NCBI RefSeq assembly: GCF_017696205.1 | Contig: NZ_JAAORD010000002.1 | Coordinates: 372,001 to 436,000, forward strand | From: Prochlorococcus marinus XMU1402 | GTDB taxonomy: Bacteria > Cyanobacteriota > Cyanobacteriia > PCC-6307 > Cyanobiaceae | Length of the DNA: 64,000 nt | Direction of reading: 5' to 3' | Position numbers and translations under genes: made by a program | Shown: positions 1 through 64,000 of the stretch, in pieces | Numbering within the stretch: the stretch's first letter is position 1 | Layout of the letters: each line of letters opens with the position of its first letter | Notes under the pieces: model-generated | The model's input: only the letters and a program-made list of their open reading frames with translations | What the model was told of the DNA's origin: nothing | Databases searched by the model: none

Positions 1-1396
1 ATGATTCACCTAAATATAAAAAACTACCAAAACTTCTTTTAATTAATTCTTTAGACTTCTCTAAAGTATAACTTTGTAAAAGATTAAGTACCATTCCATA
101 GCTTGGAGTGAATTGACTTTCTAAAGCATTTGGTTTACTTATAGCCAGTGCACTTGCTTCTTTGGCACCTTCGAATCTTGTTTGTAATGTAACAACATAT
201 CCCTGGGTATCTTTTCCTCTTCTTCCAGCTCTTCCTGACATTTGCAAAAATTCACTGCTAAATAATAATCTATGGCCATCTTCTGTCCTTTTTGATAAAG
301 AAGAAATAACAGTTGTTCTTGCAGGCATATTTATTCCTGCAGCAAGAGTTTCAGTTGCAAAAACAACTTTTATTAAACCTTGCTGAAATAATTCCTCAAC
401 CAATTCTTTCCATGCAGGCAATAATCCAGCATGATGCGATGCAATACCGCGTTTTAATGCCTCGCATTGAGATTTATCTTTAATTGCTTCCTGATTATTT
501 TTAAGATAAACATCTAATTTTTGGGATATCATATTTGCTTCTGAATAATTTACTAAAGTTAAATCTTTTATATTCTCAATAGCCTTGTCACATCCTCTTC
601 TACTAAAAATAAAGTAAATAGCTGGCAACATACTCCGTTCAGCTAGTTTCGAGATCACAAAGCCAATTGAAGGAGACTTTGGTTGCATTATCCTGCCCAC
701 TTTCCCTCTTGTTTTCTGCCCTTTAGGAGCTCTCCAAATCTTACAGTTTGGATGAATTCCATTACCCTTATTATTTAAAAGTGGATGGAAGCCTTTAACA
801 CTACAAAAAATAAAATCAAGTGGGACTGGTCTCTTATCACTATTAATTAGTACTGTGGGGCCATGAACTTTTTCTATCCAATTTTGCAATTGATCTGCAT
901 TGGCTATTGTTGCTGATAAAGCAATTATTTGAGTTCTAGTAGGGCAATGGATTATAGTTTCTTCCCAAACTGTACCTCTTTGGGGGTCATTCATATAATG
1001 ACATTCATCAAGAATTACAGATTCTAAATTTTCTAAGGGATCATCAAATTCATCAAATTCGCCATAAAGCATGTTCCTAAAAATCTCAGTCGTCATGACT
1101 AAGATTGGTGCTTCTCTATTTATGCTGATATCTCCTGTTAAAAGACCAACTTTATTCTCACCATATTGATTAGCAAAATCTCTAAATTTTTGGTTTGATA
1201 GGGCCTTTAAAGGTGTTGTATAAAAAACTCTGCTCTCATGAGATAAGCCTCTATAGATAGCAAATTCACCTATCAATGTTTTACCCGAACCTGTTGGTGC
1301 TGTTAAAACAACAGAATTTCCGCTATTAATAGCTCGTATTGCTTCTAATTGGAAATCATCTAGCGGAAAGGGGAAATATTCCTCTAAATTAAGCAA
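1..1396 (-). CDS. Superfamily II DEAD/DEAH-box helicase, Ski2/Mtr4-like (3' part cut by window edge)
   Basis: An ATP-dependent RNA/DNA helicase. About 465 N-terminal residues are visible and the rest lies beyond the left edge. Translating the minus strand shows a Walker A motif (APTGSGKT) near the N-terminus, then DECH (Walker B), an SAT motif, and later the helicase C motifs ASHHAGLLP and QMSGRAGRRG, the set typical of Ski2/Mtr4-type helicases. No ATG precedes the domain. The frame is closed by a TAA at 1430-1432, and the only common start codon between it and the conserved part is TTG at 1396, which I chose. It is divergent from the biotin operon. The substrate cannot be told from sequence. 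Confidence 0.85.
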   Translation of the reverse strand, partial: MLNLEEYFPFPLDDFQLEAIRAINSGNSVVLTAPTGSGKTLIGEFAIYRGLSHESRVFYTTPLKALSNQKFRDFANQYGENKVGLLTGDISINREAPILVMTTEIFRNMLYGEFDEFDDPLENLESVILDECHYMNDPQRGTVWEETIIHCPTRTQIIALSATIANADQLQNWIEKVHGPTVLINSDKRPVPLDFIFCSVKGFHPLLNNKGNGIHPNCKIWRAPKGQKTRGKVGRIMQPKSPSIGFVISKLAERSMLPAIYFIFSRRGCDKAIENIKDLTLVNYSEANMISQKLDVYLKNNQEAIKDKSQCEALKRGIASHHAGLLPAWKELVEELFQQGLIKVVFATETLAAGINMPARTTVISSLSKRTEDGHRLLFSSEFLQMSGRAGRRGKDTQGYVVTLQTRFEGAKEASALAISKPNALESQFTPSYGMVLNLLQSYTLEKSKELIKRSFGSFLYLGES

Positions 1397-1439
1397 TAAT
1401 TGTGATTGAAGAGAGGATGAGTTAACTTCTTAATATATG

Positions 1440-1451
1440 ATCTATATAGAT
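1440..1451. promoter_or_regulatory. 12-bp perfect palindrome between helicase gene and biotin operon
   Basis: The bases ATCTATATAGAT read identically on both strands and lie in the 139-bp divergent intergenic space, about 85 bp upstream of bioF. The rest of the space is plain AT-rich sequence. A TATATT at 1517-1522 could be a -10 element for bioF, with a very short leader. The palindrome could be an operator, but in such AT-rich DNA it could also be chance. Confidence 0.25.
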
Positions 1452-1535
1452 ATTAATAAACAAAAAATACCTTGCAAACTTTAAAAGTAAATCTAAATCT
1501 TTTTAATTAAATCCAATATATTTTATTTTGCCAAA

Positions 1536-2675
1536 ATGAAAAAAGTAAAAATTCCAAAAAATAGAATCCGTGAATTAAAAACATTTTCTTTAGGTAAAAA
1601 ATCCTTCGAACTTCTAAGTTTAAATTCGCAAAATAAAAAACTTATAGACTTATGCAGTAATGATTATTTTGGATTAAGCAGGGACAAGGATTTAATAAAA
1701 GCTGCTTACGAAATAAGCTTGTTAGAAGGCTTTGGTTCAGGAAGCTCTAGGTTTATTACAGGTTCAAGACCAATCCATAAATTATTAGAAACAGAACTTG
1801 CCAAGTGGCTTGATCAAGAGAAAGTATTACTTTTCCCAAGCGGATTTCAAGCAAATATAGCCGCTATCCAGGCTTTAGCAAACAGAAATAGTATCGTAAT
1901 AGCAGATAAATTGATCCATAACTCTTTATTGGTTGGAGTCAAAGCTGCTCAAGCAAAACTAGTTCGATTCTCACACAATAATTTAAAAGATTTAGAAGAT
2001 AAAATTATTAAATCTAACCCCACAAAAAATTCCATTTTAGTTGTTGTTGAATCTCTTTATAGCATGGAGGGATCAATTGCCCCGCTCAGAGAAATAACGG
2101 AAATTTGCAAAAAAAATAGTGTACAATTATTAGTTGACGAAGCTCATGCAATTGGAATCTTGGGACCTGAAGGCAGGGGTTTAAGTTTTAATTGTCGTTC
2201 AGATATAACTATGATTACTGGAACTTTTGGAAAAGCATTTGGAAGCGGTGGAGCTTTCATAGCTTCCAATTCAGAGATTGGAGAATATCTTATCCAAACA
2301 AGTGGTGCATTTAGGTATACAACCGCACTTGCGCCATCTTTAGCTGCTGGGGCGCTAGAAGGTTTAAAAAAAATTTTAGAAAATAAAGAATGGGGGAATG
2401 ATTTGTTATCTTCTGCAAATGTATGGAAAGATGAAATTATTAAAAATTTTAGTTTTCCAGTTCAGGGAGATTTTCACATTTTATCAATTATTGTTGGCCA
2501 AGAAGAGAAAGCAATTTATCTACAAAAATATCTCGAAGAAAAAGGGTTTTTAGCAATTGCGATAAGACCTCCAACTGTTCCAGTGGGGCAATCAAGAATC
2601 AGAATAACAATACGAAGAAACTTAGACTTTAATCTGCTAAATAATTTCATTGCAGTATTAAAAGAGTTTAAATGA
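1536..2675 (+). CDS. bioF: 8-amino-7-oxononanoate synthase (KAPA synthase)
   Basis: A PLP enzyme that condenses pimeloyl-ACP (or -CoA) with L-alanine to give KAPA, the first step of biotin ring assembly. Of 379 residues, the alpha-oxoamine synthase signatures are visible: D201-E-A-H204 for cofactor binding and the Schiff-base lysine K233 in a GTFGKAFG motif. Length is normal for the family. It is the first gene of the bioF-bioK-bioC-bioD-bioA operon, and its stop overlaps the next start (ATGA). Context and motifs separate it from its relative 2-amino-3-ketobutyrate CoA ligase. Confidence 0.95.
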   Translation: MKKVKIPKNRIRELKTFSLGKKSFELLSLNSQNKKLIDLCSNDYFGLSRDKDLIKAAYEISLLEGFGSGSSRFITGSRPIHKLLETELAKWLDQEKVLLFPSGFQANIAAIQALANRNSIVIADKLIHNSLLVGVKAAQAKLVRFSHNNLKDLEDKIIKSNPTKNSILVVVESLYSMEGSIAPLREITEICKKNSVQLLVDEAHAIGILGPEGRGLSFNCRSDITMITGTFGKAFGSGGAFIASNSEIGEYLIQTSGAFRYTTALAPSLAAGALEGLKKILENKEWGNDLLSSANVWKDEIIKNFSFPVQGDFHILSIIVGQEEKAIYLQKYLEEKGFLAIAIRPPTVPVGQSRIRITIRRNLDFNLLNNFIAVLKEFK

Positions 2676-3376
2676 AACAAATTATTACTCAACATGGTTG
2701 GGGACTAAATAAATATTTCTGGGATGATTATAAAGTTGATTTTTTAAATAATAATTGGCATTGGCAAGATAATGACAGGGGCTATTTTTCGACAAATAAT
2801 TATCAAGCAAAATGGATTGAAAGCGAATCTAAAAAAGAAATCAGAATGACTTTATGCCATTCATTTGGTTTTCATTTAATGCCAAAAAAAATTTTAAAAG
2901 AAGCAACTCATATTGTTCTTATAAATTCTTTTAATAATTTTCTTCCTTTTAGTAATAAGAGAAACTTTATTTTGAGGTCTCTAAAAAGAATGGAAACAAA
3001 AATCATAAAAGATGAACCTAAGGATATGTTGAAAGAATTTATATATAGATCATTTATGCCAAATCATATGAATAATAGTTTTAAAAATATCTTTTATAAA
3101 AGTCTAGAGAGTTTAAATAAAACTCTTCTTTTAAGTGATTTAAAAGAACTTTACATCAATAGAGATTTTCCAGTATTTTTAAGAAAAAATTGCAAAATTA
3201 TTTTTATAAAATCAGAAAATGATTTAATTCTTGACAACGAATCAAATAATAACTTTTTAGATTCCTTAAATAAAACACTTGAAAGGAAGCCAATTTTAAT
3301 TAAATTAGCTCAACAAGGTCATTGCTTGAATAATTTAAATTTATACGAGATCTTACGTAATACGCTTAACAATTGA
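2672..3376 (+). CDS. bioK: Probable pimeloyl-ACP methyl ester esterase, BioK type
   Basis: A 234-residue alpha/beta-hydrolase-like protein between bioF and bioC. In picocyanobacteria this is the place of BioK, which replaces E. coli BioH and removes the methyl group once the pimeloyl chain is complete. The sequence shows a nucleophile-elbow-like C62-H-S-F-G66 with S64 as likely nucleophile. D184 (in SENDLILD) and H217 (in QQGHCL) are in the order expected for a Ser-Asp-His triad. The N-terminal QHGWG resembles the oxyanion-hole HGWG seen in BioH-like proteins. It overlaps bioF by 4 nt. Function is inferred from context plus motifs. Confidence 0.8.
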   Translation: MKQIITQHGWGLNKYFWDDYKVDFLNNNWHWQDNDRGYFSTNNYQAKWIESESKKEIRMTLCHSFGFHLMPKKILKEATHIVLINSFNNFLPFSNKRNFILRSLKRMETKIIKDEPKDMLKEFIYRSFMPNHMNNSFKNIFYKSLESLNKTLLLSDLKELYINRDFPVFLRKNCKIIFIKSENDLILDNESNNNFLDSLNKTLERKPILIKLAQQGHCLNNLNLYEILRNTLNN

Positions 3377-3377
3377 A

Positions 3378-4136
3378 ATGAATAGTAAAAAGTGGAATGA
3401 GAAAATAAAAAATAATTTTAATGATGCTGCATATCGGTATTTAGAGCATTCAAATATTCAGAAATTTTTTGCAAAAAAGATTGTTCATCTTATCAAAGAA
3501 TTAAATCCTCAAAAAAAAGGTGAATGGATAGATCTAGGATCAGGACCAGGACTATTAGCAGATGAAATAGAAAGAATTTCTCCCCAAAAAGTATCCAGAA
3601 TTGATTTCAGCAAGAAAATGCTTCTTGAGAATAAATTATCTAGAAAAAAAATTTTATGGGATTTGAATAATGATTTACCTTCTGAAATAAATAACTGTTC
3701 TCTATTAACATCTAACTTTTGCATACATTGGTTAAACAACCCAGAAAAGATAATAAAAAATTGGTTTAACAAATTAACACCTGGAGGTTTTTTAATCATT
3801 TCATATCCATCAAAAGATTGTTTTCCTGAATGGAAAGATACTTGTAAAGAAATTGATATTGAATATAGTGGTCTTAATTTCCTTTGTTCTAAAGAATTAT
3901 TAAAAGATTTCAAATCAACTGAAATACATTATTCAAAACGGTTTAATTATCTTGAAAATTTTGAAGATGTATATAAACTTTTTAGAAGCATTAAAAATGT
4001 AGGAGCACAATCAACAAACTGTAAACGCAAAACAGTGAAAGAGTTAAAGGAAATTCAAAAGTTTTGGCCAAAGAATTACAATAATACAGTGAACCTTTCA
4101 TGGCAAGTTGAGATTCAAATCATAAAGAAATTATGA
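3378..4136 (+). CDS. bioC: Malonyl-ACP/CoA O-methyltransferase
   Basis: A SAM-dependent methyltransferase that methylates the free carboxyl of malonyl-ACP, so fatty acid synthesis can build the pimeloyl chain; the BioK-type esterase upstream reverses the protection. The SAM-binding motif D52-L-G-S-G-P-G58 is visible, followed by class I methyltransferase segments including LTPGGFLIIS. Its 252 residues match BioC. The start lies 1 nt after the preceding stop, and its own end overlaps bioD as ATGA, indicating translational coupling. Confidence 0.9.
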   Translation: MNSKKWNEKIKNNFNDAAYRYLEHSNIQKFFAKKIVHLIKELNPQKKGEWIDLGSGPGLLADEIERISPQKVSRIDFSKKMLLENKLSRKKILWDLNNDLPSEINNCSLLTSNFCIHWLNNPEKIIKNWFNKLTPGGFLIISYPSKDCFPEWKDTCKEIDIEYSGLNFLCSKELLKDFKSTEIHYSKRFNYLENFEDVYKLFRSIKNVGAQSTNCKRKTVKELKEIQKFWPKNYNNTVNLSWQVEIQIIKKL

Positions 4137-4798
4137 GGATTCAGGATAGTATTTTCAAATTTATAATTTGTGGAACAGATACTGATATTGGAAAAACTTT
4201 AATAAGCTCTTTTTTCGTTAAAGGATTAAATTCCTTTTATTGGAAACCTATTCAAAGTGGGATTGAATCGCAAACTGATAGTCAAACTGTAGAACAACTT
4301 GCACAAGTAAGTAAAGAGAAAATAATCAAAGAAGCTTATGTCTTTACAAAACCTCTTTCTCCGCATTGGGCTGCTGAAATAGATCAAAAAGCTATTAACT
4401 TTGACAAGTTGAGATTGCCAAAAGTACAAGGGCCACTAATTATAGAAACTGCAGGTGGATTAATGGTTCCAATAACACGCAATTTTTTGCAAATAGATCA
4501 AATAAAAGAATGGAATCTTCCGGTAATACTTGTATGTAAGAGCTCACTTGGTACTCTTAACCATACCCTGCTTAGTATTGAGGCCTTAAAACGAAGAAAT
4601 ATTGAGATTTTAGGTTTAGTAGTCAATGGCGAAAAACACCTAGATAATCCAAAAACTCTAGTTGATTTTAGTGGTATTCCTTTAATTGCTGAATTTCCTT
4701 ACATCAAAAAAATGGACTCAAATAATTTAGATATACTATGGAAAGAACTAGACATCAAGAATAAGTTGATCTCACTATTAAACTCAAAAATAAGTTAA
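4133..4798 (+). CDS. bioD: Dethiobiotin synthetase
   Basis: An ATP-dependent carboxylase that closes the ureido ring of dethiobiotin from DAPA and CO2. A P-loop near the N-terminus reads G14-T-D-T-D-I-G-K-T22, the specific BioD form. The segment WKPIQSG carries the lysine-containing substrate loop, and ETAGG is present mid-protein. Its 221 residues are normal. It overlaps bioC by 4 nt, and its stop is directly followed by the bioA start, so the two are probably co-translated. Confidence 0.93.
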   Translation: MRIQDSIFKFIICGTDTDIGKTLISSFFVKGLNSFYWKPIQSGIESQTDSQTVEQLAQVSKEKIIKEAYVFTKPLSPHWAAEIDQKAINFDKLRLPKVQGPLIIETAGGLMVPITRNFLQIDQIKEWNLPVILVCKSSLGTLNHTLLSIEALKRRNIEILGLVVNGEKHLDNPKTLVDFSGIPLIAEFPYIKKMDSNNLDILWKELDIKNKLISLLNSKIS

Positions 4799-6100
4799 AT
4801 GAAATCTTTGGATTCAAAAACTCCAAATCAAGATTGGCACCCAAATATTTGGCCACCTTTTACGCAAATCAATAACAGCAAACCGCAGATAGAAGTAACT
4901 CGTGGTAAAGATGCCCTCCTATTTACTAAAGATCCTAAGAAAGAACTAATAGATGCAATTAGTAGTTGGTGGGTAACTCTTCATGGTCATAGTAACGAAT
5001 ATATTGCGGATGCTATTTTTGATCAATCAAAAAAACTTGAGCAAGTTATATTTGCTGATTTCTTACATCCACAGGCAAAAAAATTAGCTGAAAGACTTAG
5101 TGAATTAACAAAACTAGAAAGATTATTCTTTTCTGATAACGGTTCTACTGCAGTTGAAGTCGCTTTAAAAATTGCCTTCCAATCATGGCAAAATAGAGGG
5201 GAGACAAGAACTCAAATAGTAGCTTTTGATGGGGCATATCATGGCGATACATTTGGCGCAATGGCTTTAGGTGAAAGAAATATTTTTAATGAGAATTTCG
5301 ATAATCTTATGTTCCCAGTTAGAAGAGTCCCATGGCCTTCAACTTGGATGAACGATGAAGAAGTAGAAAATAAAGAAAATAAGGCGATCCAAAAATTAGA
5401 AACTCTTCTTAAAACTCCCACAGTTGCAGTAATCCTTGAGCCACTTGTTCAAGGAGCAGGAGGGATGAATATGGTTAGGCCTCAGTTTATAAAAAAAGTT
5501 TCAGAAATTATAAAAAATAATAATTCTTTGTTAATTGCTGATGAAGTATTGACTGGGTTTGGAAGATGTGGAACCCTTTTTGCTTTTCAAAAGGCAAAAA
5601 TCATTCCTGATTTAATGAGTATTTCAAAAGGTTTAACTGGTGGATTTTTACCGATGGGAATAACTTTATGTAAAGAAAAAATTTTTCAATCCTTTATTGA
5701 TGATTCCCCAAGAAAAACTTTTTGGCATGGACATAGTTTTACTGCTAATCCTTTAGGTTGTGCTGCAGCAAACGCTAGCCTTGATTTATTAGAAAAAGAA
5801 CCACAAAAATACCTTTCATTTGAAGAAAAACATTTATCTCATCTAATTAAATTTAAAAACTTACCTTATATAAAGAAGGTTAGGGTATCCGGCACAATAG
5901 CTGCCTTCGATTTAGATATGGGAAACAAAAAAGGTTATTTCAATAATATTGGGAAAGAAATTAAGAGTCTTGCAATGGAGCAAGGTTTATTCATTAGGCC
6001 CCTTGGGAATGTTATTTACCTCTTGCCGCCTCTCTGTATAACAGATGATCAATTGGGCAAAAGTTACTGGATAATAAGGCATATCTTAGACAATCTTTAG
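4799..6100 (+). CDS. bioA: Adenosylmethionine-8-amino-7-oxononanoate aminotransferase
   Basis: A class III PLP aminotransferase converting KAPA to DAPA with SAM as amino donor. Visible signatures are SSWWVTLHGH near the N-terminus (typical of BioA), SDNGSTAVEVALK for phosphate binding, D248-E-V for the cofactor ring and the Schiff-base lysine K277 in ISKGLTGG. 433 residues. It is the last gene of the operon, with no gap after bioD. The step after BioD, biotin synthase bioB, is not in this window. The end faces the next minus-strand gene with only 8 nt between stops. Confidence 0.94.
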   Translation: MKSLDSKTPNQDWHPNIWPPFTQINNSKPQIEVTRGKDALLFTKDPKKELIDAISSWWVTLHGHSNEYIADAIFDQSKKLEQVIFADFLHPQAKKLAERLSELTKLERLFFSDNGSTAVEVALKIAFQSWQNRGETRTQIVAFDGAYHGDTFGAMALGERNIFNENFDNLMFPVRRVPWPSTWMNDEEVENKENKAIQKLETLLKTPTVAVILEPLVQGAGGMNMVRPQFIKKVSEIIKNNNSLLIADEVLTGFGRCGTLFAFQKAKIIPDLMSISKGLTGGFLPMGITLCKEKIFQSFIDDSPRKTFWHGHSFTANPLGCAAANASLDLLEKEPQKYLSFEEKHLSHLIKFKNLPYIKKVRVSGTIAAFDLDMGNKKGYFNNIGKEIKSLAMEQGLFIRPLGNVIYLLPPLCITDDQLGKSYWIIRHILDNL

Positions 6101-6108
6101 ATAGAAGT

Positions 6109-6366
6109 TTAAGGTCCCTGCAATATTGCATTTTCCACATCTTCTCTATTAATGCAGTAGGAAAATAGTCTTTTAGTTTCTTGTCCTTCACTTTCCCATG
6201 TAACACTTAAATCTTCTTGTTCAAAAATAATAGTTGCATTCCAATTTGAAAGTAACAGATACCATTTAGATGGATTATTAATATCCTTCACAGCACCTAA
6301 ACCAGTTAGCCACAATTCCAATGATTGCAGTGAATTTTGATTGATAGGTTTTTTAGAGGGATTCAC
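6109..6366 (-). CDS. Small conserved cyanobacterial protein, DUF3143-like
   Basis: 85 residues, no membrane segment or signal peptide. The pattern LQSLELWLTGLGA followed by a beta-rich, tryptophan-containing segment resembles the DUF3143 family of cyanobacteria and plastids, whose role is unknown. The start codon is GTG at 6366; no ATG is available in frame. It follows the J-domain gene by 15 nt on the same strand, so the two are probably one transcript. Assigned from memory of the family. Confidence 0.6.
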   Translation of the reverse strand: MNPSKKPINQNSLQSLELWLTGLGAVKDINNPSKWYLLLSNWNATIIFEQEDLSVTWESEGQETKRLFSYCINREDVENAILQGP

Positions 6367-6381
6367 AGACTTTTTTTAAAA

Positions 6382-6822
6382 TTATTTAATTAGCCAAAGC
6401 GGTATTGTCTCTAATTCTTTTCCAGTAATAGAAGCAATAAAAATCGAACCAATTAAACTTATAGAAATGATGATAATTAAAAGGAACAAAGAAAACAATT
6501 CTCCATTCGAAAAAGGTCTTCTATTTCCTATTAAATTTTGATTATTAGAATCGATTACTAAATTATTTAAAACATTAGTATTATTTTTAATCCTAGAGTT
6601 TTCTTTTAGTTTGTCATCATATATTTTCCTTAAATTACTATTATTTAAATGTTCATAAGCTTCAAGAACTTCTTGAAATTTACTTTTAGCAACGTCTATT
6701 TCTAATGAAGTTGTATCGGGATGCAACTCAATAGAAAGTTTACAAAATGCCTTTCTTAATTCATGATTGGATGCATTTTCATTTACACCTAAAATTTTGT
6801 AATAGGAAGTTTCCCTTTTCAA
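6382..6822 (-). CDS. J-domain (DnaJ-like) protein with C-terminal membrane anchor
   Basis: 146 residues. Residues about 6-70 form a J domain, with YYKILGV at the start and the diagnostic H34-P-D36 loop that stimulates Hsp70 ATPase. Low-complexity linker follows, then a single strongly hydrophobic segment near residues 111-133, so the J domain is probably tethered to a membrane. No zinc-finger or client-binding DnaJ domains are present. It starts with TTG at 6822, since no ATG precedes the J domain. It is divergent from rsmG (62-bp gap) and probably co-transcribed with the DUF3143-like gene. Confidence 0.8.
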   Translation of the reverse strand: MKRETSYYKILGVNENASNHELRKAFCKLSIELHPDTTSLEIDVAKSKFQEVLEAYEHLNNSNLRKIYDDKLKENSRIKNNTNVLNNLVIDSNNQNLIGNRRPFSNGELFSLFLLIIIISISLIGSIFIASITGKELETIPLWLIK

Positions 6823-6884
6823 AATAATCTTTTATTAATATTGTAATTCTAATAAATTTTTACTAAATAGAATGTATTTAATGG

Positions 6885-7625
6885 ATGGTTAAAATTCATA
6901 TTAATAACGAAATGAAAAAACAAAACATTCCAGAAGAAATTCTTTCCTTAATAACTGAAGAAGAAATAAATTTATTTCAAGAGTTACAAATTAAAATTAA
7001 AGAATTAAATAATAAGACCAATCTCACAAGATTAACTGATGGTGATGATTATTGGGTATCTCAAGTTTTTGACAGCATTTGGCCATTCAAAGCTTTCACG
7101 AATATTAATTTTGATAATAAAAAATTTTTAGATATTGGATCAGGCTGTGGCTTCCCAGGTTTAGCTTATGCAATAACTCATCCTAATTCTGAGATTTACC
7201 TAATTGATTCTTTGAAAAAGAAAACAGATGCAATAAAAATTTTAGTTGAGCAGATCAATTTCAAAAACAATATTCATGTAATCAATGATCGTATTGAGAA
7301 TTTAGCCCACCAACTGTCAATGAGAAATAATTTTAATATTGCAACAACTAGAGCGGTTAGTAATCCATCAACAGTTTCAGAATATATACTACCAATGTTA
7401 AAAAAAGAAGGGTTTGGAGTTTTATATTGTGGCAAATGGACGAATCAAGAAAGCAAAAATCTAGATAAAACTTTAGAAATATTAGAAGGGAAAGTTAAAG
7501 ATAAAAAAGAGATACTATTACCAAGAAATAAAGGCACCCGAAATATTATTCTTATTCAACCAAAGAATTTTTGTCCTGAAATTTACCCAAGAAAAGTTGG
7601 CAAACCTGAAAAAAATCCATTATGA
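6885..7625 (+). CDS. rsmG: 16S rRNA (guanine527-N7)-methyltransferase
   Basis: Methylates G527 of 16S rRNA using SAM. 246 residues with the RsmG SAM motif F81-LDIGSGCGFPG92, preceded by NLTRL and followed by TTRAVS, both typical of GidB/RsmG. Two starts are possible: ATG 6885 as given, or ATG 6912 (MKKQNIPEE), which fits homologue N-termini about as well. It converges on the next gene with 2 nt between stop codons. Confidence 0.92.
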   Translation: MVKIHINNEMKKQNIPEEILSLITEEEINLFQELQIKIKELNNKTNLTRLTDGDDYWVSQVFDSIWPFKAFTNINFDNKKFLDIGSGCGFPGLAYAITHPNSEIYLIDSLKKKTDAIKILVEQINFKNNIHVINDRIENLAHQLSMRNNFNIATTRAVSNPSTVSEYILPMLKKEGFGVLYCGKWTNQESKNLDKTLEILEGKVKDKKEILLPRNKGTRNIILIQPKNFCPEIYPRKVGKPEKNPL

Positions 7626-7627
7626 AA

Positions 7628-8821
7628 TTATTTTCTTGATAATCTTTTAGCATTCTTATCTCCAAACTTTTCTTTTAAATTTCTCAATTTTTTTATAACT
7701 TTTTTTGGGTTTATATGACCTTCTAATACTTTCAATAATTGCCCTTCAGAAACATCCACATCGAGTAAATTAGAATTAGATCCTGGAAACCAATGACTGC
7801 CATTCCCAAGCAGTTGATATCTAGCTCTTGCAAATCCATCCATATCCAACCACTCTATTAAATTAGAAAGCCATAGCAAAACGGGAATATTAATATTACC
7901 AGGAGTATATTCCCAACTCGGTAGATTTCTATTCCAATTTTGGTGCCACTCTAGACCTAAAGCATTAATTGATTCCTGCCTTAATCTATTTATTATATTT
8001 GGAACATACTTATCGGATTCTGATAACAACGAAACAGCTTCTAAATGAAGATCAAAATCTGTCTCTTTTGCGATACCCACACTAATGGTATGGACATTAT
8101 TATTTCTTAAACAAAAAAGATCATTAAAAACTATAGGATGAAGTGGTCTACAAAGTTCCAACATTTTGTTTGAGGGAGTATGAAGATGTCCTCCTTTATC
8201 AGTAGGACTTATTATAAAAACCCCAAGATCATACTTATTTGCTAAATTTATAACCTTTGCATTTTCCTGATTAATGAAATACCAGTGCAAATTTACATAA
8301 TCAAATAAATTTGTTGAAATAGCCTTCTCAATTAGCGAAGATTTTCCATGCGTCGAAAATCCAATTGAACCTATTAAATTTTGTTTTTGAAAATTTCTTA
8401 AAATGTCAATACAACCTCCATCTTTAACAGATTGGTGTAAATGCTCATCAGTATTGATCCCATGTATTGCAAGCAAGTCAATTCTGTTAACTTTCAATTT
8501 TTCAATACTAGTCAAAACATCTTTCTCAAAAATTTCCGGATCAATATTTGGTGGGACCTTTGTTTGAATAATATTTGGAATTGTTTTAGTATTTTGAAAC
8601 CCCATTCCTAATTGCACCTCAGAAGTTCCATAATACTTAGCAGTTTCGACATGACTAAGGCCATATTTGTTAGCCAGTTTCAAAATATTCTCTACTTTGT
8701 TTTGTTCTTTATAAGAAATCTCAGAGAAATCTAATTGATCCCAACTTTTTTGAAATCTCATGCCACCCAAAGATAAAATAGGAATCTTCAGATTGGTTCT
8801 ACCAAATCTACGATATTGCAT
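7628..8821 (-). CDS. Aldo/keto reductase family oxidoreductase
   Basis: A 397-residue NAD(P)H-dependent oxidoreductase of the aldo/keto reductase (TIM barrel) family. The N-terminus (YRRFGRTNLKIPILSLGGM) is typical. The catalytic tetrad maps to E59 (in VETAKYYG, where most families have Asp), Y64, K88 and H120. The last ~100 residues hold no cysteine cluster, unlike bacterial relatives with a C-terminal ferredoxin domain. A stand-alone ferredoxin gene lies 10 nt upstream. It is the last gene of the DUF2997-ycf35-ferredoxin operon. Substrate unknown. Confidence 0.85.
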   Translation of the reverse strand: MQYRRFGRTNLKIPILSLGGMRFQKSWDQLDFSEISYKEQNKVENILKLANKYGLSHVETAKYYGTSEVQLGMGFQNTKTIPNIIQTKVPPNIDPEIFEKDVLTSIEKLKVNRIDLLAIHGINTDEHLHQSVKDGGCIDILRNFQKQNLIGSIGFSTHGKSSLIEKAISTNLFDYVNLHWYFINQENAKVINLANKYDLGVFIISPTDKGGHLHTPSNKMLELCRPLHPIVFNDLFCLRNNNVHTISVGIAKETDFDLHLEAVSLLSESDKYVPNIINRLRQESINALGLEWHQNWNRNLPSWEYTPGNINIPVLLWLSNLIEWLDMDGFARARYQLLGNGSHWFPGSNSNLLDVDVSEGQLLKVLEGHINPKKVIKKLRNLKEKFGDKNAKRLSRK

Positions 8822-8831
8822 CTTTTGTATA

Positions 8832-9191
8832 TTAGTGCTTATTCATTCTCGGTGGCTTTCCAAATGTTTGAAACATATCCCTATCGAGACTATTCTCTAG
8901 ATCATCTAATTCTTCGAATTTGACCCAATGAATACAATCAACAGGGCATGTATCTATTGCTTCTTGTATAACATCAGAGCTATCTCCATCTTGCCTAATA
9001 GCTCGACTTCTACCATGAAATTCATCAACAGTGAAAGTGTTCGAAGCGACGTGAACACAGTACTGACAACCAATACACTTTGCTTCATCAACCCATACAG
9101 CTTTTTCGGCTAACTTACCACCCAAAACGGGCTCATAGCCTGTAATCTCAATATTTTCTTCGGTATTATGAAATGGATCCGTAAAATCCAT
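8832..9191 (-). CDS. Ferredoxin with one 4Fe-4S-type cluster
   Basis: A 119-residue soluble electron carrier. Cysteines C39, C42 and C45 (CIGCQYC) and C82 in TCPVDC form one cluster site, with a fifth cysteine at C86. The third cysteine is followed by V-H-V rather than the CP of two-cluster ferredoxins, so a single [4Fe-4S] (or possibly [3Fe-4S]) cluster is expected. The acidic, hydrophilic N-terminus has no signal peptide. It sits 9 nt after ycf35 and 10 nt before the aldo/keto reductase, suggesting a shared redox role. Distinct from the plant-type [2Fe-2S] photosynthetic ferredoxin. Confidence 0.88.
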   Translation of the reverse strand: MDFTDPFHNTEENIEITGYEPVLGGKLAEKAVWVDEAKCIGCQYCVHVASNTFTVDEFHGRSRAIRQDGDSSDVIQEAIDTCPVDCIHWVKFEELDDLENSLDRDMFQTFGKPPRMNKH

Positions 9192-9200
9192 ATCTTGGCA

Positions 9201-9593
9201 TTAGTTTTCCCACTTAGTTAAGACCAATTCAATAGAACCATCATTTTTATTTTTTTGCTCTACGATTTGATATCCATCTTCTTGAGTTTTAGAAACAATT
9301 GTTTGGTAAGCATACATTTGTGTAACTTTAGAGATAAATCTTTCTACTGGAATCTCAAATTTCCATAGATCAAGGTCAGTAACTAATTCATATGCATTAG
9401 AATTATTATCCCATTTAAATCCAACTTGGGTATCACCAGGTAAATTCATGCTTATATCAACGGCTGTGAATTGACCTTTATATCCTTTTACAAACTTATC
9501 TTCTTGATTAATACTATAACCGAAATGATTTAAAGCTTTAATTAATGGCTCTGCTTCTTTGAGCTGGGTTTTAATCGTACTAAAATGTGACAT
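9201..9593 (-). CDS. ycf35: DUF1257 protein, Ycf35 homologue
   Basis: 130 residues starting MSHFSTIKTQL, the family hallmark of DUF1257, which in red algal plastid genomes is ycf35. The function is unproven. The protein is soluble, with no cysteine or recognisable catalytic motif. It overlaps the DUF2997 gene by 14 nt upstream and precedes the ferredoxin by 9 nt, a cluster I recall as common in cyanobacteria. Retention in plastids implies a role tied to oxygenic photosynthesis or plastid metabolism. Confidence 0.85.
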   Translation of the reverse strand: MSHFSTIKTQLKEAEPLIKALNHFGYSINQEDKFVKGYKGQFTAVDISMNLPGDTQVGFKWDNNSNAYELVTDLDLWKFEIPVERFISKVTQMYAYQTIVSKTQEDGYQIVEQKNKNDGSIELVLTKWEN

Positions 9594-9795
9594 TAGATTC
9601 GTTATTTAATTGTGTTAAGTTTTCACTTTGATTAGAGAGGAAAGCATCAGATGTTTTATTCATTACTGTTACTTTACCGAGAGCGTTTTCGAGATTCTTT
9701 GTAGCTTCATTGCATGAATTACCAATAAATCCCTCAACAGTCTCTTCAACCCTTCCGTCTTGATGAATTTTGAATCTCAATGTTTTTTGAGGCAT
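9580..9795 (-). CDS. Small DUF2997 family protein
   Basis: 71 residues from the ATG at 9795 (MPQKTLRFKIHQDGRVEE). An in-frame TTG three codons upstream at 9804 is possible but falls inside a palindrome. The KFKIxxDGRVEE-type N-terminus and the following segment containing one cysteine fit DUF2997, a small cyanobacterial family of unknown function. It is the first gene of the operon with ycf35 (14-nt overlap), ferredoxin and aldo/keto reductase. Confidence 0.78.
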   Translation of the reverse strand: MPQKTLRFKIHQDGRVEETVEGFIGNSCNEATKNLENALGKVTVMNKTSDAFLSNQSENLTQLNNESNVTF

Positions 9796-9802
9796 TAAAT
9801 TC

Positions 9803-9817
9803 AAGTACTTAGTACTT
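9803..9817. promoter_or_regulatory. Perfect 7+1+7 palindrome in the leader of the DUF2997-ycf35-ferredoxin operon
   Basis: The sequence AAGTACT-T-AGTACTT is an exact inverted repeat 7 nt upstream of the DUF2997 ATG. On the minus strand a TATATA (complement of 9824-9829) lies just upstream and could be the -10 element, which would put the start of transcription inside or next to the palindrome. This is the arrangement of a repressor operator. The GTAC half-sites are 3 nt apart, so it matches neither the cyanobacterial LexA box (4 nt) nor the NtcA box (GTA-N8-TAC). Confidence 0.45.
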
Positions 9818-9945
9818 TTACTTTATATAGAATAACGAAAATATTTTGTTTCAGTTGGTACAAGTTAAATAATTTTAATTTTTATATTGAATATCTGATA
9901 AATAATTTTTTTTTTGCAAAGTTCTAGTAAAAAAATTTAGTTTTT

Positions 9946-10713
9946 TTAATTATAAAAACCTTGCATACCCATTGAATCCAAGGCTGTTTTTGCTTCTTCC
10001 ATAACAGATGGCTCCTTATCGAAAAGGGCTATTTTGGTACATTCATCAACGAAACTTTCTTGATATGTATTATCTAATTTTTCATACAGCCTGCACAATG
10101 ACCAGATGCAATTACTTCTTACACCAGATTCATTATCAATCTTTAAACTTATAAAAAGTTGTTCTGCTGCTAACTGAGCGTTTTCGAAAGAAACATTTCC
10201 AATTTCAGCTAAAGAACTAGATGACCATAACCTTACTGCAGCCACATCATTCTTTAAAGCACTAATTAATGGCTTTAAAACAATTTGGTCATCATAATTA
10301 GCTAAGCTCCACGCAGTTGCCCTTCTCACATAAGCATTATCATCAGTCTCCAATAGACTGACAAGTTTCTTAACTGCGCTAGGGCATGGATTACGACCTA
10401 AAGCATATACTGCACTCATTCTCTCAACAGGACAAGGTTGATCGAGTAATGGTAACAAAAGGGGGAAAGATCTTTTATCTCTATATTCACAAAATATTCT
10501 TAAGCCTTGTATTCTCTCTTCTCTGTTGCCTTCAAGCATTTTTAAAGCTTCATTGCACTCTTGAGTTATGTTTAAACCTTTTGAAAAATTATCTTCATCA
10601 ATTTGCTCTAAAGGATCTATTTCAATCTCTAAAGCCAATTCTTTAGCCAAAATATCTGGATCAACTGCAATTTCAGCAAGGCTTTCTTTTTTAGGATCCT
10701 TATTTTGTGTCAT
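9946..10713 (-). CDS. HEAT-repeat protein, phycobilin-lyase-like / IaiH-like
   Basis: 255 residues from ATG 10713 (a TTG two codons upstream is less likely). After an acidic N-terminus of ~55 residues come about five tandem HEAT-like repeats, recognisable by REERIQGLRIF, PVERMSAVYALG, AYVRRATAWSLA and AAVRLWSSSSLAEIG. This fold is shared by the E/F-type phycobilin lyases and by IaiH, a HEAT protein reported to bind the iron-sulfur scaffold IscA in Synechocystis. As high-light Prochlorococcus lacks phycobilisomes, an adaptor role like IaiH is the more plausible reading. That is inference. Confidence 0.72.
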   Translation of the reverse strand: MTQNKDPKKESLAEIAVDPDILAKELALEIEIDPLEQIDEDNFSKGLNITQECNEALKMLEGNREERIQGLRIFCEYRDKRSFPLLLPLLDQPCPVERMSAVYALGRNPCPSAVKKLVSLLETDDNAYVRRATAWSLANYDDQIVLKPLISALKNDVAAVRLWSSSSLAEIGNVSFENAQLAAEQLFISLKIDNESGVRSNCIWSLCRLYEKLDNTYQESFVDECTKIALFDKEPSVMEEAKTALDSMGMQGFYN

Positions 10714-10731
10714 TTTCAAATACTAAAAATA

Positions 10732-10857
10732 TTAATTCATGGGGGCAGGCGACATCATATCTCCTGGCAACCAAATTCTTGCACTAACTGCAAAGAAGGC
10801 AATCCCAAAAAGTGCAACGATAGCGAAAGGTAAAACTTTTGTCTTAATAAAACCCAA
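10732..10857 (-). CDS. 41-residue single-span membrane peptide, unknown
   Basis: A small frame between rlmN and the HEAT gene. It reads LGFIKTKVLPF, then a hydrophobic span of about 18 residues, then ARIWLPGDMM and a short proline-rich tail. The pattern of a basic N-terminus, one transmembrane helix and a short polar tail resembles the small accessory subunits of thylakoid complexes. There is no ATG; TTG at 10857 is the only common start before a TAA further upstream. It fills a gap that would otherwise be long for this genome. I do not recognise the family. Confidence 0.55.
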   Translation of the reverse strand: MGFIKTKVLPFAIVALFGIAFFAVSARIWLPGDMMSPAPMN

Positions 10858-10923
10858 AGATTTAAAATTAATTAAGTCAATAATAACCTGTTTAATATAC
10901 TTTTAAAAATTTTTCCTTGGTTA

Positions 10924-11982
<1,059 letters not shown>

Positions 11983-11999
11983 TTAGTTCAGAACTATTT

Positions 12000-12170
<171 letters not shown>

Positions 12171-12205
12171 TTATTCTAGTAACTAAAAATAATAATAGAT
12201 AATAT

Positions 12206-18272
<6,067 letters not shown>

Positions 18273-18293
18273 TTAAAAGTTTTAATCAAGTAT

Positions 18294-21200
18294 TTAATCT
18301 TCCTCATATTCAGAGGTTCCAAGTGATTCGTAAGTTGGTCTAGATGGAGTATTCCTTCTCGGATTTATATCTTGCATTAAATCAACCTCTTTTCCTTCAT
18401 CTGTATAGACCCCAATATCTAGTCCTAGAGATTGTAATTCTCTCATAAGAACTTTGAATGACTCAGGAGTACCAGGTCTTGGAATTGGTTTACCTTTGAC
18501 GATTGCATTTAGAGCTTCATTTCTTCCTTGCATATCATCAGATTTTACAGTTAATAGTTCTTGTAGAGTATATGCTGCTCCATATGCTTCAAGTGCCCAT
18601 ACTTCCATTTCTCCAAGCCTTTGTCCACCCTGTTGAGCTTTACCACCCAATGGTTGCTGTGTAACGAGAGAGTAAGGACCAGTAGATCTGGCATGAATTT
18701 TGTCATCCACCAAATGAACTAACTTAAGGAAATGCGAGTATCCGACTGCAACTGGCTGATCAAAAGGTTCTCCTGTTCTACCATCTTTAAGTAACAATTT
18801 GCCTGGATCTTCAGGATTGTAAACCCATGCTTTACCTGGCTGTTTTGAGGCTTCCTCTAAAAATGCTTGAACAGTCTGATGTGATTTTTCAGCACCATAC
18901 ATTTCATCAAATGGTACAACTTTAACCCTACAATTTAAGTTTGAAGCTGCCCAACCCATCAATAATTCAAAAACTTGACCCACGTTCATTCTACTTGGAA
19001 CTCCTAAAGGATTAAGAACAATATCTACTGGAGTTCCATCAGGAAGATAAGGCATATCTTCTCTAGGTAAGATTCTGCTAATAATACCTTTATTACCATG
19101 CCTACCAGCCATTTTATCGCCTACTTGGATTTTCCTTCTCTGGGCCACATAAACTCTAACAACCATATTTGCCCCTGGAGGTAATTCATCACCTTGTTCT
19201 CTAGTGTAAATTCGAACATCCAAAACTCTTCCCTTTTCAGTCTTTGGGACCCTAAGGGAGTTGTCTCTAACATCACGAGCTTTTTCTCCGAAAATCGCTC
19301 TCAAAAGTTTTTCCTCAGGAGGTTGGTCTGATTCCCCTTTTGGTGTAACTTTTCCTACAAGGATATCTCCACTCTCTACAAAAGCACCAATCCTAATTAT
19401 TCCCATTTCATCAAGATTATTCAAGCTATCTTCAGAAATATTGGGAATTTCTCTTGTAATTTCTTCTGGTCCTAACTTTGTTTGTCTTGCCTCAATTTCA
19501 TATTTTTCAATATGTACTGATGTATATAAATCATCAGTTACCATCCTCTCGCTCACAAGAATTGCATCTTCATAGTTGTATCCTTCCCATGGCATATATG
19601 CAATTAAGACATTCTGGCCTAATGCTATTTCTCCACCTTCACAAGCTGATCCATCTGCCAACACTTGCCCAGATATAACTTGATCTCCAATTTTTACAAT
19701 AGGTCTTTGGTTTAGGCAGGTATCTTGATTTGATCTTTGATATTTTTGAAGATAATGAAAATGTTCGTTGCCATCATCATCTTTAATAACTATCTCATTA
19801 GCGTCTACATAAGATACAGTCCCATTAACTTTTGTAATAGGTACCATTCCAGAATCTCTTGCAACCTGAGATTCTAGACCTGTGCCCACCAAAGGACGTT
19901 CTGGTCTAAGCAATGGAACGGCTTGTCGTTGCATATTTGATCCCATCAAAGCTCTATTTGCATCATCGTGTTCCAAAAAGGGAATGAGTGAAGTTGCAAC
20001 TGAAATTACCTGAACAGGAGAAAGTTGAACATAATCAACTTGATGAGGAGGGACTTTTTCAAAATCTTGCCTATATCTCACCGGTATTAAATTTGCGAGT
20101 ATATTCCCATCCTTATCAGTTGCAACATCTCCTGGGGCAACCCTACACTCATCTTCTAGATCAGCAGAAAGGTAAACAGGATTACCTTCTTTGTTAACCT
20201 TTCCATTATTAACTTCCCAAAAAGGAGTTTCAATGAAACCATATTCGTTAACTCTTGCATGTGTAGCTAAAGAATTTATAAGTCCTGCATTCGGACCTTC
20301 AGGTGTCTCAATAGGACATAATCGTCCATAATGTGATGGATGAATATCTCTCACTGCAAAGCCTGCTCTTTCTCGTGTTAAACCACCAGGACCTAATGCC
20401 GAGATTCTTCTCTTATGTGTTAATTCAGCTAAAGGATTAGTTTGATCCATAAATTGGCTTAATTGACTGGATCCGAAAAACTCTTTTATTGCAGCCACCA
20501 AAGGTTTAGGATTGACTAGTTGAGCAGGAGTAAGAGAATCTGTTTCTCCAACAGTCATTCTTTCTTTGATAATCCTTTCTAAACGATTAAGTCCTACTCT
20601 TACTTGATTTTGAAGAAGTTCTCCTACAGATCTAACCCTTCGGTTACCAAGATGGTCAATATCATCCAAACTTACACCGCCAATATCCAATTCCAAGTTT
20701 ATTAGGTAATCAATAGTGGAAAGAACATCTTCATGTGTAAGTGTTCTCACTTCATCTGGTACAGTAAGCCTCAATTTTTTATTTATTTTATATCTTCCAA
20801 CTCGGCCTAAATCATATCTTTTTGGATCAAAAAATCTGCTTTGTAATAGTTGTTGTCCACCAGAAACAGAGGGTGGTTCCCCAGGACGTAGCTTCTTATA
20901 GAGCTCAAGTAAGGCCTGATCTTCTGAGTTTATACCTTCTTCATTGGCTGACTCAATTGAGCTTTGATAAAACTCAGGATGCCGAAGTTTATCAACCACA
21001 TCATTATCAGAAAGTCCCATTGCTCTCATGAGAACATGAGCATTGATTTTTCTAGTTTTATCGACTCTTACATAGAGTAAATTATTTTTATCCGTCTCGA
21101 ATTTTAACCATGCGCCCCTATTAGGAATAACGCTGGCATTGTAAGTTCTTCGCCCATTTTTATCTTGTTCATCTTTAAAATATACTCCTGGACTTCTAAC

Positions 21201-21587
21201 AATTTGGTTAACAATTACTCTTTCAGCTCCATTAATGATAAAAGTTCCTCTTTCTGTCATTAAAGGTAATTCCCCAATAAATACCTCTTGTTCTTTAATT
21301 TCTCCTGTCTCTTTATTAATTAGTCTGCAAGTTACATACATTTGAGAAGCAAATGTCGCATCTCTTCTTTTAGCTTCTTCAACATCATGTCTAGGTCTTT
21401 TTAACCTATATTCTTCTCCAATAAAATGTAATTCTAATTTACCTGTGTAATCAGATATTGGAGAAAAATTTTGTAATTCCTCTATTAAACCTTTTTCCAA
21501 AAACCATTTAAAGCTTGCTCTTTGTACTTCAACCAAATCTGGTAGATAAGTAGCTGTTTTTGCTACTTGTAAAGCGCTACTGCTCAT
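18294..21587 (-). CDS. rpoB: RNA polymerase beta subunit
   Basis: 1097 residues. Shows classic RpoB blocks: [27 protein letters not shown] around the rifampicin pocket, [29 protein letters not shown], and the [10 protein letters not shown] active-site segment. The compact length without the large E. coli insertions is typical of cyanobacteria. First gene of rpoB-rpoC1-rpoC2. In the rifampicin region the serine in [11 protein letters not shown] is present, as in sensitive enzymes. Confidence 0.98.
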
Positions 21588-21822
21588 CCAAGAAAACCTG
21601 CGATTTTGTGAGATTTACTATTTACCTTAAATCTACTCAATAATTATTTTTTTAACTTTTCTTTTTATTTGAAATCAATCATTAAATCTCGATTTCAACA
21701 AAAAATCAATTTATTAAAAACAAAAAAATTGATCTTTCTAGTCGCAAAACTGTTACCTTAGAAAGTTAAAACTAAAAATTAAGAAAATTTTCCAGTAATT
21801 CCTAATAATAGCAGCTGATATG
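21588..21822. promoter_or_regulatory. rpoB leader and upstream region
   Basis: 235 bp of noncoding AT-rich DNA between tatD and rpoB. On the minus strand a perfect -35-like TTGACA (complement of 21821-21826) overlaps the tatD stop, but no good -10 is seen at normal spacing. A weak dyad TGAAATC (21670-21676) / GATTTCA (21691-21697) lies about 90 nt upstream of rpoB. I see no open reading frame. It probably holds the main rpoB promoter and an untranslated leader. Confidence 0.35.
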
Positions 21823-22617
21823 TCAAATTAACAAGTCAAATTTAAACAAATCTTCAGCATTCTTAAATGACTCTTTGGCAATTGTTTTTAATTGAGTAGA
21901 TCTAAGATCTGCCATAAATTTGGCTACATTTTCAACAAATGCAGGTTCATTTCTTTTACCTCTGTGAGGAACAGGCGCTAAAAAGGGCGAGTCGGTTTCA
22001 ATTAAGTATTTATCATTAGGAACTATCTTGGCACATTCATGAATTGCAATTGCTTTTGGGAAAGTCACTATCCCACTAAAACTTATATAAAAACCAAGAT
22101 CCAAGAATTGCTTCATTTCTCTTGGAGTTCCTGTCCAACAATGAAGTACTCCTTTAGGACATTTACCTCTTTTAGAGAGACTATTACATATATCAATCAT
22201 GTCATTTGCAGCATCTCTGCAATGAATAATTACAGGCAAATTTAGTTCATAAGCCAACTCCATTTGCGGAATAAGAGCATCAATTTGTTGAGTTTTATTA
22301 TTACTTTTAAAAAAATCCAAGCCTAGTTCTCCAACCGCAACAACTTTTCTATCTTCTTGAGCTGATTTTTTTAAAATAGACTTGGAACTTAGTTCCCATT
22401 TTTGTGCCTCTAGCGGATGCAACCCCACTGAATAATAAATCTCATTAAATTTTTGGGATATTTTTTTTAATTTAGGAATTTCTTTTAATTCACAACAAGC
22501 ATGAACCAACTTTTTTATACCTTTTGAACGCAACCTTTCAACAACATCTTCAAGGTCTTCTTCAAAATTTTCGAATATTAAATGACAGTGTGAATCTATG
22601 AGTTCAATATCGCTCAT
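21823..22617 (-). CDS. tatD: TatD family metal-dependent deoxyribonuclease
   Basis: 264 residues of the amidohydrolase-fold TatD family. Visible metal-ligand motifs are DSHCHL at the N-terminus, VGELGLDF, IIHCRDA, LHCWTG and ETDSPFL, in the correct order. TatD proteins act as Mg-dependent 3'-5' exonucleases in repair and apoptosis-like degradation; the exact role here is not known. It lies 16 nt downstream of rpsT and upstream of rpoB. Confidence 0.92.
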   Translation of the reverse strand: MSDIELIDSHCHLIFENFEEDLEDVVERLRSKGIKKLVHACCELKEIPKLKKISQKFNEIYYSVGLHPLEAQKWELSSKSILKKSAQEDRKVVAVGELGLDFFKSNNKTQQIDALIPQMELAYELNLPVIIHCRDAANDMIDICNSLSKRGKCPKGVLHCWTGTPREMKQFLDLGFYISFSGIVTFPKAIAIHECAKIVPNDKYLIETDSPFLAPVPHRGKRNEPAFVENVAKFMADLRSTQLKTIAKESFKNAEDLFKFDLLI

Positions 22618-22633
22618 AATTTTGATCTGTTTA

Positions 22634-22927
22634 TTAATTAGTCGTGAGTGTATTTTTTACAATGTTATTGATTTTTGATTTCTTATTAGCCCCATTATTC
22701 TTATGTAGAACATTTTTTTTGACTGCTTTATCAATTAAACTAAAAGTCTTATTAAGAGTTTTTTTAATTAAATTTTTATTCTCTTCGCTAGGATCTTTTT
22801 TAAATTTTGTACAATTTTCTAAAGTTCTTTTAGTCAAAGTCTTAACTGTAGATTTGTATGATTTATTAATTAAACGATTTCTTTCCGCAATTTGTATTCT
22901 CTTTTTTGCTGATTTGTTATTGGCCAC
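22634..22927 (-). CDS. rpsT: 30S ribosomal protein S20
   Basis: 97 residues starting ANNKSAKKRI, the canonical S20 N-terminus, so I start at the GTG at 22927. A second GTG three codons upstream (22936) would add SQV-type residues not seen in homologues. The protein is lysine-rich, with the helical bundle pattern of S20 binding 16S rRNA. It is the first gene of the long minus-strand run towards rpoB. Confidence 0.94.
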   Translation of the reverse strand: MANNKSAKKRIQIAERNRLINKSYKSTVKTLTKRTLENCTKFKKDPSEENKNLIKKTLNKTFSLIDKAVKKNVLHKNNGANKKSKINNIVKNTLTTN

Positions 22928-22988
22928 TTGAGACACATAAATATAAGATTTTAATCATAACAAATAAATCGACAACTTATCAATCCTA

Positions 22989-22994
22989 TATAAT
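22989..22994 (+). promoter_or_regulatory. Candidate -10 element of hisD, inside a dyad
   Basis: A perfect TATAAT lies 55 nt upstream of the hisD ATG in the 113-bp divergent space with rpsT. It is enclosed by an inverted repeat, AATCCT (22982-22987) and AGGATT (23002-23007), which could be an operator covering the start site. No good -35 is visible. Confidence 0.35.
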
Positions 22995-23049
22995 TTAAAT
23001 AAGGATTAAATTTGGACTTGTGCCTTTCAATTAATAAAAAACTAAAAAT

Positions 23050-24336
23050 ATGAAGATCGTAAGTAATAAAAAAGAAGCTTTCCAAGAACTACGAAGGATC
23101 TCTAATAGAACTAATTTAGAAAACAATACCAAGATAAATTTAATTGTCGAAGAAATTCTTCAAGATGTAAAAACTAATGGAGATATAGCTGTAGAAAAAT
23201 ATACAAAAAAGTTTGATGGTTTCAATCCTAAACCTATGCAAATAAAGGCGAATGATTTAAAAGATGCATGGAATAGAATTGATAGCAATTTAAAGTGCGC
23301 ACTTCAGGTAGCACATAAAAGAATTAAGAAATTCCATGAAAAAGAAATTCCATCATCCTTCTCTATAAAAGGTGAACATGGTGATACAGTTCAAAGAATA
23401 TGGAGGCCAGTAAAAAATGCAGGAATTTATATTCCTGGAGGCAGAGCTGCTTATCCAAGTACAGTATTAATGAATGCGATACCTGCAAAAGTAGCTGGTG
23501 TAGAAGAAATTATCATGGTATCTCCAGGTAATAGAGAAGGAAGGGTTGATGAAACTGTTTTAGCTGCAGCTTACTTATCAGGAATTAATAAAGTTTTTAG
23601 AATTGGAGGAGCTCAAGCAATTGGAGCTTTAGCATTTGGTACAAAACAAATTGATAAAGTCGATGTTATTTCAGGTCCAGGTAACATTTATGTAACTACC
23701 GCCAAAAAATTAATTTACGGTTCTACAGGTATTGATTCCTTAGCAGGTCCAAGTGAGATATTAATTATTGCAGATGAAACCGCAAAAAGTACTCATATAG
23801 CCTCTGATTTACTTGCACAAGCAGAACATGATCCCTTAGCTTCATCAATACTTCTGACTACATCACAAGAGCAAGCTAAAGAAGTTTTAAAAGACGTTTA
23901 TAAAAAAATAGATGATCATCCAAGAAAAGAAATTTGTATGGAATCAATAAAAAATTGGGGATTAATTGCTATTTGTGAAAATCATGAATCATGTATTGAA
24001 CTAAGCAATAACTTTGCTCCAGAGCATCTAGAAATTTTAGCTTTTGATCCAAAAAAGATTCTTGACGGTATAGAGAATGCAGGAGCAATATTTTTAGGAA
24101 AATGGACACCCGAAGCAGTAGGAGATTACCTGGCCGGACCAAATCATACTTTACCTACATCAGGAAATTCAAGGTTTAGTGGATCTTTAGGAGTTGAAAC
24201 TTTTATGAAAAATACTTCAATAATAGAATTTAATGAAGAAAGTTTAAAAGTTAACAGTCTTGATATTATTAACCTTGCTAAAAGTGAAGGATTACATAGT
24301 CACGCCAATTCAGTACAAATAAGGTTTAAGGATTAG
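23050..24336 (+). CDS. hisD: Histidinol dehydrogenase
   Basis: Catalyses the last two steps of histidine synthesis, NAD-dependent oxidation of L-histidinol to histidine. 428 residues. Signature segments visible are [43 protein letters not shown] (with the Zn-ligand histidine) and NHTLPTSG near the C-terminus. It stands alone here, with no other his genes nearby. Its stop overlaps that of the convergent rpiA gene by 4 nt. Confidence 0.96.
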
Positions 24337-25046
24337 CCCACTTTTGAGGGAGAAAAAACAACTGGAATATTGTTTTCAATTTTACCAACCAATACTTTGT
24401 CTGTAAGATCAACAAACAATCCGTTTTCTAATACACCCGGAATATTATTTATAGTCATTTCAATCTCTTTTGGATTCTTAATACCATCATTAAACAATAC
24501 ATCTAAAATTAAGTTACCTTGATCAGTCACTATCGGGCCTGCTTTTTTGGTGGCCATTCTTAGAGTAGATATACCATTCATTTTTGAAATCGATTCCTGC
24601 ACTTGTTTCCAAGCATTGGGAAGAACCTCTACCGGCAAGGGAAAAGATCGATTTAAATTTTGTACAAGTTTGGTTTCGTCAACAACAATTAGCAATTTAT
24701 TAGCCTTAGATGCAACTAACTTTTCCCTGACATGGCATGCTCCTCCCCCTTTTATCAATTGAAATCTAGGATCAACTTCATCTGCTCCATCAATAGCTAA
24801 ATCGATTTGAGAAACAGAAGCTAAATCAATAAGTGGGATATCGAGTTGAAGTGCTAAAACTTCTGACTGAAAGGAAGTTGCAACACCTCTTATATTTTGC
24901 AGTTTTCCAGAACGAATATTATCAGCGAGACTTTTTATCATAAGAGCGGCTGTAGATCCAGATCCTAATCCAAGGATCATGTGACTTTTAACCTCTTGAA
25001 TTGCTGCATCAGCAACTATTTTTTTCATCTGAGTTTGTGAATCCAA
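24333..25046 (-). CDS. rpiA: Ribose-5-phosphate isomerase A
   Basis: Interconverts ribose-5-phosphate and ribulose-5-phosphate in the Calvin cycle and pentose phosphate pathway. 237 residues with GLGSGSTA (phosphate loop), DGADEVD (catalytic Asp) and [11 protein letters not shown] (catalytic Glu and Lys). The start given is a TTG; an ATG six codons downstream at 25028 (MKKIVADAA) is equally usable. It follows the htrA-like gene by 45 nt. Confidence 0.95.
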
Positions 25047-25091
25047 AATCTTTTTTTTGACTTTATAGTTTATTAAATTTCAATGGGGGAT

Positions 25092-26228
<1,137 letters not shown>

Positions 26229-26233
26229 TTATT

Positions 26234-26255
26234 TTAGATTTATAAGATAATCTAA
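26234..26255. promoter_or_regulatory. Inverted repeat ahead of the htrA-like gene
   Basis: TTAGATT (26234-26240) and AATCTAA (26249-26255) form a perfect 7-bp inverted repeat with an 8-nt spacer, 11 nt upstream of the protease ATG. It could be an operator or a leader hairpin. It is AT-only apart from one G/C pair per arm, so significance is uncertain. The rest of the 155-bp gap to rimP shows nothing clear. Confidence 0.25.
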
Positions 26256-26377
26256 TTGAAGAAACATATTATTGTTGTTTTTTTTGTTTACATCCATAAA
26301 ATAAAAAATTTTCAATTTTTATAGAAAAAACTTTTTTATATGTGAAAATTATTTTAAATTAACTTGAATAAATAAAT

Positions 26378-26845
26378 TTGAATAAAGAAAACCAACGTAA
26401 ATTGGAAACTCTGTTAAAAAGAGTGGCCAGTGTAAGGGATTTCGAAATCTGCAGTTTTAAAATAAAAACTAATCAAAATCCAATCGCTATAGAAATTATT
26501 ATAAAAAAAACTAATGAAGATGATATTTCACTTGATGATTGTGCGCTTTTTAATAGCCCAGCATCTGAAGAAATAGAAAATTCAAATCTTTTAAATTGTT
26601 CATATGTGTTAGAAATTAGTAGTCAAGGGGTCAGTGATGAATTAACCTCAGAAAGAGACTTCAAAACTTTTAAGGGTTTTCCAGTTAATGTTGAGTTAAA
26701 CCAGAAGAATTCAAAAATTAAATTTCTGAATGGTTTACTTTATGAAAAGTCTAAAGATTATTTAGCCATTAACATAAAAGGTAAGATAAAAAAAATCCCT
26801 TTGGATGAAGTACTTAAAATTAGTCTTTGTACATTGAAAGATTAA
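26378..26845 (+). CDS. rimP: Ribosome maturation factor RimP
   Basis: 155 residues, needed for 30S subunit maturation. The central region [16 protein letters not shown] and the following [28 protein letters not shown] correspond to the RimP core (LEISSPGLDRPL-F-RFxG in most bacteria), here with GVS in place of PGL. It starts at TTG 26378; no ATG exists in frame. It is the first gene of the rimP-nusA-ylxR-infB operon, the standard order in bacteria. Confidence 0.88.
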
Positions 26846-26880
26846 TTATTTCCACCCATAATTTAATTTTCCCATCATAG

Positions 26881-28284
26881 ATGGCATTAGTTATTCTCCC
26901 AGGCTTAAACAATCTTATTGAAGATATTAGTGAGGAAAAAAAGTTACCTCCTAATATCGTAGAAGCAGCATTGCGCGATGCTTTGTTAAAAGGATACGAA
27001 AAATATAGAAAAACTTTTTACATTGGAATTAACGAAGATCCATTTGATGAAGAATACTTCAGTAATTTTGATGTTGGACTAGATCTAGATGAAGAAGGTT
27101 ATCGAATATTATCGAGTAAAATAATTGTTGAAGAAGTTGAAAGTGAAGATCATCAAATATCATTAGTAGAGGTTAAACAAGTGGCCGATGATGCGCAAAT
27201 AGGTGACACAGTAGTTTTAGACGTCACCCCTGAAAAAGATGATTTTGGGAGAATGGCTGCTGCAACAACAAAGCAAGTTTTAGCCCAAAAATTAAGAGAT
27301 CAACAAAGAAAAATGATCCAGGAAGAATTTGCAGATTTAGAAGATCCTGTTTTAACAGCAAGAGTCATAAGATTTGAGAGGCAATCAGTCATTATGGGAG
27401 TTAGTTCAGGTATTGGTAGACCTGAAGTTGAAGCAGAACTTCCTAAGAGAGATCAATTACCAAATGATAATTACCGGGCAAATGCAACTTTTAAAGTATT
27501 TTTGAAAGAAGTTAGCGAAATAGCAAGAAAAGGGCCACAACTTTTTGTAAGCAGAGCAAATGCTGGTTTAGTAGTTTATTTATTTGAAAATGAAGTACCG
27601 GAAATTCAAGAAGGTACAGTAAAAATAGTTGCTGTTTCAAGAGAAGCAAACCCTCCTTCAAGAGCTGTTGGGCCAAGAACTAAAGTAGCTGTTGATAGTG
27701 TCGAGCAAGAAGTAGATCCTGTAGGTGCATGTATTGGCGCTAGAGGAGCGAGAATACAACAAGTAGTTAATGAATTAAGAGGAGAAAAAATTGATGTTAT
27801 TAAATGGTCATCTGATCCAATTCAGTATATTTTAAACTCTTTAAGTCCTGCGAAAGTTGATCTTGTGAGACTAGTTGACCCAGCAGGACAACATGCACAC
27901 GTACTAGTTCCTCCTGATCAATTGAGTCTCGCAATTGGTAGAGAAGGTCAAAATGTTAGACTTGCTGCCAGATTAACTGGTTGGAAGATTGATGTTAAAA
28001 ACTCACATGAATACGATCAGGAAGCAGAGGATGCTGCAGTTTCCGAATTAATTACTCAAAGGGAAGATGAAGAAAATCTCCAACGAGAAGCTGAGCTAAG
28101 ATTAGAAGCAGAACAAGCTGAACGTGCTGCAGAAGATGCAAGATTAAGAGAACTTTATCCCCTTCCTGAAGATGACGAAGAATATGGAGAAGAACAATAT
28201 GATGGTGAGCCTTTATCAGCTAATGATCAATTTGAGGCCTCTCAAGGTGGTGAACTACCTACTTACGAGGAAAGACAACGGTGA
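26881..28284 (+). CDS. nusA: Transcription termination/antitermination protein NusA
   Basis: 467 residues. An N-terminal RNA-polymerase-binding domain is followed by an S1 domain (about residues 135-200), then two KH domains with GARGARIQQVVNEL and IGREGQNVRLAARLTGW. The C-terminus is short, acidic and glutamate-rich, and the E. coli acidic repeats are absent, as usual for cyanobacteria. It modulates pausing, termination and antitermination. The stop overlaps the ylxR start (GTGA). Confidence 0.96.
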   Translation: MALVILPGLNNLIEDISEEKKLPPNIVEAALRDALLKGYEKYRKTFYIGINEDPFDEEYFSNFDVGLDLDEEGYRILSSKIIVEEVESEDHQISLVEVKQVADDAQIGDTVVLDVTPEKDDFGRMAAATTKQVLAQKLRDQQRKMIQEEFADLEDPVLTARVIRFERQSVIMGVSSGIGRPEVEAELPKRDQLPNDNYRANATFKVFLKEVSEIARKGPQLFVSRANAGLVVYLFENEVPEIQEGTVKIVAVSREANPPSRAVGPRTKVAVDSVEQEVDPVGACIGARGARIQQVVNELRGEKIDVIKWSSDPIQYILNSLSPAKVDLVRLVDPAGQHAHVLVPPDQLSLAIGREGQNVRLAARLTGWKIDVKNSHEYDQEAEDAAVSELITQREDEENLQREAELRLEAEQAERAAEDARLRELYPLPEDDEEYGEEQYDGEPLSANDQFEASQGGELPTYEERQR

Positions 28285-28562
28285 TAAAACAAACCCCTGT
28301 CATGCGTATTTGCATTTCATGCAGGAAAACCTACGACAGGAAAAATCTTTTTAAGATTACCAAAGATCATAAGCAAGGCATCATGCTTCAAAAAGGTATG
28401 GGTCGTTCAGCTTATATCTGTAAGTCAACAAAGTGTTATTCAGATTCAAAGATCAAAAAAAAGCTTCAAAAAGCTTTAAAAACATTTTTAGAACCTGAAT
28501 TTATTGATATTTTTGAAAAAGAAATTGCAAGCTACAATGACCAGCCCAATAAGAGAATATAA
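28281..28562 (+). CDS. ylxR: YlxR family RNA-binding protein (DUF448)
   Basis: 93 residues. The hallmark RICISCRKTYDRKNLF near the N-terminus and GRSAYIC in the middle mark the YlxR/DUF448 family, small nucleic-acid-binding proteins encoded between nusA and infB in many bacteria. The start is GTG at 28281, overlapping the nusA stop; an internal ATG at 28302 is an alternative. Reported roles in related bacteria include RNase P or regulatory interactions; none is established here. Confidence 0.9.
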   Translation: MIKQTPVMRICISCRKTYDRKNLFKITKDHKQGIMLQKGMGRSAYICKSTKCYSDSKIKKKLQKALKTFLEPEFIDIFEKEIASYNDQPNKRI

Positions 28563-28607
28563 TAAAATTAGATTCTTTTTAAATTCAAAAAAGTAAAATC
28601 AGATTAA

Positions 28608-31600
28608 ATGACTATCAGCGACAAAATAAGAATATATGAACTTTCCAGAGACTTAAATCTGGAAAATAAAGATATATTGGATGCCGCCCAAAAACTCTCA
28701 ATTTCTGTCAAAAGTCATAGTAGTTCTATAACGGCAGAAGATGCAAATAAAATAAAAAGTCTTATTAATAAAAAAAATTCAGATAAAAAAATACTTTCTA
28801 TTAATAAACCGTCTTTTAAAGAGGAGACCTCCAAGCAAAAGAAAGATGATAAATCTCCTTTTTCCTCCTCTACAAAAGGAGAAGGATCTCTCAAAAATAA
28901 TTCAAATAAAAAGCCCTTATTAATAAAACCTCTTAATAAACCCGAGGCTCCAAAAAACATTTTAAATCAATCCAAAAATGTAAACAAACCTACTATTATC
29001 AGCACAAATTCACAAACCAAAACAAATCTTCGAAATCCGAATTTAAATAATAAACCTTCGCAAAATTTTAACCGAGATAAAAAAAATACTTTCAGCAATA
29101 CCACAACTCCACCCATCAAAAGTCCTGCAAAACCATCTATTCAACTAATTGAAAAACCTAAAAATATAATTAATTATAAAACTAACAAAAACGTCTATAA
29201 CTCAGAAGACAAAAGACAATTATTAAACAGATCTGATCAAAATAAGAACAGACCTAAATCAAAAAATCTTGATAATAAAAAAAATACTCCTGAGCTCGTT
29301 GGAGCTCCGATAAGGAGAGACGAAACAAAGTTAAACCCCAATAAGCAAAATTCTAATAATAAACAAAACGTTTCTTTTAAACAATCTAACCCCAACAGAC
29401 TTGGTGCTCCAAACAGAGCTGGCTCATTCAATAGACAGGGCAATCCTAATAGAACTGGGGCTCCAAACAGACCTGGGGCTCCAAACAGAACTGGGGCTCC
29501 AAACAGACCTGGCGCCCAAAACAGACCTGGCTCATTCAATAGACAGGGCAATCCTAATAGAACTGGAAGCCCAAATCGTCCTAATGGTAATTTCAGACAA
29601 AGCGATTTTAATAGGCCTGGTTCTAAACTCAATAGCCAAAAGCCCACTGGGATTAGGAAACCTGTTTCTCCTAATGAACTTTTACGGATTCAAAAAACTA
29701 ATAAATCCGAGAAAGACAAACTAAGTAAAAAGGTTAACGAAAAACCGACTATAGATACATCTAAACAGAAGGCTAAGGCTCCTAATAGTCGTCCAAATAG
29801 TGCCCTAAACTCTAAAAAACCACCCAATAGAGCATTTTCAAATAGTTCAAAAAAACCAGGCAGGACAGATTGGGACGATAGCGCGAAACTAGAGGCATTA
29901 AGAAATAAAAATCCACAGAAACAAAGACAGAAAGTTCATATTATTGGAGAGAATGATGATCCACTAACTTCAGAAACAAGTGGATACTCAGGTGAAAAAG
30001 TTTCAATACTATCAGCCAGTTTAGCCCGGCCAAAGAAAGAGAAAGCTTCTGAACCTAAATCTCAAAAATCTTTAAAACAATTTAAGAAGAAGAAAAAAGA
30101 GTCCACAAGACAAAGGCAGAAAAGAAGAGCTATGGAATTAAAGGCCGCAAAAGAGGCTAAGCAGGTAAGACCTGAAATGATAATAGTTCCCGAAGATAAT
30201 TTAACGGTTCAAGAATTAGCAGATAAGCTAAGTCTTGAAAGTTCTGAAATAATTAAATCTCTTTTCTTTAAAGGAATAACAGCAACCGTAACTCAATCAC
30301 TTGACTTAGCCACTATTGAAGCAGTAGCAGAAGAATTTGGAGTACCTGTTTTGCAAGATGATGTAAAAGAAGCTGCTGAAAAAACGGTAGATATGATTGA
30401 ATCTGATGATATTGATAGTTTAATAAAAAGGCCTCCTGTTATCACAGTAATGGGGCATGTAGATCATGGCAAAACAAGTCTTTTAGATTCCATTAGAGAA
30501 TCTAGAGTAGCTTCAGGAGAGGCAGGAGGAATAACTCAACATATAGGAGCTTATCAAGTTGAATTTGAGCATGAATCTAAAAAGAAAAAATTAACTTTCC
30601 TCGATACTCCTGGTCATGAAGCCTTTACTGCGATGCGAGCAAGGGGTACCAAAGTAACTGATGTAGCTGTACTTGTAGTAGCGGCAGATGATGGTTGTAG
30701 ACCTCAAACACTTGAAGCTATTAGTCATGCAAGGGCTGCAAAAGTACCAATTGTTGTTGCAATAAATAAAATTGATAAAGAAGGTGCATCTCCAGAAAGA
30801 GTCAAGCAAGAACTCTCAGAAAAAGATTTAATTGCTGAAGATTGGGGAGGAGATACTGTTATGGTTCCAGTCAGTGCAATTAAAAAACAAAATATTGATA
30901 AATTGCTTGAAATGATTTTATTAGTTTCAGAAGTTGAAGATCTGCAAGCCAACCCTGAAAGATCGGCAAAAGGTACTGTAATTGAAGCCCATCTAGATAA
31001 AGCCAAAGGTCCAGTAGCGACTTTATTAGTACAAAATGGTACTTTGAAATCTGGAGATGTTCTAGCTGCAGGTTCAGTACTTGGGAAAATTAGAGCAATG
31101 GTTGATGAACATGGTAATAGAATTAAAGAGGCTGGACCATCATTCCCTGTCGAAGCATTAGGCTTTAGTGAAGTTCCAACAGCAGGAGATGAATTTGAAG
31201 TCTACCCGGATGAGAAAACTGCTCGAGCTATTGTTGGAGATAGAGCTACAGATGCTAGAGCTACAAAATTAGCTCAGCAAATGGCTTCGAGAAGAGTAAG
31301 CTTATCATCTTTATCGACACAAGCAAATGATGGGGAATTAAAAGAATTAAACTTAATTCTTAAAGCTGATGTTCAAGGGAGTGTTGAAGCGATATTAGGA
31401 TCGCTAGAACAATTGCCAAAAAATGAAGTTCAAGTGAGAGTTTTATTCTCTGCACCAGGAGAAATAACTGAAACCGATATAGATCTTGCAGCTGCGTCAG
31501 GGTCAGTAATCATTGGATTTAATACCTCATTGGCATCTGGTGCAAAGAGAGCAGCTGATACAAATGATGTTGACATAAGAGAATACGAAGTCATCTACAA

Positions 31601-31955
31601 ACTTTTAGAAGATATTCAATTGGCTATGGAAGGCCTACTAGAGCCCGATCTTGTAGAGGAATCATTGGGCAAAGCAGAAGTAAGAGCAACTTTTGCAGTT
31701 GGCAAAGGAGCTATCGCTGGCTGTTATATACAAACTGGAAAGTTACAAAGGAATTGCTCTCTAAGAGTTATTAGATCAGAAAAAATAATTTTTGAGGGTA
31801 ATTTAGACTCTCTAAAAAGGTCAAAAGATGATGTAAAAGAAGTAAATACAGGATTTGAATGTGGAGTTGGTTGCGATAAATTCTCTTCGTGGACAGAAGG
31901 AGACATAATTGAAGCATTCAAATTTGTTACTAAAAAGCGTACATTAACTCAATAA
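28608..31955 (+). CDS. infB: Translation initiation factor IF-2
   Basis: A GTPase that places initiator tRNA on the 30S subunit. 1115 residues. The first ~500 are low-complexity (Asn, Lys, Pro, Arg rich), including an unusual NR-rich tandem repeat at residues ~266-320. They are followed by IF2-N-like helices ([22 protein letters not shown]) and then the G domain, with GHVDHGKT near residue 615, DTPGHEAF and NKID. Domains II-IV complete the C-terminus. The fourth gene of the rimP-nusA-ylxR-infB operon, 45 nt after ylxR. Confidence 0.97.
29403..29566 (+). repeat. In-frame tandem repeat in infB (18-nt GAPNR[P/T/A] units and a duplicated 40-mer)
   Basis: Four consecutive 18-nt units (29457-29528, the last diverged) encode [18 protein letters not shown], and a further copy lies at 29403-29420. 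A 40-nt segment is repeated exactly at 29419-29458 and 29527-29566, 108 nt apart, so part of the array arose by a larger duplication. All units are multiples of 3, keeping the frame. The encoded Asn-Arg-Gly-Pro tract is positively charged and likely disordered. Confidence 0.9.
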
Positions 31956-31971
31956 TTAAATTCTTAAACTT

Positions 31972-32220
31972 TTAATTTTTATCCTTATCAAGAATTAATA
32001 AAGTGGGAAATAGTATACAGGCACAAAGTTGAATTAAAAGATTATTTTGTTGTAATTCACTGCCGCTTGCAATTTTGGAAAGCATAATTAGAAGTCCTAA
32101 AAATGCTGAACCACTAAAAGCAATCCATAATATTTTCCTTAATCCCTTAAAAGGAGCTTGAGATTCCTTAAGTAATTTCTTTTTTAATTCAGGATCTATT
32201 TTTGACATAAATTCATTCAT
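31972..32220 (-). CDS. Small membrane protein, DUF3493-like
   Basis: 82 residues with a charged N-terminus (SKIDPELKKKLLKESQAPFKGLRK) and two hydrophobic segments (about residues 31-48 and 57-76) joined by a short polar loop. The PFKGLRK-to-membrane pattern resembles DUF3493 proteins, related as I recall to the plastid photosystem II assembly factor LPA1/REP27. An assembly role is therefore possible but unproven. It converges on infB with 16 nt between stops. Confidence 0.6.
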   Translation of the reverse strand: MNEFMSKIDPELKKKLLKESQAPFKGLRKILWIAFSGSAFLGLLIMLSKIASGSELQQNNLLIQLCACILFPTLLILDKDKN

Positions 32221-32227
32221 TTATAAT
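32202..32227 (+). promoter_or_regulatory. Candidate tRNA-Thr promoter inside the start of the divergent gene
   Basis: TTGACA (32202-32207) and TATAAT (32222-32227) are both perfect sigma-70 hexamers, but the spacer is 14 nt rather than about 17. The -10 lies 36 nt upstream of the tRNA. The -35 falls within the first codons of the divergent DUF3493-like gene. Confidence 0.35.
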
Positions 32228-32263
32228 ATGAAGTCTATATGAAAATTTAAACATTTTAATTTT

Positions 32264-32335
32264 GCCGGTATAGCTCAGCGGTAGAGCAACTGTCTCGTAA
32301 ACAGTAGGTCATTGGTTCAATTCCAATTATCGGCA
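32264..32335 (+). tRNA. tRNA-Thr (anticodon CGU)
   Basis: A 72-nt cloverleaf. The acceptor stem GCCGGTA pairs with TATCGGC (one G-U), followed by discriminator A. The anticodon stem ACTGT/ACAGT encloses CT-CGT-AA, with the anticodon CGT at 32296-32298 reading ACG. The D arm holds AGCTCAGCGGTAGAGC and the T arm GGTTCAATTCC. CCA is not encoded. The anticodon identifies the tRNA as threonine-accepting. Confidence 0.95.
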
Positions 32336-32358
32336 TTTAAAAGCAAAATAAAAAAAGA

Positions 32359-33915
32359 ATGATTAGTAAAATTTTTAAATCTAAATATCTTTTTAAACTA
32401 TTAATTTTTATCCCTCTAATTATTTATTTTGGCAAAAGAAGTTACATCGCTTTTGATGAAGGATTTTATGCATTACAAGCAAGATGGATACTAGATAAAG
32501 GCAACTGGACAATTCCTCTTTGGTGGGATGAATATGTTTTAGATAGGACAATAGGGTTGCAATTTTTAATTGCAAAGTCTCAAGACATCTTTGGAAGAAA
32601 TATGTTTTCCGCATATCTGCCCACAACAACTGCTGCAATATTGATGCTATTTATAACTTACAAGTTACATGAAGAATTTTTTAATAAAAAATATGCAATT
32701 ATATCTCCACTCTTACTTGCCACTACATATATATGGTTTGACTACTCACACCTAGCTAGTCAAGACATTATTTTTTCATGTTTGGTTACAATTGGAGTAT
32801 TTTCCTTAGTCAAAGTAAAAAGTAAAGATAATAAATTTTATATTCTGCTTTTTGGTATTTGGATTGGTTTGTCTTTTATGATGAAAACTTTTCTAGTATG
32901 TGTACCTTTATTATCACTTTTACCTTATTTATATAAAAAAAAGAAAATTTTATTTAGTAAGTTCTTTTGGATTGGTCTACTTATTGGATTTGCTCCGTTT
33001 TTATTTTGGTCATTATCTATTAACCCTTATTTAGAGAAAAATATTATTTTTTACTTATTCGAAAAGTTTAATATTCTTTCCAATAAAAATACTTTTACAA
33101 ATCCTATTTATTATTACTTTTGGAATATACCCGTAACATATCTACCATGGAGTATTTTTGGAATCATAGGCATAATACATAATTTGTATGAACGCAAAGA
33201 GAATAAATATATACTTGCCTTTTTTCCCTTAATCTTGATTGCAATATTAAGTATTTTTTCTACAAAGACTCCATATTATACTCTACAAATTTCATCTATT
33301 TTGACACTAAATTCTTATGTTGGAATTAAATGTTTATTTAATTCTGAAAAATATAAATCTACTTTAATATTTGTATCTTCGAAAATAATTCCATTCTTAT
33401 TAGTCTCAATTACATTAATTTATTATTTTTTCTTTAAAAATACAAATAACTTTAACTCCAAGGAAAATGCATTTCTAATTCTTGGATTATTATTTTTTGG
33501 ACTATCGTGGACATTTATAAAACATAAAAACTCATTTAAAGAAATATTAATAACACTCATCATTGGGCCTTACTTACTGACTTCATTCCTTTTACAATCA
33601 GGATTATTTACTGATAGATCAAGAGAAATAAGAGAAAAAATGGAATACGTTTCATCCCTTGATGTCGTAAAAAATCGACAAATAAAGGTTGATAAAAGTG
33701 GAATAAAAAATCCCAGATCTCAATCAAAAATCATAAAGATTTCTTTATTAACTCCGATATTAGGTGAAAGTTTGGAAAGTATTGATCAGTTAAATAAGTC
33801 AGAATTGGCATGGTCCACCGAATTTAAAGATATAAAAAACAATAATTCTGATTATGAAATAATATACGAGAACGATGTTTTACAGCCATGGAAATTAATA
33901 TTAAAAAAAAAATAA
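32359..33915 (+). CDS. Membrane glycosyltransferase of the ArnT/PMT (GT83/GT39-like) family
   Basis: 518 residues with about ten or more transmembrane segments. The first luminal loop holds the catalytic-type D33-E34 in AFDEGFYALQARWI, typical of polyprenyl-phosphate-sugar-dependent transferases such as ArnT, which modify lipid A or proteins. The acceptor is unknown. A soluble C-terminal tail of about 90 residues follows the last helix. It begins 23 nt after tRNA-Thr and precedes a GT2 gene. Very A/T- and Phe/Ile-rich. Confidence 0.78.
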   Translation: MISKIFKSKYLFKLLIFIPLIIYFGKRSYIAFDEGFYALQARWILDKGNWTIPLWWDEYVLDRTIGLQFLIAKSQDIFGRNMFSAYLPTTTAAILMLFITYKLHEEFFNKKYAIISPLLLATTYIWFDYSHLASQDIIFSCLVTIGVFSLVKVKSKDNKFYILLFGIWIGLSFMMKTFLVCVPLLSLLPYLYKKKKILFSKFFWIGLLIGFAPFLFWSLSINPYLEKNIIFYLFEKFNILSNKNTFTNPIYYYFWNIPVTYLPWSIFGIIGIIHNLYERKENKYILAFFPLILIAILSIFSTKTPYYTLQISSILTLNSYVGIKCLFNSEKYKSTLIFVSSKIIPFLLVSITLIYYFFFKNTNNFNSKENAFLILGLLFFGLSWTFIKHKNSFKEILITLIIGPYLLTSFLLQSGLFTDRSREIREKMEYVSSLDVVKNRQIKVDKSGIKNPRSQSKIIKISLLTPILGESLESIDQLNKSELAWSTEFKDIKNNNSDYEIIYENDVLQPWKLILKKK

Positions 33916-33955
33916 TCCATATATACTAAAGTGTCGTTAGCAAACAAATAAAGTG

Positions 33956-35047
33956 ATGAAATCTGTTAATTCTTGGAATTTAACGAATAATAAACTTCAT
34001 CAATTATTCAAAGAAAATAATGAATTTATTTCAATTAAAGTAAGAGGTAATACTTGGGAGCCAATAACTAGATGGCTGAGATTAGATTCAAGAATTTTTA
34101 GAGAAACCACAAGCAAAGCGAGAATAACTTTATGCGATATTGAATCTCTTGCAGAAATTTATAATTATAGGCCTATTAGATGGAAAGCAAAAAAATTAAC
34201 ACCTTTGACAACTAAACTCATTCCAAAATCTTTAAAAAATATTTGTCGTAAACTCCCAATAATTAAGCAACTAGCCTATGAACTAGAAATATTTTTTTAT
34301 AAATATAATGAAAATATTTCCAACCACTTAATATCAATAGTAATTCCTGCAAGAAATGAGGCTGGTAATAAACAACTTTTAATAAATGCACTTAATAAAT
34401 TCAAAAAAATACCCAATAAATTAGAAATTATATTTGTTGAAGGAAATAGTACTGATAATACATATGAGATTCTTCAAGAATTAAGAGAAAATTTCTCAGA
34501 TTCCTTCCAAATATCTCTTTTAAGACAAACTTCTAAAGGAAAGAAGAATGCTGTTGTAGAGGGATTTAATATTTCAACAGGTGAAACCCTTGCCATAATT
34601 GATAGTGATTTCACAGTAGATATTGATGATAGTATTGCTGCAATCATGGAATCAACTAAAAATGAAAATATTTTAATTAATTGTGCCCGCACAACTTTCC
34701 CAATGGAAAAAGACGCAATGAGATGGGCTAACTATATCGGAAATAGATTATTTGCAATATTTTTATCAATTCTCATAAACAAACCAGTATCAGATTCACT
34801 TTGCGGAACAAAAGTTTTTTCTAGAAAATTTTTCAAACTTATGAAACAAAATGGAAGTTGGGATTCCAAATCTGACCCATTTGGAGACTTCACAATAATA
34901 TTTGAAGCAGCAAACAATAATATTAAAATACTTAATTATCCTGTTAGGTATTATGCTAGAAAATCTGGAGCTCCAAATATATCGAGATGGATTGATGGAT
35001 TAAAACTTCTTAAGGTTTGTTGGATTTATATGATTTCTGATATTTAA
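33956..35047 (+). CDS. Family 2 glycosyltransferase with an N-terminal extension
   Basis: 363 residues from ATG 33956, preceded directly by a GTG that could also start. The GT-A fold begins near residue 126 (SIVIPARNEAGN), with EGNSTDNTYE for nucleotide-sugar binding and a DSD motif (AIIDSDFTVD). The first ~120 residues form an extra region with no motif I recognise. No clear membrane helices, although hydrophobic patches suggest membrane association. With the ArnT-like gene upstream it probably makes or transfers a glycosyl unit. Donor and acceptor unknown. Confidence 0.75.
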   Translation: MKSVNSWNLTNNKLHQLFKENNEFISIKVRGNTWEPITRWLRLDSRIFRETTSKARITLCDIESLAEIYNYRPIRWKAKKLTPLTTKLIPKSLKNICRKLPIIKQLAYELEIFFYKYNENISNHLISIVIPARNEAGNKQLLINALNKFKKIPNKLEIIFVEGNSTDNTYEILQELRENFSDSFQISLLRQTSKGKKNAVVEGFNISTGETLAIIDSDFTVDIDDSIAAIMESTKNENILINCARTTFPMEKDAMRWANYIGNRLFAIFLSILINKPVSDSLCGTKVFSRKFFKLMKQNGSWDSKSDPFGDFTIIFEAANNNIKILNYPVRYYARKSGAPNISRWIDGLKLLKVCWIYMISDI

Positions 35048-35062
35048 ATTGAAATAAATTTA

Positions 35063-35086
35063 CAGAAGAATTTTCAGAAGATTTTT
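35063..35086 (+). repeat. Tandem 12-bp repeat upstream of the radical SAM gene
   Basis: Two adjacent 12-mers, CAGAAGAATTTT and CAGAAGATTTTT, differ at one position. They lie in the 77-bp gap between the GT2 and radical SAM genes, about 40 nt before the latter's ATG. Could be slippage or a paired binding site. Confidence 0.4.
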
Positions 35087-35124
35087 AATTTCACCAAATT
35101 AGTAATAAAATAGTTAGATTCTTA

Positions 35125-36777
35125 ATGAAGATAAATTCATTGGAATTTCATCGCATGGAACTTAATTTCGGGTTCAAAAAATTAAATAAAAAAAATTGCC
35201 AAAGAAAACAGTATAGAAAAATTCTTACTGTAAGACTTCCATGTAACCCAATATTTCCAATAGGTCCTATTTACCTAGCTGACCACATTCATAAATGTTT
35301 TCCAGAAATTGAACAACAATTTATTGATTTAGCAATAGTTCCATCTAATAAAGTTTCCAAATTCTTAGCTAGAAAAATTGATCAATTTAGACCTCATCTA
35401 ATTATTTTTTCATGGAGAGATATACAAATATATGCTCCAGTTGATGGGAGAAGTGGGAATCCCCTTCAGAACTCTTTTGAGGTTTTTTACTCAAAAAATA
35501 TCTTAAAAAAAATTAGAGGTTCTTGGGGAGGATTAAAATTGATTGCATCTCATTATGGAGAAATATACAGAAATACTACTTTAGTTAGAAATGGACTTAA
35601 AAGAGCGCAAAAATACAACAGAGATGTAAAAGTAATAATAGGAGGTGGAGCTGTTAGTGTTTTCTATGAACAATTAGGGAATCTACTTCCAAAAGGGACT
35701 ATTATTTCTGTTGGAGAAGGAGAAAATCTTATAGAGAAAATAATTAGGAATGAACCAATAGAGGAAGAAAGATGTTATCTTGCTGGACAAGAACCTCGTA
35801 AAAAATTAATACATGAACAACCCTCAGGAACGATTAAAACTGCTTGCAACTATAAATACATCCAATCTATCTGGCCAGAATTTAATTGGTATATAGAAGG
35901 TGGAGATTACTATGTAGGGGTACAAACAAAAAGAGGATGCCCGCATAATTGTTGTTTCTGTGTTTATACAGTTGTAGAGGGTAAACAGGTTCGTGTTAAT
36001 CCTGTTGATGAGGTAATAAAAGAAATGAAGCAATTATATGATCTTGGAGTTCGAGGATTTTGGTTTACTGATGCGCAGTTTATTCCAGCAAAAAAACATA
36101 TTGAAGATGCAAAAATACTATTGCAAGCTATTAAGGATCAAGGCTGGAAAGACATTAATTGGGCTGCATACATAAGAGCAGATAATATTGATGCTGATCT
36201 TGCACAGCTAATGGTGGATACAGGTATGAGTTACTTTGAGATAGGTATCACTTCTGGATCTCAAGAGCTTGTAAGAAAAATGAGATTAGCATATGACCTC
36301 GAAACGGTACTAAATAATTGCAGAATGCTTGTCAAATCAGGCTTCAATAATCATGTTTCAGTCAATTATTCATTTAATGTTTTTGATGAAACTCCAAGCA
36401 CCATAAGACAAACTATTGCTTACCACAGAGAGTTAGAAAATATTTTTGGCAAAGGCTTAGTTGACCCAGCTATCTTCTTCATTGGATTACAACCTCATAC
36501 TCTCCTTGAGAAGTATGCAATAGATAATAACATTTTGAAACCTGATTATAATCCAATGAGCATGATGCCCTGGACAGCAAGAAAACTTTTATGGAATCCA
36601 GGCTCATTAGGGAAAAAACTTGGTCAAGTTTGTTTAGAAGCTTTTGATAATAAAGAAGATGAATTTGGTAAAACAGTTATCAACATACTCGAGAGAGAGT
36701 ATGGTAAGTCTGCTTTAAAAGAATCCTTAAAAGTTCGTCCTTTATCTGAGAGAAAATTAGCTAATTCAAAACATTAA
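35125..36777 (+). CDS. B12-binding-domain-type radical SAM protein, substrate unknown
   Basis: 550 residues. The N-terminal ~240 form a Rossmann-like region in the place of a cobalamin-binding domain (LPCNPIFPIGPIYLADHI and VIIGGGAVSV), without a clear DxHxxG lower-ligand motif. The radical SAM core follows with the cluster motif C272-PHN-C276-CF-C279. DAQFIPA and the later EIGITSG segment fit the barrel. Relatives include BchE-, HpnP- and methylthiotransferase-like enzymes; I cannot choose among them. The gene follows two glycosyltransferases and ends 12 nt from convergent clpS. Confidence 0.8.
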   Translation: MKINSLEFHRMELNFGFKKLNKKNCQRKQYRKILTVRLPCNPIFPIGPIYLADHIHKCFPEIEQQFIDLAIVPSNKVSKFLARKIDQFRPHLIIFSWRDIQIYAPVDGRSGNPLQNSFEVFYSKNILKKIRGSWGGLKLIASHYGEIYRNTTLVRNGLKRAQKYNRDVKVIIGGGAVSVFYEQLGNLLPKGTIISVGEGENLIEKIIRNEPIEEERCYLAGQEPRKKLIHEQPSGTIKTACNYKYIQSIWPEFNWYIEGGDYYVGVQTKRGCPHNCCFCVYTVVEGKQVRVNPVDEVIKEMKQLYDLGVRGFWFTDAQFIPAKKHIEDAKILLQAIKDQGWKDINWAAYIRADNIDADLAQLMVDTGMSYFEIGITSGSQELVRKMRLAYDLETVLNNCRMLVKSGFNNHVSVNYSFNVFDETPSTIRQTIAYHRELENIFGKGLVDPAIFFIGLQPHTLLEKYAIDNNILKPDYNPMSMMPWTARKLLWNPGSLGKKLGQVCLEAFDNKEDEFGKTVINILEREYGKSALKESLKVRPLSERKLANSKH

Positions 36778-36789
36778 ATTCTACTCTTA

Positions 36790-37107
36790 TTAATCTTCTT
36801 TCTCAATTGAACTAGAAATACCTTTTGATTTTAATGATTCTGAATAAAATTCTGCCGGCTCTAGATCACAAACAATTACCAATCCCACACCAGTATTATG
36901 AGCCTCTAGCATTATGGAAATAGCATCTTGCTCACTTAATTGCGGTACAACTTCTCTTAGTGAAATGGTGACATACTCCATAGAATTAACTGGATCATTA
37001 TGAAGTAAAACCTTATATTTAGGGGATTTATTTTTTAATTCGGCAGGTTTCTTTTCAATAACTGCAGAGTTATTACTTACACTTTGTTCTAACTTTATAG
37101 GAGCCAT
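36790..37107 (-). CDS. clpS: ATP-dependent Clp protease adaptor ClpS
   Basis: 105 residues. The core YKVLLHNDPVNSMEYV and the following EAHNTGVGLVIVCDLEPAEFY are the conserved ClpS segments: the first binds ClpA/ClpC and the pocket recognises N-degron residues. ClpS delivers substrates to Clp protease. Single-gene unit downstream of dapL (30-nt gap), convergent with the radical SAM gene. Confidence 0.93.
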   Translation of the reverse strand: MAPIKLEQSVSNNSAVIEKKPAELKNKSPKYKVLLHNDPVNSMEYVTISLREVVPQLSEQDAISIMLEAHNTGVGLVIVCDLEPAEFYSESLKSKGISSSIEKED

Positions 37108-37137
37108 TAAAATTTATAATTTAGATAATAATATTAA

Positions 37138-38385
37138 TTATATATTAATTATTCTTTCCATTGCAGCTAAGACATTTGACCGTGAGTTAAATGCTGACAA
37201 GCGAAAATAACCCTCTCCTGCTAATCCAAATCCGCTCCCAGGGGTGCCGACGACACTGACTTTTTGAAGAAGAAAATCAAAAAAGTCCCAAGATGTCATT
37301 TGATCAGGAACTTTTATCCAGATATACGGAGCATTATCCCCACCGTAAACCTTATATCCTGCAGTATGAAGTTTATTTTTCATAATATTTGCATTTTCCA
37401 TATAAAAATCTATCAATCCTCTAACTTCTTTTTTTCCTTCAAAAGAATATACAGCCTCTGCTCCTCTCTGAACAATATAACTTACTCCATTGAATTTAGT
37501 AGATTGTCTCCTATTCCAAAGAGGCCATAATTCTATTTCCTCATTAGTTGAGCTAAAACCCTTAAGATTTTTAGGTATTACTGTAAAAGCACATCTAACT
37601 CCAGTAAATCCTGCATTCTTTGAAAAAGATCTAAATTCAATTGCGCAATCCTTTGCTCCCTCAATCTCATATATTGAATGAGGAAGATCCTCGTCTTTAA
37701 TGAATGCTTCATAGGCTGCATCAAAAAGTATTAACGATTTGTTTTGAAGTGCATAATCAACCCACCTTTTCAATTCTTCTTTAGTAATGGTTGCTCCAGT
37801 AGGATTATTTGGGAAACAAAGATATAAAATATCAACTTTATTTTTAGGTAGTTCTGGCAAAAAGTTATTTTCTTCGTTAATTGCAAGATATGTCAATCCT
37901 TGATAGATACCATTTTCGAGAGCATTCCCAGTTCTTCCGGTCATTACATTACTATCAACGTAAACTGGGTAAACAGGGTCTGTAACTGCAATTGAATTGT
38001 CACTACCAAGAATATCTAAAATATTGCTACTATCACATTTTGAACCATCTGAAATAAAGATTTCTTCAGGAGAAATTTCACATCCTCTAGAAATAAAGTC
38101 ATGCTCAGATATTTTTTCTCTGAGCCAAGAATAACCTTGTTCTGGTCCATAACCTCTGAAACCTTCAATTGTTCCCATATCATTTAAAGCTTTACCCATG
38201 GCATCTCTGCATGCTTTAGGTAGAGGTTCTGTTACATCCCCTATTCCAAGTTTAATTATGTCAGCCCCCTGATTTACTTGAGAATAAATTCTTACTCTTT
38301 TAGTAATTTCAGGAAACAAATAGCCGGCTTTGAGTTTTAAATAATTTTCGTTTACTTGGACCACTTTAGATAAAATTAAACCCAT
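37138..38385 (-). CDS. dapL: LL-diaminopimelate aminotransferase
   Basis: A PLP enzyme that makes LL-diaminopimelate directly from tetrahydrodipicolinate, the shortcut lysine/peptidoglycan route found in cyanobacteria and plants. 415 residues with [24 protein letters not shown] and the Schiff-base lysine in [11 protein letters not shown] start at the GTG at 38364 would give 408 residues, the usual length; the ATG at 38385 as given is in frame. Divergent from rne. Confidence 0.94.
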
Positions 38386-38662
38386 TATTAGGATAATGGA
38401 TCAACGTGCTTTAGTGGTGATTAAATGTTAACATTATAGTAGTTATGATTAGATCAATAGATAATCATAGCTATGAATTCAATTTCAATACTTTAAAAGT
38501 CGTCTAAAACTAATACATAGCAGAATCTAATTGCTATTAATTTTAATTTAAAAGTAAATAATACTAATTTTAAAACTTTAAAAGATTTCTTTCTTAAAAG
38601 ATAAAAATTTAGATCCTAAGTTTAGATGATTTTCAAAATTCAAAACACTCATAAACAATTAT
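38386..38662 (+). promoter_or_regulatory. rne leader region with long hairpin
   Basis: 277 bp without a credible gene between dapL and rne. It contains a 12-bp perfect palindrome AATGTTAACATT (38424-38435) and, just after it, a 13-bp stem-loop at 38439-38474 with a 10-nt loop. Two of its pairs are G-U if transcribed rightwards but would be A-C mismatches leftwards, so the structure belongs to the rne transcript if it is real. RNase E messages are autoregulated through 5' leaders in other bacteria, which makes this a candidate control element. Confidence 0.5.
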
Positions 38663-40486
38663 ATGTCTCAGCAAATTATCATCGCTGAGCAGGCGCGAAT
38701 TGCAGCACTACTCACAGATGATCGAGTTGATGAATTAATCGTCGCACAAGGTCAATATCAAATTGGCGATATATTTTTAGGAACAGTTGAAAATGTTCTC
38801 CCTGGCATTGATGCAGCTTTCATAGATATTGGTGAAAGTGATAAAAATGGATTCATCCATGTTTCAGATCTAGGTCCATTAAGACTCAAAAAAGGTATTT
38901 TGGGGATAACTGAATTACTAGAGCCAAAACAAAAAGTACTAGTTCAGGTAATAAAAGAGCCCACGGGATCCAAAGGGCCTAGACTCTCAGGGAGTATCTC
39001 AATACCAGGCAAATACTTGATACTTCAGCCATATGGTCTGGGTGTAAATATTTCCAGAAAAATAAATACAGAAACAGAAAGAAATCGTTTAAAAGCACTT
39101 GGAGTTTTAATAAAACCACCCAGCACAGGTTTACTTTTTAGAACAGAGGCGGAACAGATAAAAGAAGAACTTCTTATTGAAGATTTAGAAAACTTAATTC
39201 AACAATGGGAAAACATTTTAAAAGTTTCTGAGTCTTCTAGTCCTCCTTATTTAATAAAAAGAGATAATGATTTTTCTCTCAAGATTTTGAGAGATCATAT
39301 TAAATCATCAACTAAAAATATAATTATCGATAGTAAACTTTCAGTTGAAAGAGCAAAAGATTTTTTAACAAATAATGAATCTAATTTAGATATTAAATTT
39401 CACGATAACGATTTAAACCAACATATTTTGGAAAAATACGAAATCAAGAAAGCAATTCAAAAAGCACTTCAACCTAAGGTAGATCTTCCTTCGGGGGGTT
39501 ATATAATTATTGAGCCAACTGAAGCTCTAACAGTAATTGATGTAAACTCTGGTTCATTTACAAGATCCGCCAACTCACGACAAACTGTTTTGTGGACAAA
39601 TTGCGAAGCAGCAGTTGAAATCTCAAAACAAATAAAATTAAGAAATATTGGTGGAGTGATTGTTGTAGATTTTATTGATATGGAATCTAGAAGAGATCAA
39701 TTCCAGTTACTTGAGCATTTTACTTCTGCGATAAAAGATGATTCTGCTAGGCCTCAGATAGCTCAACTTACTGAGTTAGGTTTAGTTGAATTAACCAGAA
39801 AAAGACAAGGCCAAAATATATATGAATTATTTGGTAAAAAATGTTCTATTTGCGATGGTACAGGCCATGTAGAAAATATATTGAATTTCGAAATTTTTAA
39901 TATGAAAATTAAAAATTTTGAAGACAAGCCTAATAAATCAAATATTATAAAACCTGCGGATATTGATACTTCTCAATTAACTGATAAGCAGGAAAAAATA
40001 ACTGAAAAGGAAATCCTTAATCCCAACAACCAAAATAAGGATGATTCTTATAACAAAAAAGAAAATGATAATAATGATTTGAATACACCTAATCCAAAAG
40101 AAAAAAATATAATAACCGTAGACTTGACTGAGGAAGAAAAAATTGTTTTCAGTCAACTAGGTATCAATCCACTGATAAAGTTAGGTAAAGAATATCTCAC
40201 TAGTAATAATTTTATACGTTTAACAAACGATAATAAAAACGTTAAAGAAAAAACATTAGTTAATAAAAAAACAACAAAAAAGGTAAAAAAAATCTCAAAT
40301 TCTAAACAATCAGAAGATGTAGAGAGTAATATTCAAACAAATACAAATTCCCAAGATAAACCAACGAAAATACCTAATGAGAACAAACAAGATGAATTTT
40401 TAGATAAAAAGAATGAAATTGAATTTGAAGATGAGATAAATAATGCAAGAAAAAAAAGGAGAAGATCTTCAGCAAATATTGAATAA
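38663..40486 (+). CDS. rne: Ribonuclease E/G
   Basis: 607 residues, an endoribonuclease initiating mRNA decay and processing rRNA. The S1 domain is near residues 30-110 ([23 protein letters not shown]). The catalytic Mg ligands are D293 (LTVIDVNSG) and D336 (VVVDFIDM). The zinc-link CSIC follows the catalytic core. After that comes about 190 residues of Asn/Lys/Glu-rich disorder, ending in RKKRRRSSA, close to the cyanobacterial nonapeptide reported to bind PNPase. The last 44 nt overlap rnhB in another frame. Confidence 0.95.
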
Positions 40487-41060
40487 AATATCTGAAGTTG
40501 GATTAGATGAAGTTGGAAAGGGAGCAGTTTTTGGTCCAGTTTTTTCAGCAGTAGTAGTGATAACTAAAAAAAATAAAAATATCCTAAAGCAAATTGGAGT
40601 AATGGATAGTAAAAAATTAACTCCTAAAAAAAGAAAATTACTTTTGCCAAAAATTTTATTGCTTTCATCAGATTATGGAATTGGGCAATCATCGGTCAGG
40701 GAAATAGATAAGCTTGGAATAAGAGATGCAACAGAACTTTCCATGATAAGAGCTTTAAAAAAATTAAAAAAGAAACCAACTGAAATTTTAATTGACGGTC
40801 CCTTACGATTAAGACGATGGAACGGCGAGCAAAATAATATTATATCGGGAGACTCCAAATTTATATCAATAGCATCGGCAAGCATATTAGCAAAAGTATC
40901 TAGAGACAATCTAATGGAAAGGTTAGAAAAACAATACTCAGGTTACTTTATATTTAAAAATAAAGGTTATGGTACTGTAGAACATCTTTCAATTATTAAA
41001 AAAAATGGAATAACTAATCTGCATAGAAAAAGTTTTTTAAAAAAATCAAATCTTATTTGA
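40443..41060 (+). CDS. rnhB: Ribonuclease HII
   Basis: 205 residues, removes RNA from RNA-DNA hybrids. Visible are [14 protein letters not shown] with catalytic D22 and E23 (G-x-DE-x-G-x-G), then LIDGPLRL and [20 protein letters not shown] with the remaining acidic residues and the family signature. The only ATG is at 40443, within the 3' end of rne, in the +1 frame relative to it; a later TTG start would avoid the overlap. Translation is probably coupled to rne. It overlaps the convergent next gene by 15 nt. Confidence 0.93.
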
Positions 41061-41564
41061 TTCGCACCAATACAAAAAGTCTTTAACTAATTGTTGTTGA
41101 ACTCTTGACTTTATACCTAGCAAAATCCCATTTAATACAGAATGACCAGTGGATTCCAAAATTTTCTTTGGTATCAATTTCAACAAAGGAGGTTGACTTA
41201 CAGATACACCTAGAAGCGCCTCGCCCTCTAATCCAATATCAGTTGCTTCCAAATTTGCTTTCAAAATAAGATTAAAGTCATCAATCATCCCCAGACCATC
41301 TAAAGTGCTTTCAAGGGCACTCATTCTTAAAATTCCATCTTTATTCTCTACCCCAATTGAAACAACAGGGTTAATATCTAATTGGAAAACCTTAAAACTT
41401 GTTACTGTATACTTGTATCTACCTTCTCCTTCAGGCACTAACTTTTTGGAGTCCAGCATTGCTCCAACAACTCTTTCTTCTTCCAAAAGATATTTAGAAA
41501 GATATTCTTTATTTCGTGTTACAGAAAGCTTTAATTTCTGTTTGGCATCAAAAGACAACAACAT
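41046..41564 (-). CDS. DUF1997 family protein
   Basis: 172 residues, soluble, beta-rich, with repeated hydrophobic-polar alternation ([18 protein letters not shown]) and a C-terminal [16 protein letters not shown] helix. The pattern fits DUF1997, a SRPBCC-like family conserved in cyanobacteria and plants with no known function. It is divergent from pheA with 53 nt between starts, and convergent with rnhB, overlapping by 15 nt. No catalytic residues can be named. Confidence 0.65.
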
Positions 41565-41617
41565 TTTCTATATCCCTCCAATGCTTATTTGAACTCTTTT
41601 TTTTCTTACGATTAATC

Positions 41618-42463
41618 ATGCGCAAACAAGTTGCATATTTAGGTCCCAAGGGGACATATGCAGAAAAAGCAGCTCATATACTATCAAAGCTTGCCAATTT
41701 TCAGACACCTATATTTGTACCATGTAATGGGTTACATTCGGTCATTAAATCGATAGCCTACAACAATTGTGATGCTGCTGTAGTGCCTATTGAAAACTCT
41801 GTTGAAGGGGGAGTTACTGCTACTCTTGATGCACTTTGGAAATTTCCTGATATTTTTATCAATAGAGCGATTGTTTTACCCATAAAACACGCACTAATAA
41901 GTGATGGAGACATGTCAGTCATATCCGAAGTATTATCTCATCCTCAAGCATTAGCTCAATGTTCAGAATGGTTATCTGAAAATCTTCCAAATGCGATCCC
42001 TCTTCCTACAAATTCAACATCTGAAGCAGTAAATATGGTAAAAGGGAGTAAATTTAGAGCAGCTATTGGTTCAAAATCATTAATTCAAATAGAAGGACTT
42101 AAAGAATTAGCATTTCCTATTAACGATGTCACAGGGAATTGCACTAGATTTGTCTTATTGAGTAAAGAATCAAATTATAATTCAGCTAATATTGTCAGTT
42201 TTGCTTTCTCATTAATCTCAAATCAACCTGGTGCTTTACTTAAAGCCTTACAACATATTGCAGATTATGGATTTAATATGAGTAAAATTGAGTCAAGGCC
42301 CTCAAAAAGAGAGTTAGGAGAATATGTCATTTTTATTGATTTAGAAATTAATAATCAAAATAATATTAAAGATTTTATTGAATTAAAGAATAATCTCAAA
42401 CCCCTATGTAACCAGTTTGTAGATTTTGGAAATTATTTTTCTGAAAATATTGAGCTAGATTAA
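41618..42463 (+). CDS. pheA: Prephenate dehydratase
   Basis: Converts prephenate to phenylpyruvate in phenylalanine synthesis. 281 residues from ATG 41618 (MRKQVAYLGPKGTYAEKAA), the canonical start; the longer frame to 41516 would run into the divergent DUF1997 gene. The dehydratase signatures VPIENSVEGGVTATLD and NDVTGNCTRFVLL are present. A C-terminal ACT domain (residues ~195-275, with GALLKALQHIADYGFNMSKIESRP) contains the ESRP motif of Phe feedback control. No chorismate mutase domain. Confidence 0.95.
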   Translation: MRKQVAYLGPKGTYAEKAAHILSKLANFQTPIFVPCNGLHSVIKSIAYNNCDAAVVPIENSVEGGVTATLDALWKFPDIFINRAIVLPIKHALISDGDMSVISEVLSHPQALAQCSEWLSENLPNAIPLPTNSTSEAVNMVKGSKFRAAIGSKSLIQIEGLKELAFPINDVTGNCTRFVLLSKESNYNSANIVSFAFSLISNQPGALLKALQHIADYGFNMSKIESRPSKRELGEYVIFIDLEINNQNNIKDFIELKNNLKPLCNQFVDFGNYFSENIELD

Positions 42464-42464
42464 T

Positions 42465-43400
42465 TTATCCTCTGCATTTATAAACACCAAATTCCATCAA
42501 ACCTTTTCTAAATGCCCAGTTCATGAGAAGTATTGTTGGAATCTCTCTGATGGACTTTACTATAGCTAAAGGACCAAGAGACAAAATAACTAAAGGTCTT
42601 CGAATACCTTCAATAATAGAGTCGTACCAAGAAGGATTGGTATAAGAATTCCAATTTGCAGAAAAAACTTTTCCTGCACTATTTTTATTAGTTCGAAGTA
42701 TATTACTGAATTCGTTAATGCTAATAAAATTAGGATGTACCCACTGTTCAAGTAACTGTTTAAGAACTAACTTCTCAATAAAAGATGGGGGATATGCTCT
42801 GAGATCTCTTGAGTTCCAATCAGCCAATGCCAGATAACCTCCAGGCCTTAAAGTCCTCAACATTTCATCAGCAAATTTTACTTTATCATTCATATGTGCA
42901 CCTGCCTCAACACTCCAAACCGCATCAAATGTTCCATCTTGAAATTTTAAATCTAATGCATCCATAACTTGGAAATTGCAATTAAGTGCAGAAGGTGTAA
43001 GTTCTCTTGCTCGTTTTACTTGAGCAGGACTAATTGTAATTCCAGTAACATTGAACCCATAATGTTTTGCAAGAATCCTAGAACTTCCGCCTATTCCGCA
43101 ACCTACATCAAGTATTCTGGAACCTTTAGGCAGTTGGTCTAAACCACTCCACTTGACTAATTTATGAACAAACTGGACTTTAGCCTCTCTAAAATCAATA
43201 TTTTTATTTCCAGGAGCATAAAAGCCTAAGTGTATATGCTCTCCCCACAATTTCTCAAGTAATTTATCCTCTGTCCAAGCATCATATGCAGTTGCCACTG
43301 TACCAGAAGAAATATATTTTCTAGCTTTAAATCTCCAAACAATGAATAAGACTAATATAAAAAAAAATAATAAAAGAACAGGTAATATTAATTCAATCAT
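42465..43400 (-). CDS. MPBQ/MSBQ-type methyltransferase (Sll0418-like), membrane anchored
   Basis: 311 residues. One N-terminal transmembrane segment (residues ~3-22) is followed by the sequence AYDAWTEDKLLEKLWGEHIHLG, matching what I recall of Synechocystis Sll0418, a methyltransferase of tocopherol and plastoquinone head-group synthesis. The SAM motif is D98-VGCGIGG105. A role in plastoquinone or tocopherol methylation is therefore likely. The ATG directly abuts the stop of the Lon-N domain gene, suggesting coupling. It converges on pheA with 1 nt between stops. Confidence 0.82.
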   Translation of the reverse strand: MIELILPVLLLFFFILVLFIVWRFKARKYISSGTVATAYDAWTEDKLLEKLWGEHIHLGFYAPGNKNIDFREAKVQFVHKLVKWSGLDQLPKGSRILDVGCGIGGSSRILAKHYGFNVTGITISPAQVKRARELTPSALNCNFQVMDALDLKFQDGTFDAVWSVEAGAHMNDKVKFADEMLRTLRPGGYLALADWNSRDLRAYPPSFIEKLVLKQLLEQWVHPNFISINEFSNILRTNKNSAGKVFSANWNSYTNPSWYDSIIEGIRRPLVILSLGPLAIVKSIREIPTILLMNWAFRKGLMEFGVYKCRG

Positions 43401-44057
43401 TTAATTTTCTTTTATGTCAGGAAAACTTTCTTTCAAAGCTGTTCTTGCAGCGAGTTGTTTTCTTGTATGGTCAAGCATTTCATATTCTCTTTGCAAACGA
43501 ATATAAGTATTTCTTTCTTCAAGAAGTCTTTGCTGTTCCTCAGCAACGGGACCTCCCAAGTGAGCGCCTATCCAAAATGATAATTCCATTGGGTTGTTTG
43601 GTAATTTATCGGGCAGATTTTTTTTGGTATTAGTTAATTTACTTGTAAGATTAATTACATCATTAAGTGCTTCTTTGACTAAATCTTTAAGAGAGTCTAA
43701 TTTTTGAAGATTATCAGTATTGTCATCACTAATCCAACTTACCATCGCTGTACAAAAAGGAGTTGAGCGAACTATTTCTAAAACTTGGAATCTTTGTTGT
43801 CCAAGAGTGATAATATTACTTCTCCCATCTTCTGCTGTTTGATGTTTTATTATTTGGGCACAGCAGCCTACACTAGCCATAGTTTTAGAGGTTGGATCCC
43901 ACTTTATAACCCCAAACATTGAATCAGTCTCTAGAGCAGACTGAAGCATAATTCTATATCTTGATTCAAAAATATGTAGAGGCAATACTTCTTGAGGGAA
44001 AAGGACTACTTCTGGCAAAGGAAACAAAGGTAATTCCCTTACTGAGAGCTCTCCCAT
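43401..44057 (-). CDS. Lon N-terminal (substrate-binding) domain protein
   Basis: 218 residues beginning VRELPLFPLPEVVLFPQEVLPLHIFESRYR, the classic start of the Lon substrate-binding domain (LON/PUA-like). No AAA+ ATPase or protease domain follows, only a helical C-terminus with a Glu/Arg-rich coiled-coil-like stretch. Stand-alone LonN proteins occur in cyanobacteria and may act as chaperone-like or adaptor proteins; the role is unknown. It lies 55 nt after rpsJ and directly before the methyltransferase. Confidence 0.87.
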   Translation of the reverse strand: MGELSVRELPLFPLPEVVLFPQEVLPLHIFESRYRIMLQSALETDSMFGVIKWDPTSKTMASVGCCAQIIKHQTAEDGRSNIITLGQQRFQVLEIVRSTPFCTAMVSWISDDNTDNLQKLDSLKDLVKEALNDVINLTSKLTNTKKNLPDKLPNNPMELSFWIGAHLGGPVAEEQQRLLEERNTYIRLQREYEMLDHTRKQLAARTALKESFPDIKEN

Positions 44058-44112
44058 TTAAACCTCATAAATATATTTTATGTTAGTCAATTAAAGTCGT
44101 TTTCGGGAATTC

Positions 44113-44433
44113 TTACAGTTTAACTTCTATATCTACACCACTAGGAAGATCCAGCTTCATTAAGGCATCAATAGTCTTTGCAGATGGACTATAAATATCG
44201 ATAATTCTTCGATGGGTTCTTGTTTCAAAATGCTCTCTAGAATCTTTATCAACATGGGGAGACCTAAGAACACAATAAATTTTCCTTTTTGTAGGTAAAG
44301 GTATTGGTCCTATTGCTGAAGCAGAGGTAGTATCGGCAGTTTGTATTATTTTATCGCAGGACAAATCAAGCATTCTTCTATCAAATGCTTTTAGTCTTAT
44401 TCTTATTTTTTGTTGTGCAATTGATGCAGTCAT
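44113..44433 (-). CDS. rpsJ: 30S ribosomal protein S10
   Basis: 106 residues from ATG 44433 ([23 protein letters not shown]), the usual S10 beginning. A longer frame from a TTG at 44475 is unlikely because it would translate through a hairpin. The signatures [16 protein letters not shown] and [10 protein letters not shown] are present. S10 binds 16S rRNA and the transcription factor NusB/NusG complex. Last ribosomal gene of the rpsL-rpsG-fusA-tuf-rpsJ cluster. Confidence 0.96.
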
Positions 44434-44458
44434 GATTTCAAAATTAACTTTTGATTGA

Positions 44459-44481
44459 GGGCCATTGGTTGACAATGACCC
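44459..44481 (-). promoter_or_regulatory. G/C-rich stem-loop between tuf and rpsJ
   Basis: In the minus-strand RNA, GGGUCAUUG and CAAUGGCCC form a 9-bp stem (one U-G pair) around a UCAAC loop. On the plus strand the wobble pair would be a C-A mismatch, so it fits the str operon transcript. No U-tract follows, so it is not an ordinary intrinsic terminator. A weaker CAAAA/TTTTG hairpin lies between it and the rpsJ ATG, about 25 nt further on. Possible roles are RNA processing, attenuation or S10 autoregulation. Confidence 0.55.
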
Positions 44482-44536
44482 TAATCCATTTACTTATCTT
44501 AGATGATTGAGGTTAAATTATTAAGATTCAAAAATA

Positions 44537-45736
44537 TTATTTGAGAATCTTAGAAACTACTCCAGCCCCAATAGTACGTCCACCTTCACGGATTGCGAAT
44601 CGCATACCTTGTTCAATAGCAACTGGACAAATTAATTCTCCAGTCATCTTGATTCTGTCACCTGGCATAACCATTTCAACATTAGAGCCATCATCAGAAG
44701 TAAATGCTGTGATTTGACCTGTTACATCAGTTGTTCTGATGTAAAACTGAGGTCTATATCCTGCGAAGAAAGGCGTATGTCTGCCTCCCTCTTCTTTTTT
44801 GAGGACATAAACTTCACCTTCAAACTGAGTATGAGGAGTAATGGATCCTTTCTTAACAAGGACCATTCCTCTTTCTATATCTTCTTTCTGAACACCACGT
44901 AAAAGTAAACCGACGTTATCGCCAGCCATACCTTCATCTAGAAGTTTACGGAACATTTCTACTCCAGTAACAGTTGTCACTCTTGTATCTCTTATTCCAA
45001 CGATTTCGACTTCTTCTCCAACCTTAACTTTACCTCTCTCAATTCTTCCAGTAGCCACAGTTCCTCTACCAGTAATTGAGAAAACATCTTCTACTGCCAT
45101 CAAGAATGGTTTATCAACTTCTCTTTCAGGTTCAGGAATACTTGCATCAACTGCTTTCATCAATTCTTCGATTTTTGATTCCCATGTTGAATCTCCTTCG
45201 AGAGCTTTTAAACCTGAAACTTGAACTATAGGAATATCATCTCCAGGAAAGTCATAACTGTCTAATAGTTCTCTGATTTCCATTTCAACAAGTTCAATGA
45301 TTTCTTCATCATCGACCATATCACACTTGTTTAGAGCAACTACTAGAGCAGGAACACCAACCTGTTTAGCTAAAAGAATATGCTCTTTTGTTTGTGCCAT
45401 AGGACCATCAGTAGCTGCGCAAACTAGAATAGCTCCATCCATTTGAGCTGCCCCAGTAATCATGTTTTTTACATAATCAGCATGTCCTGGGCAATCGACA
45501 TGAGCGTAATGTCTGCCTTCAGTTTCATATTCGACGTGAGCTGTATTAATTGTAATGCCACGCTCTCTTTCTTCAGGAGCACCATCAATGTCTCCATAGT
45601 CTTGAGCTTGGGCTTGACCTTTTTTGGCTAATACATTAGTAATAGCAGCAGTTAGTGTTGTTTTTCCATGATCAACATGGCCAATAGTACCTATGTTGAC
45701 ATGTGGTTTGTTCCTTTCGAACTTCTCGCGAGCCAT
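44537..45736 (-). CDS. tuf: Elongation factor Tu
   Basis: 399 residues. GTPase motifs are GHVDHGKT (G1), the switch [17 protein letters not shown] (G3) and NKCDMVDD (G4). The EF-Tu domains 2 and 3 follow, ending [17 protein letters not shown]. Delivers aminoacyl-tRNA to the ribosome. It is downstream of fusA (46-nt gap) and upstream of rpsJ. Only one tuf copy is in the window. Confidence 0.98.
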
Positions 45737-45782
45737 TTTGAATTAAAGAATCGAGGGTTTAAGAGTTTTTTTGGTTTAGAGA

Positions 45783-47858
45783 TCAGGAGCTGCCCTGATT
45801 CTTGGAAATGATAGCTTCAGCAACATTACGAGGAACTTCCTCATAATTTGCGAACTCCATTGAAAATATACCCCGACCTTGAGTCATTGATCGGAGTTGA
45901 GTGGCATAACCGAACATTTCGGCTAAGGGCACTTTGGCCTGTACCTTAGACAATCCATCGTCAACAGATTGTCCTTCTACTTGACCTCTTCTAGAAGAGA
46001 GATCACCAATTACAGATCCAAGAAAGTCATCAGGACTTTCGACCTCAACTTTCATCATAGGCTCTAGAAGGACAGGGTTGCATTTTTTAACCCCATCTTT
46101 AAAAGCCATTGAACCTGCAATTTTGAAGGCCATTTCAGATGAGTCTACATCGTGGAATGAACCATCGACTAGTGTTACTTTTACATCAATTAGTGGATAA
46201 CCGGCAAGAACACCAGATTCACAGGTTTCTTTCATGCCATTTGATGCAGGACCAATGTACTCTTTCGGTACTGCTCCACCGACAATTTTATTAACAAATT
46301 CAAAGCCTTTACCAACTTCAGCAGGTTCCATTTCAATTACTACATGACCATATTGACCTTTTCCTCCAGTTTGTCTTGCATATTTACCTTCACCTTTAGA
46401 ACTGGACCTAATAGTCTCTCTGTAAGAAACCTGAGGCGCTCCAATATTTGCTTCAACTTTAAATTCTCTTAACATTCTGTCAACAAGAATTTCTAGGTGC
46501 AGTTCACCCATACCAGCTATCACTGTTTGATTTGTCTCTGGATCTGTACTGACCCTAAAGGTAGGATCCTCTTCAGACAAAGCAGTTAAAGCTTTTGATA
46601 ATTTCTCCATATCCCCTTTAGTTTTTGGCTCCACAGCTACTGAAATAACTGGTTCTGGGATAAACAATGTCTCCAAAACTATAGGATCTTCTGTATTACA
46701 TAAAGTGTCACCAGTTGTTGTGTTCTTAAGACCTAATACAGCACCTAAATCTCCAGCCCTTAGTTCATCCACCTCTTCTCTTTCATCAGCCTTAAGAATT
46801 ACTAATCTAGAGATTCTCTCTTTGGCGTCTTTAGTAGAATTCATTACATAACTTCCTTTTGAAAGAACCCCCGAATACATCCTTACAAAAGTTAGTTTCC
46901 CATAAGGGTCGGACATTACTTTGAAAGCGAGCGCACTGAAAGGAGCATTATCATCTGAAGGTCTTACATCTTCTTTACCACTTGGTAAAACGCCTTGTAT
47001 TGGTTTCACATCAACTGGAGCTGGCAAGTAATCAACAACAGCATCTAAAACAAGTTGAACCCCTTTATTCTTGAAAGCTGAGCCGCACAATACTGGGACC
47101 AATCCATGTTTTAAAACCCCTTCCCTAATTCCTTTTTTTAGTTGTTCTTCAGATAGTTCTCCAGTTTCAAGGAAAATTTCAATTAACTCTTCATCATTTT
47201 CTGCAACACTCTCCATTAACTTATTTCTCCATTCAGCAGCTTCATCTTCCATTTCGGATGGAATTGGAGCCTCTTGAATATCAGTGCCTAAATCATTTTT
47301 ATAAAGATACGCTTTGTTTGCGACTAAATCAATAATGCCTGTAAGGTCACCTTCAGCTCCAATAGGTAGCTGAATTGGGAGTGCATTTGCCTTTAATCGA
47401 TCTTTAATTTGTTTATTAACCTTTAAGAAATCTGCACCTGTTCTGTCCATTTTGTTAACAAAAACCATTCTTGGAACAGAGTATCTATCTGCTTGACGCC
47501 AAACAGTTTCAGATTGAGGCTGAACTCCACCAACTGCACAAAATACAGCTATGACTCCATCAAGGACGCGCATAGATCTTTCCACTTCAATAGTGAAGTC
47601 GACGTGTCCGGGAGTATCAATAATATTAATTCTGTGATCTTGCCAACTAGTAGATATTGCAGCAGCAGTAATAGTAATTCCTCTTTCTCTTTCTTGGTCC
47701 ATCCAATCTGTTACAGCAGCACCATCATGAACCTCTCCTATCTTATGAACTACTCCTGAATAAAATAAGATTCTTTCAGTTGTTGTTGTCTTACCTGCGT
47801 CAATATGAGCGGCTATACCTATGTTCCTTACTCGTTCTAGGGGAAAGTCGCGTGCCAA
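45783..47858 (-). CDS. fusA: Elongation factor G
   Basis: 691 residues. G-domain motifs are [29 protein letters not shown] and NKMDRTGAD. Domain IV carries [17 protein letters not shown], the tip that reaches the decoding site in translocation. The start codon is TTG at 47858, with a good GGAG ribosome site 8 nt upstream; no ATG is in frame nearby. A candidate promoter lies in the 97-nt gap to rpsG. Confidence 0.97.
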
Positions 47859-47890
47859 TTTTAAAGCTCCAAATAAAATAATTTTTGATA

Positions 47891-47896
47891 AGTATA
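47891..47896 (-). promoter_or_regulatory. Candidate -10 element of fusA
   Basis: TATACT on the minus strand lies 33 nt upstream of the fusA start in the rpsG-fusA space, preceded by a GGTGAAC sequence. No convincing -35. A 10-bp palindrome TACTTAAGTA (47932-47941) lies further upstream. This could give EF-G and EF-Tu extra transcription independent of the ribosomal genes. Confidence 0.35.
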
Positions 47897-47955
47897 GTTC
47901 ACCCTAAAAGCAAACTTTTATAATAATAAACTACTTAAGTACCTTTTTGATGAAA

Positions 47956-48426
47956 TTAATATCTGTAATGTGCAAAAGCTTTATTGGCTTCAGCCATTTT
48001 ATGAGTATCTTCTCTTTTCTTAACTGAACTTCCAGTTTCATTTGCTGCATCCATCAACTCGCTAGCAAGTTTTTGGGACATGCTTTTGCCATTCCTTGCA
48101 CGTGAGAATGTTACGAGCCATCTTAAAGCCATCGCTGTACCCCTTTCTTGGCGAACCTCCATAGGAACTTGATATGTTGCACCACCAACTCTTCTAGCTC
48201 TTACCTCGACAAGAGGAGTAGCATTTTTTACGGCTGTTTCAAATAACTCTACTGCATTACTACCTGTTCTCTCGCTTATTATAGAAAAAGCATCAGATAG
48301 TATTTTTTGAGCAGTTGATTTTTTACCATGTTTCATCAACCGAGAAATCATCATTGAAGCAAGACGACTATTAAATTGGGGATCTGGAAGAACTGGTCTT
48401 TTTACTGCTGCATTTCGACGTGACAT
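47956..48426 (-). CDS. rpsG: 30S ribosomal protein S7
   Basis: 156 residues. The S7 blocks [23 protein letters not shown] and [19 protein letters not shown] are clear. S7 organises the 3' major domain of 16S rRNA and lines the tRNA exit site. Second gene of the str operon, 26 nt after rpsL. Complete and of normal length. Confidence 0.98.
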
Positions 48427-48452
48427 TTTTTTAAAGAAGTGATGTTTACAAA

Positions 48453-48827
48453 TTAATCTTTTGGAGCTTTTGCACCATATTTTGATCTGGATTGACGTCT
48501 ATCTTTGACTCCAGCGGTATCTAAAGTTCCTCTTATTATATGATATCTAACTCCTGGCAAATCTTTAACCCTTCCACCCCTTAGTAGTACTACAGAGTGT
48601 TCTTGCAAATTATGACCAATTCCAGGAATATAAGCCGTTACTTCGAAACCAGAAGTTAATCTCACCCTTGCAACTTTTCTTAAAGCTGAATTAGGTTTTT
48701 TAGGAGTTGATGTATAAACTCTCGTACATACCCCTCTTCTTTCAGGGCAAGCTTTAAGTGCAGGAGATTTTGTTTTTCTAGTCAGACGTTTTCTTTCTGA
48801 ACCTATTAATTGTGAGATGGTAGGCAT
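48453..48827 (-). CDS. rpsL: 30S ribosomal protein S12
   Basis: 124 residues, starting [13 protein letters not shown]. The decoding-centre loops [17 protein letters not shown] and [13 protein letters not shown] are intact; the lysine in KKPNS is the residue whose replacement gives streptomycin resistance, so this is the sensitive form. First gene of the str operon. In the leader a minus-strand TATGAT (complement of 48861-48866), 34 nt upstream, may be its -10. Confidence 0.98.
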
Positions 48828-48979
48828 CTATTATATTTAAAAAAAAATAAACATTTAATCATCATAACCTTTTAAGAGCACCAACTAAAAGTTTTTAATG
48901 ATATTTTTTAAAAAATTTGTGAAATTAAATTTCTTAGGTAAATATTCATTATCTTTAGATTTATTTTCATATTTATTTT

Positions 48980-48985
48980 TATAAT
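48980..48985 (+). promoter_or_regulatory. Candidate -10 element of the glutamate synthase gene
   Basis: A perfect TATAAT 38 nt upstream of the ATG. About 50 bp further up is a 13-bp palindrome GAAATT-A-AATTTC (48921-48933). An NtcA-type GTA-N8-TAC site is not found: GTA at 48938 is followed 8 nt later by TTA, not TAC. The 195-bp gap to rpsL holds no gene. Confidence 0.4.
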
Positions 48986-49022
48986 AGAAATACATAATTA
49001 ACTAAAAAGAATTAAATAATCT

Positions 49023-52000
49023 ATGGGAGAGAGTATCAAAAGAATCGTTGAGCCATATCAAGATAGTTATTCCCCCAATGGAATAATTGGTGAGAAAGAC
49101 GCGTGTGGAGTTGGTTTCATAGCAAATATTGAAGGGTTAGAAAGCAACTGGATCCTAAAACAATCCCTTAAAGGCCTTAGCTGCATGGAGCATAGAGGAG
49201 GTTGTGGAGGGGATAGTGACTCAGGAGATGGAGCGGGTATTTTATGTTCAATTCCCTGGAATTACTTAGAAAAAGAAGTTAATCTTAAAAATAAAAAAGA
49301 ATATGATAAAGGTATAGGGATGATTTTCATGCCTAATAAAAAAGAGAAAATTGAAGAATGTAAATCAATATGTGAAGAGGAAGCAGATAAATTAAGAATC
49401 AACAAGACATTTTGGAGAACAGTACCTGTTAATAATGAAATCTTAGGTCCTTTAGCTAAAGCAAATGCTCCATTTATAAGTCAGTGGATTTTATTTATAG
49501 ATAAAAAAGACAATAACGATATTGAAAGGCTTTTATTTCAACTAAGGAAAAGAATTGAGAAAAAAATAAGAGAAAGTTTTAAAAACCATGTTGGCGATTG
49601 TGAATTTTATTTTGCCTCACTAAGTTCTAAAACAGTTGTTTATAAAGGCATGGTTCGTTCTGAAATATTATCTGAGTTTTATCAAGACTTAAAAGATGAG
49701 AGTTTTAAAGTTTCATTTTCCGTTTACCATAGGAGATTTAGTACAAATACACTTCCAAAATGGCCACTAGCTCAGCCCATGAGATTCTTAGGTCATAACG
49801 GAGAAATCAATACTCTCTTAGGTAATATCAACTGGGCTAAAGCTTCAGAAACACACATAGATGATTTTTGGGGAAACTTATCTAACGAAATTAAGCCAAT
49901 CGTAGATATAAATAAAAGTGATTCATCAAACCTTGATGCAACTCTTGAAATCAATATTCGTTCAGGTCAGCCCATCACTGACTCATTATTGAAACTTGTT
50001 CCTGAAGCTTTTAGAGATCAACCAGAACTTGAACAAAGAGAGGACATTAAATCATTTTATGAGTATTCTGCAAGCCTACAAGAAGCTTGGGATGGTCCTG
50101 CTCTACTTGTATTTGCTGATGGAAATTTTGTAGGGGCAACGCTTGATAGAAATGGTCTTAGACCAGCAAGATATTCAATAACAAATGATGGTTTTGTAAT
50201 AATGGGTTCCGAAACAGGAGTAGTAGATCTTGACGAGGAAAGAGTCATAGAAAAAGGTCGATTAGGACCTGGACAAATGTTAGCGGTTGATTTTCATCAG
50301 AATAGAATCCTCCGAAATTGGGAGGTAAAATCTGAAGCAGCTCAAAGGCATGATTATAAAAATCTCCTAAGTAAGAGGACTATAAAAATTGAAAATAGTG
50401 AATGGCTTAAAGACTGCAAACTAAAAGACCTTGAGTTGTTACAACAACAAACTGCGTATGGTTTTTCATCAGAAGACAATGATCTTATATTAGATTCAAT
50501 GGCTTCATTAGCTAAAGAGCCAACCTATTGCATGGGAGACGATATCCCATTAGCAGTGCTTTCTTCAAAGCCACATATTTTATATGACTATTTCAAGCAA
50601 AGATTTGCGCAAGTTACAAATCCTCCTATTGACCCTCTGAGAGAAAAACTTGTAATGAGTTTAGAGATGCATCTTGGAGAAAGGTGTACACCATTTGAGA
50701 TTAAAGTTCCTAAACCTTTTGTTCATTTAAAAAGTCCAATTCTCAATGAGGAAGAACTCATTTCCATTAAAAACTCAAAAATTAAATCTCAAACAATTTC
50801 AAGTTTGTTTGATATTGAGGAAGGTGTTCAAGGCTTAGAAAACCAATTAAAAGAAATTTGCGAACAGAGTGAACTCTCTATAAAAGATGGTTGCTCTTTA
50901 ATTATCATTTCTGATAAGGGAATTAATCCTAAAAAGACTTTTATTCCTCCTTTACTTGCTGTTGGGACAGTTCATCATTATCTTTTAAAAAAAGAAATAA
51001 GGCTAAAAGCTTCCCTAATTATTGAAACTGGTCAATGTTGGAGCACTCATCATTTAGCTTGTTTGATTGGTTATGGCGCGAGTGCAGTTTGCCCATGGTT
51101 GACGTTCGAAGCGGGAAGACACTGGTTAAAACATCCAAAAACACAAAAACTCATTGATAGCAAAAAAATAAATCCATTATCAATAATTGATGTTCAAGAA
51201 AATATTAAAAAAGCCCTAGAAGACGGTCTAAGAAAAATTCTTTCAAAAATTGGTATCTCACTTTTATCTAGTTACCATGGCGCACAAATTTTTGAAGCTG
51301 TAGGCCTTGGATCTGACTTAATAAAAATTGCTTTTAATGGTACAACAAGCCGTATTGCTGGGATAACTTTAAAAGAATTAACTAATGAAACACTTTCGAT
51401 ACATACGAAAGCCTATCCAGAGATCGATTTAAAAAAATTGGAATTTTTAGGATTTGTGCAGTTTAGAAATAATGGAGAATATCACTCAAATAATCCTGAG
51501 ATGTCCAAAGTTTTACATTCAGCTGTAAAACAAGGACCAGGATACGATCATTTTGAAACTTACAAAAAACTCATTAGTAATAGACCAACAACATCTCTAA
51601 GAGATTTACTAACAATTAATTCAAAAAGAAAAAGCATCCCATTAGAGGAAGTTGAAAGTGTTGAATCAATTTGTAAAAGGTTCTGTACCGGAGGAATGAG
51701 TTTGGGTGCTTTATCAAGAGAAGCACATGAAGTATTAGCAGTTGCGATGAATAGAATTGGTGGAAAAAGTAATAGTGGAGAGGGGGGAGAAGATCCAGCT
51801 CGTTTTAATCTTTTAAATGATATCGATGAAAATACTCAATCAAAGACGTTGCCATTTATTAAAGGTCTTAAAAATGGAGATACCGCATGCTCAGCTATTA
51901 AACAAATAGCATCAGGTAGATTTGGTGTTACACCTGAATATCTAAGAAGTGGTAAACAACTCGAAATTAAAATGGCTCAAGGTGCAAAACCTGGAGAAGG

Positions 52001-53597
52001 GGGACAATTACCTGGTCCAAAAGTTGATTCTTACATCGCAAAACTAAGAAATAGTAAACCTGGAGTAGCTCTAATATCTCCTCCTCCGCATCATGATATT
52101 TATTCAATCGAAGATTTAGCTCAACTTATCCATGACTTACACCAAGTTCATCCAAAAGCGAAAGTGAGCGTTAAACTTGTTTCTGAAATTGGTATAGGCA
52201 CTATTGCTGCTGGAGTAAGCAAAGCTAATGCAGACGTAATTCAAATTTCAGGCCATGACGGAGGCACAGGTGCTTCACCCCTAAGTTCTATTAAACATGC
52301 AGGTTTACCATGGGAACTAGGTGTTGCTGAGGTTCATAAATCTCTATTAGAAAATAACTTACGAGAAAGAGTAATTTTAAGAACTGATGGAGGTCTTAAA
52401 ACAGGCTGGGATGTAGTTATTGCAGCTTTACTAGGTGCTGAAGAATACGGTTTCGGTTCTGTAGCGATGATTGCTGAAGGATGCATAATGGCTCGGGTTT
52501 GTCATACAAACAAGTGTCCTGTTGGAGTTGCCACTCAAAAAGAAGAATTAAGAAAAAGATTTAAAGGTATTCCAGAAAATGTTGTCAATTTTTTCTTATA
52601 TATTGCTGAAGAAGTAAGACAGATAATGAGTAGTATTGGAGTTTCTAATATGGAGGAACTGATTGGTAATCAAGAATTTCTTTCTGCAAGAAATGTCAGT
52701 CTTCCAAAAACTTCTAATATCGATCTTTCTTCTTTAGTAAATAGTGAAAATTCAACCACTGATAGATCATGGTTAAATCATTCAATAAATGCTCATAGTA
52801 ATGGTTCTGTATTAGAAGACGAGTTTTTGTCTGATACAGAATTTATAAATTCAATTAAAAATCACGAAAAATTAACCAAAGAAATTGAGATAAAAAATAC
52901 AGATAGAAGTGTTTGTGCGAAAATATCAGGGGAAATCGCAGAACTTCATGGAAACAAAGGCTTCAATGGAGAACTCAACTTAAATTTCAAAGGGTATGCA
53001 GGACAGAGCTTTGGTGCCTTTTTATTGAAGGGAATGAATGTTCAATTAATTGGAGAAGCTAATGATTATGTTTGTAAAGGAATGAATGGTGGAATACTCA
53101 CAATCATTCCACCAAAAGCAGATAAAATCTCCTCCGAACAAGTTATTCTAGGAAATACTTGCCTTTATGGAGCAACTGGAGGGAAATTATTTGCATTAGG
53201 AAAATCCGGAGAAAGATTTGCAGTAAGAAATAGTGGCGCTACAGCAGTAACAGAGGGAGCAGGTGATCATTGTTGTGAATACATGACTGGAGGTAAAGTA
53301 GTTATTCTAGGTTCCACAGGAAGGAATATTGGTGCGGGCATGACTGGTGGAATAGCATTTATACTCGATGAGAATAATGATTTAAGTAATAAAGTTAATA
53401 AAGAAATAGTTAGCATTCATAAAATAACTTCATCCAAGCAGGAAGATATTTTATTGGAAATTATTAGAGAATATCAAGCAAAAACACATAGCTTTAAGGC
53501 TGCCAAAATAATTGAAAATTGGTCTGATTTCAAGTGTAATTTCAAATTAATTGTTCCCCCAAGCGAAGAAGAGATGCTTGACATAAAAAAAATGTAA
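49023..53597 (+). CDS. glsF: Ferredoxin-dependent glutamate synthase
   Basis: 1524 residues, makes two glutamates from glutamine and 2-oxoglutarate with reduced ferredoxin, the main nitrogen entry after glutamine synthetase. The N-terminal propeptide ends before C28 (CGVGF), the glutaminase nucleophile. The central and FMN domains show GGMSLGALSREAHE and ISGHDGGTGASPLSS. The 3Fe-4S cysteines are in CIMARVCHTNKCPVG. The C-terminal beta-helix (GXXGXXXG repeats, e.g. GGKVVILG and GAGMTGG) is present. No NADPH subunit is adjacent, supporting the ferredoxin type. Confidence 0.96.
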   Translation: MGESIKRIVEPYQDSYSPNGIIGEKDACGVGFIANIEGLESNWILKQSLKGLSCMEHRGGCGGDSDSGDGAGILCSIPWNYLEKEVNLKNKKEYDKGIGMIFMPNKKEKIEECKSICEEEADKLRINKTFWRTVPVNNEILGPLAKANAPFISQWILFIDKKDNNDIERLLFQLRKRIEKKIRESFKNHVGDCEFYFASLSSKTVVYKGMVRSEILSEFYQDLKDESFKVSFSVYHRRFSTNTLPKWPLAQPMRFLGHNGEINTLLGNINWAKASETHIDDFWGNLSNEIKPIVDINKSDSSNLDATLEINIRSGQPITDSLLKLVPEAFRDQPELEQREDIKSFYEYSASLQEAWDGPALLVFADGNFVGATLDRNGLRPARYSITNDGFVIMGSETGVVDLDEERVIEKGRLGPGQMLAVDFHQNRILRNWEVKSEAAQRHDYKNLLSKRTIKIENSEWLKDCKLKDLELLQQQTAYGFSSEDNDLILDSMASLAKEPTYCMGDDIPLAVLSSKPHILYDYFKQRFAQVTNPPIDPLREKLVMSLEMHLGERCTPFEIKVPKPFVHLKSPILNEEELISIKNSKIKSQTISSLFDIEEGVQGLENQLKEICEQSELSIKDGCSLIIISDKGINPKKTFIPPLLAVGTVHHYLLKKEIRLKASLIIETGQCWSTHHLACLIGYGASAVCPWLTFEAGRHWLKHPKTQKLIDSKKINPLSIIDVQENIKKALEDGLRKILSKIGISLLSSYHGAQIFEAVGLGSDLIKIAFNGTTSRIAGITLKELTNETLSIHTKAYPEIDLKKLEFLGFVQFRNNGEYHSNNPEMSKVLHSAVKQGPGYDHFETYKKLISNRPTTSLRDLLTINSKRKSIPLEEVESVESICKRFCTGGMSLGALSREAHEVLAVAMNRIGGKSNSGEGGEDPARFNLLNDIDENTQSKTLPFIKGLKNGDTACSAIKQIASGRFGVTPEYLRSGKQLEIKMAQGAKPGEGGQLPGPKVDSYIAKLRNSKPGVALISPPPHHDIYSIEDLAQLIHDLHQVHPKAKVSVKLVSEIGIGTIAAGVSKANADVIQISGHDGGTGASPLSSIKHAGLPWELGVAEVHKSLLENNLRERVILRTDGGLKTGWDVVIAALLGAEEYGFGSVAMIAEGCIMARVCHTNKCPVGVATQKEELRKRFKGIPENVVNFFLYIAEEVRQIMSSIGVSNMEELIGNQEFLSARNVSLPKTSNIDLSSLVNSENSTTDRSWLNHSINAHSNGSVLEDEFLSDTEFINSIKNHEKLTKEIEIKNTDRSVCAKISGEIAELHGNKGFNGELNLNFKGYAGQSFGAFLLKGMNVQLIGEANDYVCKGMNGGILTIIPPKADKISSEQVILGNTCLYGATGGKLFALGKSGERFAVRNSGATAVTEGAGDHCCEYMTGGKVVILGSTGRNIGAGMTGGIAFILDENNDLSNKVNKEIVSIHKITSSKQEDILLEIIREYQAKTHSFKAAKIIENWSDFKCNFKLIVPPSEEEMLDIKKM

Positions 53598-53891
53598 ATG
53601 GCTTTCTTTGTAAAAACTGAAATCATAAAAAAAAAATATTTAATAAATAATGATTTAAAACGAAAAATAATTAACGAACATATTGATTGGATAAAAAAAT
53701 TAAAAAAAGAGGGAATAAATATAAAAAGTGGTTTTTTGGTAGATGAGTTAAACAGGCCTGGTGACGGAGGATTACTCATTATTGAAATAAATAATTATAA
53801 AAATGCGCTAAAAATCATTAAAAATGATCCAATGATTAAGAATAATCTAGTTGAATGGAAATTAAATGAGTGGGTAGATTCAAATAAATAA
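53598..53891 (+). CDS. YCII-domain (YciI-like) small protein
   Basis: 97 residues. The start MAFFVKTEI, a histidine in NEHIDWIKKL, the LVDELNRPGDGGLLIIE core and the NDPMIKN-to-LNEW end fit the YCII ferredoxin-like fold; in this family the His and Asp form a putative active site. Function unknown. It starts with no gap after the glutamate synthase stop (TAAATG), so the two are surely co-transcribed. Very lysine- and isoleucine-rich. Convergent with lipA, 6 nt apart. Confidence 0.72.
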   Translation: MAFFVKTEIIKKKYLINNDLKRKIINEHIDWIKKLKKEGINIKSGFLVDELNRPGDGGLLIIEINNYKNALKIIKNDPMIKNNLVEWKLNEWVDSNK

Positions 53892-53897
53892 AAATAA

Positions 53898-54791
53898 CTA
53901 TCTTGGATACTTTTTCATAAGTTTTTGAATCTCTTCAGCATGGTAACTGCTTCGAGTTAAAGGAGAACTAACTACTTGCATAAAATCCAAATCTTTTTCC
54001 CCGAAAAATTTAAAGTAATTAAATTTTGAGGGACTCACAAATCTTTGAACAGGTAAATGATTAGGGCCAGGAGATAAATATTGGCCAATAGTAACAATAT
54101 CAACGAAATTACTTTTTAAATCCCTAAGAAGACTTAAGACTTCCTCATCTTTTTCCCCTAAACCAAGCATAAAGCCTGACTTTGTATAAACTTTGGGAGA
54201 ATAGTCTCTGGTTCTTTTAAGTAACTCAAGAGTTCTTTCATATTTTCCCTGAGGTCTTACTTTTTTATATAGCGAAGGCACAGTCTCAATATTATGATTT
54301 AAAACGTTTGGATTTGAATCAAGAACTTTTTCAAGAGCTTTCCAGTTGCCACAAAAGTCAGGAATTAAAAGCTCAATAGAAGTTTCTGGAGATTTTTTTC
54401 TTACTTGATAAACACATTCAAAGAATTGAGATGCGCCACCATCCTCAAGTTCATCTCTATTGACTGATGTTATAACAACATGTTTAAGTTTCATTCTATA
54501 AACGGCTTCGGCTAAACGATATGGTTCTGTTGGATCTAATTCTCTTTTAGATCTATCAAAATCAATATCACAATATGGACATGCCCTAGTACAGCCAGGA
54601 CCCATTATGAGGAAAGTGGCAGTTCCACTAGCAAAACATTCACCAATATTAGGACAACTTGCTTCTTGACATACAGTATTGAGATTTAAATCATTTAACA
54701 AATTTGCAGTATTCCCAATTCTCTCAACTTGTGGAGCTTTTACTCTTAACCAATCAGGTTTTGATATTAAACTATTTGGATTGTTAGTCAA
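53898..54791 (-). CDS. lipA: Lipoyl synthase
   Basis: A radical SAM enzyme inserting two sulfurs into protein-bound octanoate. 297 residues. The auxiliary cluster cysteines are C41, C46 and C52 ([12 protein letters not shown]) and the radical SAM motif is C67-TRA-C71-PY-C74. The C-terminal RSSYHAEEI serine-bearing motif, whose serine ligates the auxiliary cluster, is also present. The start is TTG at 54791; there is no ATG. Cyanobacteria often carry two lipA genes; which one this is cannot be decided. Confidence 0.94.
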
Positions 54792-54894
54792 TTTGATTGT
54801 TTCTAACCTATAAACTTATTTTACTAAAAACAATTTGAATTAACTATTTATAATTTCAACAATGAAGTCTATTCATTATGAAGTGAAAAAATAA

Positions 54895-55008
54895 ATGAAT
54901 TTAACTAATCCATCGATAATTAAAAACTTGCTAATTCGATTTATTACATACACAATATTTTTGTTTCATAAACTAAAATTAAAACAGTATTTAGAACGTT
55001 ATTTTTAA
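54895..55008 (+). CDS. Possible 37-residue hydrophobic small ORF
   Basis: In the 294-bp space between lipA and the resolvase-like gene. It runs ATG to TAA with a hydrophobic stretch (LLIRFITYTIFLF) and a basic C-terminus. There is no recognisable family or clear ribosome site, and it may be chance in AT-rich DNA. The rest of the space holds an inverted repeat at 55066-55081 and nothing else I can name. Confidence 0.2.
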   Translation: MNLTNPSIIKNLLIRFITYTIFLFHKLKLKQYLERYF

Positions 55009-55065
55009 TACAGATTTCAAAACAATTCAATTATATATCAGATAGCTCAAAAATTAAGAGTCTAA

Positions 55066-55081
55066 AGTACTTTTTTGTACT
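55066..55081. promoter_or_regulatory. Inverted repeat AGTAC-N6-GTACT ahead of the resolvase-like gene
   Basis: Two 5-bp arms (55066-55070 and 55077-55081) around six T. The inner bases satisfy GTA-N8-TAC, the NtcA consensus. It lies only 4 nt before the ATG at 55086. If it is a real activator site the promoter is inside the annotated 5' end and translation starts later, perhaps at the TTG at 55140. By my rough estimate some twenty GTA-N8-TAC matches are expected by chance in 64 kb of DNA this AT-rich. Confidence 0.25.
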
Positions 55082-55085
55082 AAAA

Positions 55086-55763
55086 ATGTGTTTTTTTTTA
55101 ATTTATTGGTACAGTAAAAAATATATATTTAATAAAACATTGTCTTTTAAATTTAAAAGAAAACGTCTTTTACTATCTGAAAAATATAAAAGCTCTAAAG
55201 CAATAGGTTATGCTAGAGCTATTCATAATGAACATGCATACTTAGAAGAACAAATAAAAAATTTAAAGGAAGAGGGTTGTAGTTTAGTTTTCTCTGAATT
55301 GATAAGTTTAGATGAAGAAATTAAACCCCAACTCAATAAAGCTATAAATTGCTTATCTGAAGGCGATCAATTAATAATGACTCAGCTTGATCGAGCATTT
55401 AAAAATAAAAAAGAATGTTTGCGGACAATAAATAAACTTATTAATAAGAATATTAAATTGAGAACTTTGAATGATTTTTTTGCTGATAATGAATCCTCTA
55501 AATCAAATTCTTCAATTTTTAAGATTTTATATGAATTAGATAATTTAGAAGACAAAAGTTTAGGTGAAAGAAAAAAAGAACAACTATTACGCAGAAAATT
55601 ATCTGGAAATAATCTGGGAGGCAGGCCCAAAATAAGTCCTTTAAAAGAATCTTTAGTCATCAGATTGCGTAATGAGGGATATTCATATCGATCGATCAGA
55701 TCACAAACGGGAATTGCATTATCAACAATAAGAAGAGTGATTTTAGAAGGAGAATTAATGTAA
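55086..55763 (+). CDS. Serine-recombinase (resolvase/invertase)-like protein lacking the catalytic serine
   Basis: 225 residues. Residues ~39-170 align with the resolvase domain of Hin-type invertases: IGYARAIHNEH for IGYIRVSTIDQ, MTQLDRAFKN for VWKLDRLGRS. The C-terminal GRPKISPLKESL...YSYRSIRSQTGIALSTIRRVI matches the Hin DNA-binding helix-turn-helix. The catalytic Ser position is Ile46, and the second arginine of DRLGRS is lysine. It is thus probably a DNA-binding protein without strand-cutting activity. The first ~35 residues may not be translated. A 70-residue gene follows after 1 nt. Confidence 0.75.
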   Translation: MCFFLIYWYSKKYIFNKTLSFKFKRKRLLLSEKYKSSKAIGYARAIHNEHAYLEEQIKNLKEEGCSLVFSELISLDEEIKPQLNKAINCLSEGDQLIMTQLDRAFKNKKECLRTINKLINKNIKLRTLNDFFADNESSKSNSSIFKILYELDNLEDKSLGERKKEQLLRRKLSGNNLGGRPKISPLKESLVIRLRNEGYSYRSIRSQTGIALSTIRRVILEGELM

Positions 55764-55764
55764 A

Positions 55765-55977
55765 ATGATAAATAAAGAAATTGAAAATTTAATTAAGGAA
55801 AATTTCAAAGATACAGCATTGCGTATTTATGAATTAGGTAATGAAGATAGAAGAAGTTTATTAGAAGAATATAGAGAATGGATTATGAATGATTTAGATT
55901 TTGAAGAGGTAATGATGTTACCTTATGAAGCCTATACAGATAAAATAGATTCTAGTTATTTAGACGATTTACTATAG
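55765..55977 (+). CDS. Small hypothetical protein, unknown
   Basis: 70 residues, acidic and probably helical (EIENLIKENFKDTALRIYELG, then RRSLLEEYREWIMNDLDFEEVMML). No recognisable domain and no membrane segment. It starts 1 nt after the resolvase-like gene, so the two are translationally coupled. Its last 22 nt overlap the 3' end of the convergent beta-lactamase-like gene. I do not recognise the family. Confidence 0.65.
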   Translation: MINKEIENLIKENFKDTALRIYELGNEDRRSLLEEYREWIMNDLDFEEVMMLPYEAYTDKIDSSYLDDLL

Positions 55978-56882
55978 TCCTCAAAAGGATATCTCTTATT
56001 AAATTCATATATTTTTTGGGCTATTAATGGTAAAAAGGAAGCATCTTTAGAATATTTTTCTCCATTACAAAAAACAACTAATAAAGTGTGTAAAGATTGA
56101 CTATTAGTCCACCAAGCTGAATCATGTCGAACTTCAGACGTTAAGCCTGCTTTACTCCAAAAATTAATGCTTTGTGGTAATCCTTCACCCAAAAAGCCAT
56201 CTATTTGATTGAGAGAATCGTTTTTAAGAGCAACTTTATCTAAATTTCTTTTTAAAAAACCTCGTAAATTTAAGTCATTTTTTTCATAATCAATATGAAT
56301 CATAATTTCCTCCAAAACCCTTGCAGCTGAATCAGAATTCATTGCATTTCTATTCTTATTATCATATCCATAAAATTCTTTTTCCCGACCGAATGGGCCA
56401 TCATCCCAAGTCTTCTGACAGCAGTTTATACCACTCAATTCCTTCCATTTTAAATCATTTAGCCAATCGTTTATTATACTTCTTTGATATTTCCAATTTT
56501 CCCATAATTCGCCTTCAATACAAGGTCCACTTGTTGTACCAGTAAGTAAATCAATTAAGAAGCTTGTTGCATTATTACTCGAGAAAGATAACATTTTACT
56601 TACAGCATCAATAAGTTCATCTGATAAAAATAAACTTCCTTTTTTTATCCAATAATATGCAGCAAGGCCATAAACCAGCTTGACTATGCTTGCAGGATAA
56701 ACCATTTTTTTATTATTAATACCAGTTCCAAAACCTTTAAATACACTTTTATTTTCACTTTTATAATTAATCCAAGTTATGGCTATATCTTCTCTTGAAA
56801 AATCTTTATTATAAGAGCATGCTTTCCCTAAAATATTATTTAAGGCTAGACCCATCTCTTTACTTAAATAGTAAAAGGACAT
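55956..56882 (-). CDS. Class A beta-lactamase-like serine hydrolase
   Basis: 308 residues with the three motifs of the penicillin-recognising fold in order: S65-I-V-K68 (SxxK, acylation serine), SNN near 102-104 (SxN), and K244-A-G246 (KTG equivalent). I see no signal peptide at the N-terminus, which is odd for a wall-active enzyme. Likely roles are beta-lactamase, D,D-peptidase or an esterase; resistance activity cannot be inferred. The start codon is 3 nt from that of the divergent NlpC/P60 gene. A later ATG at residue 10 is possible. Confidence 0.72.
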   Translation of the reverse strand: MSFYYLSKEMGLALNNILGKACSYNKDFSREDIAITWINYKSENKSVFKGFGTGINNKKMVYPASIVKLVYGLAAYYWIKKGSLFLSDELIDAVSKMLSFSSNNATSFLIDLLTGTTSGPCIEGELWENWKYQRSIINDWLNDLKWKELSGINCCQKTWDDGPFGREKEFYGYDNKNRNAMNSDSAARVLEEIMIHIDYEKNDLNLRGFLKRNLDKVALKNDSLNQIDGFLGEGLPQSINFWSKAGLTSEVRHDSAWWTNSQSLHTLLVVFCNGEKYSKDASFLPLIAQKIYEFNKRYPFEDYSKSSK

Positions 56883-56885
56883 TGT

Positions 56886-57644
56886 ATGGAAAATTATAAA
56901 AATCCTATCTCACTATTTAAACAAACTAATTTTTCAAAAACTATTTGGTGGAAATTAAAAGTTAATATTTCTGGATATCAAAACGAAAAAGAAGATAAAT
57001 TAGTCACTGAAATATTTAAAAATAGAATTTTTAGGCTAATTTATCCAAACATTTATCAACATAACCATAATTTTTCAAGAATACTTGTTCAACTGTATGA
57101 AGATGGTTACATATGCTGGATAAATTTAGATGGATTAATTATTGAGAAATACGAATTTGGAAAAACTGAGCATTCAAAAAATGAACACTTCTTTATTAAA
57201 GATAAAGTTAACTCAATTTTAAAATGGATCAAGGATCAATCTGAGTTAACTAATGAATACCTATGGGGAGGCACATTAGGGCCCAACTTTGATTGTTCCG
57301 GGTTAATTCAGACTGCTTTTTTTAAACATCATATCCCCATACCGCGAGACTCTTATCAAATAAAAAGTTTTTGTAAACACCTTTTTTATTTCAACGAATC
57401 TTATTCAACTCTACAACCAGGTGATCTTTTATTTTTCGGAAATAAAGGGAAATGTGATCATATTGGAATCTACAAAGGAAATGGATTCTATTACCATAGC
57501 TCTGGAAGGGATTTCGGCAGAAATGGAATAGGATTAGATACCCTAAAACAGTCTAATGATAAAATCTCAAAGCATTATAAATCCAAACTAATTTCAGCAG
57601 GAAGAGTAACTAGAAGTTATAGATGGGACAGAACCATACGTTAG
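56886..57644 (+). CDS. NlpC/P60 family cysteine peptidase
   Basis: 252 residues. The C-terminal half is a P60 domain: catalytic C137 in NFDCSGLIQ, H192 in CDHIGIY and H204 in YYHSSG, with GGTLGPNFDCSG and LQPGDLLFFG as typical flanks. The N-terminal ~100 residues may be an SH3-like wall-binding region. These enzymes cut gamma-D-glutamyl-diaminopimelate bonds in peptidoglycan or recycle muropeptides. No signal peptide is visible. An AAAGGA ribosome site precedes the ATG, lying inside the divergent beta-lactamase-like gene. Confidence 0.85.
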   Translation: MENYKNPISLFKQTNFSKTIWWKLKVNISGYQNEKEDKLVTEIFKNRIFRLIYPNIYQHNHNFSRILVQLYEDGYICWINLDGLIIEKYEFGKTEHSKNEHFFIKDKVNSILKWIKDQSELTNEYLWGGTLGPNFDCSGLIQTAFFKHHIPIPRDSYQIKSFCKHLFYFNESYSTLQPGDLLFFGNKGKCDHIGIYKGNGFYYHSSGRDFGRNGIGLDTLKQSNDKISKHYKSKLISAGRVTRSYRWDRTIR

Positions 57645-57716
57645 TAACTAAAGCCTGCCGTTAAATTTCAAATTAAATTTAAAATATTATTTATTCTTTT
57701 ATTTAGGAATTAAGAA

Positions 57717-58316
57717 TTAACCAGCAGTCCAAATATTTTTAATGATTGGCATTATGGTATCTAGATGTAATGTACCAACAAGTAACCAAGCAAAAACAGC
57801 TCCTCCACAGCCTCCTAACCAAAATCCACTTGTAAAATCAGCCCAACCAGCTCTCGTAAATAAGTCTTTTGGCGGATTATTAACAGTCGCATCTGGAGGT
57901 TGCACATTAGGTGATTTACCGGGTGCATTGTATAGAACTAAAAGTGCTGTCAAGATATGAACAGCTCCAATAGCAGCAAGAAGTCCAGCTGTTAAAGCAA
58001 ATTCAGAATTCCTTAATGGGCCAGTCATAGTGAAAGGACCGTATAGAAGATATCCAAAAGCTGCTCCAGTTTCTAAACCTCTAAAATTAGGAGAAATACC
58101 TTCTCTGTAAAAAGGCAAATTATTTATAAAGGCTTTTGTAAAATAACCACTATTAACTGGAGTAGCTAAATTACCAACGCAAGGATCAGCAACTGTTTTT
58201 ACTGCCCATTGTTCTGCAACACCAATATCATTTGGTTGTACAGAACTATCTATGTATTTCTCATCAAACTTAATTGAACTTGTTGATTCTGAGAATGATT
58301 TTTGAAAGTCGCTCAT
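57717..58316 (-). CDS. psaL: Photosystem I subunit XI
   Basis: 199 residues, the subunit that holds the photosystem I trimer together in cyanobacteria. [35 protein letters not shown] is the conserved PsaL block, and three hydrophobic helices follow. The N-terminus is longer than in model cyanobacteria, as is usual for Prochlorococcus. It is downstream of psaI by 27 nt. The 72-nt gap to the convergent NlpC/P60 gene has no strong terminator. Confidence 0.96.
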
Positions 58317-58343
58317 TTTTTTAATAGTTTTGTGTTTAATAAT

Positions 58344-58457
58344 TTATTCAGTTGCTGTAATAAATCTTCCAATCAATACGATAAAAACAGCAGGCATTGC
58401 TATACCAATTAATGGAATAAAAATTGAAGGTAAAAGACTTGGTAAATCAGATGGCAT
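58344..58457 (-). CDS. psaI: Photosystem I subunit VIII
   Basis: A 37-residue protein with one transmembrane helix (LPSIFIPLIGIAMPAVFIVLIGRFI), ending TATE. The sequence and the position directly upstream of psaL identify PsaI, a peripheral helix next to PsaL in the trimerisation area. ATG at 58457. A tandem 10-mer lies 3 nt upstream of the start codon. Confidence 0.93.
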   Translation of the reverse strand: MPSDLPSLLPSIFIPLIGIAMPAVFIVLIGRFITATE

Positions 58458-58460
58458 AAT

Positions 58461-58480
58461 TCTTTAAACATCTTTAAACA
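58461..58480 (-). repeat. Tandem 10-mer immediately upstream of psaI
   Basis: On the minus strand TGTTTAAAGA occurs twice in direct succession, ending 3 nt before the psaI ATG. The 10-bp period with GTT-starting half-sites resembles the HLR1 layout bound by RpaB, which is reported to regulate psaL/psaI in other cyanobacteria. Only about 5 of 8 bases per half-site match HLR1. At this position it would lie in the leader. Confidence 0.5.
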
Positions 58481-58549
58481 CTTTAGTATTTATCTGCGAA
58501 ATAGTGTTAATTTTATTACTGGATGATATAAAAATTATTAACTTTTTAC

Positions 58550-58930
58550 ATGTTAAATTTTTTCGTAATTGTACTTATTATTTTTATAGGAATATTACTT
58601 CTAGTTTTTAAAAAAAGAAACTTTAAAAAGTTAATTAGTAAAGGCAATCTATATTCTGTCAAATTAAACAAAAAAAATAAATTTCTTTCTAGTAAAAATA
58701 GTTTTTTGTACAATCATGAAGAAAAAAAGTACTCATTATTTTATAAAAATTCTCAAAGAAATAAAATGTTTAATCTTTTTCAGGGTAATACAAAAAATAA
58801 ATTAAAAGCATTAAAAATTGCGGAAGAATTGAGTGATAAATCAACATTACCAATTTTGCGAAAAGGCTTAAGAGATATTTCTCCTGAAGTAGTAGAAATT
58901 TCAGCTTTATTAATAAGAAAGTTCAAGTAA
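58550..58930 (+). CDS. Small membrane-anchored protein with C-terminal HEAT-like repeat
   Basis: 126 residues. A transmembrane segment at residues ~4-20 is followed by a lysine-rich stretch. The last ~45 residues (NKLKALKIAEELSDKSTLPILRKGLRDISPEVVEISALLIRKF) form one HEAT-like helical hairpin plus part of another. It is probably a membrane-tethered adaptor; partner unknown. Divergent from psaI (92-bp gap) and converging on the glycosyltransferase with 5 nt between stops. Confidence 0.6.
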   Translation: MLNFFVIVLIIFIGILLLVFKKRNFKKLISKGNLYSVKLNKKNKFLSSKNSFLYNHEEKKYSLFYKNSQRNKMFNLFQGNTKNKLKALKIAEELSDKSTLPILRKGLRDISPEVVEISALLIRKFK

Positions 58931-58935
58931 AAAAT

Positions 58936-59898
58936 TCAATTTTGATTGGTATTACTTATTGATCTAATTCTATAAATTGGACGACTTTGACTTTCATGGT
59001 ATGTCCTAATTAATAGTTCGCTCAATAATCCAAAGCTAAATAATTGAACACCAGCAATTCCTAATATTAATGCGAACATTAGCAAGGGACGATTTCCAAT
59101 ATCCTCACCTATTAATTTTAAAACTATCAAATAAGAACTCATTAAAAGGCTAATAAAAATACTTATAATTCCAACAAAACCAAATCCATACATTGGTCTT
59201 GTTAAAAATTTAGTCATAAACCAAACAGTAAGTAAATCCATTAAAACTCTAAAAGTTCTATCAATTCCATATTTACTAGATCCATATTGCCTTCTTCTAT
59301 GATTGACTTTTATTTCTTTGATTCTTGCACCTTCAATATTTGCTAAAACTGGTAGAAACCTGTGCAGTTCACCATACAACTTAATATCATCTATTATTTC
59401 TCTCTTAAAAGCTTTTAATGAGCATCCATAGTCATGCAATTTCAAACCTGTTACCAGAGCTATTAATTTATTCGCTATTTTTGATGGTATCTTTCTATTA
59501 ATTAATTTGTCTTTCCTATTAAACCTCCACCCACAAATCAAATCATAGCCATTATTAATTTCAGAAATTAATTTAGGAATATCATTTGGATCATTCTGTA
59601 AATCACCATCCAAAGTAATGACGATATCCCCTTTAGAATTATCAAAGCCAGCTGACATTGCAGCAGTTTGCCCATAATTTTTGCGAAGGGAAATAACTGA
59701 CAATTCTTTAATTTTTAGAGTTAGTTGTTTTAATACTTGCTGAGTATTATCTTTAGAACCATCATTTACAACAATCAATTCAAAATTAAATTTATAAAAT
59801 GACATTACATTTATAACTTCATCCAATAAAAGGGCAATACTCTCACTTTCATTGAAAACAGGGACGATAATAGAAATTAATTGTTTTATATCTGACAT
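58936..59898 (-). CDS. Family 2 glycosyltransferase, polyprenyl-phosphate sugar synthase type
   Basis: 320 residues. The catalytic GT-A domain has ISIIVPVFNESE, NDGSKDNT and TLDGDLQNDP (DxD-like metal site). Two C-terminal transmembrane segments at about residues 232-258 and 270-292 match the DPM1/ArnC/GtrB group, which load a sugar onto undecaprenyl or dolichyl phosphate. Such a product could supply an ArnT-like transferase such as the one at 32359-33915, but they are not linked here. Upstream of psaB's terminator on the same strand. Confidence 0.85.
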   Translation of the reverse strand: MSDIKQLISIIVPVFNESESIALLLDEVINVMSFYKFNFELIVVNDGSKDNTQQVLKQLTLKIKELSVISLRKNYGQTAAMSAGFDNSKGDIVITLDGDLQNDPNDIPKLISEINNGYDLICGWRFNRKDKLINRKIPSKIANKLIALVTGLKLHDYGCSLKAFKREIIDDIKLYGELHRFLPVLANIEGARIKEIKVNHRRRQYGSSKYGIDRTFRVLMDLLTVWFMTKFLTRPMYGFGFVGIISIFISLLMSSYLIVLKLIGEDIGNRPLLMFALILGIAGVQLFSFGLLSELLIRTYHESQSRPIYRIRSISNTNQN

Positions 59899-59953
59899 TT
59901 ATATTTAATAATAACTATATAATTTTAACTTAATTTAGAACACTAAAATTAAA

Positions 59954-59984
59954 CAAAAAAAAATCACCACAAACGTGGTGATTT
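59954..59984 (-). terminator. Intrinsic terminator of psaA-psaB
   Basis: On the minus strand, after psaB, a perfect 10-bp stem AAATCACCAC/GTGGTGATTT with a GTTT loop is followed by a run of T, a textbook rho-independent terminator. It is the strongest in the window and fits the very high expression expected of psaA-psaB. Confidence 0.9.
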
Positions 59985-60002
59985 AAATTATTTAAGGAAA
60001 AT

Positions 60003-62231
60003 TTAACCAAACTTACCTGAGGTTGATGCGATAACAAATGCACCAAACGTAAGTATATTTCCAATCGTGAAATGTGCTAGTCCAACTAGTCTAGCTTGAA
60101 CGATTGAAAGTGCAACTGGCTTATCTCTCCAACCAACAAGATTAGCTATAGGAGTACGCTGATGTGCCCAAACTAATGTTTCAATTAATTCTTGCCAGTA
60201 ACCACGCCATGATATTAGGAACATGAAACCAGTAGCCCAAACTAAGTGACCGAATAGGAACATCCAAGCCCAAGGAGATAAAGAATTTACTCCAAATGGA
60301 TTGTATCCATTAATAAGTTGAGCAGAGTTTAACCAGAGATAATCTCTGAACCAACCCATTAGATAAGTCCCTGATTCATTAAATTGAGCTACATTACCCT
60401 GCCAAATTGCTAGGTGTTTCCAATGCCAGTAGAAAGTGACCCATGCTAGTAAATTCAAGGCCCAGAACATTGCTAAGTACATAGCGTCCCAAGATGAACT
60501 ATCGCAAGTACCTCCACGTCCAGGTCCATCGCAAGGGAAAGCGTAACCTAAATCCTTCTTATCAGGAATTAATTTTGTTCCTCTAGCGTCAAGTGCACCT
60601 TTGATAAGGATTAATGCAGTTGTATGAAGTCCTAAAGCAATAGCATGGTGAACTAAGAAATCTGCAGGACCAATAGGTAAGAAAGCACTTAATGCATCTT
60701 GTCTATTAATAAGATCCATCCAGTAATGATTACCTGGCAATGAATTAGCTGCGAGACTTGCTGAACTTGTAGGATCAGATAATAAAGCATTAAATCCATA
60801 CATCATCTTACCCTGAGCAGCTTGAACGAATTGAGCAAATACTGGCTCAATTAGAATTTGCTTTTCAGGATTACCAAAAGCTACAACGACATCGTTATGA
60901 ACATAAATTCCAAGAGTATGAAATCCTAACAACATGGTTACCCAGCTAAGGTGACTTATCAAAGCTTCCTTTGTTCCAAGAACTCTTGCTAAAACATTAT
61001 CTTTGTTTAATTCGGGGTCATAATCTCTTACAAAGAAAATGGCTCCGTGTGCGAATGCACCAACCATCAAGAACATTGCAATGTACTGATGATGACTATA
61101 TAAAGCAGATTGTGTAGTGTAGTCCCTTGCAATAAAAGCGTAAGAAGGAAGTGCACCCATATGTTGCGCTACAAGTGAAGTTGCTACGCCAAGTGATGCT
61201 AATGCTAATCCAAGTTGGAAATGCAATGAATTATTTACAGTTTCATATATTCCATCATGATTTATTCCGAAACTACCTTTATGCGGATCATTAGGATGTC
61301 TTGTATTATGAGCTTCTGTAATTTCTTTGAGGCTATGACCAATACCAAAGGTATTTCTATACATATGACCTGCAATTACAAAAACTGTTCCAATCGCAAT
61401 ATGATGGTGCGCAATATCAGTAAGCCATAATGCTTCACTTTGAGGATGAAGACCACCTAAGAAGGTAAAGATTGCAGTACCAGCTCCCTCAGCTGTTCCA
61501 AATACTTGATCTAGAGAATCAGGATTCTGAGCATATGCTCCCCAGTTTAAGGTAAAGAAAGGAGCTAATCCTGCAGGGTGTGGAAGCACAGTTAACCAGT
61601 TATCCCAACCTACATGTTGTCCTCTTGATTCAGGTATAGCAACATGAACTAAATGACCTGTCCAAGCGATACTACTAAATCCAAATAAGACAGCTAAATG
61701 ATGGTTTAATCTTGACTCTGCATTTTTAAACCAAGCTAGAGAAGGTCTGAATTTTGGCTGTAAGTGTAACCAACCTGCAAATAGAGTCCAACAAGCCAAA
61801 ATACTCATAAAAATTGAAGCTTGAAAGAGTTGCTCATTAGTTCTCATTCCAATTGTGTACCACCAATGGTAGAGACCTGAGTAAGCTATGTTTACTGGAC
61901 CACTAGCTCCAGCTTGTGTCATTGCTTCTGTGATTCCAGATCCAAAATGTGGATCCCAAATAGCATGAGCAATAGGACGAACGTGGGTCGGATCAAGTAC
62001 AAATTGCTCGAAGTTACCTTGCCAAGCAATATGAAATAAGTTACCAGCTACCCAGAGGGCGATTATTGCTAAATGACCAAAATGTGTGGAGAAAAGCTTC
62101 TGATAAAGCTTTTCTTCGGTCATACCATCATGACTTTCGAAGTCGTGAGCGGTAGCTATTCCGTACCATATTCGTCTGGTTGTAGGGTCCTGAGCTAGAC
62201 CCTGGTTAAATGATGGAAATTTTGTTGCCAT
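60003..62231 (-). CDS. psaB: Photosystem I P700 chlorophyll a apoprotein A2
   Basis: 742 residues, one of the two reaction-centre core proteins. Eleven transmembrane helices are expected. The F-X iron-sulfur ligand loop [12 protein letters not shown] near residue 560 supplies two cysteines, the other two coming from PsaA. The start [24 protein letters not shown] is canonical for PsaB. It is 27 nt after psaA and ends before the intrinsic terminator. Confidence 0.98.
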
Positions 62232-62258
62232 TGAATTAAAAAGGTGAAGTTCAGGTAA

Positions 62259-64000
62259 TTAGCCCAAGCCGAAAAGGCGAGCATGGAAGAAAGCCCATGT
62301 GGTAGCAATACCACCGACAAGGAAGTGTGTTACACCTACTGCTCTACCCTGAGTGATAGATAAAGCTCTTGGTTGAATAGTTGGGGCAACTTTAAGTTTG
62401 TTATGTGCCCAAACAATTGATTCAAATAATTCTTGCCAATATCCCCGTCCACTAAAGAGGAACATTAAACTAAATGCCCATATGAAGTGAGCTCCTAAGA
62501 ACATCAAACCGTACATGCTTATGGATTGGCCATAACTTGTTAAAACTTGAGAAGCTTGCGCCCAGAGGAAATCTCTTAACCAACCATTAATAGTAATGGA
62601 ACTTTGTGCGAAATTACCACCGGTAAGTCCCCAAACATCACTCTGCATTTTCCAAGAGAAGTGGAAAATAACTATTGATAAACAATTGTACATCCAGAAA
62701 AGAGCCAAGAACACGTGGTCCCATGAAGAAACTTGACATGTACCACCTCTTCCAGGTCCATCACAAGGGAATCTAAATCCTAAAGAGGCTTTATCAGGGA
62801 TCAACCTAGAACTTCTAGCGTAAAGTACTCCTTTGAGAAGTATTAAAACAGTTACGTGAATTTGGAAAGCATGAATATGATGAATCATTAAATCAGCTGT
62901 ACCTAATGGAATAGGAGCTATAGCAACCTTTCCACCAACCTCTACTAAACTTCCATTAAAAACTTCACTTAAAGCTTTGTGAGGTAAAGCTTCTGCAGTA
63001 CCTGCTAAAAGCGAAGTTCCAACAGCAGATGCTTGAATACTCTGTACCCATTGAGCAAAAATTGGCTGAAGTTGAATTGCAGAATCACTAAACATATCTT
63101 GGGGTCTACCCAAAGCTCTCATAGTATCGTTGTGAATATAGAGTCCAAAACTATGGAATCCTAACCACATACATACCCAGTTCAAGTGACTAATTAATGC
63201 GTCTCTTGCTTTAAGTATTCTGTCTAATACATTATCAATATGTTTAGCTGGATCGTAATCTCTAACCATCGCAATACCAGCATGCGCTCCCGCACCTACT
63301 ATGAATAATCCACCTATCCACATGTGATGAGTAAATAATCCAAGAACTGTCATATAGTCAGTAGCTATATATGGATATGGAGGCATCGCATACATGTGAT
63401 GAGATACAAGTATGCTTATTGATCCGAGCATTGCTAGGTTTACCGCAAGCTGGGCATGTCTACTTTCTGCCATGAACTCAAAAAGACCTTGATGACCTTT
63501 AGGAGCAGGGAATAATATTGGGTCTCCTTGCTGTGAATCTAATATTTCTTTCATACTATGACCAATACCGTAATTGGTTCTATACATATGACCACCAATA
63601 ATTGCTATTACACCAAAAGCTAAATGATGATGTGAAACATCAGTCATCCATAAGCTTCCTGTCACTGGGTTAAGTCCACCTTTGAAAGTAAGGAAGTCTG
63701 AAAAAGCTAACCAGTTTAAACTAAAGAAATTACCTGTTCCACTTGCTAATCCTGGAAATATCTGACCGATAATTTGTGGATCACAAAGTTGATGCGGCAT
63801 AGGCATATCTGCAATAGTTGCTATTTCTTTACCATTGATGACTAAAGGAGAGCCTGCATCAATTGCATCTAATAGAGCTGCAGTAGGAGCTCCGATATGA
63901 ATACAATGACCAGCCCATGCTAAAGATCCTAGTCCTACTAAACCAGCTATGTGGTGGTTAAGCATAGACTCAATATCTTGAAACCACTCCATTTTTGGAG
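62259..64000 (-). CDS. psaA: Photosystem I P700 chlorophyll a apoprotein A1 (5' end beyond the window)
   Basis: The C-terminal ~580 residues of PsaA; the frame runs through the right edge, so the first ~190 residues are outside. Near 63992 an internal Met ([17 protein letters not shown]) is not the true start. [14 protein letters not shown] gives the F-X cluster cysteines. Compared with model cyanobacteria there is extra sequence around [15 protein letters not shown] and [13 protein letters not shown] believe these are usual for Prochlorococcus. Operon with psaB. Confidence 0.97.

Follow-up and report, generated by a model that had tools for sequence, protein, structure and literature searches.

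Near the end of the 64,000 nucleotide stretch of the Prochlorococcus marinus XMU1402 genome analysed here (the window), a recombinase-like gene is found in the order glutamate synthase, YCII, lipA (reverse), recombinase-like gene, S70, beta-lactamase-like gene (reverse), NlpC-like gene and psaL (reverse), where the names of the neighbours are our own reading. We compared this region across 146 loci (45 + 80 + 20 and the window itself), 113 of them distinct, which were drawn from 210 matching genomes, some of them present in two collections. L001 and L187 were left out as the same DNA as the window, the short match L178 was left out of the column counts, and L148, L167, L178 and L185 were left out of the upstream motif and arm counts. 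In 141 of the 146 loci the gene is preceded by lipA on the opposite strand; of the remaining five, three (L118, L141 and L143) are too short on this side for a decision, and L144 and L145 have other DNA there. Behind the gene, the beta-lactamase-like neighbour is present in 146 loci, the NlpC-like gene in 144 and psaL in 98; flanks are short in the other loci.

The initial annotation of this DNA had described the recombinase-like gene as coupled to another gene, and the wider sample bears this out: S70 follows at every locus, with a gap of 1 nt in 139 of the 146 (a count in which some genomes figure twice). S70 has no match in Pfam, NCBIfam or PHROG. It matched 51 of 200 sampled genomes of the family, 38 from its own genus and 13, weakly, from genera g22 and g24, and the same search also gave weak matches to small paralogues. 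Many genomes of the genus also carry a distant 61-residue paralogue (L208, G000:C1:342045-342230, reverse).

Positions 55086-55763 of the window form an open frame, and its product matches Pfam Resolvase (PF00239) above the cut-off (5.7e-17), the PHROG family 'DNA invertase' (4e-31) and, by phmmer against solved structures, Gin (2.8e-11 over residues 40-216) and Sin. Pfam HTH_7 (PF02796) reaches 19.1 bits against a cut-off of 23.8, and three C-terminal helices are present at this end of an AlphaFold2 model (62 sequences, mean pLDDT 83.7, pTM 0.64) that also contains a strand-helix core and a long helix at 122-155. Foldseek placed 5cy1 (Tn3 resolvase) and 5c32 (Sin) first, with Gin structures also matched; full-length superpositions were loose (rmsd about 10-16) and that on the Sin catalytic domain was tight (rmsd 2-3). 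On the strength of these matches we class the product as a small serine recombinase by descent, of the resolvase/invertase type, with the domain order short basic N-terminal tail, resolvase fold, long helix and C-terminal helix-turn-helix (HTH). The full-length Hin layout proposed initially thus holds as homology to this family, but Hin was rejected as the nearest solved relative, Gin being nearer by sequence and the Tn3 and Sin resolvases by fold.

The frame proposed initially is open throughout, but its 5′ end needs correction. An in-frame stop falls within columns 1-18 in 35 of the 113 distinct orthologues. Column 19, corresponding to TTG 55140 in the window, reads TTG in 108 and GTG in 2 (110/113), and it is the sole possible start in 81, column 2 being also usable in 23. 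Of the 6 rows (out of 113) in which column 1 is readable, only the window has ATG there, a codon created by an extra base within a conserved block; the other aligned rows shown lack this base. For columns 1-18 the dN/dS ratio is 0.68, for columns 19-36 it is 0.24. Because of the stops, the codons at the start column, the dN/dS values and the extra base behind the ATG, we rejected ATG 55086 and place the start at TTG 55140, which gives a protein of 207 residues (Table 1).

Table 1. Features of the recombinase-like locus, in window coordinates
Feature	Position	Strand	Evidence or remark
Conserved block I, core TAGAACGTTATTTTTAATACAGAT, putative binding site	54988..55024	.	107 distinct upstream regions aligned
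Spacer between blocks, unconserved, drifting, about 46 bases	55025..55070	.	per-column identity mostly 0.3-0.6
Conserved block II, up to the start codon	55071..55139	.	putative promoter and binding sites; contains the spurious ATG 55086
Recombinase-like gene, catalytically degenerate	55140..55763	+	207 aa, start TTG; Pfam Resolvase, AlphaFold2, dN/dS
Codon of the catalytic serine column (Ile in the window; residue 46 of the 55086 frame)	55221..55223	+	
Lys at the Tn3 Arg45 column	55323..55325	+	K in 113/113; R in 38/41 relatives outside the orthologue group
Lys at the Tn3 Arg71 column	55401..55403	+	R in 1/113; R in 35/41 relatives outside the group
Asp at the Tn3 Arg125 column	55551..55553	+	R in 1/113; R in 33/41 relatives outside the group
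C-terminal helix-turn-helix, near-invariant	55605..55754	+	42/50 positions at least 95% identical; dN/dS 0.042
S70, 70-aa protein	55765..55977	+	directly behind the recombinase-like gene; 146/146 loci; dN/dS 0.15

The nucleophilic serine, equivalent to S10 of Tn3 resolvase, is replaced by Ile in the window protein and is present in only 7 of the 113 orthologues, the full count at this column being T 81, I 22, S 7, A 2 and V 1; it is Ser in 32 of 41 relatives outside the orthologue group. The codons are ACT (78), ATA (12), ATT (9), TCT (5) and others (9), mostly one base apart, a spread resembling that of a column under little constraint. The initial annotation had correctly read, for the window genome, both this Ile and the Lys at the second Arg of DRLGR. 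The check that it proposed, whether the Ser-to-Ile change is fixed across Prochlorococcus, failed, and Ile46 as a fixed change was rejected in view of the five residues that share the column.

Three arginine columns have also been replaced (Table 1), two of which we take to be those of Arg45 and Arg125, and the third that of Arg71, for which a contact has been proposed in Tn3 resolvase (PMC4499144). The columns of Arg8 and Arg68, residues that contact the scissile phosphate in Tn3 resolvase (PMC4499144), keep R in 113 and 111 of the 113 orthologues, respectively. The Asp36 column is uninformative because Glu is found there in 37 of the 41 outside relatives too. Since Lys occupies the Arg45 column throughout, no orthologue combines Ser with every Arg; the seven that do bear Ser show Lys in place of both Arg45 and Arg71, and D or E in place of Arg125. 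Serine in homologues had been named as a sign of a decaying recombinase; it does occur in these seven, but without Arg at three active-site columns they do not speak for decay. No second match to the gene was found in a search of the window genome. Judged from these columns, it is almost certain that catalysis has been lost, and the protein would be expected to be inactive in the test tube.

Matches to the gene were found in 210 of 266 genomes of the genus, among them 83 of the 87 good genomes, and in 57 of 184 genomes outside it. Among the 210 best matches, six fall short of 1e-20 and are thus probably other relatives; since the match in G164, only 24% identical, is one of them, we count the orthologue proper in 82 of the 87 good genomes. 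Four of the five good genomes without it (G039, G040, G103 and G228) have a best lipA match of only 41-43% identity and gave no NlpC-like neighbour, which fits either a missing stretch or a lineage difference. A cyanophage source is unsupported by the phage collection, which gave 109 records, none reaching 60% identity; the 20 that were listed come from enterobacterial phages and are ∼32% identical or less.

The dN/dS ratio, obtained as summed pairwise Nei-Gojobori estimates from pairs with dS of 0.1-1.2 (pairs that are not independent), is 0.19 for the whole gene, 0.23 for the catalytic part and 0.042 for the HTH; the corresponding values are 0.084 for lipA, 0.051 for psaL and 0.22 for the NlpC-like gene. 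Positions at least 95% identical number 44 of 102 in the catalytic part, far below the proportion in the HTH, so that the description of the latter as well kept is confirmed, though its Pfam score lies under the cut-off. The fastest-evolving part, at 0.39, is residues 139-172, which make up most of the long helix, the element on which resolvases dimerise. One distinct row of the 113 (L017/L064, residue 103) has an in-frame stop in the gene body; in-frame stops were also reported for matching loci outside the 146-locus set, and a stop at column 20 in L143 is ahead of that locus's own start as read. These ratios, all below 1, demonstrate purifying selection on the recombinase-like gene, and the view that it is retained and not decaying stands. 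Prochlorococcus genomes are streamlined, yet the gene persists in nearly all the good ones and is therefore probably useful. What is selected is very probably a role in DNA binding.

Upstream of the gene we aligned regions 150-900 bases long in which the 5′ end of lipA is complete, identical ones being counted once; the 107 kept all align in one orientation (18 rows shown) and contain two conserved blocks on either side of a drifting spacer. An RAACA-type arm stands directly before the start within block II, and AAACATTG, GAACATTG or close variants occur right before the start in 134 of the 146 loci of the genus. Ser-bearing relatives have TGTTC/GAACA half-sites upstream as well, and their start is directly preceded by a region such as TGTTCCAATAAGGGTGTTCGGTTGCTAT...TTTTTGGAAC. 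Of 30 upstream regions from these relatives, 22 contain GTGTTC, where shuffles give 5.4, and 19 have an RAAC[AG] arm 0-4 nt ahead of an in-frame start, where shuffles give 3.1. Among the degenerate relatives outside the group the right arm before the start is kept in only 2 of 6. The left TGTTC-type arm is 61-64 nt before the start in the genus rows where it was found and mostly 53-57 nt in the relatives, and because of this difference the sites of the two are not an exact match.

Dyad symmetry in the genus is indistinct, with five or more of 20 shuffles reaching the best dyad in all 15 rows tested. None of 20 shuffles reached the observed value for the degenerate relative L160 and for 6 of 19 Ser-bearing relatives (L154, L156, L158, L165, L166 and L176), and seven or more did so for the other five degenerate relatives. 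L160, which is without an active site, has perfect 14-base inverted arms upstream with a 29-nt centre. An EM half-site model trained on the relatives drifted to poly-T and a second model stayed weak. It is accordingly the place and conservation of the blocks, not symmetry, from which we infer that the protein may bind there; block II may be no more than a promoter and leader.

Searches of the window genome gave no good second copy of either block. Block I has no other copy within 3 mismatches. For the first half of block II there were 6 matches, which do not include the copy in the window (it has the extra base), and the reversed pattern gave 5; the second half gave itself and 4 matches at 3 mismatches against 1 for the reversed control. 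Two of the secondary-target matches (L197 and L200) are inside long ORFs. The sole TGTTCTN{9,16}AGAACA dyad in this genome is L207 (G000:C2:206322-206346), between trmD-like and glycosyltransferase-like genes.

Relatives at other loci provide context for the origin of the gene. A scan of 33 loci with Ser-bearing or unclear relatives found a tRNA gene at 14, a count that has no background rate for comparison. Six relatives (L158, L159, L169, L171, L174 and L179) share one gene (cluster c3) that adjoins the recombinase or lies close to it; in our reading the stretch HTHLHLG, present in L169 and L179, makes this gene HUH-Rep-like. The shared gene together with the nearby tRNA genes suggests islands, and these six are possible small integrative elements. 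G042, of the same genus as the window, also has two relatives, L176 and L177, with Ser and the Arg columns intact; they lie near tRNA-Asn and tRNA-Ser, and a long palindrome is present upstream of L176.

The serine and other active-site residues are missing from six further relatives (L160, L161, L173, L182, L183 and L184_0). Like the Prochlorococcus orthologues, these degenerate relatives from other genera have the resolvase layout and a kept HTH with active-site residues lost, but they differ in locus: L161, L173, L182, L183 and L184 share one purM - tRNA-Cys locus and L160 is elsewhere. In a tree of 59 rows the Prochlorococcus orthologue group forms one clade (100/100) and the degenerate relatives stand apart from it, on long branches with weak support. 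Two changes between intact and degenerate are needed on this tree, of which the well-supported branches alone force one, the other degenerate rows being long-branched. Repeated loss of the active site across the relatives is likely on this reading of the alignment and tree.

Taken as a whole, the locus is probably best explained by a domesticated, catalytically dead serine recombinase that binds a site cluster upstream of its own gene and autoregulates a two-gene operon. The starting point would have been a resolvase/invertase-type small serine recombinase; the genes of its Ser-bearing kin in marine picocyanobacteria are preceded by res-like sites and are often found close to tRNA genes. In the ancestor of the Prochlorococcus group this recombinase may have taken its place between lipA and psaL and lost catalysis, the serine column drifting and three Arg columns being replaced, with the fold, the HTH and the upstream site cluster retained. 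The protein would bind this cluster in its own promoter region, much as Tn3 resolvase does at res, and binding would regulate the operon of the recombinase-like gene and the 70-residue protein without DNA cutting. That the binding and autoregulating job was kept and the cutting job lost is, we suggest, the simplest reading. Autoregulation of this operon we hold to be reasonably probable, its direction and any further target being matters of inference. The initial annotation had left the choice between a regulator and an architectural protein: retention of the DNA-binding part is upheld, and as to the role the conserved upstream blocks favour a putative regulator.

We consider it unlikely that these blocks are instead a promoter, leader or small RNA and that the protein regulates elsewhere in trans. 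The genus dyads, which do not exceed shuffles, would suit such a reading, as would TTGATACAGT...TAATA, which on our own reading of the alignment could be a promoter; against it, TGTTC/GAACA arms precede the start in the Ser-bearing relatives, where the right one abuts it as in the genus. An architectural role seems slightly less likely still. Here the dead recombinase would bend or pair the cluster, or perhaps other DNA, with transcription unaffected and the operon layout incidental; the S10A mutant of Tn3 resolvase still makes synaptic complexes (PMC4499144) and two separated conserved blocks would suit dimer pairing, but the blocks extend to the start codon, and the genome search gave no second site cluster as a pairing partner. 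More speculative, and improbable in our estimation, is the idea that picocyanobacteria have repeatedly domesticated dead tRNA-associated recombinases that guard the genome against incoming islands: a near-identical HTH would occupy the res-like sites of the islands, or mixed dimers would form there, so that active enzymes would be blocked by the dead protein, whose own level would be set by its site cluster.

A recombinase still active through altered chemistry, with a Thr nucleophile and Lys for Arg, could appeal to the prevalence of Thr at the serine column, the retained Arg8 and Arg68 columns and the conserved upstream region, but with Ile, Ala or Val at the serine column in 25 of 113 rows, three Arg columns lost and the upstream regions in a single orientation we think it very improbable. 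We give almost no credence to a decaying pseudogene of a mobile element; such a gene would have lost its catalytic residues, as this one has, and might carry a body stop such as that of L017/L064, yet decay is contradicted by the low dN/dS of the whole gene and of its HTH and by the presence of an orthologue in 82 of 87 good genomes.

If the gene is useful, then the Prochlorococcus group would have an unrecognised DNA-binding regulator with a coupled small protein. It would also be a case, open to testing, of a binder derived from a DNA-cutting enzyme, and the relatives with an intact active site allow side-by-side comparison. PMM1515 of strain MED4, printed as 'Site-specific recombinase' (PMC7852597), is an orthologue, since the primer printed for it (PMC7852597) translates as ELDNLDNECLG, as in rows L131, L134 and L137. 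The annotation (PMC7852597) implies activity, which the active-site columns contradict, and the label would be functionally wrong if retention of the gene reflects its usefulness. A search of the literature on Prochlorococcus recombinases and on inactive or domesticated serine recombinases, in which few subscription papers were covered, gave nothing on the gene beyond the PMM1515 annotation among the matches listed.

The gene product shares its fold, domain order and C-terminal HTH with Tn3/gamma-delta resolvase, Sin, Gin and Hin, and differs from them in the replaced Ser and three Arg columns; unlike members of the resolvase/invertase family, the gene sits at one chromosomal locus in an operon with a 70-residue gene. 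Binding without cutting has a precedent in Tn3 resolvase, where the S10A mutant is described as unable to cut while still binding and synapsing its site (PMC4499144). We propose a likeness to this NM S10A protein as a binder, with the difference that NM S10A is a laboratory mutant (PMC4499144) and the Prochlorococcus gene represents a natural loss kept across the genus. TnpR of Tn3 autoregulates from res, which contains its own promoter (PMC7157771), and the proposed mode, a protein acting on sites that hold its own promoter, would be shared with TnpR at res (PMC7157771). In contrast to TnpR, only the DNA-binding role would remain in the putative Prochlorococcus regulator.
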